Assembly: GCA_000827265.1 (NCBI GenBank)
Contig: KN834749.1
Span: forward strand, 795,500-859,499
Origin: Collybiopsis luxurians FD-317 M1
Lineage: Eukaryota > Basidiomycota > Agaricomycetes > Agaricales > Omphalotaceae
Reading direction: 5' to 3'
DNA: 64,000 nucleotides
Shown here: positions 1 to 64,000 of the stretch, piece by piece
How positions within the stretch are numbered: position 1 is the first letter of the stretch
Layout of the letters: each line of letters opens with the position of its first letter
The notes under the pieces: model-generated
Seen by the model: the letters and a program-made list of their open reading frames with translations, nothing else
Database searches by the model: none
Told to the model about the DNA's origin: nothing
Position numbers and translations under genes: made by a program

Positions 1-225
1 TCTTTTTTTCTAATTTTTGTGGTGAGTTCCTGGAATGAGATTCGTGATAATCTGCTCAACGACTGGCGGCATTGTTAGAGCGCTTGCCGCTTCGTTCAGG
101 CTAGCCGCACTACCCCAACGCCTCCACTGCAAGCCAGTCAACCAGCGTAGACCGCCAATTTGTTTTCGACTTCTAACTTTTGTTCGAATTGCCTATTATC
201 ACCACAAGCAGCCACTCTTTTTATC

Positions 226-2651
226 ATGAAGTCAATAATCTTCGGTCTTTCCCTTGCCAGTGCTGCCGCTGCGCAAATATCGGTCAATGGTGTTTCGATG
301 GTACCTTCCATGACGGCGTACAGCCAAGCTAGCGCTACTGCCGCTTCCTCATCCAGCGCTCCTGCTTCTTATGCTACTCCCGCGCCATCATCCTCTTCGA
401 GCTTTTACGATGTTATGCCATACTCGTCCTTCTCAAGCGGTGGATACCAGAGCTTAGATTGCGGCTATGGATACTCAAAACAGTCTGATGGGTCTTGCCA
501 GGCTGAATCTTGGGTACGCCTTTTTCTCGTTCGGCGGTATTGATTGCGCTGATTTGTTGTGTCTTCCAGTACAACACCGAATTCTCCGGATGCTATGCTA
601 CCATCATCATAAAGTATCTAGTCTTGTTTTCGTTCTCTCGTTTTCGAGGCTGATTTCTCTATAGCGAGGGTAGTAGTTATGGTTATGGTTCAAATAATTA
701 CTGCGACAACTACAACAGTGTGTCTACTGTTACTGTGACTGAGACTTCGACCATGGTTAGTTTCCGATTTTTTCGACAGAAATCTTGTGTTCTTACGAGA
801 CCTTAGACGGATACGATGACCGTTACATATGTACGCTGTTCAGTCATCCTAATTCTGCGCATCTTGTAATATTTCTTCCAGACTTCTACCATGACGGAGA
901 TGAGCACAGTAACACAGTTCATGACCGAGACTCAGGTGGGCAATTCCTGCCTCTTAATTTTTAATTTTTAATTTTTTCGTTGTGCTCACTTGCTATCGCC
1001 TTTTAGACCAACACAATGACGGATATCTTGACTCAAGTGAGATATACCCTGATTTTTCTCTCTCCCTTCTCACTTTGGTGTCTTCCGTTCAAAAATAGAC
1101 TCAAGTATACACTTCCATTGAGATGGTTCCTACGGTACGAAATTGGCCGTCTTGACCTGTTTTTGGTATTTACCGTTCATTTTTTAGACTAAGGTCTGGG
1201 TCTCGACTGAGATCATCGACAACACCGTCACTCAAGGTGGGTTTAACCTTCTTGGCAGTATGGAGTGATATCTGGCGTTGAATGTGCCGAATTCTTCCTG
1301 TTCGCCATTTTCCTTGTTCTCGCCTGCTAATCTGGTGCCTCCTACAGAACACACTCTCACTGCCACGGAAACTCAGACTCAGGTATATGGTCCACAATTT
1401 ATCTTTTATCACACCAACGCTGACTTGTTATGCTCTCAAGACTAACATCTACACCATGACTGATACCGAGACCGATACTGCTACTGCGACCGAGATCGAT
1501 ACCATGGTATTTCATTTCCTCCATTTTGAGGCTCACTCTTGACTAACATTTGCGCTCTCTAGTTTGTCACCATGGTTAGCAGCGATCTTCCAGTTTTCGA
1601 AGTTCCATCGCTGATTTTTTTTTTTGTTAGACCGAGTTCTCAACTATCGTGCAACCTACCACGTACACAAGTATTTGGGTGAGCACCCAGGTCGTCGACG
1701 AAGTTAGTATCAGCAGAATTCTGGGGACAAATGCCGATGTTGAATCAACTTTTTTTTTATTAGACACAGACCATCGAGAACACTCTTACAGCCACTATGA
1801 CGGAGATGTGAGTTCTCCGTGACAACTTTTCTGTAATTCCCCATCTGATTTTGGTTCATAGGTTCACCAGCGTCCAGACCCAGATTCAGACACAGACTGC
1901 TACTGGTATGTCTTACGCTTTCGCATTTTCTGAGTGATATAACGCAAACTTTTATCAGACTTTGTCACTATGACTGAGATCAGTACTGTCGTACAGCCGG
2001 TATGTTTGCTTAGTCGTTTGCGCCTTGTGGCGTGCTCATAATTTTCTTCAGACTACTTATGTATCGACATATGTCTCCACTCAAGTTGGTTATCAGACAA
2101 TTGATTTTCTATTTCTCTGCATACTTATTACTGGTTTTAGGTCATTGACGAAACGTCCACAGTTGAGAATACCGTCACCCAGACCATGGTCGATACTCAG
2201 ACTTACTTGTCGACGTTAGTTTAATAATGTCCGTTCTTGCCTTTCACTTGCTCACACTATCCCTAGTTTGACGTACTTGTCTACTGCAACTGCAACTGCG
2301 ACCGAGACCGAGCAGGTGACGGCCACTGTCCAGGAAACAGCTCTCGCTTCTTGCCTTGCTTCGTGCAAGAGTTCCTGGCAAATGACGGCTGGCAATGGAA
2401 TGTGGGGAAATACCTACGCTAATATGGCGACCTCGGTCGTAACTTCGGCTCCCTATTCCATGGCGACGTCGTCTGTCTATTCCGTGTCCACCTCAGTTTC
2501 AACTTCGGCTGCATATTCGATGGCGACGGCGTCGTCGTCTTCCGTAGTCTCTAGCTCGAGCTCAACCTCTGCTGCCTCTGCTACTGCCGCTAGTTCGACG
2601 GCTTCCTCTTATGGTGCTTCAACCGGTTCTTGCTCTTCCGGCTCCTGCTAA
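226..2651 (+). CDS. Secreted Thr/Ser-rich repeat protein with 18 exons
   Basis: The protein is predicted at 473 aa. It starts with a signal peptide (MKSIIFGLSLASAAAAQ), then a Ser/Ala-rich stretch and a short Cys/Tyr/Gly-rich part, a long run of Thr-rich units of the type T-x-T-M-T-E/D-x-x-T, and a Ser/Ala/Thr-rich tail ending in GSCSSGSC. The exons I read are 226-513, 570-613, 665-755, 807-830, 882-935, 1007-1036, 1099-1134, 1188-1236, 1348-1382, 1441-1506, 1563-1574, 1631-1702, 1764-1807, 1862-1905, 1959-1999, 2052-2084, 2141-2214 and 2267-2651. All 17 introns are GT-AG and the total (1422 nt) keeps one frame. Exon 11 has only 12 nt (FVTM). There is no hydrophobic C-terminus, so a GPI anchor is unlikely; a heavily O-mannosylated wall or secreted protein is the inference. 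I recognise no enzyme domain. Confidence 0.75.
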
Positions 2652-3762
2652 AAGAACAATGACGCCATAGAGGCTTGAGGTAATGCAGTAATGTCCTAAC
2701 GATCAGCTGTAGACATCTTTCTATCATTGTGGCACACTTCATGGACCATCGCTTCTTTATACACAAGGACTTGACCGATACCACTTTGATTTCTCGCTGC
2801 TTTTTAAATTATCCTTGGTGCTTAATACGTTTTTTCGAACGTAGTCCTCTCTTTTAGACGATAGGTTCAAGGGTCGATTCCTAGTCGTTGCATTCGTGTA
2901 AATTGTCGTACTATAGCGTAGTCCGATTACAGTAACACGATTTTCTACTTCGGAAATTCTGGGCACATGAAATATTTTCTATTCAATCTTTATTTTCCTG
3001 CGTATTTGTCGGAAGGAAGAACGAATTCCTTTTGTGTGATGATTGAGGCGATAAGCATAACCTCATTTACAGAATTGCTTACTTCTCCTTACAGTCAAAG
3101 GCAGAATCTCCCTTAGACAGAGCACAGAATCTCGCTTTGACTGAATTGTATCAGATCTAGAAATATCCAACAACAGAAACCCAGACAGATTTTGACGAGC
3201 ACATCACAAAGACCTTGATATTCCTTAGGAGCTTCAACTTAGGAAGAGGTGTTTTGACAGCATCTTTTCATCAACTGCGCGTTGATACAACATCAAGAAA
3301 CGGACTATATTACCTGCGAGTCTCGAGGGTTGTGAAGTAGGCAAACATGCATGTTTCTTCACAAATCCCGTGATGCTTACCGGAGAATAGGGCGATAACG
3401 AGAAATTCTACCAATCCACCCTTCCCTCTATCTCAAGCGCCCGACTTTCAGCCGGGACGTTCCAGGCTTGTCCCAGCGCGGCAATACTTCCCCAGTCTAC
3501 TCTGCCTTTTCTTGGCTGCCCACCCGCGCGGGGCCAAGTCCCAACCAAACACCTCGCAACTAGAATCCAGCATTGTCCTTCACCAGGACTCTGCTTCCTC
3601 CTCTCTTCTTCCTTTTCCCACTTCGACGAAGGAGTATTACTTCCTTATCCGGCTGCTAACTTCAGCTTTGACCGATGGCACGTGAAGTCACGGACTATCA
3701 GTCATCATGATCTGATTTAGCGATATAAGTATCGGACCAGCGATTTTTGAATCCAAGATCCC
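2652..3762. other. Gene-free interval of 1.1 kb
   Basis: Only short, composition-driven reading frames occur here and none joins into a convincing spliced gene. The part at about 3420-3660 is more GC- and pyrimidine-rich and probably holds the promoter of the thioredoxin-like gene that starts at 3763. I see no repeat, tRNA or transposon remnant. Confidence 0.5.
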
Positions 3763-4275
3763 ATGCCTCTCCACGTCGCACCTACAGATACTACCCCAGA
3801 ATCTTTAACCAATGCCTCTGAGCAGTACCTGATATTCTATTCATCCATTGTGGGGTCACAAATGTGGTGCCCAGTGCGTCCGTCATTAGTATCTGTCGCC
3901 TGAAGCAACTAATCAAGTGAACATAGGATTGTCTCAACGTTGAAGAACTTGTAGAAAACACTTTCTCGCCAGAAGGTGCACCGACTGCCCAAATAGTTTA
4001 CGTCGGTGATCGACCAACGTCGGTAAACGCTTACGTAGAGAATGTTCTACCACTCACTGTGCAGGCGCAAACTTTTAGGTGGAAGTCTCCATCAAATGTC
4101 TTCAGGGGAAATCCGTGGACCATTCAAAGTGTTCCCACTATAGTTAAGATTGAGAATGTTAGTGCCGCTGGACAAATCGCTCATCTAACTGACCCTCCTT
4201 ATTTAGGGCAAAGAAGTCAAGCGTCTGGTGGACAGCGAGATCACCCCAGGTCTTACAAACTTTATTCGCTCTTAG
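3763..4275 (+). CDS. Thioredoxin-like protein, TXNDC17/TRP14 (DUF953) type
   Basis: Four exons (3763-3873, 3927-4018, 4079-4157, 4207-4275) give 116 aa, close to the family length of about 120. The WCPDC active-site motif, diagnostic for TXNDC17/TRP14 as opposed to WCGPC thioredoxins, is made by splicing: W-C-P lies at the end of exon 1 and D-C at the start of exon 2. Further family marks are YVGDRP before the second intron, W-K-S/D-P-x-N-x-F-R after it, S-V-P-T with the cis-proline, and a C-terminal L-x-x-F. The second donor (GTCGGT) is weak but is the only one that keeps the frame. Known members reduce small disulphides and nitrosothiols in the cytosol, fed by thioredoxin reductase; that role is inferred here. 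Confidence 0.85.
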
Positions 4276-4409
4276 AGGCGGAATAAAGTACATTTGTATC
4301 ATTTGAATTATTTGTATTAGCTTGCTCGAAAACAGAATTTATTCTCGTGTCGATAGCTCAAATGAAATCGCTGGACTACTTGCAGCTGGAAAGGAGTACG
4401 ACTACACTA

Positions 4410-6669
4410 CTATAATCTTCTAGAGAAGTCACCACTTCTTCCACCCGATTTTTTGGATACGAAAATTTCACCTATCACCATCTCTTTACCTGCGACAGCT
4501 TTGAGCATGTCCCAAACCGTAAGCAGGCCCACAGATACGGCGGTCAAGGCTTCCATTTCAACGCCCGTCTTCCCCTCACAGGTGACAGTGGCTTGACACA
4601 CGATGCTGTATTTCCACTTGTTTCGAGACTCTTCGACAGCTTCACAGCTCAAGTTGACATGGACATTTGTTAGAGGGAGGGGGTGGCAAAGAGGAATCAA
4701 ATCAGAGGTCCTTTTTGATCCCATTATGGCTGCCAATTGCGCTACGGTCAGCGTATCACCCTTCCGGAGGACCTTTTCTTTGGCTTTTTCCGACGCTGCG
4801 GAAGCTTCTTGAGGCTCGAAAGGATATGATGCAGATATCAGTTCATATGCAACCTTAGGAATCATAATTCGCCCCCTTGCAGTGGCGGAACGTTTCGTGA
4901 CAGTCTTTTCAGACACATCGACCATCGAAGCTCGCCCGCGTTCATCTATGTGGGTTAAACCTGAAGAGAAGGCCCGTGCATGTGGTGGGTGCATTCTTAA
5001 GGGCCTATTCAGCATATACGCGATATTATTTTGTAGTCGAGACACGCGGGGATACATCAGTGGTCCTACAAGGAAGGTATCAATGGAAAATGGTATGGAT
5101 ACAAGTTTATATACAGGAGAAGGGCACTCAACCGCCAATAAGTATCATAGGTCGATTAGAGATAACGTCTATGTCGTCCATATGTACATGCTTTTCTTGT
5201 TTTCCGGAAACTGCTCGTCCAATTATGTGGAGAAGATCTGAATCACCGGCGCCCTTGCGCATTTCATCACGTAGAGAGACCTCCTTTGCATCAAACAGGC
5301 AGACCTAGGAGATGCACAGTCAGTATATTTCTGACCGTGGCAGGGAAGACATAATCCTTACTTTGATTTTCCCGTCAGATGTAATTCTAAGGCGGTTGCA
5401 AGTAGAACAGAAATGGTCAGACATGCTACTGATAAAGCCAAATTCCCCTCGGTATCCTGGAATTTTCCAAGAACGGGCAGTATCATTCGCTTCATCGGTT
5501 ATTCGTACCACTGAATGTTTGGTAGAAATAGTCTGCAGCAAGTCGGACGAAGACACCATCTTGAATTTGTCCCACTTGTTTCCTGGGTGGGTCGAATTGA
5601 GGAGAATGTAAGGTTGAAGATATCATGCATATGCGTACCGGTGAAAGGCATGAATTCGATAAATCGAACCGAAACGGGTTTATCTTTCGTCATTTCGACA
5701 AAATCAAGGACCTCAGAGTCATTGAGCCCCTTGACTACCACAACGTTCAACTTAATCTTTTGCAAGTGAGATTCTAGAGCAACATCGAGCGTCTTGAGCA
5801 CTGCGTCAAGCCCTCGACGTTTTGTCATGAATTCGAATTTGAAAGGGTCAAGAGTATCTAAACTGGGCCTGAGTTCAGCATAGAAACATCGAACAAGGGT
5901 GGAAAAAATGACCTCAGGTTGAGATGAGTCAGCCCACTTTCCACGAAACCTGGTAACCGTCGATGAAGAGCAAGCCCATTGCTTGTCATGGCTATCGACT
6001 TGAGACCATAAGGGCGTAGGCTGTTCAGTCCGGCTGCGAAGCACACGATCTCAATTCAGAGGGACTTCAGAGAGACAGTGATAGCTCACCGATAATATCT
6101 GCAATGCCTTTACGGACAGTAGGTTCTCCCCCAGTCAATCGTATTTTGGTGACTCCAGATCGCACAAATAGCTCTGCTAGTCGAAGGACCTCATCGTCTG
6201 TCAAGATCTTCTCATTTGGCGTCAACTGGACGCCTTCTTCGGGCATGCAATAAAAGCCTATCGACGTATTTGAAACGATACTTGATGTCTTGAACAAGAA
6301 GAAACATACAACGTAAATTGCACCTTTCCGTCAATGATATGCGTAAATAATCATGTTTCCTGTTGAATGAATCTATAAGGGCTTCAGAAAACGGCCTGGT
6401 TAGATCGACAGCGTCGATCTTTGCCTGATACACAATGGTATCAATTCAGCTCTTTTTATCTTTCCAAAAGGCATTACCTGGGCAGCTCGTTTCACCTCAC
6501 TGGCTGAGGCGTAGCAGTTTGTGACGGTAGTGGATACAGTGCGTGAGTGCCGCCGAAGGGTAACTCGATAGGAAGGTAGCATTGTCGTAGAGTCCGAGAT
6601 CAGCGTCCGGTTATACGACCCATATCTCTGAAGATGACAGAGAAGGGAATGTGGCCGATTACGTATCAT
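4410..6669 (-). CDS. cnxABC: MoaA-MoaC fusion, cyclic pyranopterin monophosphate synthesis (MOCS1/cnxABC type)
   Basis: The gene covers the first step of molybdenum cofactor synthesis, GTP to cPMP. An Arg-rich, presequence-like N-terminus leads into a radical-SAM MoaA domain. The CxxxCxxC cluster (ERCNLRCFYC) is completed across an intron (6258-6309). It is followed by the LTGGEP motif, FIEFMPFTG, and the second-cluster motif FCSTCNRLR with a third Cys in VCLFD. The MoaA part ends in MILIGG. The MoaC part carries HPLPL, the catalytic D-M-x-K (VWDMLKAV) and the C-terminal SGGRSGDF. An intron at 5066-5132 joins the two domains in one frame; if it is kept, a TGA directly follows Gly-Gly. The first ATG is 6669; a second at 6582 would also give a mitochondrial-type N-terminus. 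Predicted length is about 600 aa. Eukaryotic MOCS1 works in mitochondria. Confidence 0.9.
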
Positions 6670-6702
6670 GTTTCTCACAAAATTCCTTGACCCCGCTCCA
6701 TC

Positions 6703-8396
6703 ATGTGTTCGCTCTGGCGGTTGTGCGTTTTAGTGCTCTGGGGTACAGCTATTACTCTATTATCCACTAAGAATGCGCGTGAGGATAGTCTCTCGTTACC
6801 GGCTTCGTACATCCCATCAGGTTCGACTTCTTTTTCACGACTAGTTTCTCGTCCAAAGTCGAATCCGGATACCACTGCAATCATCTTGAATTGGGATAGA
6901 TTCTTCAATGTTGTTCGCATAGTCACGCTAATGTGTACTGAACTGCAAGACACAATTGCAATTGTTCACGTCTGGAACAATAGGAACATTACTCATATTT
7001 CCAAAGAAGTGCTGTGTCTTTAACCTGTTGATAGACGACTTGTTTCCGACGTTGAACAAAATCAGGATTTTCCTCAATGTCCAGAAAATCGCCTCAAAAT
7101 CACCAACTCTGCCGCGAATCTCTACTTTCAAGCTAGATTCCTTGCCTGCGAACAGGCCAGTACACCGTTTTGTTTCATACAGGTTCATATGCCAATTCAT
7201 CCTAGTGTATTGAGCTCTGACTTTTTTTCAAGGATGATGACTATTTAGTTCTACCAGAAATTATACGGAGTCTCCGACTGCGTTTCTCAGAGCAATCAAC
7301 TTCAGCAATCTTTCTACTTCCATCTCATGAGGCGCTTTCCAGTGATTTGAGACGAATTCATATAGATTCAAAGATTCATACTTCCTTTGCGTGGTTGGGA
7401 CATGGTGCAATCATGAAAAGGTCCCAGGCACACGATTTCCTTGAGCTCCTGCGGCGTCTTGAGGTTTCTGAGGAAGAGATGAAAATGGCCGACAACTACT
7501 ACGCTCTTTTGGCCAATGTCTATCCAGAAATTTGGTTCGATCAAGGTATTGAGCTAGCTGGAGGGCAGGCTTTTACTCAAGGTGTAGAGGGAGATGAAAG
7601 AAATAATAGACATATAGTGCGTGTGTGTTTCTCTTGTGTTCGTGTCGTCACTGACTTGCCTTAGACTCGAGCTGCAAGTTATCTTGACCAGATAATGAAC
7701 TGTGATTACCCGCGTGAGGATATTCCTTTTATTACACGGGAGAAGCAAGCTGTTCCCTTAGTGCATAAGGCTCCCTGCCTCGGTTCTTCTTGTGTTCTAG
7801 AGACTACTATCTCGCTACTTCCTCCGACACCACTAGACACCAAGTCTGCGAGTCTTGTGTTGGAGATCGAGAAAGTCAATCGCCAATTTCTAACCCCAAA
7901 TGTCACCAAGGACTATCTTCTTCATCCACTTTCTCATGCTGTGGATGGTAATCCTAGGACTGGGTTCTGTGCGAGCCGAGGTTTGGGTTAAGCTCATTCA
8001 CCGCGTTTACGGCTCAATGCTTCACAGGCGTAAAGAATGGAGATATCCTTGGAATAGATCTTCTTGCCAGTGTTAGATCAAAAGAGGAGGCGATGGAAGT
8101 TGCCTTACTTGTAGACAGGGATGCACAGACGATCTTCCTGACGGGACCGAGTCTAGAATTTTTAGTCGGGAACAGATGGGTGAGAACAGAGTTTTCTATA
8201 AGCACTTGCAAGTCCTTACCTAGCTGCGCAGGTTTCGTCGAATACAATATTGACTTGCGCCCCCGCTGAACAAGGCCTCTACGAATGCAGCGCCTTGGCT
8301 CCCTCCAATATCTCCGCTTTTCAGTTGGTATTCAGGAGGGATATCCCAGAAAGAGTATGCATACATGAGATGTGGCTCCGAGAACGCTTACCGTAG
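6703..8396 (+). CDS. GT64-like glycosyltransferase with discoidin-like C-terminal part
   Basis: The product is a type II membrane protein of about 475 aa with an N-terminal hydrophobic anchor at residues 4-22. Next come the strand AIILNWDRF, V-W-N-N, and after splicing a QARFLACEQAS segment running into a D-D-D (FIQDDDYL), the metal-binding DxD of GT-A folds; the DDD is formed at an exon junction. WLGHGA, MADNYY and GDERNN follow. This order resembles the exostosin-like GT64 domain found in agaricomycete proteins, but the assignment rests on motif order only. After about residue 300 there is HPLSHAVDGNPRTGFC, which looks like the start of a discoidin-type fold. Acceptor sugar and donor cannot be read. 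The start codon lies 33 bp from that of the MoaA-MoaC gene on the other strand. Expected site: ER or Golgi. Confidence 0.7.
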
Positions 8397-8664
8397 CCTT
8401 TTCTTGGTAGTCTTGATGAATTTTTTTGGCATATCAGTAGACAGTACATCTCCCAAGATGGTGAATGGACGATTTTGGTCTAGTCTCTCGTATTACATCG
8501 ATATCTAAACTCTGGAAGGTGTTTCAACAGAATCGGCGTTAGTGTGGCAGGGTCATGGTGGCGGCGATTACTCCGCTTACAATAGAGTACATACGTCACT
8601 GAGAGCGCTAACTAAACCGGTACCGTGGTTCTGACCTGTAACGTTCAACTTGTTCTCTGACCAT

Positions 8665-9916
8665 ATGTTTCAACGACCTGCATCAAATATTTTACCAGTT
8701 GTCTCGAAGAGGTCAATTTCGGTGAAGGTCAACACAAGAGACACTGGCTATATGGGGTTTTTGGCTCACGGACATATAGCATATCCTGCACGGCTCACCG
8801 GAAGCTCAGAAAGCTGGAGAAGTTGATATTCAGCAGGTATGAACCACCGTCGATGTTTCGATTAATGTGTATTTACTTCGAATCAGCATTCTCGACTGGT
8901 CGGGAGAGGAAAGTACGTCCACGGCTTCGAGTGTGCGTGAATCCCTTTTTCCTGAGGCATTGAACCGAAGATTTCCTTTCTGTGTCCAGTCCACTGCGTC
9001 AAACCTGACAAGACAAAGGAATACAAGCAAGCAGCGTAAGCGCCATATCCATTGTTAGAACTTGGAAAGATGTTGAAGGGACTGTTGGTAGTGAAAGCTA
9101 CTATACAGGCCTTGTAAGGGACCCAAACCTTCGCGTTAAACTTACCGGAAGCTGGGAAACAATTGTTGGTCAACAAGATTCCTTTTTACACATACTGGAA
9201 TATGAAAATTATGGGGGATATGACAAGACTGCTCAATTGGTGAAGAGCTCGAGTGTGAGCATTGAACCCTCGCGTTAACCACACTATTTGATCGAGTTTT
9301 CTGCGCAGCACCTGAAAGACTATGAAGCGATGCTTCCGTTCATCAACTCTCGATCCTTACAGCTCAACCAAGAGTTTGCTTTCTTCCCAACAGCTCCGCC
9401 TCATGCGCAAGGCGGGATCTTTGAGCTCCGTAGCTACCAGTTGATCCCTGGAACGCTTTTGGCTTGGGAAAATACTTGGTAAGATAGCTCCCCCTCTCTT
9501 AGCATTTTCTCTGGTAGTTATCCTATCGCAGGCGCAGAGGCATCGATGCACGTAGAAAATTCGTTGCCCCTGTTGGTGCTTGGTTCTCGCAGGTCGGCCG
9601 ACTTCACCAGGTACATCACATGTGGCAATATCCGTAAGTTTCGGTGATCGTTTCACGTCTTAAAATTGAAATATTGACTGCATTTTGCAGCAACTTGGAG
9701 AGTCGAAAGGAGACTCGAGAGAAAGCGTGGCAGATTGACGGCTGGGCGGAAACGGTTGACAAAGTGAGCAAGAGCTGTTGAACTTTTTCTTTCTTTTTTT
9801 TTTGGAAATGTTACTCACCTCGTTTCCCGTTGCTATTCCATTATTAGACTGCGCAACTGGCTAAATTCATGGACTCTTTCGTTCTCTCTCCTCTGTCGTA
9901 CAGTCCTTTGAAATAG
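8665..9916 (+). CDS. NIPSNAP family mitochondrial protein
   Basis: About 270 aa in nine exons. Exon 1 (8665-8727) encodes MFQRPASNILPVVSKRSISV, a typical mitochondrial presequence, and is followed by a 52-nt intron. Family marks in order: GSPEAQKAGE, H-S-R-L-V-G-R-G-K-Y-V-H-G-F-E, WETIVGQQD, HILEYENYGGY, then the second NIPSNAP repeat with ELRSYQLIPGT, W-x-x-x-W, FSQVGRLHQVHHMWQY, R-K-E-T-R-E-K-A-W and the end SYSPLK. The human paralogues end almost identically. NIPSNAPs are dimeric alpha-beta barrel proteins of the mitochondrial matrix; in mammals they flag damaged mitochondria for mitophagy, while their fungal role is not established. Confidence 0.88.
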
Positions 9917-10282
9917 TTGTGAATAAAATTTCGGCCGACTAATAATTGGAGTCTTGGAATTTGTTAAAGACTGGCGGGATCCGCTTGAGTTTCCGATCTC
10001 GTTTTAATTTAGGAGAATTGGGTAACTTGAGCTATTCAGACAGAGAAGAGTAAGCGAACGAGTGAGAAGAGTAATGCGGCCGCTGGAAAATAATAATAAT
10101 TGTAACGGTATCGATCGCCGCTTGGTCAGGATAGTACTCGAGTGTCTGTCAGATCACCGGAATACTGCACGTGTTAGCCGCCTCTTTAAATGGGTGCCGT
10201 ACAATGCCGTCATTGAGAGTTCTGTCTACCCGTTACACTTTGTCCGCTTGCCTCCATCATCTAACCCTTATTCCTTACTTCC
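9917..10282. other. Intergenic promoter region of the Zn2Cys6 gene
   Basis: This 366-bp gap between two plus-strand genes holds the 3' end of the NIPSNAP gene and the promoter of the transcription factor. There is no coding frame that splices to either neighbour, and I could not identify a clear TATA box. Confidence 0.4.
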
Positions 10283-13200
10283 ATGGATTGGCACGATTCT
10301 GACGCTTCTGAAGAAGGCGATATCCATGAATCCCAAGCTGCATCCAGAAAGAGAAGCAGTCGAGGTGCGCAATATCCAATCAGTCTCTCTTCTATTCCTC
10401 TGAACAAGTTTCCAGCATGCGATCAGTGTCGCAAGACCAAATCGAAGTGTGAAAAGGGTGTTGGTGAAGGAACTCCATGTAAAAGTTGTGCTCTGGCGGG
10501 AACCAGTAAATACGAAGGGTTTTTGTCTTTTCAAAATTGACATGCTGACTGTTTTTCTATAGCCTGTACATTCCTAGGTAAAAGAGATTGACCAAAAGTA
10601 GACCAATTTGAACAAGACTCATTAAATTTCAGGACCCAGCTACAAGCGTGGACCGCCAAAAGCGAGTTAATCGCCTTTCGTCCTTGTCCTCATCTCTTAC
10701 TTCCCACTTACCCAGGGCTACATTCATGCAATTGAGCAAAGATGGCATCAGGTCGAGTCGCTGCTCGGTGTAATATTGCAATGCGCCGATCCTCGCGTCC
10801 AAGGCGTTGTTGCGGACCTCCGTCAAGATGAGCTTGCTCGAGAGATATTGAACAGGGTTGATATGGGTCCATATGTACGCTTTATATTTCCCATGTCTCG
10901 TATTTACAGCCAACTGGGACTCAGGGGCCGTCGGGAAGGCGCTATCAATCGCATGGTGCAACAAAGGAAGATTTCTTTGCGTCGGTGCTGCGAAGTAACG
11001 GAGTCACACCCGGTCGTGATTCTTCGCGCTCGAGGAGACAGTCTCGAGTGTCAAGAGAGAAGGTTTCGCTGACCCAAGGTACGCCCTCTCACGGATTGAA
11101 TGATCCGAGTAGTAGTGTTCAGTTTACAGGGATCTAGACCGAGGACTATCCATCGTTCCCACCTCAGAATGGCAAGACAACCTTGCAGCTCGCCTTTGCT
11201 CAAGTCCTTCAACCTCTGCAGTCTACAGTGCTTCGTCTTCGTCTTCTGATGGGCCCGTCGTGCAGCGGCGTCGACTCGATTCAACTCCTACTGACTCTCA
11301 ACCGGATTGGAATGAAATGTACACTCTGTCAGGTGGGTAATTGCCATTCCCACTCTTTTTTAATACTCAATTTACTGTCATTCCAGATCCTGAAGAACCA
11401 GACGATCTTGCTGAGGGAATTGGCGAGTTGTCACTCACCGAAAATCAGGAAATCCGATATCACGGAAAGGTATCCGGATTGCATCTCCTCAGCAAAAACA
11501 ACAGGACGGACGATCGAGTCGAAGGCGGCGTATGGTACTGTCAAACGCTCTCAGTGTTTACCATACAATGTCTCATCGGTGACGTTTAGGAAAATGCCTA
11601 TGGCTCGGGTATGGCCACCGTCGAAAGACTTTGCTGCACTTACTGTCCAAGAAGAGGACGTTGAAGTCGAACTTCCCCCGATGCATATTCAGGACCGGCT
11701 CATTGAACTCTACTTCACTTACATCCATCCCGTCTTTCCCGTTATACACAAAGGCCGATTTCTATCAGAGTACGAGGCTCGAAAGCAAGGGTAAGCACCG
11801 AAACGTTAGTGAACGAGAATGGCATTTTCATTTCAAACCTCCAAGGCAAACTCGGGAAAATAGTCCTGCCTCGGCATCTTCATCACCTAAGCCCGAGTCT
11901 TCTCAGAAATGTACCAATCTCCTCCTGCTAACCATCTTTAGCATTACTGCACGGTTCTGTGAAGATCAACCTCCTAAGCCTCCTACCGCGATCAATCAAA
12001 TGTGGGAAGCGGGTTACGAGCACTTGGAACAAGCTAGGAAGATTTTAAGTATGTTATTCCGTGTGATTCAGTGGAAAATCTTGATCTTACCATCACTGAC
12101 TAGCCAAAATCTTTGATCGTTCACGCCCGTCTACTGTGCAGAGTCTTTTGCTGCTGGGTTATCGTACGTCGGTCTACTCGATATTGTCCGAAGATCGCCT
12201 GACAGTATAGCAGGGGAATTTGGCATCGGCTCGATGGAACAGGGCTGGATTTATATTGGTAAAGTTCTCCGCTATATCGTTTACATATCCTATCTCATGT
12301 GGACGTCAACTATATCACCAAAGGTATGGCCATCAGGATGGCCGTTGACTTGGGATTGCATCGCAATAGTGACCAATGGACGCATCACGGACATCACCTT
12401 TTTTCGAAAGATGAATCTCAAACTCGTCGACAAATTTGGTGGTGCTGCTGCTTAGGTGACCGCTATGGGTCCACATATATGGGTGCGTAGAGAGAATGCA
12501 TTTCAAAAACGCGGAGCTGCCTTAATTCTGCCGGGTTAGGTCGTCCTATCATCATCCGCGATGAAGACTTTGACACGCCTTTACCGGAAATTGAAGAGGT
12601 GGGAAGTTTTGTAACAATTCATATCTTATACACTGAGTCGAGCTTTTTTTCCAGGATGATCAGGAACTTTGGCAGCCACTACCTTCTGATTCGCTAAACA
12701 TCATGCCATACAACCCTACACCCTGTCACATTATTGCTTGCCTGCGAAAGACTGGAGAATTGATTGCGATCCTTGGCAGAATCGTAACCAAGCTGTATCC
12801 TGTAACAGCGACCGATCCCACTCCTCGAAGAAATTCACTCCATATTCTGGAGGCACAACTAGATCAATGGTACATTAGTCTTCCCGATTATCTGCTCTAC
12901 GACGTAGCCAGCAAACGCAGTCGTGTCCCACCACCTCATATTCTTTTTATCCATATTCGGTATTGGGGCGCCATTTTGCTACTCAATAGAGCTTTGTGAG
13001 TTCTTTCCGCGGATTCTATCGACGCACCGGACCTGACCGAGGATACTCACATCTAGCATTCCGAATTGGAGGGAGTATGTGTTTCTTCTTTGTCATTCCA
13101 TGGTTTGGGGGTCCTCATCCCATTTCAGGATCGATCTCACTTCTCGAAGGTCATCTTCCTTGGAACTGAAAGCCTTTGATCTAGCTCAAAGTGCTGCGAC

Positions 13201-14066
13201 CCATCTAAGCGCACTTGGTTCGTCGTACCTTTCCATATCTTCACCTCTTGTGTTTCTCGACTGATATTACGTCTTGACCAGTGACCGTGTGGCGAGAGAC
13301 ATTTTCACTCAAACGGTGCTCTCCCTTTTTAACTTCGTATATGCTGAGTACTGGGTATGTTACCCCTTGTCATAACAATGAAAAGTTTTGTGTCTTCTAA
13401 TACTAATTTCACAGGATCATGCATTTGTTGACACTAAGACTTCGTCCTTCGAATCCGCAAGCCGCGCACGGACTACGACAATGTTTGGAAGCTCTCGAAG
13501 ATATGGCTATACTCTGGCCCAGCGCCTCTCGTGCTCTCGATCTTCTATCTGGCGTCAGAGTTGGAGTGGACGATTATCTATCTCAGCACTCTAATGCGAC
13601 CAGGCTCAAGCGCCATGTGGACGACGCTTTCGGGCAAGAGAAAAGCTCAGACTATCCTCAGCGTGAAGCCCTTCCTGAAGGAGTACAGCAAGCGCCACCC
13701 CATTCACAAACGGCGCATCCAGGTCAAGACGGTGTACAGGATTTTAGTCAGAAAATCATGGCACACATGTTAGGTCTTGATGTTCCTGGAGTCGAGCCTT
13801 CGACTTCTCTGTACCCAGGTTACGAGTGGTGGCCCCGTTCGGAGCAGTCTCAGGGATCAGCTCTTGAGCCGCACGCAGCTCAGCACTCTCCATCTTATTC
13901 TCAAGTTTCCAGCAATGTCAATCCTCAAGTAAGAGTCAGTGGCAGTCTGGACACATTTAGCGGTCCTGTTGCGGGCTGGATGCCAGACGGCGGTATGATG
14001 AACAACGTCCCAAACTCGGTACCCGAATACAACTATCATTATAATTACAATCAGTATGGTCTTTAA
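10283..14066 (+). CDS. Zn2Cys6 transcription factor with fungal_trans domain
   Basis: About 1000 aa in roughly 15 exons. The binuclear zinc cluster starts near residue 46 as CDQCRKTKSKC, a 9-residue loop, then CKSCALAGTTC (CX2CX6CX9CX2CX6C); the last Cys comes from exon 2. It is followed by the linker Y-K-R-G-P-P-K-G-Y-I-x-A-I-E and a Ser-rich hinge. The fungal_trans domain (PF04082 type) begins at LIELYFTYIHPVFP and includes LLLGYR, the exon reading MEQGWIYIGMAIRMA-DLGLH, and R-R-Q-I-W-W-x-C. The C-terminus is Gln/Pro/Tyr-rich, a plausible activation domain. The intron at 10662-10715 begins with GC instead of GT. The target pathway cannot be inferred from sequence or neighbours. Confidence 0.88.
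10662..10715 (+). other. GC-AG intron in the Zn2Cys6 gene
   Basis: The reading frame R-G-P-P-K | G-Y-I-H-A-I is continuous only if the intron runs from GCGAGT to CCCAG, which is phase 0. The nearest GT (three bases on) puts the next exon out of frame. The other introns of this gene that I placed use GT. Confidence 0.7.
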
Positions 14067-14347
14067 AAAGTAATAATGCTATTAGACTCTAGACCCTATA
14101 ATCTTGTACATTCTCATGCATGTATTCATGTGTTGTACTTTGTTTTTTTGGTCGCCTTTTGTAGATTGTTATGTACATCAATACACAAAAAGAACTTTGA
14201 GAGTTCCGCCAATCTCATCAAACGATCTCGAAATACCCAAAACAGAACAATGAATATAAAGCATGTGAGAATCCGTTGGACTATATAAGTAAGCACTGAG
14301 TGGGTCCTACAACCGCCTGCTTTTCTCCTCAACCACATTTCCACCCT

Positions 14348-15644
14348 ATGGCCAGTTTACGCGACCTGCTTAATCCCATTGAGGTGCGCAAGAAAACTGT
14401 CAAGTGTGTACTACGTGCTCGATGCTCGATGGCTGGATATATATTTTATGCTGATCGTGGTCCGTAAAGGCTTCTGCTTAACAATAATGTCGCCAGTGAA
14501 AATGAAGTACCATCCTCGCCAGAATCGAATATAAGCGACAACACAACAATAGACTATCATCAAGACGTGCCAGAGCGCGTCGAACGTGTTGATCACGAGC
14601 CCCACTCAAACTGCCCAGATTCTTTGGATTGTTTACCGGATACGAACGGAAGACCACAGCACACATTGCCTGTAATTTTACGATGCGCGATCCTAGGAAG
14701 TCCACGGAAACGTCTCACTATCAGAGAAATCTATGCTGCAATGGAAGGAAAATACGATTATTATAGAACGGCAGGTCCCACATGGAAGGTGTGTGCTACT
14801 TTTGGTCCTTGTTTTTGTTTGGACCCTGATTCGGTTTCCCAAGCAATCTGTCCGGCATCACCTTTCCCTCAATCGCCTTTTTGAAAGACAGCCGAGACCT
14901 GCTACTGATCCAGGCTTTGGATCATATTGGACTGTGAATTTATCTGCTCCTCCAGGGACTAAACGTCCCCGTAAACGCGGTAGAGGTAATAAGGCTGCAA
15001 AGACAGAAGGAGTAGCGGCGGTTGGTGCTCCAAGTGCTGGTACAAGTGCAAGTTCTAGTGCTAGTGCTGCCCTCGAAGTTTCTGCATCTACGAGTCGTCG
15101 TGGGCGACCGCGAAAAGAATTGCCACATTCAATGCTCAAGTGCGAAGATATGGAGGGACAGGATGAGCTTATGGATTGTGATGAAGAAGCTCAGACGCCT
15201 CATGATGGGGAAATGTACGATGCTGAGAGTGACGAAGGCCTTCTGCACCCTTTTGACCGACGCACTTCTCTGATAGGTTTAACAAACTACCCAACCAGCG
15301 TCCCTTCATCGCAGTCACCTTTACCTCCTCTGGACGAATCGAGCAGCAAAATAATTGAAAGACTCGAGTGTGAATCAGCTGAGCTTCGACGACAAGCTTC
15401 TGATGCTGTTCAGCTCTCCATACGACTTTCTGATCAATTGGCCCAGGCACATGCTGAAGCTTCAAAAGCAAAATCCGAATTAAGATCTGTGGAGGCATTG
15501 TTGGAGCAGGAGACTACAAAGCGAGTAGAAGCAGAAAAGGTTGCAGAGGATGAGACGAGACTACGGCGTGAAGCAGAGGAGGTGTTGCACCTGTTGGGAA
15601 ACCGCAGGGCTGGAACCGACAAAAAAACTTTGCAGACGTCATGA
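14348..15644 (+). CDS. Forkhead (winged-helix) transcription factor
   Basis: About 390 aa in three exons. Exon 1 (MASLRDLLNPIEVRKKTVK) is joined in frame by the intron that starts with GTGTGT and ends at GTAAAG. The forkhead domain runs from about residue 78: PQHTLPVILRCAILGSP, then LTIREIYAAMEGKYDYY, and W-K (end of exon 2) joined to QSVRHHLSLNRLF, the recognition helix, and wing 1/2 with FGSYWTVNL. Two features are atypical: RHH in place of the usual RHN, and a short domain start. Behind the domain come a basic R-K-R-G-R-G-N-K stretch, a Ser/Ala tract, a second basic patch RRGRPRK (AT-hook-like), an acidic patch and a C-terminal coiled coil (about residues 290-370). The coiled coil suggests dimerisation. 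Confidence 0.85.
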
Positions 15645-15830
15645 AATTATTTTTGTGTGTAACTGTACCCACACGTATATCCATTATCATCGGATCGCAC
15701 AGCTATAAATTTACATGAATTCAACAAATGATGATTTGCGTGCGATCTGTGGGCGCAACGCCGGAAATGTTATTTGTGGGTGACTGTTGTACGTATCATG
15801 CGAAATTGTTAGCCGCCCAAATTTTTTTTT

Positions 15831-18812
15831 ATGGCGGTACCAACAAGTCGTCCCAAGTTGAGGTCCGCGTAAGTCCCTCTCCAAGCTCAGCTCAACCACT
15901 CATTCATCAATCCTAGTTTCAAAAATGCCCGTCAAATATCTCCAATTTATACTTCTGGTCCTGTCGCAGTCACTCGAGACGGACAGAAAGTAGTGTCTTG
16001 TGTGGGCGATGAAATTTTGTTAACCGATGTGAACTCCGGAACTGAGATATGTCGATTTTTGGGCGTAAGTCGCCTCTGTCTCCCTCCATTTCCTCAGTCC
16101 AACGTCTTTTAGGATACCCAAACTGTCAGCTCTCTTTGCTTGACTCCTTCCTCTAGTCATCTCCTCGTTTTCACATCCTCTCTTTCACTTCGAATATTTG
16201 AGCTCCCAAAGTCCTCCACGTCGTCTTCACATACGGTTTCTCCTCTCCGCGTCATTGCCCGTGCCCATGACGCTCCAATTCACGTTTGCGAATCCGATCC
16301 AACTTCCACTTACCTTGCATCGGGCTCAGCCGATGGTGTGGTCAAAGTTTGGGATATCATGCGTGGTTTTGCCACCCATGTTTTCAAAGGGCATGGTGGT
16401 GTAGTCAGCGCTCTGAAATTTAATTACCCTCAAGATTCGAGCTCACTAGGTCGACAAGAATCAATGCAGCTTATAACTGCATCTGTTGATACTCGTATTC
16501 GAATATTCGAACTTAATCAAGGCAAGAGTAGCGCTGTTGCTGTTCTGGAAGCACATGCTTCTGTCCCTCGAGGCCTCGATGTTTCTTCCGATGGACGATG
16601 GTTGCTCAGTGGAGGACGAGATTCTGTGGTGTTGGTTTGGGACCTACAGCCTCTTCGCAGTGGCACTTCTGTGGCAGCATCAAATAAAAAAGGAAAAGAC
16701 AAGATGGCAGCTCCGAAGCTGATTAAAACTATTCCCATCCTCGAGCGTGTTGAAGCTTTGGCCATCTTGTACTCAGATGAGGGGTCCACGTCGTCGAGCG
16801 CGAGTCTGAACAGTTTGCAATTCTTCACAGGAGGAGAATCAGGCTTGATAAAAATCTGGCAGGTCAAGGAGAGTAATGTTGTTTTTACCCTCGGAAACAA
16901 GCGATTGGGGATCTCGGATGAATCCGAGGAACAGCGACAGATCATTCATGGAATGTAAGTTGCCGTACATCTCATCTTAATTCCAGTTGTTGACTCTCCA
17001 CTATTCAGCTATCTTCCAGAAATATCGACTATCATCTCTGTGCATGCAGATCAAAATATCCTCTTTCATTCCATCTCCAGTCGCCAACTTTCCCGTCAAC
17101 TGATCGGGTTTAATGATGAGATTGTTGACATTACCTTTCTATCTCCTGCGCCGTCCCACCCACAGAGGGTCCATGACACACATATCGCATTGGCAACGAA
17201 CTCCTCGCTGATCCGGGTATACTCGTCAAAAACACTCGATGCTCGCTTGCTAGAAGGGCATACCGACGTCGTCCTCGCATTAGATCGGGGTGCAGACGGT
17301 CGTGTCCTTGCCAGTGGAAGCAAGGATCGTTCAGCGAGGATCTGGGCCCCGAACGATCAGAGCGGGGATGATTTTGATTGGGGCTTTCATTGTGCTGCCG
17401 TCTGCGAAGGACATAGTGAAAGCGTAGGTGCCGTGGCCATGTCTCGCCAATCGTCGAACGACGACACTGCTTACCCATGTCCTGCGTTTATGTTCACCGG
17501 AAGCCAGGATCGTACAATAAAAATGTGGGATCTCTCACAAGTAGAGTTTGATTCTGGAAAAGGAAGCGACCCCACTCGCTGTAAGAGCTTGACGACAGTA
17601 AAAGCTCACGACAAGGATATCAATTCCTTGGATGTTGCTCCGAACGACCGCCTACTTGTTTCCGGTTCTCAGGATCGTACAGCCAAAATATTCGCAATCA
17701 GTTTTAATAGTTCTAAAAAGTCAATTTCTGGGTCTCTTGCTCTACTGGGCGTGTGTAAAGGACACAAGCGAGGGGTTTGGACCGTTCGATTCGGGAAGGA
17801 AGAACGTGTGTTAGCTACGGGAAGTGGGGACAAAACAATCAAGTTGTGGAACATTGATGATTTCTCCTGTATAAAAACTTTTGAAGGACACACTAATTCT
17901 GTACTTCGCGTTGATTTCATCAACGCTGGGATGCAGATGGTTAGTTCGGCTTCGGATGGGCTGGTAAAATTATGGAATGTGAGGGAGGAGGAGTGCATGA
18001 ACACGATGGACAACCATGAAGACAAGGTGCGTCAATTCAAAGCTCATTGCTCCTCATCTCATTGAAAAGCGCGATAGGTGTGGGCACTCGCAATCAGCTC
18101 GGATGAAAAGACCATAGTATCCGGAGGCGCTGATTCTGTTGTTACGTTTTGGGAAGATTGTACAGAAGAAGAGCAGCAGGAGCAAGAAACTCGGCGAGAA
18201 GAAATGGTCTTGAAGTTTGTCTTTTGGACTTCGCGGTTGATATACTCTCTGATCATGCGATATAGGGAACAAGATTATCACAATTATCTCTCCCTCAATG
18301 ACTACCGGAGAGCCATTCAGCTCGCTTTAGCAATGCAACAGCCTGGTCGACTCCTCTCGCTATTCCGAGAGGTTGGATCACGCGATTCATTTTCTGGATC
18401 ATTTTCTGGAGATTCAGCTGTGGACCAGGTCCTGCGAACGCTCTCTGGGTCTGATCTCACTCATCTACTACGATACGCTCGAGACTGGAATGCGAATGCA
18501 AAAACGAGCGAGATAGCGCAAAGAGTCCTCTTTACCATTCTTAAATTACGAACTGCCGAAGATGTCATGAAGACGTTCGCGGACGAAGCGGTGGAGATGG
18601 CACTGGCTAATGGAAGCCTTCCAGATTTAACAGTCAATCGCAAAGGAGGGACCGCGTTGAAGGAACTGATCGACTCATTTATCCCATACACCGAACGCCA
18701 TTTATCAAGAATCGACAAACTGTTGCAGGAGAGCTATACCGTAGATTACATCCTCGGGGAAATGGATGATGGTATGTTTGATGAAAATGGAGATCTAGAT
18801 ATGAATCAGTAG
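15831..18812 (+). CDS. UTP13: U3 snoRNP / SSU-processome WD40 protein UTP13
   Basis: About 910 aa. Exon 1 gives MAVPTSRPKLRSA and is spliced to FKNARQISPIYTSGPVAV, which fits the UTP13/TBL3 N-terminus. Two seven-bladed beta-propellers follow, with WD repeats such as DGVVKVWDIMRG, DSVVLVWDLQ, DRTIKMWDLS, DRTAKIFAI and DKTIKLWNIDD. The C-terminal Utp13 domain starts near EQDYHNYLSLNDYRRAIQLA and ends in an acidic tail. The intron at 18215-18265 is 51 nt long, without stop, so retention would add 17 mostly hydrophobic residues; splicing restores the conserved V-L-K-E-Q-D-Y and is preferred. UTP13 acts in the UTP-B complex with PWP2, UTP12, UTP21, UTP18 and UTP6 in the nucleolus during 18S rRNA processing. 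Confidence 0.92.
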
Positions 18813-18846
18813 AATGTAACATTGGGTTCACTGCGTGGTGTTACTG

Positions 18847-19655
18847 TCAATGGCTAAACCGCGCAATTCTTCCTAGTCTGCATCCCTGAACACCATTTGA
18901 GAGAAGGACCCATTCCCCTTCAACAATAGATTCTCGGGTCAGTTGCCTATTCTCGTCCTCATATACAAACTTTCTCTCAAGTAACCACTTCCTCATAACT
19001 CCCGGTAGACATCCTGTAGATGCAGATGGCGTGAGCCAGCGTCCATCGCGAAAGAAATGTACATTTGATATAGACGCTTCCGTTGTTAAAGAGTCCTCGT
19101 TGAATAACATGACCTCTGAGGCAGGAGAGGTAATATTCGCGTGTGCACGTGCTTCATCATAAAGTGCTCGATTGGTAGTTTTTGTGCGGGTGAACAGAGA
19201 CGAAGGAGTTATCCGATGGTCGAGGTAGACAGTGATGATACTTCCTTCAGCTGGTGGAGGGTCCGTGGTCGGGTTAAAGCGTACGGATAGAGTAGGATCT
19301 GAAGCGAACGGAGAAACAGCAGAAAGCGTTAGGCTAAGCTCCCCTTTTTCAGAAAGTGTTATGCGAATCTGAGCGCTTCATTTCACTGTTCAGTAGGATT
19401 TGGAATTAAGCTACCGCTAACCTTGACCGCTTGAAAAAGCTCCACTCTCTTGATCTCCTCGATACACCTTTTCTTCAGTTTATCGTAAGGAAATGACTGT
19501 TTGGCCTTATCCCAGCCGTGTTGCCTGGCAGCCTCGATGAGGCGTTCATGGCGGTATGGGAGAAGGAAGAATGGTGATGGACCATCAAAATCATTATTCC
19601 AGTCCAGGTTCAAGAGAAACTCGTCGTATCGTGTGGATGAGAGTAGACAGTACAT
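18847..19655 (-). CDS. Aminodeoxychorismate lyase (class IV PLP aminotransferase fold)
   Basis: About 250 aa in two exons; the intron follows QAVK and resumes at IRITLSEKG. I start it at MYCLLSSTRYDEFL because fungal members begin a few residues before the S-T-R-Y-D box; reading further upstream needs a non-ATG start. Marks: WNNDFDGPSPFFLLPYRHERL, then TPSSLFTRTKTTNR, and the PLP-binding C-terminal signature N-E-D-S-L-T-T-E-A-S-I-S-N-V with R-W-L-T-P and T-G-C-L-P-G-V-M-R. This is the fungal ABZ2-like version of the enzyme that splits 4-amino-4-deoxychorismate into p-aminobenzoate and pyruvate for folate synthesis. Its stop lies only 34 bp from the stop of UTP13, in convergent orientation. 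Confidence 0.85.
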
Positions 19656-19983
19656 TGAGGACGGAAGCAATAGGCGCCCACCGGCGCAACCAGGCTCCAA
19701 GTCCGACAGCCCACGCTTCACTGTACAGTTATGGGTCTTTCGCAATCAACCATTGTATTGATGGAGGGAGGTCTAATACTGATCATAGTTATACACCAGA
19801 GAGACGACACACTAAGAGACGAAAAAAAAACTACAATACAAAGGATAATCAATGCAAAAATATGATGCGAGGACAAATCGTGTGTGGTGAATGTTGCGTA
19901 ATGGAGGGTATCTTGATGGGCATAAGGGAAATGGTGGCATTGCATGCGATATAATCTTTCAGCTCGATCCTGTAATTCATCTT
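19656..19983. other. Interval between aminodeoxychorismate lyase start and RhoGEF stop
   Basis: This 328-bp gap carries the promoter of the lyase (minus strand) and the 3' region of the RhoGEF gene. A 132-aa open frame on the plus strand overlaps the first lyase exon, has no recognisable features and is treated as a chance frame. Confidence 0.4.
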
Positions 19984-22900
19984 TCAATTCGGTGTTTTGT
20001 CGCTCCCAACCACAGAATTGCTGAAGAAGAATTTTGCATTTCCTTGGGCCCGATCACATTTGGCTGCAATCCTAATTGCGGCATCTGATGCTTGTTCCAG
20101 AATGGCACGCGACGGAGATGTTTGGGGGGTGCATTTCAAAAGATCTATAGGAATTCAGGACAAAAATTTCTAGAAGCAGGGTTAAATCACCAACCTCGGA
20201 ATAGCAATGCGTATCTTGTGACTCTCTGAACTGGTAGGATACCAAGCTCACGCACAGAGTGAATTTTTCTGCCATTCCCGTCAATTAAGCCAAAGCTGGG
20301 TTCTCTATTGAAACCAGCGCCAGTTTGTGCGTATGAAAGCTTTGAAAATCTACTTTTAGCAGAGATCATTACCGGGAGCACACCCTGGCTTCGACTACGC
20401 GGAAGTTCCGTATAGGATAAATCTCGTCTTCCTCGTCCCTCTTGGTCCTTCCTGACATCTGGCAGATTCATATTCATGCTAAGCATTGTTGATGCTCGCC
20501 TGACTCTGGTCACCTCAGTCGAAGGCATGGACAGCGATGAAGATTGCGAATCAGCAAAACAGCCAGGCTTTGATCCTATGGACTTCGGAAATTCCACCGT
20601 GACGGAAGTAACATCGGTACAGGAATCTGACCGCTGAGGGTCGAAACGAAGATCAGGGATATTAGACATGCTTTTCCTCCACTTCGCTGTTGCAACGCCG
20701 GTATTCGAGCTATGGACGACAGGTCGTCCGCCAGCCTCCGTGTTTGCCGTTGATATAAAAGAGATTGGAGGAGTAGACAAAGAAGATGCGGTAGCAGAAA
20801 CGGGCGGCGAAGTGGCGGAAGGCGTCAGAGTGGACAGATTGAGATGCGAAATTGAAGAGGTCGGCGTTGAAAATTTGCTCTTGCTCAATTTCCTGCTTCT
20901 CTTCTCACCCACAGCACCTCCCGTCGATTTATACTTCTTTCCTCGTTTAGTCTTTTGCCCGACCATCCATCCTGCTACGGCGCCGCACCATCCCACGAAC
21001 ACTCTCTCTATCTCTTCTTCCTTTGCTACGAAAATCTGGCCCATACTGACCACCGTAGGATCTTTCTCCCATTCAGTCAGCAGGGATAACGAAAGCGCAA
21101 CCAATGAGAGAAGATAAGCGTGCATAAGGGAAGGTGAAGGATAATCAGGCCAGGGGATCGTTCCGGAGTTAGATTTCAGCGAGTCAGTAGTAACCAGATT
21201 CAGGAGACCCGATGTTGATGCCGCTCCAGATGAGGACATTGAAGATTCCGGCGCTCCCCATAAGAAAGATGTCTCTGCGAACGCTTGTGCGGCTGGCGTC
21301 ATCTCACACGGAGAACTGGACAACAGCAGCTTGAGCTGATCAAGGTAGTTTCTTTCGGTCCTCAATAAATCCCGAGTGATGAGAAGAGCATGCAACGCCG
21401 AGGACCATGCCTTAGTGGGGTCTGGATTAAGCCCACTATTCGGATGGCTGGAAGCCGTAGATACTGCGCAAAAAAATGAAACCGGTATCAACAGCAAGAA
21501 AACACTCAACTTACTCATTTGCATCACGGAGGTTGATCTTCTCGGCAATGTCTCGTTCGTCCCTTCATCAGACATCGGTCGGCCCAAATCAGGCATTGAT
21601 CGTTCCCGCCCTGGAAATTCACCCTCATAAGTTTCCGTATCATCGTATCCTTCATCTTCGTCTGAATCATCCTCTGAATCCGGATCAAGATAACCGAATT
21701 CCCAGCCTCGGAATCCTCCTGCGCCTTCAATGCTCCTGTTTCTATTTTGTTCCAGTTCGTCAAAGGGACGGAGAGAATTCTGTCGGATTCTCTCCACCTC
21801 CTCCACAAAAACCTCATCCGTCAATTCGTCCGATGTCATTGCCATAGCAAGAGTCCAACGACGTTGAGTACTTGCCATGTTGCTGTAATTATTCACAGAA
21901 AAACGGCCACCAGCCTCCCACTGCCATTCATTTCTGCGAACAAGCTGAGGTCGCAAACGAAGAGGACTTGGAAGCTCATGGTGAGAAACAGGTGATTCCC
22001 GCTCAAGGTTAAGATCATATACCATTTCAACAGGAGAGGAAGACTGAGGAGGAGAATCGGAAGGGAGATGGGTCTGTATCAAGGGAGCTGGCACCGAGAG
22101 CTCGTCATCGTCTATGCCAATCGAAAATTTTTTCTTCTTATCTTTCCTTTCCTTCTTCAACTTTGACGACGATGAAGACGATGCGGTAGAGGGACCATGC
22201 AGATATGGCAAAGACCCGTTCTTTTCTTTTCCCGGAGGCGGCGGAGGGGGTGGAGAAGGCAAACTTTTTTCCACAGATTTCCCTTTGTCGTTTGCGCTAG
22301 ACTTAGGCAACAGAGGTGGTGAATCACCTGAAGGGCGAACGTGGGGTGAGCTGCGCGTTTTGTGGGGAGCTTTTGGCTGCAAAGGACGTTATATGGATTG
22401 TATTTGCAGTAGAGATATGAAACATACCTCTGATTCTGGTACTTTAACCTGCGTCTGATTTGGCTTGTTCTTGGGCATGCTGAGACGTCGCTTCAAGGCA
22501 ACGGTGAATGCAAAACTAATTGTGCCGCGTCTTTTTGGTGCATTCTCGATTGACTCGAGCAGCTTCAATGGGGGAGCAGGGGGAAGCATCGGGAGCGATT
22601 TCGGTTCTGGTTCCAGAGCAGGCAAAGGTTTAAACTGGCTACTACTGACGGAGGGCTTCCGCTTTGTTAGTTTTCTTGTGGGAACCAGGTTAGACATGGA
22701 CTTCCTGGCGCCGAAGGAAGACAGAGAGCGCAATAGCGGCGTCTGTGAGTCGGCCATGGATAAAAAAGTGGCCGGCCTTGAGGAAGAGGATTCCAGGGAA
22801 CGTGTATAAGCGTAACTATGACCCGACTCCGACTGGGATCTGAAGGTTCTCTCATAATCCACACTGACACTTCTTCTCCCAGGAAAGATGAAGGGAAAAT

Positions 22901-23132
22901 TCGATTGCTCGGGAAGGGGTGGTTCGTCAGCAATGAAAGACAGATCGGATTGGTTTACGGCTGCAAAAGCATGAAACGAGGGCGGCGGGTGAGCCAGTTT
23001 ACGCAGCTTCCGATTCTGAGCAGGTTGTGGCGCCAGGGCGAAGAAAGCTTCATTGGACTCATTTTCTGTACTGGAAGTAGGGGGAGTAGAGTGGTCAGTC
23101 CATACCAGTTCAGGAAGACTGGCGGCCGCCAT
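19984..23132 (-). CDS. Dbl-homology (RhoGEF) domain protein with split DH domain
   Basis: About 990 aa in four exons. The N-terminal half is disordered: Ser/Pro/Lys-rich, with a polyproline run PPPPPPP and an acidic patch before the GEF part. DH conserved region 1 appears as RDLLRTERNYLDQL and conserved region 3 as ILPVQRVTRYALLFRDLLK; the Asp and what follows come from the last exon. The two regions are about 370 residues apart, while a normal DH domain spaces them by about 100. The insert is low-complexity and Ser-rich. The chain ends shortly after CR3 without a PH domain. The 51-nt intron at 21464-21514 has no stop and could be retained. The likely role is activation of a Rho/Cdc42 GTPase at the cortex, but activity is uncertain with such an insert. 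Confidence 0.78.
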
Positions 23133-23215
23133 TGTGGTGGAATGAAGAGATGAAGATTCCCGAGAGCATCTGGCAAAGAATCAAAATTGCTTAAGATCTG
23201 ACATCATTCATGATG

Positions 23216-23232
23216 ATATATATATATATATA
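23216..23232. repeat. AT dinucleotide microsatellite
   Basis: A pure AT run of 17 bp lies in the short gap between the RhoGEF start (23132) and the BAR-SH3 stop (23338). It has no other evident role. Confidence 0.85.
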
Positions 23233-23337
23233 ATACTTCCTCGTGGGTTGAACAACAATATAGTATCGCAATTATATTCAATCCTATCCTATCTATTGCT
23301 GCGCACGAAGAACGATGAGCCTCGCAACAGCACAACA

Positions 23338-25931
23338 TCAATGGAACTGCAAGCAATTGCTGCACATTCCCTTCGGCTTGAAAGGATTCTGCTTGAAATT
23401 ACTACACCCCTGTCCCTGTCCCGGTTGCAGTTCGGTCACGCTATCGAAAGGCGACGTATCATACCCACGACTGCTCTCCAACGAAGACGACCCGAGATAG
23501 AATCCTGACTCAGATCCTGGTCTCGATCCTGCACCGAATGATTGAGACCGCCCTGCCGATGGCCTACGTGCGGGTATAGGCGGAGTAGCTGTCGGCGTAG
23601 CGTTCATCCTTCTTGGAGGCGGAGGCGGAGGTGCTTTCTTGGAGCTTCCGCCCCCAACACCGGCAGAAGAATTACTAGTAGAAGAAACGTCAGAAGAAGA
23701 CCGCTGAGATGGAGAAGGATTAATGAGCGCGGAGAGTAAAGATCGTGAAGCAGTCCCCGAGAGATCCTGCCTCGATTTGACGAGGTGATCACTTTCATCT
23801 TCGCCCTCAGAAATCAAACTGCTCAGAATGCTTTCAGCATCGTTATTTGCATGATGTGCAGCCATAGGAGAAGCTGGCCCTCCAAAAAATGGGCTATTTG
23901 ACGGTGAGAGAGGTTTGGCACCAAGGATGTCTTCTCCGTCCAGTTCGTTCGGTCGATCATCGTTATCGGATATTGACTCTCTGGACGACAGTCTCGAATC
24001 AGTAACTTTCGAGTCGTGCCTTCCACGAAAGTCTGGACGAGTAGGCAGAGGAGGTTTTGCAGGTACCGCTTCTGTATAAGGAACGGGAAATAGTCCTTGC
24101 TTTCCGTTCAGTTCCCCCATCCACCAGGCCTCTAATACCTCGTTGATCACAGTAATCTCGTCCCCGACCTCAAATGATAGCTCATCTAAAGAACCGTTAA
24201 AGTCATACAAGGCTCGCATAACTTTTCTATCCTGCATCGATGGAGGTTTAAGAATACGGGACGTGATTTGCGGACTACCATTCCCCGATTTTCCCCCTCC
24301 TCGGAGACTGGAAAGTGATTTTTTGCCCAACGAGGACGACTTGCCGAGGGATGACGATATCGAGCTCGGGTTCCAATCTACATCATCCAGAGACGCTCTC
24401 GAAGCATCTTCACTGCTGTCTCCCAAGGCCGAGAATTGCTCCTTGTCTTTGGACTTTTTATTCCGACCCGAAAATGAGCCCATAGCACTCGAAGCCCAAC
24501 CGGCAACGCTCATTCTCCGGGAATTTTTGTCCGCCAAGTCACTTGGGCCGCCGCCGTTACTATCGCGCCTCTTTCGGGATGAGCGCGAGGAAGGACGGGA
24601 TGTTGGCGTCTTAACGGGATCGTCGTTGAGGTGCATTGACGAGCGTCGACTTCGGGACGCTGGTGTACGCGATACGTCTTCTTCATCTTCGTCCGTGTCC
24701 AATGGAGTTGCGTTTTGAGCACCGAATGATTTTGAGCGTTTGTGAATTGTGGGAGATGTTCTAGGTGATTTGGATTTTACGGTTGCGGAAAGAACACTGG
24801 GCTTGCGAATCGGACTACTGCTTCGCGTAGCACTATGATCAAATTTAGTTGACGGGTACCTTCGAAAATCTCTCTCTCGATTACCTGCTGACGGACCACT
24901 CCGATTTAACTTCCCTCAGTACTTCTGAATATTGCTCGACAAACTTCAACTCGAGATCCAAAAATGTAGATAATTCACGCGTCTGATCGATTTCGTTCTC
25001 TTGGATCAAACGCATGTGTGCTCTTAAATCTTCCTCAGTCTCTTCGCTATCAGAACAAAGGATCTGAATATTCGTCATAGGGAAAAAGGCTGGAAACGTA
25101 CTAGCGAGCCTGAGCCTTCTCCAATTCTTCTTCTGCTTCCTTCCGCTCTTTGTCCTTTTCTTTCTTGCTATTCTTCAATTTCTCTACCTTTGATATAGCA
25201 GCATCGTAACTCAGCCTGACTCGGAATCAAAAGGAATTCATGCAAAGTAGAAGAACATTCGCCACACCGTCTACTTTCCAATTTCTTCTTCATCTGATCA
25301 TACTCCCTGATTTCATCACCGAATTTTTCGATAGAAGCCATAAAAGTGTCGCGGAAGGTGATAGCGTAGGTTTCTTGCAAGATCGCTATCCTACAGTGCG
25401 CACGTCCCAGTTTGGTTAAACATGAACCTATTGAAGAAGTGTTACCAAGTACTGCAAAGAAAACAATGATGTTACGTACCGAATTCAGAGTCCTCGGGAA
25501 AATTCTCCCCATGAGAAATCATTACAATACCCAGGGTATCGAGAGGAAGAAGTTTTTCTGGCTCGTCAAGAGCCAAATTGTCCTTCTTCTTTGTTAACGA
25601 GTGATGATATCCTTTCGAAGCCAGAAACAACCTGAAATCTCTGGGTTAAAGAGATCCTTTCAACGGATTGACCAAAGCCCGTCGTACCGTTCGATACCAC
25701 TTCTCCTGAGCTCCACATCTTGCTCTAACTCTTTGAATTCTTCAGAAACAAGAGTCTTTTCCCTGGAAGAAATTCTTTCGCCCGCCCACTGGACACTTCC
25801 GTCAGATTTGCGAAGCTGCAGGTCTCTGAGACGTACCTGCCGCAATTTACCAAGCTAGAAGAGCGTCAAAAGCGACATTAAGGATCGGATTTACAGGAAT
25901 GAGGAGTGATACGAACCTGTTTGCTGGCCAT
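23338..25931 (-). CDS. BAR-SH3 membrane-remodelling protein with C-terminal Cys/His motif
   Basis: About 750 aa. Exon 1 encodes only MASKQ. The N-terminal third is a BAR domain with FKELEQDVELRRSGIER, the LPLDTLGIVMISHGENF box, KLGRAHCRIAILQETYA and long charged helices. A basic, Ser/Arg-rich linker follows. The SH3 domain reads VMRALYDFNGSLDELSFEVG, then W-W-M-G-E-L and GLFPVPYTEAV. Beyond it come acidic and polyproline segments (APPPPPPRR). The last 22 residues contain C-x13-C-x2-C-x3-H around an N-P-F, a possible small metal-binding knuckle and possible EH-domain ligand. Such proteins bend membranes and recruit actin regulators at endocytic sites. The combination is known in agaricomycetes as unnamed BAR-domain proteins, so I give no symbol. 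Confidence 0.85.
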
Positions 25932-26134
25932 GGTGATTGAAAGGAACAAATGAAATGAGTAAATGTTGCTGAACTAAAAATCGTGCCACAATCAAATCGG
26001 ACGTGATATGTTCGTGATCGGTTCCCCAGACCACCACCTTCTTCAAATATACGTGTACATTATACCGTATGCATTGTCCATTACGTCCAAACATGCAAGA
26101 GTAGAATATAGATAAAGGAAAATTCTATCAGGTA

Positions 26135-27971
26135 TTATGCAGAAGACGTGACAACAATCGGAGGAGGAGACGGCGAGTCTCGAGGCATAGTCATAGCTTC
26201 CACTTCATCTTCAGATGTGATCTCTTCTTTGCTCGTTCGCTCCTCTTCCAACTGCCCGTTTCTTGAGGGTACTCTGGAAACCTGAGTTGATGGACCCTCG
26301 TTTCTCTCGTCCTCATCCACTTCCAACAGCAACGACGTGTCTCCGGCATCCTCGTCGCCTCTCCAGTGCCGTACCTCCTGCTCGCTAAGCACCTTTGCAG
26401 AGCTTTTTACGTCCACAAAATCTTTCGGATCGGTTGTAAGCGCTGCCTTTGCCGACTCAATCATTTCATCGAGACGAATCCGGATGCGCATGTATGTCTG
26501 ATCCTCCTCTGCTTCATCGTCTTCATCGTCTTCGTCATCATCTTCATCTAGAATAGCAGCATCCTTCTCACTGGATGTGACTGCGCGATAGGTCCGCGGC
26601 GGAAGGATGAGTCGAGACTCGCGCAGCCTCCGTCGAAGCTCGCGAATCTCTTTGGCTTGACGATGTTTCGTTGCTTCCAATGTGGAATTGATAGCCAAAA
26701 GAGAGCGATTAGTAATTTCGAGATCGGCAATCTGAGAGAAAATGTAAGCTTACCCAATGAGAAGGAATAGAACGCGGAACACACCTTTCGATTCACTTTC
26801 GCTGCGTTCCTCGCCTTTCTGTTCTCGCTTTCAGCGTCATCGTCATCTGTTGGAGATAGAAGGTCCTCTCTTGGACTAGGATTAGATTCACTAATCTGCA
26901 CTAGCGTATCCAAGGTGGTGCGCAAATCAATTCCACCAGAAGGATTCTTAGTGTGGTTCGTAGAAACAGAAGTACTGCTGTTGGTAGACTCCCCATAAGA
27001 AACCGACGACCGTGAGACGGACGACCTCGAAGAGAATGACACAGCAGATGTGGGAGGAGAATGTGTAGGTAAAGGAATTGTAGTAGGATCGACTTTCCGA
27101 CTCTGTACATCGTCCTGAAGTGTTGGAGAGGAAAATGGCTGGAAGCTTTGCGAAAATAAAGAACCCTCTAAAGGTCGATTCGAGGCATAGCGGTTAGCAG
27201 TAGTTGAAGCTGTAGGATAAAGGGTATATTCCGGTTTCGTAGATGCAGTAGTTGAACTGAGAGAATGAGTGGAGGATATTGACGGTGCACGCACTCGTGC
27301 GTAACCTAATGGTTGTGATGGACTGGGTGATGGCGAAAGAGACTCCGAGTTGGTCAAAGCTACTCTTGTAATTTTGGATTTAATCTTTACGGGATGATCT
27401 GCAGCCTCGTCCGAAGGTACAGAAAATATGGAATTGGATCCAAGTGAGCCATTCGACAACCCTAGACCTAACGGAGGGGATTTCTGCCGAACGGTAAGAC
27501 TGCCCGTATATCTTGATTTCGTCTCTGAGTCTGGCTCGACTGAAAGATAGCCTGAAACTGGGGTACCAGGCGTAGAAGACGGGTGAGGCTGTGAATTGGG
27601 GCGAACTATTCTAGGCTTCTGAGAGGCAATAGTGGGCGAGGCGCTATAGCTCTTGGTCGGAGAAACTGGCCTAGGTATTGTGCTGAGTGCTCTGGAAGCA
27701 GATGGGCTCACTGTGCTCAACGGCTTTGAGACTTTTACCCGTGCACTTGCTGGGGTAGCACTGCTGTTCACTTTAGCTTTGGGTCGTAACGCTGTCGTAG
27801 AAGTCGTAGATGAAGATACGGCGGATTTCATGGGCGAAGGAGGTCGATAGGGAGAAGTGACTTTGTTGTCATTATAGGAAAGCTTGGAGGTGACCTTTTA
27901 CAGTAAATCTAAGCGAAATTTAGAACAGATTTGCAGGCAATATGCACCTTTCGCTTTACGGGAGCCTGCAT
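26135..27971 (-). CDS. Fungal coiled-coil protein of unknown function
   Basis: About 575 aa in three exons. Exon 1 (27948-27971) gives MQAPVKRK and is spliced to VTSKLSYNDNKVTSPYRPPS, which removes the need for the later ATG at 27831. The first 370 residues are disordered, rich in Ser, Thr and Pro. The best-conserved-looking block is a coiled coil made across an intron: N-A-A-K-V-N-R-K | I-A-D-L-E-I-T-N-R-S-L-L, then STLEATKHRQAKEIRELRRRL and LPPRTYRAV. Acidic runs (DEDDDEDDEDDEAEED) and a Ser/Glu-rich tail follow. I do not recognise a named family. A scaffold or cytoskeletal role is possible, but that is only a guess from composition. Confidence 0.7.
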
Positions 27972-28062
27972 AAAAGGCGACCGTTGCAAACGTTAACGGT
28001 TATGAGAGAGTGACGAGAGATGCTAGTTGAGAATTATTAGCGCCCAAAGCGCTCATCGTATT

Positions 28063-29004
28063 TTACTGGACTACTTTCCGGGCCAGAACATCCTCTACTA
28101 CTTTCTCGACCATCGCCCGTAGGCCTGCGCCACCCTCGCCCCCTAGGGCGGCAATGACACCCTTCTCGATGTACTTGGCTACCGAATCAATTTCAATGTT
28201 AACCTTGGCGCCTATCGATTTCTTTGAAAGAGTGATCTTCTCCTGCGTGTGCTGTATGAGCATGACTCCGAATGTTTTCTCAGAATCAGACACTTCAGTC
28301 AGAGTTAGCGATGCGCCATCGATGGCGATGAAGCCTTTCGCAATCAGATAATGGATTAGAGAAGGTCGAGAAGGCGATGGCTCGGGAAGCTGAAATCTGA
28401 GTCTTAGAGAATCTCCATCGGAAGCACGATCGATAATTGTGGCAGTAGTGTCGACATGGCCCTGTATAATCCTGCTTTTTAGCACGAATATGAGAAATAG
28501 GATACGATAAACTGTACCTGAACGAAATGTCCGCCGAGTCGCGTATGCGCACTCATAGCACGCTCAAGATTGAGCTGATCTCCTACAATTCGCTCGCCTG
28601 TACACCATCACACCATCGCATAGATCAGTCAACATGGCCCACATAAAAAGATGTTGCCCACACCCAAATCACTGCGCTCCAGAGTTTCATTTGCAAGCCA
28701 CACCTTGAACCATCCTCCACGCTCAACCTTATCGAACTCCGTCACGGTCAAGCTGTGACCAGTCCGTCAGTGCAGCAACTCTGATGATTAGCGATTTTTT
28801 TGCAACCCTTACCAGCATCCATTTACTGCGATAGAGTCGCCGATATGACAGTCATCGAGAATGGGAGCGGAATCAGCAATAACGAGTGTTGCGCCTCTGC
28901 CATCCACCTCGATATGCGAGACAGTGCCCAGATGTTCGATCTGTAGGTAAAGGTTAAAAATCGTAAAGCAGCTACACGATTAACCCAACTAAACCAGTGA
29001 ACAT
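28063..29004 (-). CDS. RIB5: Riboflavin synthase alpha chain
   Basis: About 235 aa in five exons. Exon 1 is MFTGL, joined to IEHLGTVSHIEVDGRGA, the classical N-terminus. The two internal lumazine-binding repeats are visible: the first has H-I-G-D-S-I-A-V-N-G with C-L-T-V-T-E-F and ends at GGHFVQ, the second starts GHVDTTATI and has A-I-D-G-A-S-L-T-L-T-E-V. The C-terminus runs KVVEDVLARKVVQ. The enzyme dismutates two molecules of 6,7-dimethyl-8-ribityllumazine to riboflavin; fungal versions act as trimers in the cytosol. Length and repeat layout are normal. Confidence 0.93.
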
Positions 29005-29295
29005 AGTTTAGGTAGTAGAACTGAAGCGGGCGCTTAGAAATTCGAAAAGATCATGATTAATCATTGCATTAATTGTGATTTAAGTACGATGCCCCAAAAG
29101 AAAGGAAAAAACAGGCCTAGTTAGAGTTACGAATATAATATATGTATCGATGACATTTGCACTAGAAATACATTGCAACTTTTGTTTCCATGCGATAACT
29201 TAGTCATTAGAGGTTCATGCCATCTGAAGTCGAAGCAAATTCAGTTTTCAATTGGAAGGCAGGGATAGCAAAAACACGTACGACGCCAAATATTG

Positions 29296-30487
29296 TCAGG
29301 CTGACGCCATCATAAAACCTTCGCTCGTAGCTCGCCGTTGCGGTGGTCTTTTATGTCCCAGACCAAGAGTCGCCTGAGCCTCAGCGTTCTGTCGACGTTG
29401 GTCAGAGACAGCCAGGCGCTTGCTATCGAACGAGGCGGCGGTACCGGGACGCTCGAGTGATTCCTGGCTAGAATCAACGACCGTAGCAGATGGCCGTTGA
29501 TCAGGAGGCATAGCAAAGTACGGATAAGCGTATGGTTGCGTACGTTCCCGAACAGGAGCAGATACTCGACGCTGGTGTTTAGTCGTGCGAACAAGAGACA
29601 CAATACCGGGAGCGGTGGAGGGTCTGGCCTGCGAAGGGGAAGCCAGTGGGGAGGAGGAAGCAACCACTGTAGTAGTCTCAGGCGAGCTCTTGCTTTTGGA
29701 TATTGACCATGAGAAACTGAGGCTGGTAGTCCTGCGTCTGTCTTTGATACTTATTTCAGTGGAGGTCTCGTCGGAATCTGAAATCAAACATGTTAGAAAA
29801 CCAGACAGGCAAACAGAATTAGAACGCTTTACAATTCGCTTCAGCTCCCAAATCAGCAGAATCATTAGACGGTTTGTGATTGGACACTTTGCGGTTCCAT
29901 ACAGTTATCCTGCCAGGAAAGCGCGGTGTCTGTCGAAATGAAGAGGATGAGCGATCTGATTCCGTTGGATCAGAATTGAAGCTCGCATCCGGAACGCGAG
30001 AGTCATTGTTATGGGACGTATGAACCAACGTAGAGGAAGATGAACGGGGAGATGCGTCGAGAGGAAGGATGTTAAGGGAATCATCGCAGAAATCCATTTG
30101 TCTTTGGAAAGTAAGGCTGGAAGATGCGGACTGAATTACGGGAGAGTCGGCAAAGTAGACCCGGCGACTTCGTGGACTGTCTGGGGAAGATTTGGAGGTA
30201 GTGTTAAGTAGAGACGGTAGCGGTGGTCCGAGTACTGGTGGCGCAGAACGCCTTCGATGATTGTGCTTCCGTTTAGGAAGCACTTGCACGGGAACAGCGG
30301 GTTTGACGGAAGGCAGAAGCCAAATTATTCCTATGGCGAATATACTCTGGAGGGGCAGAAGTAAGAAAAAAAAAATCAATGATGGGCAAGAGCGAGATAG
30401 ACTAACCACTCCATAGCCAACAGAACTGATTGCACTCGCCAAGATAGTCACCAGAAATGGTTGAGATTTATTTTCATGGGTGGACAT
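29296..30487 (-). CDS. Membrane-anchored hypothetical protein
   Basis: About 355 aa in three exons. The N-terminus carries two close hydrophobic segments, FLVTILASAISSVGYGV and, after the first intron, SIFAIGIIWLLP. The intron (GTTAGT to CTCCAG) has no stop, but its retention would put a long hydrophobic insert between the two segments. The remainder is polar and Ser/Arg-rich: RKHNHRRRSAPPVLGPP, a Ser-rich low-complexity region and a C-terminal block with KRPPQRRATSEGFMM. I recognise no family. The topology suggests a small membrane anchor with a long disordered cytosolic tail. Confidence 0.6.
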
Positions 30488-30870
30488 TGTCAAGAAGGTC
30501 GTAAGTAGCAGACTAGAGACCAAAAACCATAATTTATCGACGATCGAGTTGAAATTTGGTTGAAATAGGAGAATTTGGGCCGTTATCGTTCAGTTCGTCA
30601 AAATTTTATCATACCACAGAAGTGGGGAAAAGTAGGAAAACGATTTCTTTTGTTTTATCAGTTTTATGTAAACACAACTCGAAAATCGTACCACTTTCAA
30701 AACTTTTCTCGGCGTTTACGGCGATTTGACGGAACAAGCTGACGTCAATCTTCTGACATAACAGGCCCGTGTCCTTGTGTGGCGCATTCAATCCATACTA
30801 TATATTCAAAGTACATACACTTTTTGTAGATATACATTTTCCTTCAAGTGTCATTATACCAGCCTCCTGC

Positions 30871-32020
30871 TCAATCAACGACTGCGGACGGGTTGATTCC
30901 AACAGCTGCAGCATATTTAAGATCGGTACTCTTCAGACATGGAAAGAAGAAGGGATACTGACTGATATAGCCTACAATTCCCTCGGGCCAGTCGTCGTGA
31001 ATCTCTTCAATGTCGACTACCGCAGTATATCCATTGCTGTTTGCTTCGACATAGACGGGGTCATCAAAGTCCAAAATGCGCGTATGCGTGTTTTGATTGT
31101 AAGGTGAAGACACTAATTCCATCTCGTCAATTTTTTAAAATATGCGCCCCGTCAAATACTTACTGCCGATAATGTTGGTCCAGCCATCAGTGAAGTACAC
31201 CTGCCCGTTGTGAGAAGTTGAGGTATTCATACTGTCTCCGGAGTGCACCGCGATGTTAATGTGGTTTGCTCCACTGGAATCAAAGCCAGGGAATATCGTC
31301 TGTATCTCAGCAATACCATTTGCAGCAGATGGATAAGCTCCTCTGAGTGCAGTGTTACTATAGTCTCCTACAGCATTTGCTGCAGAAACAGTGAACGAGT
31401 ATGAACTCTCCCATAATTCAATGACTTACGCGACCAAATCTCCACCATCGCATTGGGAAGGGGTTGGCAAGTCGCCATATCGAGAACGCCAATATCCATG
31501 AACAATTGGACACCTCTGTAAATAGTCAGGATCTGTAAGGTCGCTCTTTTGGAAAAATATTATTGCACAATCTACTCACGCTTCGCCGTCACTGACATCG
31601 TTGCGAACAACCTAGAAACATACGCTCCATTGAGTGGCAACAATATAAAAAAAAGCAGGCTCCTTACTGAACCAGAGCGGACGTAATTATTTTTGGGTAT
31701 TTCTGGGGCCAGAACACAGATTTCCTATTGAAAAAAATTGAGCTTTGGTATCTCTACACCGCAGTATTCTAAACCTCTTACATTGGGCATGGTTGGGTAG
31801 ATAGAACGGGGAGGGAGTCCTCGCTTGGCCCTTCGTGCCATGTTCATCGCAGCGGCCTCCGCACTACAATCGCGCGCAGCGATCTTGTGAGGAGCAGCTT
31901 TGAACAGTATGTCAGTCCAGTTCTCAGCGTGGAGAGGTAATAAAGCCAGCGCTTACCGGAGACAACGCCACAGAAGGCGGTTGCACAGGTTGCCAAAGTT
32001 CTGAGTTTTGAAAAGTGCAT
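30871..32020 (-). CDS. Secreted intradiol ring-cleavage dioxygenase-like protein, probably inactive
   Basis: About 270 aa in seven exons. It has a signal peptide (MHFSKLRTLATCATAFCGVV) and the extracellular-intradiol layout: CVLAPEIPKNNYV, D-I-G-V-L-D, C-Q-P-L-P-N-A-M-V-E-I-W, then GDYS, LRGAYPSAANGIAEI, T-I-F-P-G-F and, near the end, SSPYNQNTHTRILDFDD and GYTAVVDIE. Active intradiol enzymes bind Fe(III) with two Tyr and two His, seen as P-G-x-Y and H-I-H in fungal extracellular members. Here P-G-F-D replaces P-G-x-Y and H-I-N replaces H-I-H, so one Tyr and one His ligand appear lost. The first Tyr may be kept in GDYS. A non-catalytic catechol- or lignin-binding role is possible. A TATA box lies 77 bp upstream. 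Confidence 0.8.
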
Positions 32021-32096
32021 TCCGAGCTTTCCTTCGGAGGCTAGTAGAGGGAGGGTTCGAAGATGTCGAGATGCAGAATCGAGCCTCGAATGATAA

Positions 32097-32104
32097 CTTT
32101 TATA
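32097..32104 (-). promoter_or_regulatory. TATA box of the intradiol-dioxygenase-like gene
   Basis: TATAAAAG on the minus strand begins 84 bp before the ATG at 32020. A strong TATA box is common in front of highly regulated secreted-protein genes and fits this gene better than any other neighbour. Confidence 0.6.
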
Positions 32105-32186
32105 CCTGGCAAGTCCTGCTTGTAAATGGGCAAACAAAAAAGGTAAGAAGAAAACGATCGGCACAGTATGGCGGAGTTTCTCCTTG

Positions 32187-32720
32187 TCAGCACATCTTGA
32201 CGGAGCATACTTGAACTATACATATACATGCGGCATTTAGGGGCACTGACGGGGCAAAGAAATAAATAAAAAGAAGATTTGGACGAGGAGCTGAGCAATT
32301 CGAGCCGACAATACCGTAGTTCATCCAGCGAGTCGGTGACACTCGAGTATAGTCACGTTCCCGTACATAGTGATACCATCCGCGGTTTTTCCTCTGCTCC
32401 TCCGACGTGTAGTCTAGCTGAAATGGATCCGGGTTAATTGGCTGAAACGCGTGCACTAATTGTCCTAAACTGGGAGATATCATCTTCTATACCGTGTAGA
32501 AAGGGGCACCTTTGCAGGAAGTCGTACACGAGGAAGTACTCTACTAAAGGGGAGAAACAAACGTCAAAGCTTCGGAGATGCAGCATGGTACTTTCATCAT
32601 ATACAAGTTTGAAGTCGAGGCGGGTCTTCGCAAATCGAGATTGCTTCAATTTCGGCGGTACAGTTTTGCCACCTCAGAGAATTCGAAATCTAGCTCAAAA
32701 TAGATAGATATTTATGTTCG
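32187..32720 (-). pseudogene. Possible gene relic or unfinished exon set
   Basis: Two minus-strand frames have protein-like composition: one at about 32434-32649 (with SRFAKTRLDFKLVYD and FLVYDFLQRCPFLHG) and one at about 32290-32483 (DPFQLDYTSEEQRKNRGWYHY, W-M-N-Y-G-I-V). No GT-AG pair joins them without a stop and no start with a signal or domain is visible. It may be a decayed gene or coincidence. Confidence 0.2.
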
Positions 32721-33154
32721 CTTTGTACCTAGGATATCTAGTCAGTTACGGCCGAAGAAGCACTAGGAACCGTCGACAGTTCACAGTCATCGACAAATTT
32801 TCATTGGTGGAAGGCCAGGAAGTCACTTTGACCACTAGTAATGAAGAGCAGTCAATGAACATGAACAGTCGGACTTGCAATATTGTACCAGATCTAAGCC
32901 CGCGGAACTAGACTTGTAGCGAGTATCGTACATGGTCATGGAGCAGGAAAACGTAGATTTTTTTCTTCGAATCCTGTCCGAACAAACTTCTGATAAGAAT
33001 CATCACGCTGCTTTCTGAATATACGAGAACAACCTGGCTGACTGCCAGGATGACATTACATGATATTTATTCTATTCCATTCCGGTAAATTTCACTACCC
33101 GCTGTATAGTAAAAGAGTATCAGCAAAATACAGATCACCGATAGCGAACGCCAT
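32721..33154. other. Gene-free interval downstream of myosin I
   Basis: The interval is AT-rich with short frames only. It probably holds the 3' untranslated region of the myosin gene. I see nothing else in it. Confidence 0.45.
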
Positions 33155-36100
33155 TATTCGTCTTGGGCAAGTTTCTGAGCACGTTTTGCCAGCTAAAAAT
33201 CCGAAATTACATCAGTGGTAATTCATTTAGGAAAAAAGAATGAGAGCTAACCGCAGCGGCTAAGTCCATCTGACCACCTGGTGCAGCGGGGGCCTTTGTA
33301 GCAGCCGGTTTCGGAGCACCACCAGCTGGAGGACGTGGTGCACTCGGTACTGGTGGTTTCCCGGCAACTTTGGGCGTCGGTTTAGCGCCGATTGGCGGAG
33401 CAGGGGGTTTAGGTTTACTAGCGATGGAAGGGGGGGGAGGCCTGTTACCGATCACGCTCGAAGGCCTCGAAGAACCAGGAGAATCGTCCGAAATAGGGGC
33501 AACTGCAGACTTTTTCCATGGTGTCGCGGAACCATTCGCGGGCGCCATTCCAGGAAAAACAGAGACAGGTTTCGCAGATGCATTGGCAGTCATAGACTGA
33601 ACTGGAACCTTCGCTGCTGAAGCTTTTGCAACCACGGGAGCCGCAGGTACTGGTTTAGCCCTAGGTGGAGGTTTTGGCGCTGCTGGAGGTATGTCTGCCG
33701 ATACTAATTCCAGGTAGTTGATGGGAGCCCAGCCTTCCACGCCACCCTTCTTAACTAGCCACCAACCGTTGTCACCTTCTTTCTCAATGACTTCCACAAT
33801 GTCGTCTTTCTTGAGTGACATTTCACCATCTTCCCCATTGAATGCGTATTTCGCTCGGTACATTTCAGCGGCTGGCTGAGCGGGAGGAGGCGGAGGTGGA
33901 GGCGGCGGAGGTACAGAGACGCGCGGAGGTGCTGGAGGGGTACGAGTAGTTCCACCATTTGCCTTAATTGGCGCTGGAGCCGGGGTCGCAGCAGGCTTGG
34001 ATGCGAAAGATGGGGGTGCTGGAGTCGACGCTTGCCCAGGAAGCTTCTGCGCAACAGGTTTGGGCTTTGATGCAGCCCTAGGTTTCTGAAATACTCGCGA
34101 TCAGGGATCAAAGATATATGAACAATTTTAGACATACATCGGGACCTCCGGCGCGTAGAAGTTTTCCTTGAGTAATAGGACGAACGACTCCGGCTTTGCG
34201 CTTTGCAGCAGGGCGAGACAAGCTACTGGGAGGTTCTCCGGATTGGACATGAATTGCATGGCTCTTGTATGCATCGTCCTTCTGTACGTTCTCGTCTTTG
34301 ACGGCCTTGATTTGCGCACGCTTGTCCTTCTTTTTGGCATAATCGATACTGCAATCGATGAATAAGAGGACTGACAGCGCAAAAATATCCAGACGTACGT
34401 AGGCCCAATCAAAAGACCAATACTCGCACTGGTCAAAGTTATCAAATTGGCAGCCAGCTCGGTTTTGAAGTAACAATGGAAGACAGGGTCTCCCTCTTCC
34501 GAAGCATTGACGTTCAAAGCCTAGTGCGGAAAAGTTAAAAGGCTACAAACCTAATTGAAAGTAAGCTTACCATCCAGTCGTCCCGTAAATTTGTCATGGC
34601 TATACTTTTGATGGTCACCAGAGGAATCTTTCTCTCAAGGGTAGTTATAGGTTGACCATCCTTAGCCGTCGTTATTGCTATATGAACCGCTTTTTTCGTC
34701 TTGAAAGTCATATGAGTTGGACAGAAATATGCTGAGCAATCAATTACGAACCACGACAATCCAACGGGGACTAGGTTTACTGGAACGACCAAGCTTGGAT
34801 ACTAGAAGCTGAATCTTGCCACTGAAAGTCACCTCGTCGTCTAAGTTTTCTGCGTAAGTATTTTTCCAGAAAGTGAGAGTGGATACTCACTACCGATCCC
34901 ACAGGTCGACGCCAACTCTTCTCCGAAAGCACTCTTGCCATTTACATCGAGGTAATCGCCCATAAATCTCCGGTAGCTCAATAAACTGAATCTTCTGCGC
35001 TCTTTACGTCCGGCGAGCACTTGATGTCCATAATCTCGCACCTGGGCGTAGATCAGTGCTTCCTTATTGTTCTTCCAAAACCTTTGTATACGGCGAGCAC
35101 ACTCATGCTTGTACCGCATGTAATTTCGGAATGCGCGTTGTATACGACCTGCCATGTTATGCCAATAACGATCGCGCATTGTTTCCAAAGCGAAGAGCTT
35201 TGGGCGTATTAGAACCGATTGGAGTTTTAAAAATGAGCAGAACTTACTGTTTCAGGGTTTTTGATAAACGCTTTGGTTGTTCCCATTTGCCACTCCTCTT
35301 TCGCAATACCAGTATCTTTCAGGATAGCTTCACATCCCGACTTGGCGTCGCCGGCCCATATGTACTCTCCGGCATATGATGTTCGTGGAGATAGAAGATA
35401 AAATCGCTCGATCATCTTTTCAAAGGTATTCCTGTAGGCAAAACCAGCCCTCCGGACGCGGATATTTTCCTGCAGCCCGAGGTACTTAATCTGATGAAGA
35501 ATTGCCTTCTCGTCATACTCTGAAGAACTACGGTTCTGGTTGGGTTTAATGGTGCGAATGTAGGACGGTTGAGCCTTCATTAAATTATCAACGAGCGCTC
35601 CAGCCGAAGCCTAAGAAGTGAATTAAGATCGAAAGCCTCCGTAAGAAATCACAGTTTACCTTGATCCTATCCCCAGCAGTGGGTGGTCGCTTCTTGCTGT
35701 TGGGGTCAGGTCGATCGGGGAAAAGTGTCTGCAGGAACTGGTTCCCGCTGGAAGCAATGAGGTCCAATAGGTCTTTGAGGAGTGAATCCTTGTTCTTATC
35801 TGTCATTCCGGATACATTGTACATAACATCCCCCGCATAATGTTTCACCAAGAACTGGGCACCGCGGGATTCAAAGTGAGCATTTGATGCAAGGGCTGCA
35901 GAGCGTTGAATAAAGCTGTTATCGGCAGCGGTAGGATCGGCATGAGCAGTAGCACACGCGTCGTTCAAGGCCGCGAAAATGCCAGGCGGACGGCGCTCTT
36001 CGATAAGATCACATACAATTTTGTTGTTGAAATATTTGATTGGCGTCCATTTGATCTGCTCTCGAACATATTCCTCCTGTTCGGTCTTCAGCGTCAGCTC

Positions 36101-37839
36101 AATGAAGATTTGTTGAAGTTTTTCGTTGACGTAGTTGATACAAAGTTGTTCAAAAGAATTATCCTTGAAATTGAGATAAGTACCATCCCTTGGACAAGAG
36201 ACAAATACCTTGCCTCGAAAATTTCGAACCCAAATATATCCTGTACAATTTTAAAGGAGACATTCAAATGCAGAAACTAGAACGCTTACAAGAATACCTA
36301 TAACTTGAGCGTGTGCCGCGCGAGGTTTCATAGATACATTGATCCGCGATACGATCCATTCAAAAAGATTGTTGTAAATAGCTTTGGCAAGTGCATCCCT
36401 TCCTGACGCTGCCTGTGCAGGATTGAGAGGTACATCGTAAACGGAGCCCCGACGGCCACCTCGTTGGGTCTCCATGACACGCATCGTTAAAACTTTCTGC
36501 ACCAGTGCCGAGTCTACCTCCAGGAGATACGCGACAAATTCTGGGACACCAGCATCCGCGATGGTCGAGTTTCCGCTATCGTCTTCAACAAATTGGACAT
36601 TACCGAGCCATAAGATGGCTGCCAACATGCGGAAGATTTCACTCTGTTCGTGATCAGTAAGACCGATAATTTGCATGGCATTCTACAACATAGCTAAGCA
36701 TGAGCTTCTGACAGGAGAACGACATTTAGCTCACAATTGTGTCTCGGAAATCTTTGGTATCATCTACGTCCTGGACGTCTAGACAATTGCTCAGGCTTGT
36801 GTAAGCGTATGCCTCGGGCCCTTGCAGACCAAACATTTCTGGAATACACTGCTAAATCGACAGAGCTGGTGATAGACTCAAGATACATACCTCGTTGTTC
36901 ATCGCTTGCTGCTTTGGTGAACTGGTAAAAGATGTGAAAATTCCTTTCATTCTCAACCTGTCCTACGACGCGGCCCTTCTCCAATAGATAGTTGGTGATT
37001 TGAGCTCCTACAGGTTCACCATGCGAATTGAACATAATTTCGAGGTATTTTCCCTAAACAAATCAAAACAAACATCAGAAAGCATCCTACTATGCAAATT
37101 AGGGCATACATGACGACTCGAATTATTATTTCGCAACGTCTTAGCACAACCGAAACTTTCCAGCAGAGGGTTGGTTGCCAGCACCATGTCCTTGATTTCC
37201 TGAATACTGCTGTCCTGTCCACCCGATACTGCTGCAACGTATTGCATAATCCGCTTCGCAGCCTCCGTCTTTCCGGCTCCCGACTCTCCAGAGATGATGA
37301 CACATTGGTTTTCGTGATAGGCATTCATGTTGTAGTAGGCAGATTCAGCGATAGCAAAGACATGGGGTGGAACTTCAAGCCTGTTCTTTCCCTTGTACTT
37401 CTCGAGCACGTCGTCGGTATATATTCCGAGATCTAGGCTGATTATGAGTTGTCCTTCATGTTGCCACAATAGCTTACTCACCTCGGAAAGGATTCACAGA
37501 TATTAGCACCTGTCCAATATATGTATAAATTTCGCTACCCTTCCACCTTTTGGATAGATTATCGTTAATGCTTTCGTTGCTGATTGTAGTTAATAGTGTC
37601 ATATCAGAGACACCGATTTGTTTCTTCTTAAATCCTTCTTTCCAATCGGCCTAGAACTGATTGAATACATGTGCTTTGGCGATATAAAAGTCTCTTACTT
37701 TGGCTACTTTGCCCTTGGCTGCTCCTCCGCCAGATTTCTTCGCTGCTGGGGCCACCTTCTTTCCCGCTTTCTTAGATGGAGCCTATAGAGGCGAAGGAAT
37801 CAGAGAGTGGGGTTTCCGTTTGCGGCGAGAACTGACCAT
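33155..37839 (-). CDS. Class I myosin motor (Myo3/Myo5, MyoA type)
   Basis: About 1260 aa, many introns. The first coding exon holds only the ATG (37837-37839); GT follows at once and the next exon begins [12 protein letters not shown]. Motor marks: the P-loop [13 protein letters not shown], switch I N-N-N-S-S-R, and the switch II region beginning [13 protein letters not shown]. The TEDS-rule site is Ser in [11 protein letters not shown], which fits activation by a PAK/Ste20 kinase as in Aspergillus MyoA. The neck has IQ motifs ([19 protein letters not shown]). The tail has a TH1 domain, a polyproline run, an SH3 domain ([40 protein letters not shown]) and a Pro/Ala-rich end. The C-terminus is [12 protein letters not shown], lacking the long acidic Trp-ended Arp2/3-binding tail of yeast Myo5. 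Role: endocytic actin patches and hyphal tip growth. Confidence 0.95.
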
Positions 37840-38008
37840 TATGCACACGAAAAGTGAATTTTATCAAAAGAAGACTATAGAAGAAAAATGGGACTCTAAA
37901 TAGTGAAGGGAAACAGAAAGTTGCAAACGGCAACAATCGGCACTGCCGGCGTCAATAGAGCGCCCATGACACACTCAAACCCAAATACAGTAAACATTAG
38001 AAGAGTCT

Positions 38009-39997
38009 TTACATGGTACTCGAAAAGAATTTAAGTGCTTCAGATGCCAGCTGCACTATCTGTGGCGTTTCATTACTCTTTACCGTGTTTCCTAGTGCCT
38101 TCTCAAGGCCCGATTTCTCTGCGTCTTCTCGAACCAGCTTTCGGTCTGATTCACTTTGTATGCTAAGCAAAAAGTTGCAAGCACAGACGACACCTCGGTG
38201 AACAAGTCCGGAATGAATCTGGTTATCAAGCCGTTCATCCTCGGGGGCAGCCGAAGGATCAATCAGTAGAGTAAAGATCACCAAGACTCTGTGTCGCTCC
38301 CTTTGAATATCCAGTAAAGTTCTGCAGGCGCTCGGAGCAGATGTCAGAGTAGCAATAGCGCCGGAAGCTGCAAGTCTTGTCTGTAAATCCTCAGCATCCG
38401 AAAGTGCCAGTAAGATGTGGAGCTTTGACTTCGCAACTCCATCTGCCCCGCTATATCGGTCGAATACCTTCTCAGATCCGGCTATTAGATTACAGAGGAG
38501 CTCAACCGAAGCTCGTTGAACCATTGCATGGTCATCTAGTAGCAGGAGCTCCACATGGTCAAGTAAACCATTGGTATTGGCTACACGCGAAGATATCTCC
38601 GGACTAGCTGACGCAAGATTTGTTAATGCCATGAGAGCTTCGAAACGCTGCAGTTGCTTAGCAGCCGAGTGTCGCAGTAATATCGAGAATGGGCGAACGG
38701 CGTCTAAAATTGCGCCTTGATTGGGTCCAAACACAGCAACGGGGGATGATGTAATCGCAAGCTTTGCTAAGGCCTGGATTGGTGCGAGATAAGTTTCGTC
38801 CAGTTCCATCTTGTCCTTCAACTCGGACGTAGCTTTTTGAATCAGAAGAATGAGCAGCTTTGCACCTCCATGCTGCAAAACTTTACCACGGTTTTCTTTG
38901 TCGGTGACGATGTCGAGAAGAAGCTTTCCAACATTGATTCTTATTCCAAGAGTGCCCGTCAAAGGCAAAGCATTCGTAATAACATCAAGGATGCCAGCAG
39001 CCACTATCCTCTTGATCCTTTCCCTCACCCTCGCAGCATCGTTTAAAGTGTCAGATGCATCTGTGGAGTTTTCGGTCGATTTAGCCATCTTTCGGAGTTT
39101 CTCCATTTGCTTCTGTTCTTCTGTCAGTTGAGGACGGTAAGCGCAGATGTTCGCGACTATGACAAGAACACCGTAAAGGATCGTGGAAGTAGACTCGTTT
39201 GTAGCGGAGGATTTACGCTTGGAGACGAGGGAAAACAATCTTTTAAGAAAGTGAGAATCTTTTGACAGTTCCTCCTTTATGGTAGGGTCAGTGCTTAGAT
39301 ATGCAAGACCTTCCACCGCATCTGCCAGGGAGGAGTTTTCCCCGCCATCGAGAACCAGATTCTTCATGAATGCTGCTAGTCCGTCGTCCGAAGTCGAGGG
39401 TTTAGGTGTGGTAGAAGCGGGCAAGTCATCGACCGTACTGTCAGAAACCCTCCCTTTCTTTAACTTTATAAGTGCAATCCCTATAGCGGCGCGTAAAGAA
39501 GTATCTTGTGTTGCACGAGATTTACCTTCCAGCCACTGAGATGCCTGTGGAGACAGGGCAGTACGGCAAGGCTTGTACCCACAAGCCTGTCCAAGGAAAT
39601 GTGCGACCTGCAATGCGAGCTCAGCCGAAGGGGTGAGCTCGACGCTATCCATAACCAATTCCTGAACTAAATCCTGCTGAAAAATCATGGCCGCTGATTG
39701 CCAATCGACTTGAAACAAAGCAGTCAGAAATGATATTCCGATCAGGAGGTCCTTTTCGTTGGTTTCTTCCAGACGAGGAACGACGAGGGGTGAAAATATC
39801 TTCACCAAAACTTTCGTTCCAGGATCAGGTTCCTGGTCATTGGGAGGATGAGCTTGTCGAACACCCTGGCAATAGGCAGAAAGAATGAGATACGATTTAG
39901 AGCGGGTTTCCGAAGATTCAGAGGGGATAAAAGCAGTAATAAGGTACGACAATTCTTCAGGAAGAGCAGCCGTAGACGGTTGGGTGACGGAAGACAT
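38009..39997 (-). CDS. SHE4: UCS-domain myosin chaperone She4/UNC-45
   Basis: A single uninterrupted frame of 662 aa, composed almost wholly of armadillo-like helical repeats. There is no TPR domain, so it matches the fungal She4/Rng3 type. The C-terminal UCS part includes GVLVIVANICAYRP, the stretch around ALAKLAITSSPVAVFG, RFEALMALTNLAS, A-S-V-E-L-L-C-N-L and RLAASGAIATLTSAP. UCS proteins fold and stabilise myosin heads, including class I and V myosins and, in fission yeast, myosin II. The client gene, class I myosin, lies 169 bp downstream on the same strand, and the start codon is 68 bp from the divergent TRM6 start. The gene has no introns, unlike almost all of its neighbours. Confidence 0.9.
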   Translation of the reverse strand: MSSVTQPSTAALPEELSYLITAFIPSESSETRSKSYLILSAYCQGVRQAHPPNDQEPDPGTKVLVKIFSPLVVPRLEETNEKDLLIGISFLTALFQVDWQSAAMIFQQDLVQELVMDSVELTPSAELALQVAHFLGQACGYKPCRTALSPQASQWLEGKSRATQDTSLRAAIGIALIKLKKGRVSDSTVDDLPASTTPKPSTSDDGLAAFMKNLVLDGGENSSLADAVEGLAYLSTDPTIKEELSKDSHFLKRLFSLVSKRKSSATNESTSTILYGVLVIVANICAYRPQLTEEQKQMEKLRKMAKSTENSTDASDTLNDAARVRERIKRIVAAGILDVITNALPLTGTLGIRINVGKLLLDIVTDKENRGKVLQHGGAKLLILLIQKATSELKDKMELDETYLAPIQALAKLAITSSPVAVFGPNQGAILDAVRPFSILLRHSAAKQLQRFEALMALTNLASASPEISSRVANTNGLLDHVELLLLDDHAMVQRASVELLCNLIAGSEKVFDRYSGADGVAKSKLHILLALSDAEDLQTRLAASGAIATLTSAPSACRTLLDIQRERHRVLVIFTLLIDPSAAPEDERLDNQIHSGLVHRGVVCACNFLLSIQSESDRKLVREDAEKSGLEKALGNTVKSNETPQIVQLASEALKFFSSTM

Positions 39998-40065
39998 GAG
40001 AGCTGAAGATAAGATAAAATCGAGATAAGCGATGAGTGATATTCCTTTTTTGAAACATCATCTTC

Positions 40066-41962
40066 ATGGACTCTTCGCTTCCTTCCACTTCCATCACGGT
40101 CAGCCCTGCTATCCCAAGCATCGACCGACACTCTGCAATAATTGAGGCAGGTCACAACGTGCTCGTAAGACAGCCCAACGGAGATGTTCGAAGTATAAAA
40201 ATAGACCGGGACTCGTGCGTTTTTTATTCAACGGTGCAATCAATTTGCAGCAAAACACTCTATCAGCTCTAACTGGCTTTCCAGGACAGTAGGAGTTGGA
40301 CGCGTAGGCTCTTTTCATGCAAATGAACTTATCGGACAACCCTATGGATTTTCCTATGAAATGGTCGATAAAAAACTCAAGTTACTTCCCGTCCGGACGT
40401 TGGAGGAAGTTGGTATGACACTTTGGGCGAGACTACTTCTCGTATTGAATGAATTATTGCAGAGGATACAGATGCTACAAATGAACTTATAAACGATGGG
40501 GTGTTTGTCCAACCTCTGACCATTGATGAGATCCAGGCTCTTAAGCAATCGGGTGTCCATGCATCGGTAATTCGCCTTTTTTTCACTCAAAAGTTTTCTA
40601 TCGACGAAAAACGCAGGAAATCATTAGGAAGCAGATAGAGCAACACGCAAACTATTCGTTAAAAACCGAATATAGTAAAGACAAATACAAGAAACGGAAG
40701 GAAGCAAAGTATGTAACCTTTTTTCTCCAAGATGGTTAAAACGCGAATCAATCGTGCGCAGATATTCCAGATCGTTCACTACAATTGAGCCTACTATATA
40801 CCACGTCTGTGACTACTGGTTTAACAAAGACCAAAATCGAATTCGAGATATTCGCCCAGATACGCTAGCCCAGATGTTGACAATGGCCAACATTCAACCG
40901 GGTGGAAGGTACATTGCCGTAGACGATGCTTCTGGATTGGTAGTCGCAGCAATTTTAGAGAGAATGGGAGGTATGAAACGCCATCGGTTCCAGCTACATT
41001 TTCTAATATCTTGTTCAGGCTCTGGATCCCTAATCACGATATGCGATACGGATTCCCCACCAGCATATCCTGTAATGGCCAATATGAACTTTCCACCGGT
41101 CATGGTGCAATCTATTCTCAAATCTTTGAATTGGGCCACTTCAGAGCCGGACTACGTGCCAGGTAATCCTTGATTATCACATCACTTCTAATCCGCTTAA
41201 GAACAACTAGTACATGCTCCTGCTGATGTTCCGGCGGACGAAATCAGATCAGAGCGTCAAAAAACGCGGTTAAAAAAACGACAAGTCGCCTACGATATTT
41301 TGGAAAACACCAGAGAAGACTTGTTTAGCGGAGGGTTTGATGCGTCAGTGTTGTTCACCTCATACCCGATACCCATTTCTCATAGCCCTATGGCGGAATA
41401 GTCTTGTCGTGGCGAGTCAATACGAGCTATCAGGTATATTGGACAGGCTGGCACCATATTTGGCTGGTTCGGCTTCGATTGTGGTCCATAGTCCACACGC
41501 GCAGGTTAGTAACTTGCCAATTTTCGTAAAAACTCTTGGAAAACCCTCACATAGCCAGTGATCGACCTTCAAAACAAGTTGCGAAATACTCCAGGATATT
41601 TAGGTCCTAATTTGACTGAGGGATGGCTTCGTAGATATCAGGCAAGTAATAACATAATTAATTCATTACCCGTTGGTTCTAATTCACACCCAATAGGTGC
41701 TCCCCGGACGAACTCATCCAACAATGAATACCTCTGGTTCGGGGGGATATATCCTGCATGTCATCAAAGTGTAAGTACTTGCTCCCGCCAGTAGTTATAG
41801 GCTGTCTCAAGATTTTCGTTCAACATAACTAGTTATGACGACCCCTCAGCGAGCTCGGTGGTAAGTCCTCGAAGTAAGAAATCCAAAATTGACTGTGCGG
41901 AACCAGAGGACTCGGAGGGTGCCACCAGCTACATCTCCAAACCCGTCATCTTAGGTACCTGA
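40066..41962 (+). CDS. TRM6: tRNA (adenine-58-N1) methyltransferase non-catalytic subunit TRM6/GCD10
   Basis: About 485 aa in roughly nine exons. It begins MDSSLPSTSITVSPAIPS; I-I-E-A-G-H-N-V-L-V-R lies before the first intron, then GRVGSFHANELIGQPYG, LTIDEIQALKQSGVHASEII, and the long YSKDKYKKRKEAKYSRSFT. The Rossmann-like part has I-R-P-D-T-L-A-Q-M-L, VDDASGLVVAAILERMGG and Y-D-I-L-E-N-T. The last exon has an acidic tail and ends KPVILGT. GCD10 binds tRNA and pairs with the catalytic subunit TRM61, which is not in this window, to make m1A58, important for initiator tRNA-Met stability. The lack of a full SAM-binding motif agrees with the non-catalytic role. Confidence 0.92.
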
Positions 41963-42063
41963 CTATACCAGATTAAGGAAGTTGTAGCATGTATGCGGCA
42001 GTGCCTATAGATGTTCGATTTCAATGTTAATCCGGCAGCCTTCGAGTCCCAGGCATTGAGTGG

Positions 42064-45000
42064 TCATGGATGATATTCAGCCTGAGCATTGGACTCGGGA
42101 AAGAGAGCCGCAAAAACTTCGTCGACAACAGTATACGCAATGTGTTGATTAAGTCGACGATTTTGTAATACGGCAAATATTCGACGAGCTCCTCGTCGGG
42201 CATTGGATCGTCCAATCATATTAGCGGCCAAGTCTTTGCGAAGTAGTGTCAGTATCGATGCGAAAAGAAAATGGACATAGGATAGCCTTACCTGGAACCA
42301 ATGAGGATAGCTTTCGATTGGCTTCATCCCTCGTTCGAAGTCGTTCCTCGGATGTACGAGGAACACCGGGAGGTTTGAGCTTCCCTCCGGGCCATAATCC
42401 ATCGCGGAAAAGCTTCAGATATGACAGAATTCTAGGCTCATCGAGTAATGCTTTCATCGTTTCACGTATTTTCCTGGTAGCTATTCATAATTGAAAAAAG
42501 ACAGAATAGCCGATAAACTTACCGCTCAATCGTGCCACCAAGTACTTGTTGTAGAATGATCACTACGGCCTGTCGTCGAAGCCAGTTATTTTGCTTGTTG
42601 AGCTCAAAAATTGCGAGTAAAAGGTCGCAAATGGGACCACTGAAAGTTGATGTGCTGGATTCTCCATCTAAAGGCTTCAAGTCGGCAGATAGGTGCATTA
42701 AAGCAGCAGGAGCACTCTTTCCGGAAGCGTTCAGTGCTTGTGCAACCAGATCTTCATCAGTAACTCCTGACCCAACTATCCCAGCAAACTCAGCCACCTG
42801 CCTAGTGAGACGCAGAATCATGACGTCAAGCATGGATTGACCAAATAACATGTCATCGAGGCTTCCCGTCACTGATCTATACACATTCCGTACAAGATCT
42901 GTCCCGGAGAATCCTACAACTCCTTTGTAGTTGGTCGAAGCACGGTGTTCCGATGCCATAAAAGGGGATTCTCGCGAGAGGAAAGATCGCAATTCTTCAC
43001 TTTCGCAGACGATTGGGATGGATATTAAGCTCTGAAGGTATCTTTCCAGCCCGATCCTTCGAGTGTCCACAAAGGTAGTGGAAAGATGTGGGACGAGCCT
43101 TTTCCCGGGAAACTCCAAATTCCTGACAAGACTATACTTATCTCGGAGCTTATTATGCATATTCAGGAACTCGTTGTATCGCCTTGCAACAACCCATCCT
43201 GAAGAGAAACTACCGTCCAAGCCCAATTGCTGCACCTCAACGAGATAGCGGACGACGGATTTCCCATCCTCTTCCCCGACCGTCGAGCTGACGATGGATA
43301 CTTGTGTACGGTCGGAGACGAGACGATTGGTAGACTCCTGTTGTTCATACTGCGACTTCTGGAATTGAAGCTCTCGGAGTTCGCGATTCATGGAAGATTT
43401 CGATCGGTTCAAAAGCCTCAGCTCCTGCTTGTCGCCAGTAAGTTCGGCCTTTTTGATTAAATTATCCAACATGGTTTCTTGAGTCTTTAAGCTAGCGATC
43501 TTGTCCCCCAGTCGCGCAATCTCATATGACAACTGAAGATCCCCCGGACCTGGAAGCTGGAAGGATCCTCGTCCCTCCTCAACCTCGTCAGGAGCGTCTT
43601 CTTCAGGTTCGATAGTATTACTTTCAACTTTTCTGTCAGAAGTTGATCGCTGTCCGCGTTCTTTTGGTGATCGGGGTGAGAGAAACATCGAGACACGGTC
43701 ATCAATCCCTTCCTCCCGAGAATCGTCCAAGGCTATGATATCGGTCAAAGCAGCGTGTATTGCTTCCATCCGCTGCTCTTCTGCCCTCTGAGCACGATCG
43801 TCAGAATCATCAAACAACGGGGCACGCTCTGAGTCGGAAGAGGAGTCTGTAACCGGAGACATGAGCACTTCGATATTCGTCTTTGATGGTCGCACCGCAG
43901 ACAAAGGCGCAGCCGAGGAATGTGAGTGCAGAGACTGAGAAGAGCCAGCACTGTCCGTCCTAGGAAAGGGACCCGGAGCAGATTCAGAGCGAGGGAGGAA
44001 GGCCGGACGAGGTTTAGGAGTCATAGGCACACTGGCATCTGCATTTGGAGCGGTAGACAAGTGCTTGTCCGGCAAAGCTGGGCGCGCGCCTGAGCTAAAA
44101 TCAGCATCAGCCATCACCCTGAACCAAAGTTCTGAGCTTCCGAAGTCTTCGAAATCATGCTCCATATCGCGCTCGACTTGCCGTTGCGCGAGAAGCACGC
44201 TCTTGCGTACGCGACGCTGAGCAATTGGCGAATTTTCGGCATTTCGAGCAAAAGCCCGGATAACTTCTACATATTTCTTCGGGATGGACGAAAGGATGGG
44301 ATGAATTGTGCCGGTGAAATAGAGGTCGTTTATCATGGAGATATCCTCCTTGACGGTAACGGCGGTAGAAGAGTCCTGAACCGGTTCATCTTCGTTATCC
44401 TCGGAGCCCGAATCGACAGCTTCGAGCGGATTTTTGAACGTTTCAACTGTAAGCCAAAACTGTACAAGAAGTGAACGATTCCGGCGGTCCATAAACTCCA
44501 TAAAATAAGAAAGAGAGCTGGGATTGCTAAGGATGTCGCGGAGGGTGATACCTGACATTGCGGGACCCCCTGTCTCTTGGTAAATCGATTGGTTCTGCCG
44601 AGAAACCTATTTAGACTGGTGGCAGGGTCAAGGAAAAAAATACTCTCACAGAATCGTCACCACCGCCCAGTTCTACGATTCGTTGCTCGGCTCTACGCTT
44701 AGCCGTGTAAAGCCTATCGAGAAATGCTACGACATCCTCTGTCCTTTCACCGTTGATCCAGTCATCTTTCTCGTGATTGGCTGAGTAAAGCCTGTTAACA
44801 TGTCGTGGCAGGATGTTTGCACTTGGAACGTACCGAGCAGCATTCGAGTCCGCCTTATTTCACCCAAAACATCATTCTTTAACCTTCGGGCATCAAGAAG
44901 AGAAGAACATCGATTGATGCTTCTTAAAAAGGATTCAAATTGATGGGCATCTGTACGGATTGTAATAGTCTCTGTTGAAAGAGGATTGCTTGGGCCCATA

Positions 45001-46173
45001 GTGGATAACCGATTTGCGTTCTGAGGTTTAGGAGATTGGGCCTCTAGCACGTTTCGAACCTTTGTGATGAGCTTCCTAGAGCATTTTCGGTGAAAGCCCT
45101 TGCACAAGTAATTTACACACTCACTGTTGATGAATGGCCGCGCTTGCCTAGGGTACGGATGAGTTAAATAGGTAGCAAGAGCGCGTCAAGATGCTTACCA
45201 CTTGGTCAATAGCTCTATTCCAAAAGTCTGGGTCTGATACCATCTCCATGACCGGATACAGTACAGCACAGGCTACAATCTCGCGTACCACAATCTTCAA
45301 AGCTTTACTTTGGTTTTCGGTTTCTGGTAGAACATATGGAAGTGCCCTGTCTACAAGCCTTTTCAAATGCATTTCTTCACTTTGCCTAGTAAACGTGGTC
45401 GAGAGATTTTCAATTGCCGGGTGTAATTTCCCTATATTTCTGCCTCCTCCGTATCTGCTTGCGAGCATGATATCAAGCTCTTCCGAATGTGTTAATCGAC
45501 GTTCAAGACCTGCCCCGCGGAGTGCAATTTCAGACTGCCGGAAGAGTTCAATGTGTTCGGTCACTCGTGGAAGTATACATTTCACGACGAGATTGGGTAA
45601 ATCAACAGCAGCTGCGCGATCCAGAAGCTGGGAGAGCGAGTCGTGCAAAACGGAAGAGACGGCGACGGGAAATGAAGCTGAAGAAGAAATTTCTTTGTAC
45701 CAGGTCAAGACAAAGTCTCTAACGATCATGATTAGAATATCATTAATGGCAGCGGATATCATGGGGGATTCTGGGTATAGAGGAGGGAAAGATTGAGGGG
45801 TATTCTGAGACCATTGGGATCTGGTGATGACGGCCTGCCATGCAGCAGGAGTAGAAAAGGCGAAAGGTTTGGCGGCTTTGGAAAGGAAATTGGGTGTGTA
45901 TGGCCTCTTTGAATCGAGAATATGGCCTATGAAGACATGGAGAGCGAGAAAAGCGACCCCTGAAAAAAACAAGATGACTGGAGAAATGAGAAGAAGAGTC
46001 AGAGGCGATGATACGATGCGGTAGACGATTGGGAGGACGATTCCAAGGACAGCGACCAGCACAACAGTTTGTGTGCTGAAAGGATAGCTCATCTCATGGT
46101 CGTAGCTGGCAGATTGAGGACCGTGGGAATTCTCTAGCCCGTTCAAACTGCCAGTTGTTGGCAGGTATACCAT
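42064..46173 (-). CDS. MDM1: MDM1/SNX13-type PXA-RGS-PX-nexin C protein
   Basis: About 1230 aa. Two adjacent hydrophobic hairpin segments near the N-terminus (TVVLVAVLGIVLPIVYRIV and SPLTLLLISPVILFFSGVAF) anchor the protein in the ER. The PXA domain follows, around SAAINDILIMIVRDFVLTWY, AVDLPNLVVKCILPRV and E-I-V-A-C-A-V-L-Y-P-V-M. An RGS-like domain is seen at SSLSYFMEFMDRRNRSLLVQ. The PX domain has VARRYNEFLNMHNKLRDKYS and FPGKRLVPH. A nexin C-terminal domain ends the chain. All exon joins that I checked keep frame. Yeast Mdm1 tethers ER to vacuole and organises lipid metabolism at contact sites. The gene is convergent with TRM6 (101 bp between stops). Confidence 0.88.
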
Positions 46174-46236
46174 GATTTGATCAACTTGTACTAGGAACTT
46201 GCTTCCGTTTCTCCAAGTCCTACCTTAGATTTTGGA

Positions 46237-47860
46237 ATGGCCACCTCCCCTTCAAATCCTCCCGCAGCAAAAAAACCATTATCAACAGCAGAAGGCTTCA
46301 TTCTCGGTGGAATCGCAGCCTGCATAGCGGTATGTGGCGTAATTATCTCCCTACTGTAGGGCGTCTGGACTCATTAATTCTCTAGGTCACTATCTCTAAC
46401 CCGGCAGAGGTCGTCAAGACGCGTTTGCAACTTCAAGGGGAATTAGCCAAAGCGGGTGCAGTCAAAGTATACAAGCATGCACCAGATGCTTTTGTAAAGA
46501 CTTGGAAAAACGAAGGAATACGAGGTTTGTCTCTTTTAAGCCGGCTTTCAGAGCTTGTCTAATTCTCCGCTTGATGTAGGTTTGCAGAGAGGACTTGGAC
46601 CAGCTGTGCGTTCTGCTTCTCGTCATTCAGGCAAGTTCTGACATTCAAGATTCGAGTAGTATGTCTATCAGGTAAAAAAAGAAAGCCCGACATCGTCACA
46701 CATTTCGCCAACTTATTATATCACTAGATTCTCTTAAACGGATCTCGTCTTGGTACTGATTCCTGAATATTTGTCTCATCTTTTTCTCTTACTACTGTGC
46801 CCTGCAGGCTTTTATGAGCCCTTCCGACAAGGGATCAATGGTCTGGTCGGCCGAGCGGCCGAGGAACAAATTCCTATCACCTCCGTGCTGGCAGGCGCGT
46901 CTAGCGGTGCTGTAGGAGGTTCGTAGACCTCGTTGGCTCATGACACACTCTGATGTGGCCTTTCTGCTCTCCCTAGCTTCACTTGGAAATCCTCTTTTCC
47001 TCGTCAAAGCTCGTATGCAGGTGAGTCTTTATTTTCATGCTCGAAAATCCACCAATGATTGCAACTGTTTTTAGGCGTACTCCCCGGCATTGCCCGTGGG
47101 TGCTCAGCACTACTATAAAAACTCCTTTGATGCACTGTCGACTATCTTTCGAGCGGAACGTTTCCGTGGACTGATCCGGGGGATAGATGCTGCAATCTTG
47201 AGAACTTCTATGGGTTCTTCGGCAAGTATTTTCTGACTTTTGATGAAATCTTCGCTCACCTGGACGCAGGTCCAACTACCAAGTTATAACTTCACAAAGA
47301 ATCAGCTAATCAAAAATGGCATTTTACCTGCCAATAGCACTTGGACATTTTTAGCCAGCAGCACTGTCTCAGGAATATGTGTCGTAAGTGTCAACGCCGA
47401 GGACTAGTTGACCGAGACTGAAGCGAAATTATAGTGCATCGTAATGCAGCCTGCAGATACCGTACGTATGTTTACTCGAGAAACCAGATATTCTCATAAA
47501 CACCCTTTTAGACATTGACGCGAATGTACAACCAACCAACTACCCGAAATGCCCAGGGAAAAGCAGTTGGAACCTTGTACAAGAACCCTATAGACTGCTT
47601 ATGGAAGACATTCAAGACTGAAGGTATTCGGGGATGGTACAAAGGTAATTATCTCATTCAACAGTAAGGAATTACTAGGCCTCAACCGCTCTCTTTTCAG
47701 GATCAACCGCTCATTTCCTAAGAATTACTCCTCATACGTAAGTTGTATCTGCTCATCCGTGTAAAGATAAAGATGAAGATAAATGTTGGACAGGGTTGTT
47801 ACACTGACGGCTAACGATCTGATCATCAACCTGTACAAGAAGGTCCGACATCGTCAGTGA
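46237..47860 (+). CDS. OAC1: Mitochondrial oxaloacetate/sulfate carrier, OAC1 type
   Basis: About 330 aa in many exons. Three carrier repeats have the signatures N-P-A-E-V-V-K-T-R, N-P-L-F-L-V-K-A-R and Q-P-A-D-T-T-L-T-R, then YNQPT. The stretch LNGSRLGFYEP and RGIDAAILRTSMGSSVQLPSY match yeast OAC1 more closely than other carriers. The Y-V-Y-Q piece of the conserved A-Y-x-Y-Q motif is encoded by a 12-nt exon at 46660-46671 between two introns. OAC1 moves oxaloacetate, sulfate, thiosulfate and 2-isopropylmalate across the inner membrane and supports leucine synthesis. Its start lies 63 bp from the MDM1 start in divergent orientation. Confidence 0.9.
46660..46671 (+). other. 12-nt micro-exon of the OAC1 gene
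   Basis: Left intron 46606-46659 and right intron 46672-46727 are both GT-AG and leave this in-frame 12-nt piece. It supplies four residues (Y-V-Y-Q) that occur in all OAC1-like carriers at this site; joining the outer exons directly would delete them. Confidence 0.75.
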
Positions 47861-48069
47861 CCTATTTATAGAGTACATGTAGAGAACTATCGGTTGTCAT
47901 TGTTGGCAGAAGCCAGGATTTCAGTCTTCTTGGAAGTTCTGTTTGATAGATTCTTACACACGTATCACTCGGCTGAGTAAAATCCCATCGTCCAGATTCA
48001 AGCATCTTCAAATTCTCTATATTCGAATACAATATTACTAACCTATTAATCCCTTCTTCCGCAGATAAT

Positions 48070-49062
48070 TTACAGTGTTAGATCCAAGTCTCTTGCCCAC
48101 ATTGTACGCTTGCGCGACGTTGTAATAGAATTCAAGTGAGTGGAGGTCGTGGTCGAAGTTGTTACAGAGTGACTCCCATCAGGTCCGTCCGAATTGGTCT
48201 GTGAATTAATTACGGCTGCGTCTCCCGAAAGATGAGTAACCGACCCACTCCCATCTCCAATAAAACCGGGAGTGGAAGTGGTAATTGAGTTGAGAATAGT
48301 GCCAGAGCCTGTGGCGCTTGTAGTGGAGTTAGTCCCAGAGGTGGAGCCGACAAAATCACCGTCGGCGGTGTCGGAATCAGTGGCCGAAGTGGAAAAACCG
48401 TTATCGGCTGTCGAGGTATCCGTGGTCGACTTGGACCCAGAATCGTCAAACTTCCAAGTGACGCCGGAGATACGCCCGACTGACAAACCCGCGAGTGTTT
48501 GGAACGCAGTCGGAGTGAAATCCAAATCGTACATTTGGCAGGCGGTGCATCGATCAGCGACAGTCACTTGTACCGATTTTCCTTGATCTATGTCGAATAG
48601 GTAAAAAATCGGCAAAAGATGTTTGGGGTAGAAATGCACACATACAATGAGCAGTAAGCTTTTTGCCGCATACGGGATTGCTAGTGAACAGATAAGTAGA
48701 TAATAAGCATCAAGGAGTGGTCTTACTTGTTTGGGTTGACTGTTGCTCCCCTAGAAAGGCAGTTCAGTTCGGTGTTGATGACCATTTCTGGCCGAGTACG
48801 CCGCGACTCACGGATAGGTATCATAGAATAAATGCGACAATGCAACGATAAGGTCGGAATTCGTGTACGTTTGACCACACGAAGTTAGTCCGGTATCATA
48901 GTACGTTCCTATATGCGATTTGGAGAATGAAGGAGACATAAGATTCTTGAACGAACCTTGACCAGTCCCCCCTGTATAATCGGTCGCTCTAGGGACAACA
49001 CCTCCGGAAGCTACAACTGTAGCTAAAGAAAGGATTAATGGGAGAGAGATTGACGAAATCAT
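48070..49062 (-). CDS. Secreted double-psi beta-barrel (expansin/RlpA-like) protein
   Basis: About 275 aa in four exons, one of them only 24 nt. The N-terminal signal peptide is MISSISLPLILSLATVVASG. A DPBB domain reads IGTYYDTGLTSCGQTYTN, D-L-I-V-A-L-S-H, N-P-V-C-G-K-K-L-T-A, V-Q-V-T-V-A-D-R-C-T-A-C and D-L-D-F-T-P-T-A-F-x-x-L-A. The Asp in ADRC and the Asp of D-L-D-x-T match loosenin-type and expansin-type barrels. The 100-residue tail is Ser/Thr/Gly/Asp-rich and probably O-glycosylated. There is no expansin C-terminal carbohydrate-binding domain. Such proteins loosen cellulose and chitin networks without hydrolysis. A TATA box with an adjacent CCAAT motif lies upstream. Confidence 0.88.
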
Positions 49063-49980
49063 AGTAGAATTCGAGTTGATGAAGTTCGTAGAACCTTCGA
49101 GTACGACCTGCGTACGGGATGGAGTGGATGGAGCTCAGCTGGGGATCCCGACATATTGCATTCTCATTTTATAGGCCAATGATACTCAAGTCGAGGTGGC
49201 ACAAGCATAGGTCATTTGCAATACAGGAACGGGATATCATTCATCCAAATTCAATGACGGTTCATTGTACCGGACTGGATCCCATACGCTTGTATCTGCG
49301 CAGCCGGAGCAAATCCCCATTGAGAGACGTTTCGACACTCAGTGTGGCGTTCGCAGCTGCCCCGTTCGAGAAGATGCCGTGTTTCTGTGTTAGTTGGCTT
49401 TTGAACGGAGAATTTTACTACATGAGAGGGAGAATCAGACAGTTATCGTACGGAAGACAAGTAATATTAACAATAACCTAGCCGCCCAGTCCGCTCCTTC
49501 TAGCCAAGGTATAATTCCCTATCAGCTCTTGTTGCAGCAACAACGATCCCGTTGCCTAAAGGGCGCTTCGCATCGCTGTCAGTCACTATACGTATGAATC
49601 ACTAGGTCGTTCTATTGATAAATTCTTATTGCAGCACTGAGTGGTTTCAATAAATACGTTGATTACTGCTGACTAGCGAATAGGTTTGGGCCTGTGTTTC
49701 TGCTCAGCCGCTGGCCGCTAACCTGAGCTGTAACCATCCATTGGAAGTTTTGTGTATGAATCGAATACCCGCGGGCTTCCTTTTGATGGCAATGCTTTCT
49801 AACAATTTCTGGTACGGAACGCGTGCAGTATAGGCCATCGAACAAGAAATTTGGTCAAAGCGTCAGATCTCATGTCCTCAAAAGGTAATAAATAGTCCAT
49901 AACATCCATCGCTCATGACAAAAATCGGAAAGTAATAGAGAAGCAAGGTAGGTTATGAGCAATAAAGTATGAGGCATGCA
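49063..49980. other. Intergenic interval upstream of the DPBB gene
   Basis: This 918-bp gap lies between the DPBB start and the stop of the BRCA2 gene, both on the minus strand. It holds the DPBB promoter. A 120-aa frame on the plus strand (49119-49481) has no start context, domain or spliced continuation. Confidence 0.5.
49167..49180 (-). promoter_or_regulatory. TATA box with adjacent CCAAT motif
   Basis: Read on the minus strand the sequence is ATTGG-CC-TATAAAA, about 105 bp upstream of the DPBB start codon at 49062. The TATA element is 49167-49173 and the CCAAT element is 49176-49180 on the plus strand. Confidence 0.55.
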
Positions 49981-52900
49981 TTATTCTAGTCTCTTTAATC
50001 TTTGCCATTTCGATGCTCTAGTACTCACTAAGAATATCTGAGAGCCGGGCCCATGATCCATCCATGCCGTCTTCGCACTCGGCATCAAGTTTGTGACCTG
50101 AATGAGGACCAAGGATGAGTATCATCCGTGATTCGAATTTAAAGATCGGAGCAAGAACGTACAAGACACCTCCATCCGACTTCAAAGTGCCCTCGAGGCT
50201 TATCTTCCGTCAGTTGTAAATCCAAAACATCCCATACAGTCACTTGGGCGACTCGGTTTGCGGGGAATTTGCTTGTACGCGAGTCTCGAGTGATAAGGAC
50301 CCTGAAGGAACGTATGTTACGCGGAGGGCAAAGGTCCTGGCAAAAATTGAACATTGGGTGGCTAATGACCTCACAGGCATACTCACATCGACCTCTTTCT
50401 CCAGTTCCTCTCTAGTCTTTTCTTGATCTTTCTCGAGCCGTTCACGGATATATCTCGCCAGCCATGCGGCGTCGCTGCTTTTGATTCGTGTCATGAGCTG
50501 CGTGGCATCTCCTGGCTCCTCCAATTCATCATAGAGACTGTCAATATTATCTGGGGGGTCCTCAGGAATGGCGCGCGCGGACCGTGCTACTCTCTGGTCA
50601 AGACGGTCAGCGTAGGATAAGTATCGAGTGATCTTCTTCTCGTGTGCTTCGAAAATCTTTGATTCGGCAGCTTCGCGCCTTTTCTGTGCCGTTCGTTAGA
50701 GTTTTCCCAAAGATAGCCTGTGTTATGGAACACACCCTCCACTGCTCTTTACAAGCTGCCTCATCCGCTTCGGACCTGGGACCATCCTGATGCTTCTGGC
50801 CGTCTCGTCCGGTTCGAATCTCTAAGTAAGCTATAGGGTGCACTTGAAGCACGACGAGATCCATCAATGCAACATTACCCCCTTCGGCAGTCAGACTATG
50901 CATCGTGAATATAAAAGGTCCGCGCTGGAAGCCCAGTTTGGCGTGCCAAGGGGCGAGTTGACTGGAGTTGCTACTGAGGATCAGCTTCGTGGACTGGAAA
51001 GCTTCGAGGGGTTCCAGAGGGTCCTTGCGTTCGGTATCAAGCTGTTTAAAAAATCAGTCGATTAGAAACAATAGAAACGTAAGAAATGTTACTCTAGCGC
51101 CAACAACAGCAATTTTCCTCCCAACGCGTAGCTTTCCTCGTTTCACGGCTCTGGCCATAGTGAGGTCGATTTGAGCCTTGAGTCGATACCACCCGTCAGT
51201 CACCTCTAATTGCGGCAGAGGATTGGCCTGTCGTCCATCAGGAGTACCAGACCCTTCGGGCCATATGACATTAGAAATGCATAAGACCATGGGCGGAGAC
51301 GCAGGATGATCTTGCGTCGTAATCAAGTGAAACGGAGGGCGTTGACCAAGGTTCATCTCGCGCTCATACCTTTGTCATAACATCAAACCTAACTTTTCTA
51401 AGAGAGCGAAGGTGTTAGACATACCGATACAACAATTGCTTCCAAACCTCGTCCCAGCACCATCTGGGGCCTGCGGTAGCTCCACCAAAAGTGGGTATGC
51501 CTGACTCTCGTTCGGGTTCCAACGTGACCATTCCCGCGAGTTTCCACAGAATAAGACACCAAGCATTGTCGACCCAAGTTTTGGTAGCTCTAGAGCAGCC
51601 GTGGGCCAGGAGTTTGTCGAGCGCGATGGCAGGGCCGATTTGATCTTCCAAATGGACGGATGGAGAGTTTGAAACTTGGGGAGCGTTGTAAAATGAGTAG
51701 TATGAAGCTAAGGAAGGAGTAGCTATCTGGGATAGCTCTTCGATTGCTCTGTAGAGGTGAGAGTTGAGCCAATTGTGGAAAGAAGCAAAAGTTTCTTACA
51801 TGCCGTAACTACTCATTTCTTCTGCCGTATACTGCTGAGGCAAGAGTCCCGAATCCTGCAGCGATAACCGGTTAGGCGGTGGAGCTATTAATCATGCATA
51901 AGCTGGGTTTCAATAAACAAAAAAAGTAGACGTGCTCAAGTCAAAAACACGAGGCATTTGTAAACTTTGGTCTTTGGGTATTTTCCCACTCGCAAAGTCT
52001 CGAAACATACTTTTCATCGGTGTGCGAGGCGGCTGTTGTAATTTCTGTCTGGCCTCGAGTTCCGCCCTCCCAGCCTCACCAGGCCTCATCCCCTTCTTAA
52101 AAGGTGTCACAAACTTGGCAGGTGTAGTTCGTATCCGACCTGCACTTTGTGCATGCGCAAGGTTACTATTGGACTCTCGTCGGACAGGCGTAACAAAAAT
52201 ATGAGCCGATCTTTCTGTATGATGTTGGTAAGATATGCTTGAAGAAGCCACACAAGGAGTAGAATCGGATGAAATATTGTCGCCCCTTGTTCGTGCGGGG
52301 GTGGCATTGAAGGGGGGCGCAGCAAGTGGATGTTGGGAGCGGGCAGAGGTAAATGCGGGAGCGGCAGAACTGGATGATTGGGCAGGCGTTACGGGAGTGT
52401 TGAGGGTCGGAGGTTTGAACGGTCTGGGACGATTTGGATCCGTATTCTGGGACTTTGTCTTGTTGATCAATGGTGAAACAAATGAAGAGGATTTGGAGGA
52501 GGGGCGGGTGAATCCTTTGGATAGCTGAGAAGCGGAAGCGAATCCTAAACTATGGCTGGGAGGGCAGGGGGTTTCCGGTTCTGGCATACGGTGCTGAACA
52601 GTCCGCAATGGGGATCGCGATTGTGCTGACGACGTATGAGGAGATTCTTCCTGTTGGGCCTCCTCTTCTTGCCATTGCTTAAGCGTTTCTTCCGCTTTGG
52701 CCAGTGCCACAGCAGAAGGAATTAGCAGACCGGCGCCTTTTCCCACTGTACGAAAACCCAAAGCAGAAGACCGTTGCTCATCCATCAAGGCAGAAGCTGA
52801 AGAGAATAAGGGTGTAGAACTCATTGCTGAAGCTGATGTGAAAGCGACTGTCGTCTGAGATCCATCTATGGTAGGGATACCGGACGATTCGAACCAGGCT

Positions 52901-53226
52901 GAATAGTCCTTCTCCTCTGGGGGATCTGGCGAGGAACGATCGACATACGCCGAGTCGTCATGGGAAATTGCAATAGCAGAAGCAGCTGAGAATCCGAGAA
53001 AAGCAGGGGCAGGATTTGGAGCGTGAAAAGGATTTTCAGTAGGATAGGGTTTAGAAGGAGACTGAGAAGATGGATGAGAGCTTTGGGAGAGTCTGAATTC
53101 GATTTCGTCTAAAGCGTGCAAGTCTTCCAGACTCAGTTCCAACTCTGGACAAACTGGGGATGAAAAATCAAGTTTTCGTTTTTTCCGAGCAGGTGAAGAG
53201 ATTGGGGAACGGTCTAAATAGGACAT
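49981..53226 (-). CDS. BRH2: BRCA2 orthologue (Brh2), Rad51 mediator in homologous recombination
   Basis: About 930 aa. Exon 1 encodes roughly the first 430 residues, mostly disordered, with several F-x-x-A units and one good BRC motif (ALGFRTVGKG then LLIPSAVALAKAEETL, near residue 165). Exon 2 holds DSGLLPQQYTAEEMSSYG. The helical domain has ATKTWVDNAWCLILWKLAG. OB1 follows with R-E-M-N-L-G-Q-R-P, MVLCISNVIWPEG, EVTDGWYRLKAQID, KLRVGRKIAVVGA, STQLAPWHAKLGFQR and GGNVALMDLVVLQVHPIAYLE. A long charged helix and OB2 (FRVLITRDSR, VTVWDVLD) come next; the chain ends VTNLMPSAKTAWMDHGPG and SKWQRLKRLE. The helical-OB1 part is where DSS1 binds in Ustilago Brh2 and human BRCA2. No third OB fold is seen. 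Confidence 0.9.
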
Positions 53227-53537
53227 TGAGATGGATCACTGATTGAGAGACGATTGTCGTACCATATCGAAGGTTGGACGCGGTGGTCATGAAGAGAGGA
53301 GTGATTGTTCACGTGGTCGCTCGATGGGCGTCAAAGACGAACTTGGTGTCGGTTTGACTGTACAGTGTTGTAACGCTAGTATTTACAGTAGTAGTATATC
53401 TGGCATACAGCAGTTGCTAGATTTGAATGAAAATAAAATGAAAATGAAAATAAATAAATAAAATTTGAGGAAAGAATAAACAAAAAAAAAGCGCTCGTGT
53501 TTCAGTTTTCTTTTCATTTTTCATCAACTCCGTGGCC
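53227..53537. other. Divergent promoter of BRCA2 and the taxilin gene
   Basis: A 311-bp region lies between two start codons facing away from each other. The half near the taxilin gene is very AT-rich, including A-rich runs at about 53425-53500. No TATA element was assigned. Confidence 0.45.
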
Positions 53538-55642
53538 ATGAGCGGCCTACAAAACTCACCCGCAAGATCAACAAAACCTCCTCCAGCTCCCCCAGTTCCT
53601 CAGTCTCTTCCTCCAAATCCTCCAAAACAATCTCATCCTCCTCCTCCTTCTACTAATGGCGCACACAAGGGAAAGAAAAAGAACGATGCCCCTGTTGATC
53701 CTGCTACCATGTATGAAAGCCTTAAGAATCGTATAGCCGCCTTGGAAGAGGAGGAAGTTCTCGAAGAGGAAGAGGAGCGTCGGTTTGGTCCGTAATTTCT
53801 CTGCTCAAGATTGTCTATCTCACAGCTCTTATGTGCTAATCCAGCCGAGGAGGCTCAGAAATCCGTCAAAGGTATGGGTGAAAATGCAATTCATGCAAAG
53901 TATATCGAGCTCGTATGTTCTTCCCGTCATCCCTCTGTTATCGGCCTACACACACACGCGACCCTCGTCTAGTTTGCGGAATTCAAGCGTTTGGAGCGGG
54001 ATCATGCCAAGGAGAAGCAAAAGCTTTCCAAGGACAAAGATGCTGGTCTGCTTTACCTTGCTATCATCCCGCCCTACCTCATTCTTACTCCCCTCCTTGC
54101 CAGCTAAGAGTCAGCTGACAAAAGCAAACCAGACCAAGGCGAAAATGGAGAATCTTGCCCGAGAGCTCCAGAAAGTTGGTCCTGGGAGTTCCTTCTAGTC
54201 TACTTTGCTCTAAATGGTTGCGCCTTGCACAGGATAATAAAAGACTACGAGTAAGCTATCCACAACATATCAAGTTTACAGAAGTGCCTATCTTGGACTA
54301 GGAAGACGGAAAACGATTGGCTCAATGTGTCGAGGAGGCTCAGGATGAGGTAATTACCTTTTCCAGTGTTTTCTTCCACGATTTCCTCCAACATTCCTTA
54401 GCTCCAGCAAATGAAAGCGGACATTGCCAAACGCGCATCCAAAGCTCAACTTCTGAATGAAAAGTATCGAGAAAAACCCGATATATTGGTCAAAGTTGTA
54501 TGTCGTTACCGAGCGGAATTGTTTTTCAAAATCTCTCGCAAAATAAAACTATCCAAACTGTTTGGTGCTTGGACAGAACGGATGGAACGAACAGGACACG
54601 GTGTCACCGGGGTTGTCAAGAAGGTTGAGGGTAGCGCAACACTCGGAGCAACGCCAACAGCAGCAGCAGGCCCTAAAGCAGAATCCGCGACGACAGAGAG
54701 CGCTGTACCTCCTCCCTTTACCATTCCAGCCATGCAATTCGTGTTCACCCACAATGGGCGATCCGTTGATGCGGATATGACACCCGAAGAAGCTGGAATA
54801 GAGGATCACGACGAGATTCTTGCGGTGGAATTGATGGATCTCACAGAGAGCAGTGGTGGCGACGATCTCTACGTATGTATCAGTGTCTCGAGTCGTTGAT
54901 TGTCACTTGCAACTTTTCGATAGGACCAAATCCTGGAACCTCAGCGACAAAAGTTGAAGAAGAATTGGACAGACGATCCTCAAGTGTGCGTGGTATCCGA
55001 TGCTGCTTCTACATACTCTTATCTATCTATCTAGAGCCCAGCGATCTCTGGAAGAGATATTCGACGGAGTGTACGTCCACGTGGGCCGCTATTGACAAGA
55101 ATAGCTTACGATTCGCCTATGCAGTGTACGAGAACGACTAAAAGAAGTGCTGCGCCAATATGAACTTCGAGAGCGACATTTTGAGTGCGTGATTCGCTCA
55201 AAGGAGCTCGAAGTGCTACTTTCCCGCGCTCGAGCGGCCGAGCAGAAGCAGCTAGCCAATGGGGAAAAATCCAGGGCCGATAAACTGGAAGAAGAGGTAC
55301 GTAGGTTTGTCTTAAATACTTCTGCTATGTTTCATACTCTCCCTAGATACAACACCTTCGAAAAGAGCTGGAAGACTCTCAAAACGGGCAAGCAATGCTA
55401 ATTGACAAGCTTATCCAGTGTTGCAAAGAGGTCAGTATATTCCCCGGCGCCTCTCTTCCTTTCTTGACACTGATGTTCAGATTCGCAATGAAAAGCCAAA
55501 TGCTGAGCGTACTCAACGCCTGTTTGCGTCTTTGCGTGATGAGTTGGAGAAGCGATCGCCCAACTTGAGTAGTAGTGCGAATAGTAATAGTACTGTGACA
55601 GTCAATGGGAAAGGACCAGCAGACGGACATGTGGGTAGTTAA
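53538..55642 (+). CDS. Taxilin-family coiled-coil protein with embedded SUMO-like domain
   Basis: About 515 aa in eleven or more exons, one of them 18 nt (DNKRLR). After a Pro-rich N-terminus and the charged helix MYESLKNRIAALEEEEVLEE, taxilin marks appear: E-F-K-R-L-E-R-D-H-A-K-E-K, MENLARELQKDNKRLREDGK. Exon 54402-54872 then encodes a SUMO/Rad60-like domain: ILVKVVCRYRAELFFKISRK, KLSKLFGAWTERM, a 45-residue low-complexity insert, then MQFVFTHNGRSV, T-P-E-E-A-G-I-E-D-H-D-E-I and S-S-G-G-D-D. Further exons return to taxilin with LKEVLRQYELRERHF, SKELEVLLSRARAAEQKQL, GQAMLIDKLIQCCKE and ERTQRLFASLRDELE. Taxilins bind syntaxins and nascent-chain complexes in vesicle traffic. All joins are GT-AG and in frame. 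Confidence 0.82.
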
Positions 55643-55878
55643 CCAAAGGAAATACTAATCTAGTTGCTTACCACAATCCACCCCCTCAAACTCACAGAAA
55701 GCACGAGGGAAAAATTACGAGAAAGACCAGCGGAAAGGGTTCAAAAAGTGGCTTTTCAGAGCAATATCAAGCTGATATTGATTCTGTCGCGCTAAATTGA
55801 ACAATTATTACGATTGAGTCCATTCAAGATTACTACACTAAGTATTCATGCTGCGAGTCCAACAGAAGCGATCCAAAA

Positions 55879-57424
55879 TTAAACGAGCACATCCAATTCC
55901 TCTAGCGAAGAAACCATTCCCGACTTGGTGAAAGTCTTACCTTTCTGGCTCTCCAGACCCTCACCAGCATAACTAACCAGGGGCGAGATCTCAATCTCAA
56001 TTCCATCCTCGAGTGTAGCACCAGCTAATTCGAGAAAATGTTTGTGCTGAGCAAGAAGGTCGCGGCGACTGGTGTCTGGATCATCGGAGCCAGTGCCGGG
56101 AGCGTTCTTCAACGGGCTGAATTCTTGATTCCGTTCCACTTCCAGAACAGCAAAGCGCTCGGTAAAGGGGAACACGTCGAATACGAACATCTCGAGTTTC
56201 ATGCCGTTAGGTTTCGTCGGCTTTACAAGTTGTCCAGATTCAAGATCGACATGAGGAATCTTTTTGCGGGCAATGTGGAAAGCCATCTGTTCCTCAAACT
56301 TCTCGACCTGATTGAGATATGTCGTGGTGTAGAAGTGGTTGACGATGTTGCCCGCTCTGAAGACGAGTTCGCCAGTAGCGGGGTCACGTCTCTCGGCCTG
56401 CTCCTTTGAGATTTCCGAGTACTCGAGCACACTGAATTTTCCGCCTTTACAGCCGACCACACCGACCGACTCGGTTGGTACTGTCTTCGGAACTACCTTT
56501 GCGCCGCAGCCCGCTTGTTTGGAGATATTATATCCGAGGAAAACAGGGTCTGCGACGCGAACAAGACAGTTGTCTACACAGTAAGCATGCACATAGAGAA
56601 TTTTACGCTGAGCTAGATCGCTGAGGACAGTACGAGAGCTGTCTGCGGATGAGATCGGAGAGCGTGTAGCCGCATAGAGTCCCCCATTACCGTCTGGAGC
56701 AACTGCTATACTGCTAGGGGTATCTAGAAGGACCTTCCCTTCCATCGTAAGACAGGGTAAAGTACCTGAGCAAACAACACGTTGAGCTGGTTCCGATTAG
56801 AAGCAACATACGCGAGAATGAGTTACCTTGTTCGAAAAAGATGACGTTTCTGGATTCGAGCCCGAAATAGTTGTGCTTTGTGAAGAAGGCCTCTGTTTCA
56901 CGACGGGTGGGGCCACTGGTCATGACATACCAGGGAATAACGACGGACCCAGCCTTCTTCCCGCACTCTTGCTCAGCAACAGTCTGCAGACGGGCGATAC
57001 GTTCTGCCTGGTACTGGAAAAGAGATTTATGGGAGGGTAATCCGATATCGTAGCAGCCTTTAGGAGCACTGCTGCCTAGTCTCGTGCCTTGACCGCCGGC
57101 CATGAGCAGGACACCGACCTGTCCGCTGGAGATGGCCTTCAGACCGATCCGTCTCCATTCGGCAGCCTTTTCTATATGTGTTACCGACTCTGACGCGCCC
57201 TTGGGAAGGGGTTCAATAGGGTCACCGACCGCGTTTGGGTTGCTGGACTCCGCTTCGGCGGTGACGGCCTTGTTGTAGATGCGATTAACGCGTTCAATGT
57301 CGAGGGATTCAAGTTGCTTGAGCAGTGAGGCCTTCTCAGAGTCACTGAGCTGAGGCCAGAATTTGAATACATGGCCTTGACCTGCGGACTCGTAGCGGGC
57401 TTTGATGGATTCGAAAGAATTCAT
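55879..57424 (-). CDS. UAP1: UDP-N-acetylglucosamine pyrophosphorylase
   Basis: About 490 aa in two exons; one intron of about 65 nt splits FFEQ and GTLPCL. The nucleotide-binding signature is GVLLMAGGQGTRLGSSAPKG, followed by IPWYVMTSGPTRRETEAFF and the FFEQGTLPCL loop. Later marks are PDGNGGLYAA, V-D-N-C-L-V-R-V-A-D-P, CGAKVVPK, VGVVGCKGGKFSVLEYSEI, GNIVNHFYTT and L-E-M-F-V-F-D-V-F-P-F. The enzyme joins UTP and GlcNAc-1-phosphate to UDP-GlcNAc, the precursor for chitin, N-glycans and GPI anchors. Length equals yeast QRI1/UAP1. The gene is convergent with the taxilin gene. Confidence 0.96.
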
Positions 57425-57819
57425 GGGAGAAGATGAAGGATAAAGGAAAAGATATAAGTTACTTGAAAAAACGTTGTAGCCGGACGGTTGCTGGATGGAT
57501 GCTTGATGGACTCTTCATTTTTATAACATGTTTTGATGACCTCACCCGTGGCTGTGTTTCCACCGCTTCACATAACACGGTGGTCAATTTCGCCGCTCAA
57601 GCCAGTGCGGAGATGAATACAATTAATGTACAACCCGCCCGATGTCGTCCACATCAACGTTTGAGATGATAGTGCGCTAGACATTCCGTTCAAGATTCAA
57701 TCGGTTACGAAGCGAACTGTTAACACAGTCCGCGTAAGTACAGTTATTATGTGGTCTATTAATCTGAGCATGTGTATAGATAAAATGTCGTAGCCAGTAA
57801 CGAAAAGCTATCGCCAGGT
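57425..57819. other. Promoter region of UAP1
   Basis: This gap of 395 bp lies between the UAP1 start and the stop of the MPP-alpha gene, both on the minus strand. A TATAAAAA element reads on the minus strand at 57518-57525, about 94 bp before the UAP1 ATG. The rest carries short frames without support. Confidence 0.45.
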
Positions 57820-59552
57820 CTAGGAGGCAGATGAAACCCCATACTTAGCGAATGTCTCTTGCCATCGGCTTACGTCCTCATGACCTTGGCAAACAATGGT
57901 AGGTTTGTTCCCTGAACGAGGACCAAAAAGCCTGGTCGCTACCTGTGAGATATCTTCAGCAGTGACGAGAGCAATTTTTTCTGTCATCTCAGTGACAGGA
58001 ACTGCACGATTGTGGACAAGGACCTAAAAAAAAATTGAGATGTGACACTCTCTCAATGTTTTCACAGACATACCTGTCGTCCGAGATCTTCGACTTGAAT
58101 GGAGCGGCTCTCCATCGCCATCATTAAGCTGGAGCTTAGCTGGTTCTTTGCTCTAGCTAACTCTTCCGCCGGTACTTTGGTGTACATTAACAAGCTGAGC
58201 TGATGAACGAGATGCGGCAAAATTTGTGATGGTGTATTTCCACCGCGTACACCCGAAGCAGCGGGAATAAATGAAGCAAAGAGTCCAAATAGCGACGAAT
58301 CAGTGTAGATGTGGTGAAAGGAAGCGCAATGGTCAATCTGGGCAAAGTGATTCAGAATGTGAGTGTAGAGCCGCGAATACATTCCCTTGCCAGGTCCACC
58401 TGCGGAAAGTGTTAAAAATGATATGAATAAGGGTTACGGAGCATACCTGCGGAGAAGCTTCCCCCGCCTCCAAGGAGTACCTGCATCGTAGCAAGGGCAT
58501 ATATATCCTTATCATGAATACCTACACCCTCGAAACCAATATACAAGTGATCAAAATCACCATTCGAATCGTGGATGAATTTGTGTCCACCTGTATACGA
58601 CGATGATGGGGATACAGATGCATCTAAAAGAGAATCCGACGGTGTATTAGGGAAGAGGTATGAAGCTGCACGAGAGAGTGACTTTCGGACGGGGTGTGAA
58701 GAGGAAGAAGCAAGTAGATTGATAGGGACTTGGGGATTGGGCACGGATCGTTGCGAAGCTGGAATGGAGGCAGATATGGAAGGCGACGGGGAGGAGGCTT
58801 TTAACGACGAAAAGTATTTGTCAACCAGCTCAACAAGTTCTTCGTGATGTATTCCTGCTCCCGCAATGACCATCCGCTCTGGTTTATACCAATCTGTCAT
58901 GGTTCGTCGGAGGATACTGCTGTCAATGAGATCTATTCGATCTTCTGGACACAGGACAGAATTTCCTAATCCTTTGTTTCCATATGCCATAGCATGCAGT
59001 ATCTCTGGGAGAACCATTTCCGGCTTGGCTTGCAATTCCCGCACCTCATAGTATGCAGCGTCACGTTGCGCTTCAATTTCTTCTGGAAGGAAGGAGGGAT
59101 TCAAAGCAGTCTCGGAAATCAGTTCCAACGCAGTTGGGGTGGCTTTTGAAAAATGCGAAGACTGATACATGATGGTTTCTCGAGATGATGAGGCCATTAT
59201 TTGACCACCCATGCTATGCATAGCGGTGACCATCTCTTCTGCAGACCTCTTGTTTGTGCTCTGGAAATTTTTTCAGAAAATGTAGACCGAGGATCAAGCC
59301 GTGACGTACCTTGAATGCAAGTCTATCTATGAAATGGCTGGCACCAGAGATTTCTGGTGTTTCATACCGTGAACCTGCATCTACGTACAAGCCGACAGAC
59401 GAAAAATATCCGAGAGTTGGGTCTGTTGCGACGCGGATTTTGTTAGGAAGAGTAGTGACTTGTGTTAGGTTCCCAGGCAGTGAGCTGGAGTGGAGTGGCC
59501 GAGAAGCATTCCTAGCAAGACCATTCCCTGACCGAATAATCGACTTGTGCAT
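57820..59552 (-). CDS. MAS2: Mitochondrial processing peptidase alpha subunit
   Basis: About 520 aa. A presequence-like start (MHKSIIRSGNGLARNASRPL) leads to VTTLPNKIRVATDP. The first peptidase-M16-type box reads GASHFIDRLAFKSTNKRS: the HxxEH zinc motif of the beta subunit is changed to HxxDR, the mark of the non-catalytic alpha subunit. Next are ETIMYQSSHF, REL-QAKPEMVLPEI, A-Y-G-N-K-G-L-G-N-S, FSAGGPGKGMYSRLY (the glycine-rich loop that guides presequences) and FHHIYTDSSLFGLF. A Ser/Pro-rich loop of about 60 residues near the middle may be lineage-specific. With the beta subunit it cleaves matrix-targeting presequences. Confidence 0.94.
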
Positions 59553-60007
59553 GGAGGAGCTGAGGCAAGAAAGGTATACTAGGCGTTCAGTGATCTTCTA
59601 ATCCATCACGTGATGTAATTATTGATTAAGCGCCCACCACCTTGAATAGGCTTTATACTAATACTATTACTAACCTCCTTTCCCTCCCACAGCACTTGCT
59701 TCATAAAATTAACCAGTTTGAGCAACTATATGGCAAATTACGGATATATCGGCGCAGGATATTTGGGACAGATAAAGCATACTCGCAAGCTTGAGCCTTA
59801 TCGCCGCAGCTGTGGATTTGATGTAATGCTCCATCTCTCAGTTCACTCAATTCAGTTTTGTCCTTCGCCGATCCATCGCCAAGACCGTTATGATACCAAC
59901 GATGGGAGCTCCCGCTTAAGTAGTCCTTTTCGCAGAATCACACGGTAGCTGCTGAAAAAAAAAGCCCAACCTCTCATACGCTCTTTGATTTCTTGCCCTA
60001 GTCTCTT
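59553..60007. other. Divergent promoter of MAS2 and the S10 carboxypeptidase
   Basis: A 455-bp region lies between divergent starts. It holds the strong run TTTATACTAATACTATTACT near 59650 and pyrimidine-rich stretches. A 76-aa frame at 59718-59948 has no domain or splice partner and is not called. Confidence 0.45.
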
Positions 60008-62288
60008 ATGGTTGGGTATTCCCCCTTCTTTTTCTTAATTCTCTGCCTTGGGGTTTCCTTTATTGAAGCCGTCCATTCGTTTATACCTCGTGCGTCGACC
60101 AACGGAAAACTCAAATACGTGAAGGATTCTGGTATCTGTGAGACAGTGCCTGGAGTCGGACAATACTCTGGCTATATTGACGTCGGGAATGAGAATTACT
60201 TTGTGCGACACTTGCATCCGCTCGCTCTTACAATGATTTATCATGTTCTCGATGCCAGTGGTTCTGGTTCTTCGAATCCCGGAGCAATCCTAGTACCGAT
60301 CCATTTGTCCTATGGTACGCTTTCTGATAAGCCTGCTCTTTTGCTTGCATTTAACGTCTCTTCAGGCTTAACGGAGGCCCGGGCTGTTCCTCTATGATTG
60401 GACTGTAGGGATAAAGACATCCGTTCTATTCATCCCTCTCATTACTGATGCTCACTTGAACAGGTTCACTGGTGCGTGCCATGCTTGGTACATCGTCAGT
60501 GTCCTGACCCATCCGGCCGTTCAGAAACTGGTCCTTGCGCTGTCAACTCGGATGGAAAATCGACGACCATAAATCCTTACAGGTTTGTCATACAACTCTG
60601 TAACTATGAGAGACGTATTTTAAATGCCTGCAGCTGGAACAACCATAGCAACAGTGCGTGCATAGACAATTTAATAGGTTATTTCGACCTCAGGCTCTCC
60701 ATATAGTCCTTTATCTCGATCAACCCTTCCGTGCAGGCTTCTCTGTAGGCACAGTGTTGACCAATAGTTCTGCTGCAGCCACATATGTATGGGACGCATT
60801 TCAAGTTCTGTTCACCAGCGACGAATTCTCGCAATATAAAGACCGCCAGTCAGTGCTCAGCTATCTTGCGGCGCTATTTTACTGAGCATTCTTCTACCTT
60901 CTACGCTGTAGCTTTATTTTAGCCACTGAGAGTTATGGCGCGCGCTTTGGCCCCGTCTTCATAAACTATTTCAACTCTCAGAATGTGTTAATTGACGAGG
61001 GAAAACTAGATGGAGTGAAGGTAGTGGTATCATCGCTCATGATAAACGAGTGCGTTCATTTACTATACTTCATCTCGTGGATCTCATATCCAGATCCAGT
61101 GGAAAGCATGATCCTTTGATCAATTTTCAGAGTCTCATTACCTTTGCCGAAGACGCGCCTGGCTACGGTCCGCTAGCCAACGAAAGCGTTATTGCAGCTG
61201 TGACTGAAGCTTTCGAGGAGACTTGCAGTGAACTCCTTCAAAACTGCTATACCGCCGATATCTCGAACAGTCAGGACACATGCAACACTGCTATCACTAC
61301 TTGTGTAAGTGATTTGTTATGCATGATATTGGCCGTCGCTGAACTGGTACAGACATCCCATGTAATGGGCCCTTTAGTAGGAGATAGAGACCCGGACTAT
61401 CTCTTGGCATTTTCCAACTCGAACGACGGAGGCGACGATGACGACGACGACGATATCCCGTCAACCCGCTATTCCACTTACATCCGTCAGGAAGACGTCC
61501 AAGAGGCGATTGGCGCCACACTTATAAGCTCCGAGCCGTCTTTCGATCAATGCGACGATGCAACCCATGCTCTATTCTCGCGATCCGGGGAGGTTCGTGA
61601 AATATGTGAATACTCAACTGTCCATTCTTATACACACGCGCATATAGACTGGAAGAACCTTTTTACCTGAGCTCGCCGAGCTTGCTGACTCTGGATTTCG
61701 TATTCTAATTTGGGTGAGCTTCCTTGTTGAGTTTCTGCTGCTCTTTCTCAATCTTTGATTTCAGGGGGGAGATGCAGATATGAAAGCAAATTGGCTCGGA
61801 CTGCACCGATCCATGGCAGAGATGAGCTGGTACGGAAACCAGACCTTTAATAACACAGAGCTCACAAACATGACTCTTGATGGCACCGACGTCGCTTCAT
61901 TCGCGGTCGTCGACAACTTTACGTTTGCGTAAGATTTGCAACTGCCTTTTGGGAAGCTTTGTCTCATGTTCTTTCTAGTCGTGTATTTGGGGCTGGGCAC
62001 ACTCTGGTGAGTAACCCCCTCCAGTCAGCCTCAGTATTGTTAATAGACCTTTCTCAGCCTGCGTACAAACCCCAAGTCGCTCAAGTCATATTTCAGCAGT
62101 TCGTTGCCAATGAAACTTTACACTCGGTGACGGGCTCGTCCCCGGGTGCCAGTACGTCCCCAGGTGCCAGTACGTCCCCAGGTGCCAGTACGTCCCCGGG
62201 TGCCAGTACGTCCAACGCCATGAAACTCGGTTGTTCTTCTATGCTGGCAATACTTAGTATACTCTGTGGCGTAGCTGCAAGCTTCTGA
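60008..62288 (+). CDS. Secreted serine carboxypeptidase (S10) with repeat stalk and GPI-type end
   Basis: About 560 aa in roughly eleven exons. It has a signal peptide (MVGYSPFFFLILCLGVSFIEA), then ICETVPGVGQYSGYIDVG, and after an intron W-F-W-F-F-E-S-R. The oxyanion motif WLNGGPGCSSM is made across an intron, N-P-Y joined to S-W-N follows, then ILYLDQPFRAGFS. The nucleophile sits in ATESYGARFGP, a variant of the usual GESYGGH. The catalytic Asp is in WGGDADMKANW and His in GAGHTLPAYKP. An acidic run (seven Asp) lies before the middle. The stalk holds four SPGAST repeats, and the last 22 residues are hydrophobic after a small-residue site (S-N-A-M), consistent with a GPI anchor. It would trim C-terminal residues at the cell surface. 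Confidence 0.88.
62139..62210 (+). repeat. Four tandem 18-bp units in the carboxypeptidase stalk
   Basis: Units 62139-62156, 62157-62174, 62175-62192 and 62193-62210 differ only at the third base of the Pro codon (CCG, CCA, CCA, CCG). Each encodes S-P-G-A-S-T. The low divergence suggests recent expansion by slippage. Confidence 0.95.
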
Positions 62289-62440
62289 TGCTCGTCGACC
62301 TGACTTCCCACCGAAATCATTTTATAGATTCCGCTAGACTTTCCCATGTAGTTGTAAACAAATTATCTGTAATGGCGTATTTTGAGCGCTAAATTGAGCG
62401 CCCAGCGCAGAAATGACCAGTTTTCCAACTTGAATCCGTC

Positions 62441-63696
62441 ATGCAAGGTTTCCCCAAATCTTCCCTATATTACCTCTCGCAATCCTTTAAACCAACCTTT
62501 GCACTTCGAAATATAGGCAGTAACGTCAAGAGATCTTATACTTTATATCGCGTTTTTCCAGAAAGAGATACGGTCGGGGTCCGCGGTCCTGACCATGGAT
62601 CTCCTTTTTTGTGGCGACAAATGCAACTTCGTGGAGTCCGTACGAAACCAGAGCCTCCGAGAGTAACTCTTCCTACAGACCAGCCTACGCCAGATGAGGA
62701 GCTCATGTTTCAGCGGATGCTGGAGCAAAGGGAGGTGGGTGTAAAAAGACGTTCTCTCAGAACCGTCCTAAAATTTTTCAGATTAATATTGTTCGAGTGG
62801 CGAAAGAGAAGGGGTGGTTCTCTCCCCAAGAGTATTTGCATCCACCCGAAGGCTGGTCGTACGAATGGGCTGATTGGGTGGCTGGCTGGGAAGTTGTGCC
62901 AATAGTATCTCGTTCTCACACAGACCTTGTGCTGGAGCACTACTTTGGTATGGCCGGAAAGTTTACGCCAGTCATCTTTCAGATGGATCCTTCTGCACCA
63001 AATTTTGTATTCCGATATGAAGGAATGGATGCGCAAGATGCCCAACGAAAAGGCTCCGCGTGGGTGGACCAAGGTTGTCCCGGCGCGTACTATTATTATC
63101 GCATGGGGGACGACGAATTATTCAAACTTCCAGGCGCCTTCGACGGTCTTTATCCTGAAGATTTCTTGCGTGCCGCTGCATCTGACGGTCAGGGCGGTTC
63201 TCGTCTCCAAGACATGGTCAAAGAACTAACTGTGGTCCCTGAGCTCCCTGACGGCGACGAATCAGCTCGTGCCTTCGCGGAAGACTGCGACCTGGAGCTT
63301 ATTCACTTTGAACAACGACTGGCTGCCCTGGAAAATGAAGGAAAAGAAAAGCCAGTTACTATGATGGCCTTGGGGACTGGTGGTGACACAGAGGAGCCGC
63401 TGTATCCTCTCACAGACGAAAAAATTCAAGCTTTAAGACAGAGATACCAGTCATACAAGGCTTATGGGGTTTACTCCGTTTACAGTCTGGCGAGCGATGA
63501 TACCACACAAAAAGTTCGCGAACAGAGGAGGAAACAGATTCACTATCTTGAGGGCGTGAGTGATCTAGAGGGTCGAATTCACGAGTTGAAGGAGGAATTA
63601 CACGAAATCAAGGATGATGAAGGTGAATTTGAGATCATCAAACCGCAGAGCCAGGGTAGGAAAAGAAAAGTAAAGAGGGGCAAGAAGGAAGCGTGA
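62441..63696 (+). CDS. Conserved-looking hypothetical protein, possibly mitochondrial
   Basis: 402 aa in two exons (62441-62734 and 62782-63696, intron 47 nt). The N-terminus (MQGFPKSSLYYLSQSFKPTF, ending near VKRSYTLYRVF) is rich in Ser, Phe and basic residues without acids, so a mitochondrial presequence is possible. A Trp/Tyr-rich core follows: FSPQEYLHPPEGWSYEWADW, V-S-R-S-H-T-D-L-V-L, a run of four Tyr with AYYYYRMGDDELFKLPGAFD. Then come Glu-rich helices, a predicted coiled coil and a strongly basic end (RKRKVKRGKK). I do not recognise the family and assign no function. The coding quality is high: one long frame, good codon use and a clean intron. Confidence 0.75.
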
Positions 63697-64000
63697 GGTT
63701 GGCGTGAGGAACTTTTATGTACGTCTCTTTTTCATGGCGGGCATGTCAACAAATAATTCTACTAGTAATGATAATTGCAAAGAAAAACTAACATATAGGT
63801 AATGGGAGGTGGATTCCGATTGGTGAGTGTCATGGTTTACCGCTAGGTGGTGGCCGAAATTGTACCCAAATTTCGCGATGAATTTCGTGATGGATTTGCA
63901 AAAATTACTCCTTCCGTCATTTATTTGAAGTTCATGAATAACGCGACCTGGAAATAAGAATCATGACACAAGGAAGGCCCCTAGTTGCCTTGCAAAGGCA
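63697..64000. other. Window end without a gene
   Basis: The final 304 bp carry the 3' region of the preceding gene and no supported coding exon. I see no repeat or RNA gene. Confidence 0.4.

Follow-up and report, generated by a model that had tools for sequence, protein, structure and literature searches.

A junction intron in the MoaA-MoaC gene of the mushroom Collybiopsis luxurians holds two readings, a MoaA ending in Gly-Gly and a MoaA-MoaC fusion

Introduction

How does a fungus that encodes MoaA and MoaC in a single gene obtain a MoaA with a free C-terminal Gly-Gly? This free end is needed by MoaA, as in human MOCS1A and bacterial MoaA. The Aspergillus nidulans gene cnxABC is described as a fusion, and an earlier note on the DNA studied here states that the fungal cnxABC gene is usually described simply as a bifunctional fusion. 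That description overlooks the intron-retention switch of Neurospora crassa nit-7, reported in 2020 (PMC7232280). According to the accessible text of that paper, NIT-7A is active and arises when an intron is retained, the product after splicing is a fusion whose A domain is inactive, and the retained form rises under nitrate-inducing conditions. Growth on nitrate required both the A-only and the fused forms; the combinations A+B and AB+B did not behave like wild-type. The same text reports that NIT-7AB deprived of its N-terminal signal remains in the cytosol and that import of the full NIT-7AB is followed by loss of the A domain signal and release of NIT-7B; it calls the double glycine functionally relevant. 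The switch itself is already published for nit-7.

Other systems offer partial parallels. Human MOCS1 also has alternative forms that are MoaA alone or a MoaA-MoaC fusion, but the gene has ten exons and the forms arise by alternative splicing within exon 9, not by retention of one short intron. In human MOCS1AB a targeting motif lies upstream of MOCS1B and the protein is cut at position 432 in the matrix, which frees MoaC, as given in the accessible text of PMC9607355. The mitochondrial processing peptidase is described as cutting tandem precursors internally, yeast Arg5,6 being an example. Arg5,6 is likewise a two-enzyme precursor, yet both its products come from one precursor and there is no splicing switch.

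Here we analyse the MoaA-MoaC gene of C. luxurians FD-317 M1, which lies in the window, a stretch of 64,000 nucleotides of contig KN834749.1 studied as a whole.

Results and Discussion

The gene and its junction intron

The gene runs on the minus strand from an ATG at 6582 to a stop codon ending at 4410 (Table 1). Its MoaA part is a full-length match to TIGR02666, with 357 bits against a curated cut-off of 284, and its translation carries the cluster cysteines CX3CX2C (CNLRCFYC) and CX2CX13C, a motif definition taken from the accessible part of PMC5352715. The MoaC part matches PF01967 with 155 bits (cut-off 27) and TIGR00581 with 158 bits (cut-off 141.5). In the whole genome of 64.26 Mb there was a single MoaC match and a single Mob_synth_C match; Rfam and tRNA scans of the 64-kb window were empty. 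The public gene model P0001 (C. luxurians FD-317 M1, 688 aa) is 100% identical over the part searched, contains the spliced junction, and ends with 593 residues that are those of our spliced model. The 95 extra residues that P0001 places before the ATG at 6582 have low confidence in the predicted structure, and this extension may be a misannotated start.

Table 1. Features of the MoaA-MoaC gene and its junction (positions in the window)
Feature	Position	Strand	Description and basis
MoaA-MoaC gene (nit-7/cnxABC-type)	4410..6582	minus	8 exons, 7 introns, 593-aa spliced product; exons joined and translated
MoaA part, exons 1-7	5133..6582	minus	Radical_SAM and Mob_synth_C matches (Pfam)
MoaA exons 1-4	6582-6478, 6424-6310, 6257-6090, 6033-5913	minus	translation
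MoaA exons 5-7	5862-5639, 5582-5362, 5304-5133	minus	translation
Gly-Gly codons, GGC 5136-5134 and GGT 5133-5131	5131..5136	minus	sequence and translation
Junction intron, 67 nt, donor GTTGAG, acceptor TTGTAG, phase 1	5066..5132	minus	spliced in P0001
TGA stop, intron positions +3 to +5, used only upon retention	5128..5130	minus	sequence and translation
First ATG behind the MoaA stop (retained message), at a distance of 70 nt and in frame with MoaC	5055..5057	minus	possible re-initiation start, not conserved; translation
Exon 8, linker and MoaC domain	4410..5065	minus	PF01967
Linker of 32 residues from after Gly-Gly to the proposed cleavage bond, presequence-like	4968..5063	minus	composition and motif in relatives; low model confidence
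R-A-F-S-S at residues 406-410, with RAF/SS as candidate R-3 site of the mitochondrial processing peptidase	4962..4976	minus	motif frequent in relatives

The junction intron has its donor at 5132-5127 and its acceptor at 5071-5066, and its length leaves a remainder of 1 when divided by three. Of the second glycine codon, the last codon of MoaA, exon 7 supplies only the first G, as its final base; the codon borrows two intron bases, 5132-5131, which are at the same time the GT of the splice donor and the end of GGT. When the intron is kept, the frame gives a MoaA of 376 aa that ends in NRPMILIGG and is followed by the TGA; when it is removed, the frame reads ILIGG-PLMY and continues into MoaC, to a total of 593 aa. 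A free C-terminal Gly-Gly occurs only in the retained reading (ILIGG-TGA) and is absent from the spliced one. Thus, the sequence of one gene holds both readings, a MoaA ending at Gly-Gly or a MoaA-MoaC fusion. The coordinates and both junction readings given by the earlier note are borne out by direct reading and translation, the spliced one also by P0001. Among the six other introns, retention of intron 3 or of intron 6 would likewise bring a stop into frame.

Proposed mechanism

We propose that one nuclear gene with one small intron would supply two mitochondrial enzymes: MoaA when the intron is retained and, when it is spliced, MoaC as part of a fusion that would be cleaved in mitochondria. 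To this joint claim we assign a probability of about 0.8. Its basis is the sequence anatomy described above together with the protein ends and junction residues of relatives. We infer from Neurospora that both messages exist and that the fusion is cleaved in C. luxurians; RAF/SS is only a predicted cleavage site.

In the retained message the donor GT would complete the codon of the second glycine, with the three bases behind it acting as stop, and so yield MoaA (GTP 3',8-cyclase) with a free C-terminal Gly-Gly. In the spliced message the frame would run on through the linker into MoaC. Because the glycines of this fusion lie inside the chain (and many fungi even lose one or both of them), its MoaA half should be inactive, and the role of the fusion would be to bring MoaC into mitochondria. 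At RAF/SS, a candidate R-3 site 32 residues past Gly-Gly, the processing peptidase would probably cut the linker and free MoaC. As such a cut would leave these 32 residues behind the glycines, no free Gly-Gly could come from cleavage, and active MoaA would therefore have to come from the retained message. Gene models that contain only the fusion, as that of C. luxurians does, would miss the active MoaA.

Like nit-7, the C. luxurians gene would give a MoaA ending in Gly-Gly from a retained intron and a MoaA-MoaC fusion upon splicing. The nit-7 fusion is cleaved after mitochondrial import, and the same is proposed for C. luxurians. The architecture differs. In nit-7 a single intron of 237 nt (1460-1696) encodes the glycines, so that the nit-7 fusion lacks them, whereas in C. 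luxurians the intron has 67 nt and is one of seven, and its donor falls within the codon of the second glycine and itself holds the stop. For this reason the C. luxurians fusion keeps both glycines.

Junction residues in fusions of relatives

A donor GT placed behind the first G of a glycine codon leaves in the fusion a residue with a GNN codon (G, A, D, E or V), so the fusions of relatives carry a trace of the donor position. The position of stop and donor in relatives was deduced from protein ends and junction residues, and the counts that follow include related species and recurring genera, which are not independent. In ascomycetes the residue after RPMILI is of the GNN type in all 75 fusions found among the best 120 of 7988 matches (D 44, G 17, A 6, V 5, E 3; 58 are not Gly); the background frequency of these five residues is 32%. 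For basidiomycetes, the search centred on MoaC and the junction was considered (best 120 of 5921 matches), in which the regular-expression anchor was missing from 14 of 120 fusions in one pass and from 7 of 120 in the junction-residue count. In the 113 fusions where it was found, the first residue is G in 106, D in 5, E in 1 and V in 1; the 106 glycines say little, and the other seven fit a split codon. Of the 106 fusions that begin with G, 72 have G in second position, 7 have D, 4 V, 3 A, 1 E and 19 a residue of a non-GNN type; these 19 would require a donor in the first glycine codon. The simplest reading of these residues places the donor within the second glycine codon for many agaricomycetes, C. 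luxurians among them, and within the first one for other agaricomycetes, to which the 19 would belong, and for the ascomycetes examined. The earlier note had both glycines kept inside the fusion; this holds for C. luxurians and does not extend to other fungi that lose one or both of them on splicing.

The Lentinula and Gymnopus models P0010, P0015, P0019 and P0031 jump from ILI to the MoaC domain, omitting the linker and the cleavage motif; these skips are likely annotation errors.

MoaA-only proteins of relatives

A search for MoaA-only relatives limited by length, which favours such proteins, gave 110 of 120 proteins with an exact GG end (best 120 of 7657 matches), while the other 10 ended differently; because of the length limit, the search shows where MoaA-only proteins end and not how frequent they are. 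An ascomycete-centred search with an ascomycete-like query (best 120 of 7988) returned, besides the query, 119 proteins: the 75 fusions considered above and 44 shorter ones, of which 43 end exactly in GG. The chance of a stop directly behind a given codon is about 3 in 64. Judged from these protein ends, the placement of the stop behind GG exceeds that chance in both sets, although some MoaA-only proteins, for instance in Mortierella, may come from ordinary separate genes in which a GG end is expected. An alignment (A1) in which GG is invariant was discounted, as its 41 members had been chosen from GG-ending proteins and the result follows by construction.

The informative cases among the 153 GG-ending proteins are those paired with a fusion. 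When these proteins were compared with 182 fusions picked by a MoaC motif, both taken from the best-120 listings, 15 of the 153 matched a fusion at an identity of at least 95% over at least 85% of their length. Five belong to the basidiomycete-centred set (P0132, P0136, P0154, P0156 and P0176) and ten to the ascomycete-centred one, examples being P0132/P0011 in Armillaria (99.7%), P0156/P0106 in Pisolithus (99.1%) and P0136/P0076 in Suillus (99.0%). Several partner fusions lack the second glycine, with GS in Armillaria P0011, GA in Pisolithus P0106 and GD in Rhizopogon P0105, and those of Pestalotiopsis (P0257) and Beauveria (P0348) lack both; among the pairs listed, three keep GG (Suillus P0076, Paxillus P0096 and Apiospora P0248). 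Since the fusions P0011 and P0106 read GS and GA where their MoaA-only partners end in GG, the second glycine lies outside the annotated spliced frame there.

These proteins bear on the possibility that the intron is spliced essentially always, with the fusion as sole real product and the GG-stop at the donor as a relic or by-product. P0001 and the other relatives listed in the search centred on MoaC and the junction (best 120 of 5921) are indeed fusions, and the junction donor pairs with U1 within the range of the other introns of the gene. Constant splicing, however, does not sit well with GG-ending MoaA-only proteins in both the basidiomycete- and the ascomycete-centred searches, some of them 99% identical to a fusion, nor with the frequent lack of one or both glycines in fusions, nor with the requirement for both forms during growth of Neurospora on nitrate described in the accessible text of PMC7232280. 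We regard it as very unlikely.

A further question is whether the MoaA-only entries represent genomic DNA or unspliced pre-mRNA, so that no translated message stands behind them and retention is noise. Among P0121-P0183, 40 GG-ending proteins carry an lgn or jgi source tag, and for these we tabulated the site of intron 2. The site is not spanned by 23 of the 40, and 16 of these 23 start at a Met just behind it; these 16 could be genomic or partly spliced. Besides, intron retention is the commonest splicing event in Schizophyllum commune, according to the accessible text of PMC5034255. Against noise, the intron-2 site is spanned by 17 of the 40, among them P0129, a MoaA-only protein of 386 aa whose 1264-nt contig has no more than 103 nt to spare. 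For the fusion P0051 (366 aa) the remainder is 37 nt of a 1138-nt contig. As each nearly fills its contig, the two resemble cDNA, P0129 from a retained message and P0051 from a spliced one, and the contigs provide moderate evidence that both messages would be real in relatives. Noise also gives no reason for the large number of proteins whose frame stops exactly behind GG, and we consider it an unlikely account of the MoaA-only entries. The comparison with relatives, together with Neurospora genetics, gives good support to the proposal of the earlier note that retention would give a MoaA with free Gly-Gly and splicing the fusion.

The Met behind intron 2 (6309-6258), of MPSEG or MPEEG type, is the start of the 16 proteins mentioned, e.g. 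P0121, P0126 and P0136, and the Suillus-like fusions P0087 and P0090, which lie on short contigs, also start at a Met behind this site. Intron 2 may often be retained too, or the gene finder may pick that Met.

Donor strength and RNA fold

The junction donor has a predicted U1 pairing of -3.9 kcal/mol and is the second weakest of the seven introns, the other six donors having -1.1, -4.2, -4.3, -5.0, -8.1 and -8.3 kcal/mol. A weak donor as a built-in cause of retention was not established: one intron is weaker and two are close, so the junction donor is not exceptional. The RNA fold of the junction was no better than that of shuffles (z = 1.17). With an unexceptional donor and no special fold, neither of these features explains retention.

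The linker and a candidate processing site

R-3 is an established term for one kind of mitochondrial processing site, with its own consensus. The candidate site RAF/SS, predicted from the sequence, has an R at -3 and a basic linker before it. It fits the rule for the mitochondrial processing peptidase, an Arg at -2 or -3 of the cut behind a positively charged stretch, as given in the accessible text of PMC8835746. The motif R-x-[FYWL]-S occurs before MoaC in 58 of 61 ascomycete linkers (shuffle mean 7.1, maximum 16) and in 52 of 100 basidiomycete linkers (shuffle mean 12.4, maximum 23), and the strict form R-x-[FYWL]-S-[ST] in 31 of 61 and 48 of 100 (shuffle means 1.6 and 3.1, respectively); the shuffles treat linkers as unrelated, while several genera recur in the lists. 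These whole-linker counts used linkers of at least 30 aa, namely 100 of 108 in basidiomycetes and 61 from the 75 ascomycete fusions. The 108 were what remained of 120 basidiomycete linkers after 12 had been dropped, and a few short ones are parsing errors (e.g. P0003). When only the last 16 linker residues were considered, the motif was present in 44 of 108, as some motifs sit further up.

Composition agrees with a presequence-like character. The 108 agaricomycete linkers contain 16.5% R+K and 2.2% D+E, against 13.2% and 11.8% in the rest of the same proteins. In the part before the motif, 53 basidiomycete linkers have 2.1% acidic and 18.9% basic residues. The corresponding values for 58 ascomycete linkers are 2.3% and 11.0%; by these values the ascomycete linkers are poor in acidic residues and not strongly basic. 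The linker motif resembles an internal site for the mitochondrial processing peptidase. In the predicted structure of P0001 the stretch 452-510, which includes junction and linker, has a confidence below 50, in keeping with an exposed linker. The AlphaFold model gives no reliable position for the Gly-Gly tail (pLDDT about 54), and the structure of this tail was set aside as evidence, the model being of low confidence there.

The linker also holds the starting point of another route to MoaC. The retained message might be bicistronic, with MoaA translated first and MoaC made by re-initiation at the ATG 70 nt past the stop, in which case the fusion would be dispensable. This ATG is the first after the TGA, lies in the MoaC frame and would give MoaC a presequence of its own. 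Aspergillus cnxABC, which like the present gene holds MoaA and MoaC in one fungal gene, has been discussed as a bicistronic message (quoted in the accessible text of PMC7232280), and a trace of MOCS1B produced by re-initiation is reported for a human patient in that of PMC9607355. However, a Met upstream of the last 8 linker residues is present in just 40 of 108 relatives, and in the available account of Neurospora the combination of NIT-7A with NIT-7B fell short of wild-type-like growth, and NIT-7B by itself failed to reach mitochondria (PMC7232280). We consider this route highly improbable for C. luxurians, and as a general one it was rejected, the Met not being conserved.

The comparison suggests that the switch between a retained and a spliced junction intron is widespread in fungi. 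For the broader statement that throughout the Dikarya the 5' splice site itself determines the active form of MoaA, an invariant donor GT completing a glycine codon, with a stop within or just after the donor and a spliced-in linker that is an internal presequence with an R-3 site, the odds appear to us to be even. If it is true, one conserved intron would set the ratio of two matrix enzymes.

In the open-licence literature searched we found no account of the switch in basidiomycetes and none of a processing-peptidase-like motif in the fungal linker. The present analysis extends a switch shown experimentally in Neurospora to a mushroom and, by comparison, to other agaricomycetes, and it would explain how fungi with a fused cnxABC obtain a MoaA with free Gly-Gly, the glycine and the stop being partly or wholly inside an intron. 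What it adds, the stop right after Gly-Gly at the donor across many fungi and a candidate cleavage site, is worth testing. The linker motif in particular is a testable candidate for the release of MoaC, the site of which is not located in the accessible text of the Neurospora paper (PMC7232280).

Nitrate assimilation and cofactor clients

Induction by nitrate is shown only in Neurospora, and it may not be applicable in C. luxurians. In exon-wise six-frame profile searches of the genome, which can miss genes, neither nitrate reductase nor nitrite reductase was recognised. The four NirB matches were each below the cut-off and confined to model positions 59-277, and PF02738 (xanthine dehydrogenase type) gave none in the same kind of search. 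If the Dikarya-wide reading is true, the presence of the intron switch even in a mushroom seemingly without nitrate assimilation would make nitrate control a later addition.

PF00174 matches were found at two places in the whole genome, C3 and C17, with Mo-co_dimer matches close by, and no cytochrome-b5 match was listed within about 40 kb of either place. The clients of the molybdenum cofactor in C. luxurians may be mainly sulfite-oxidase-type proteins. At C17:682422-683834 the PF00174 (sulfite-oxidase-type) segment occurs twice in tandem about 1 kb apart, with unknown bases between the copies, which is perhaps an assembly artefact or a recent duplication.
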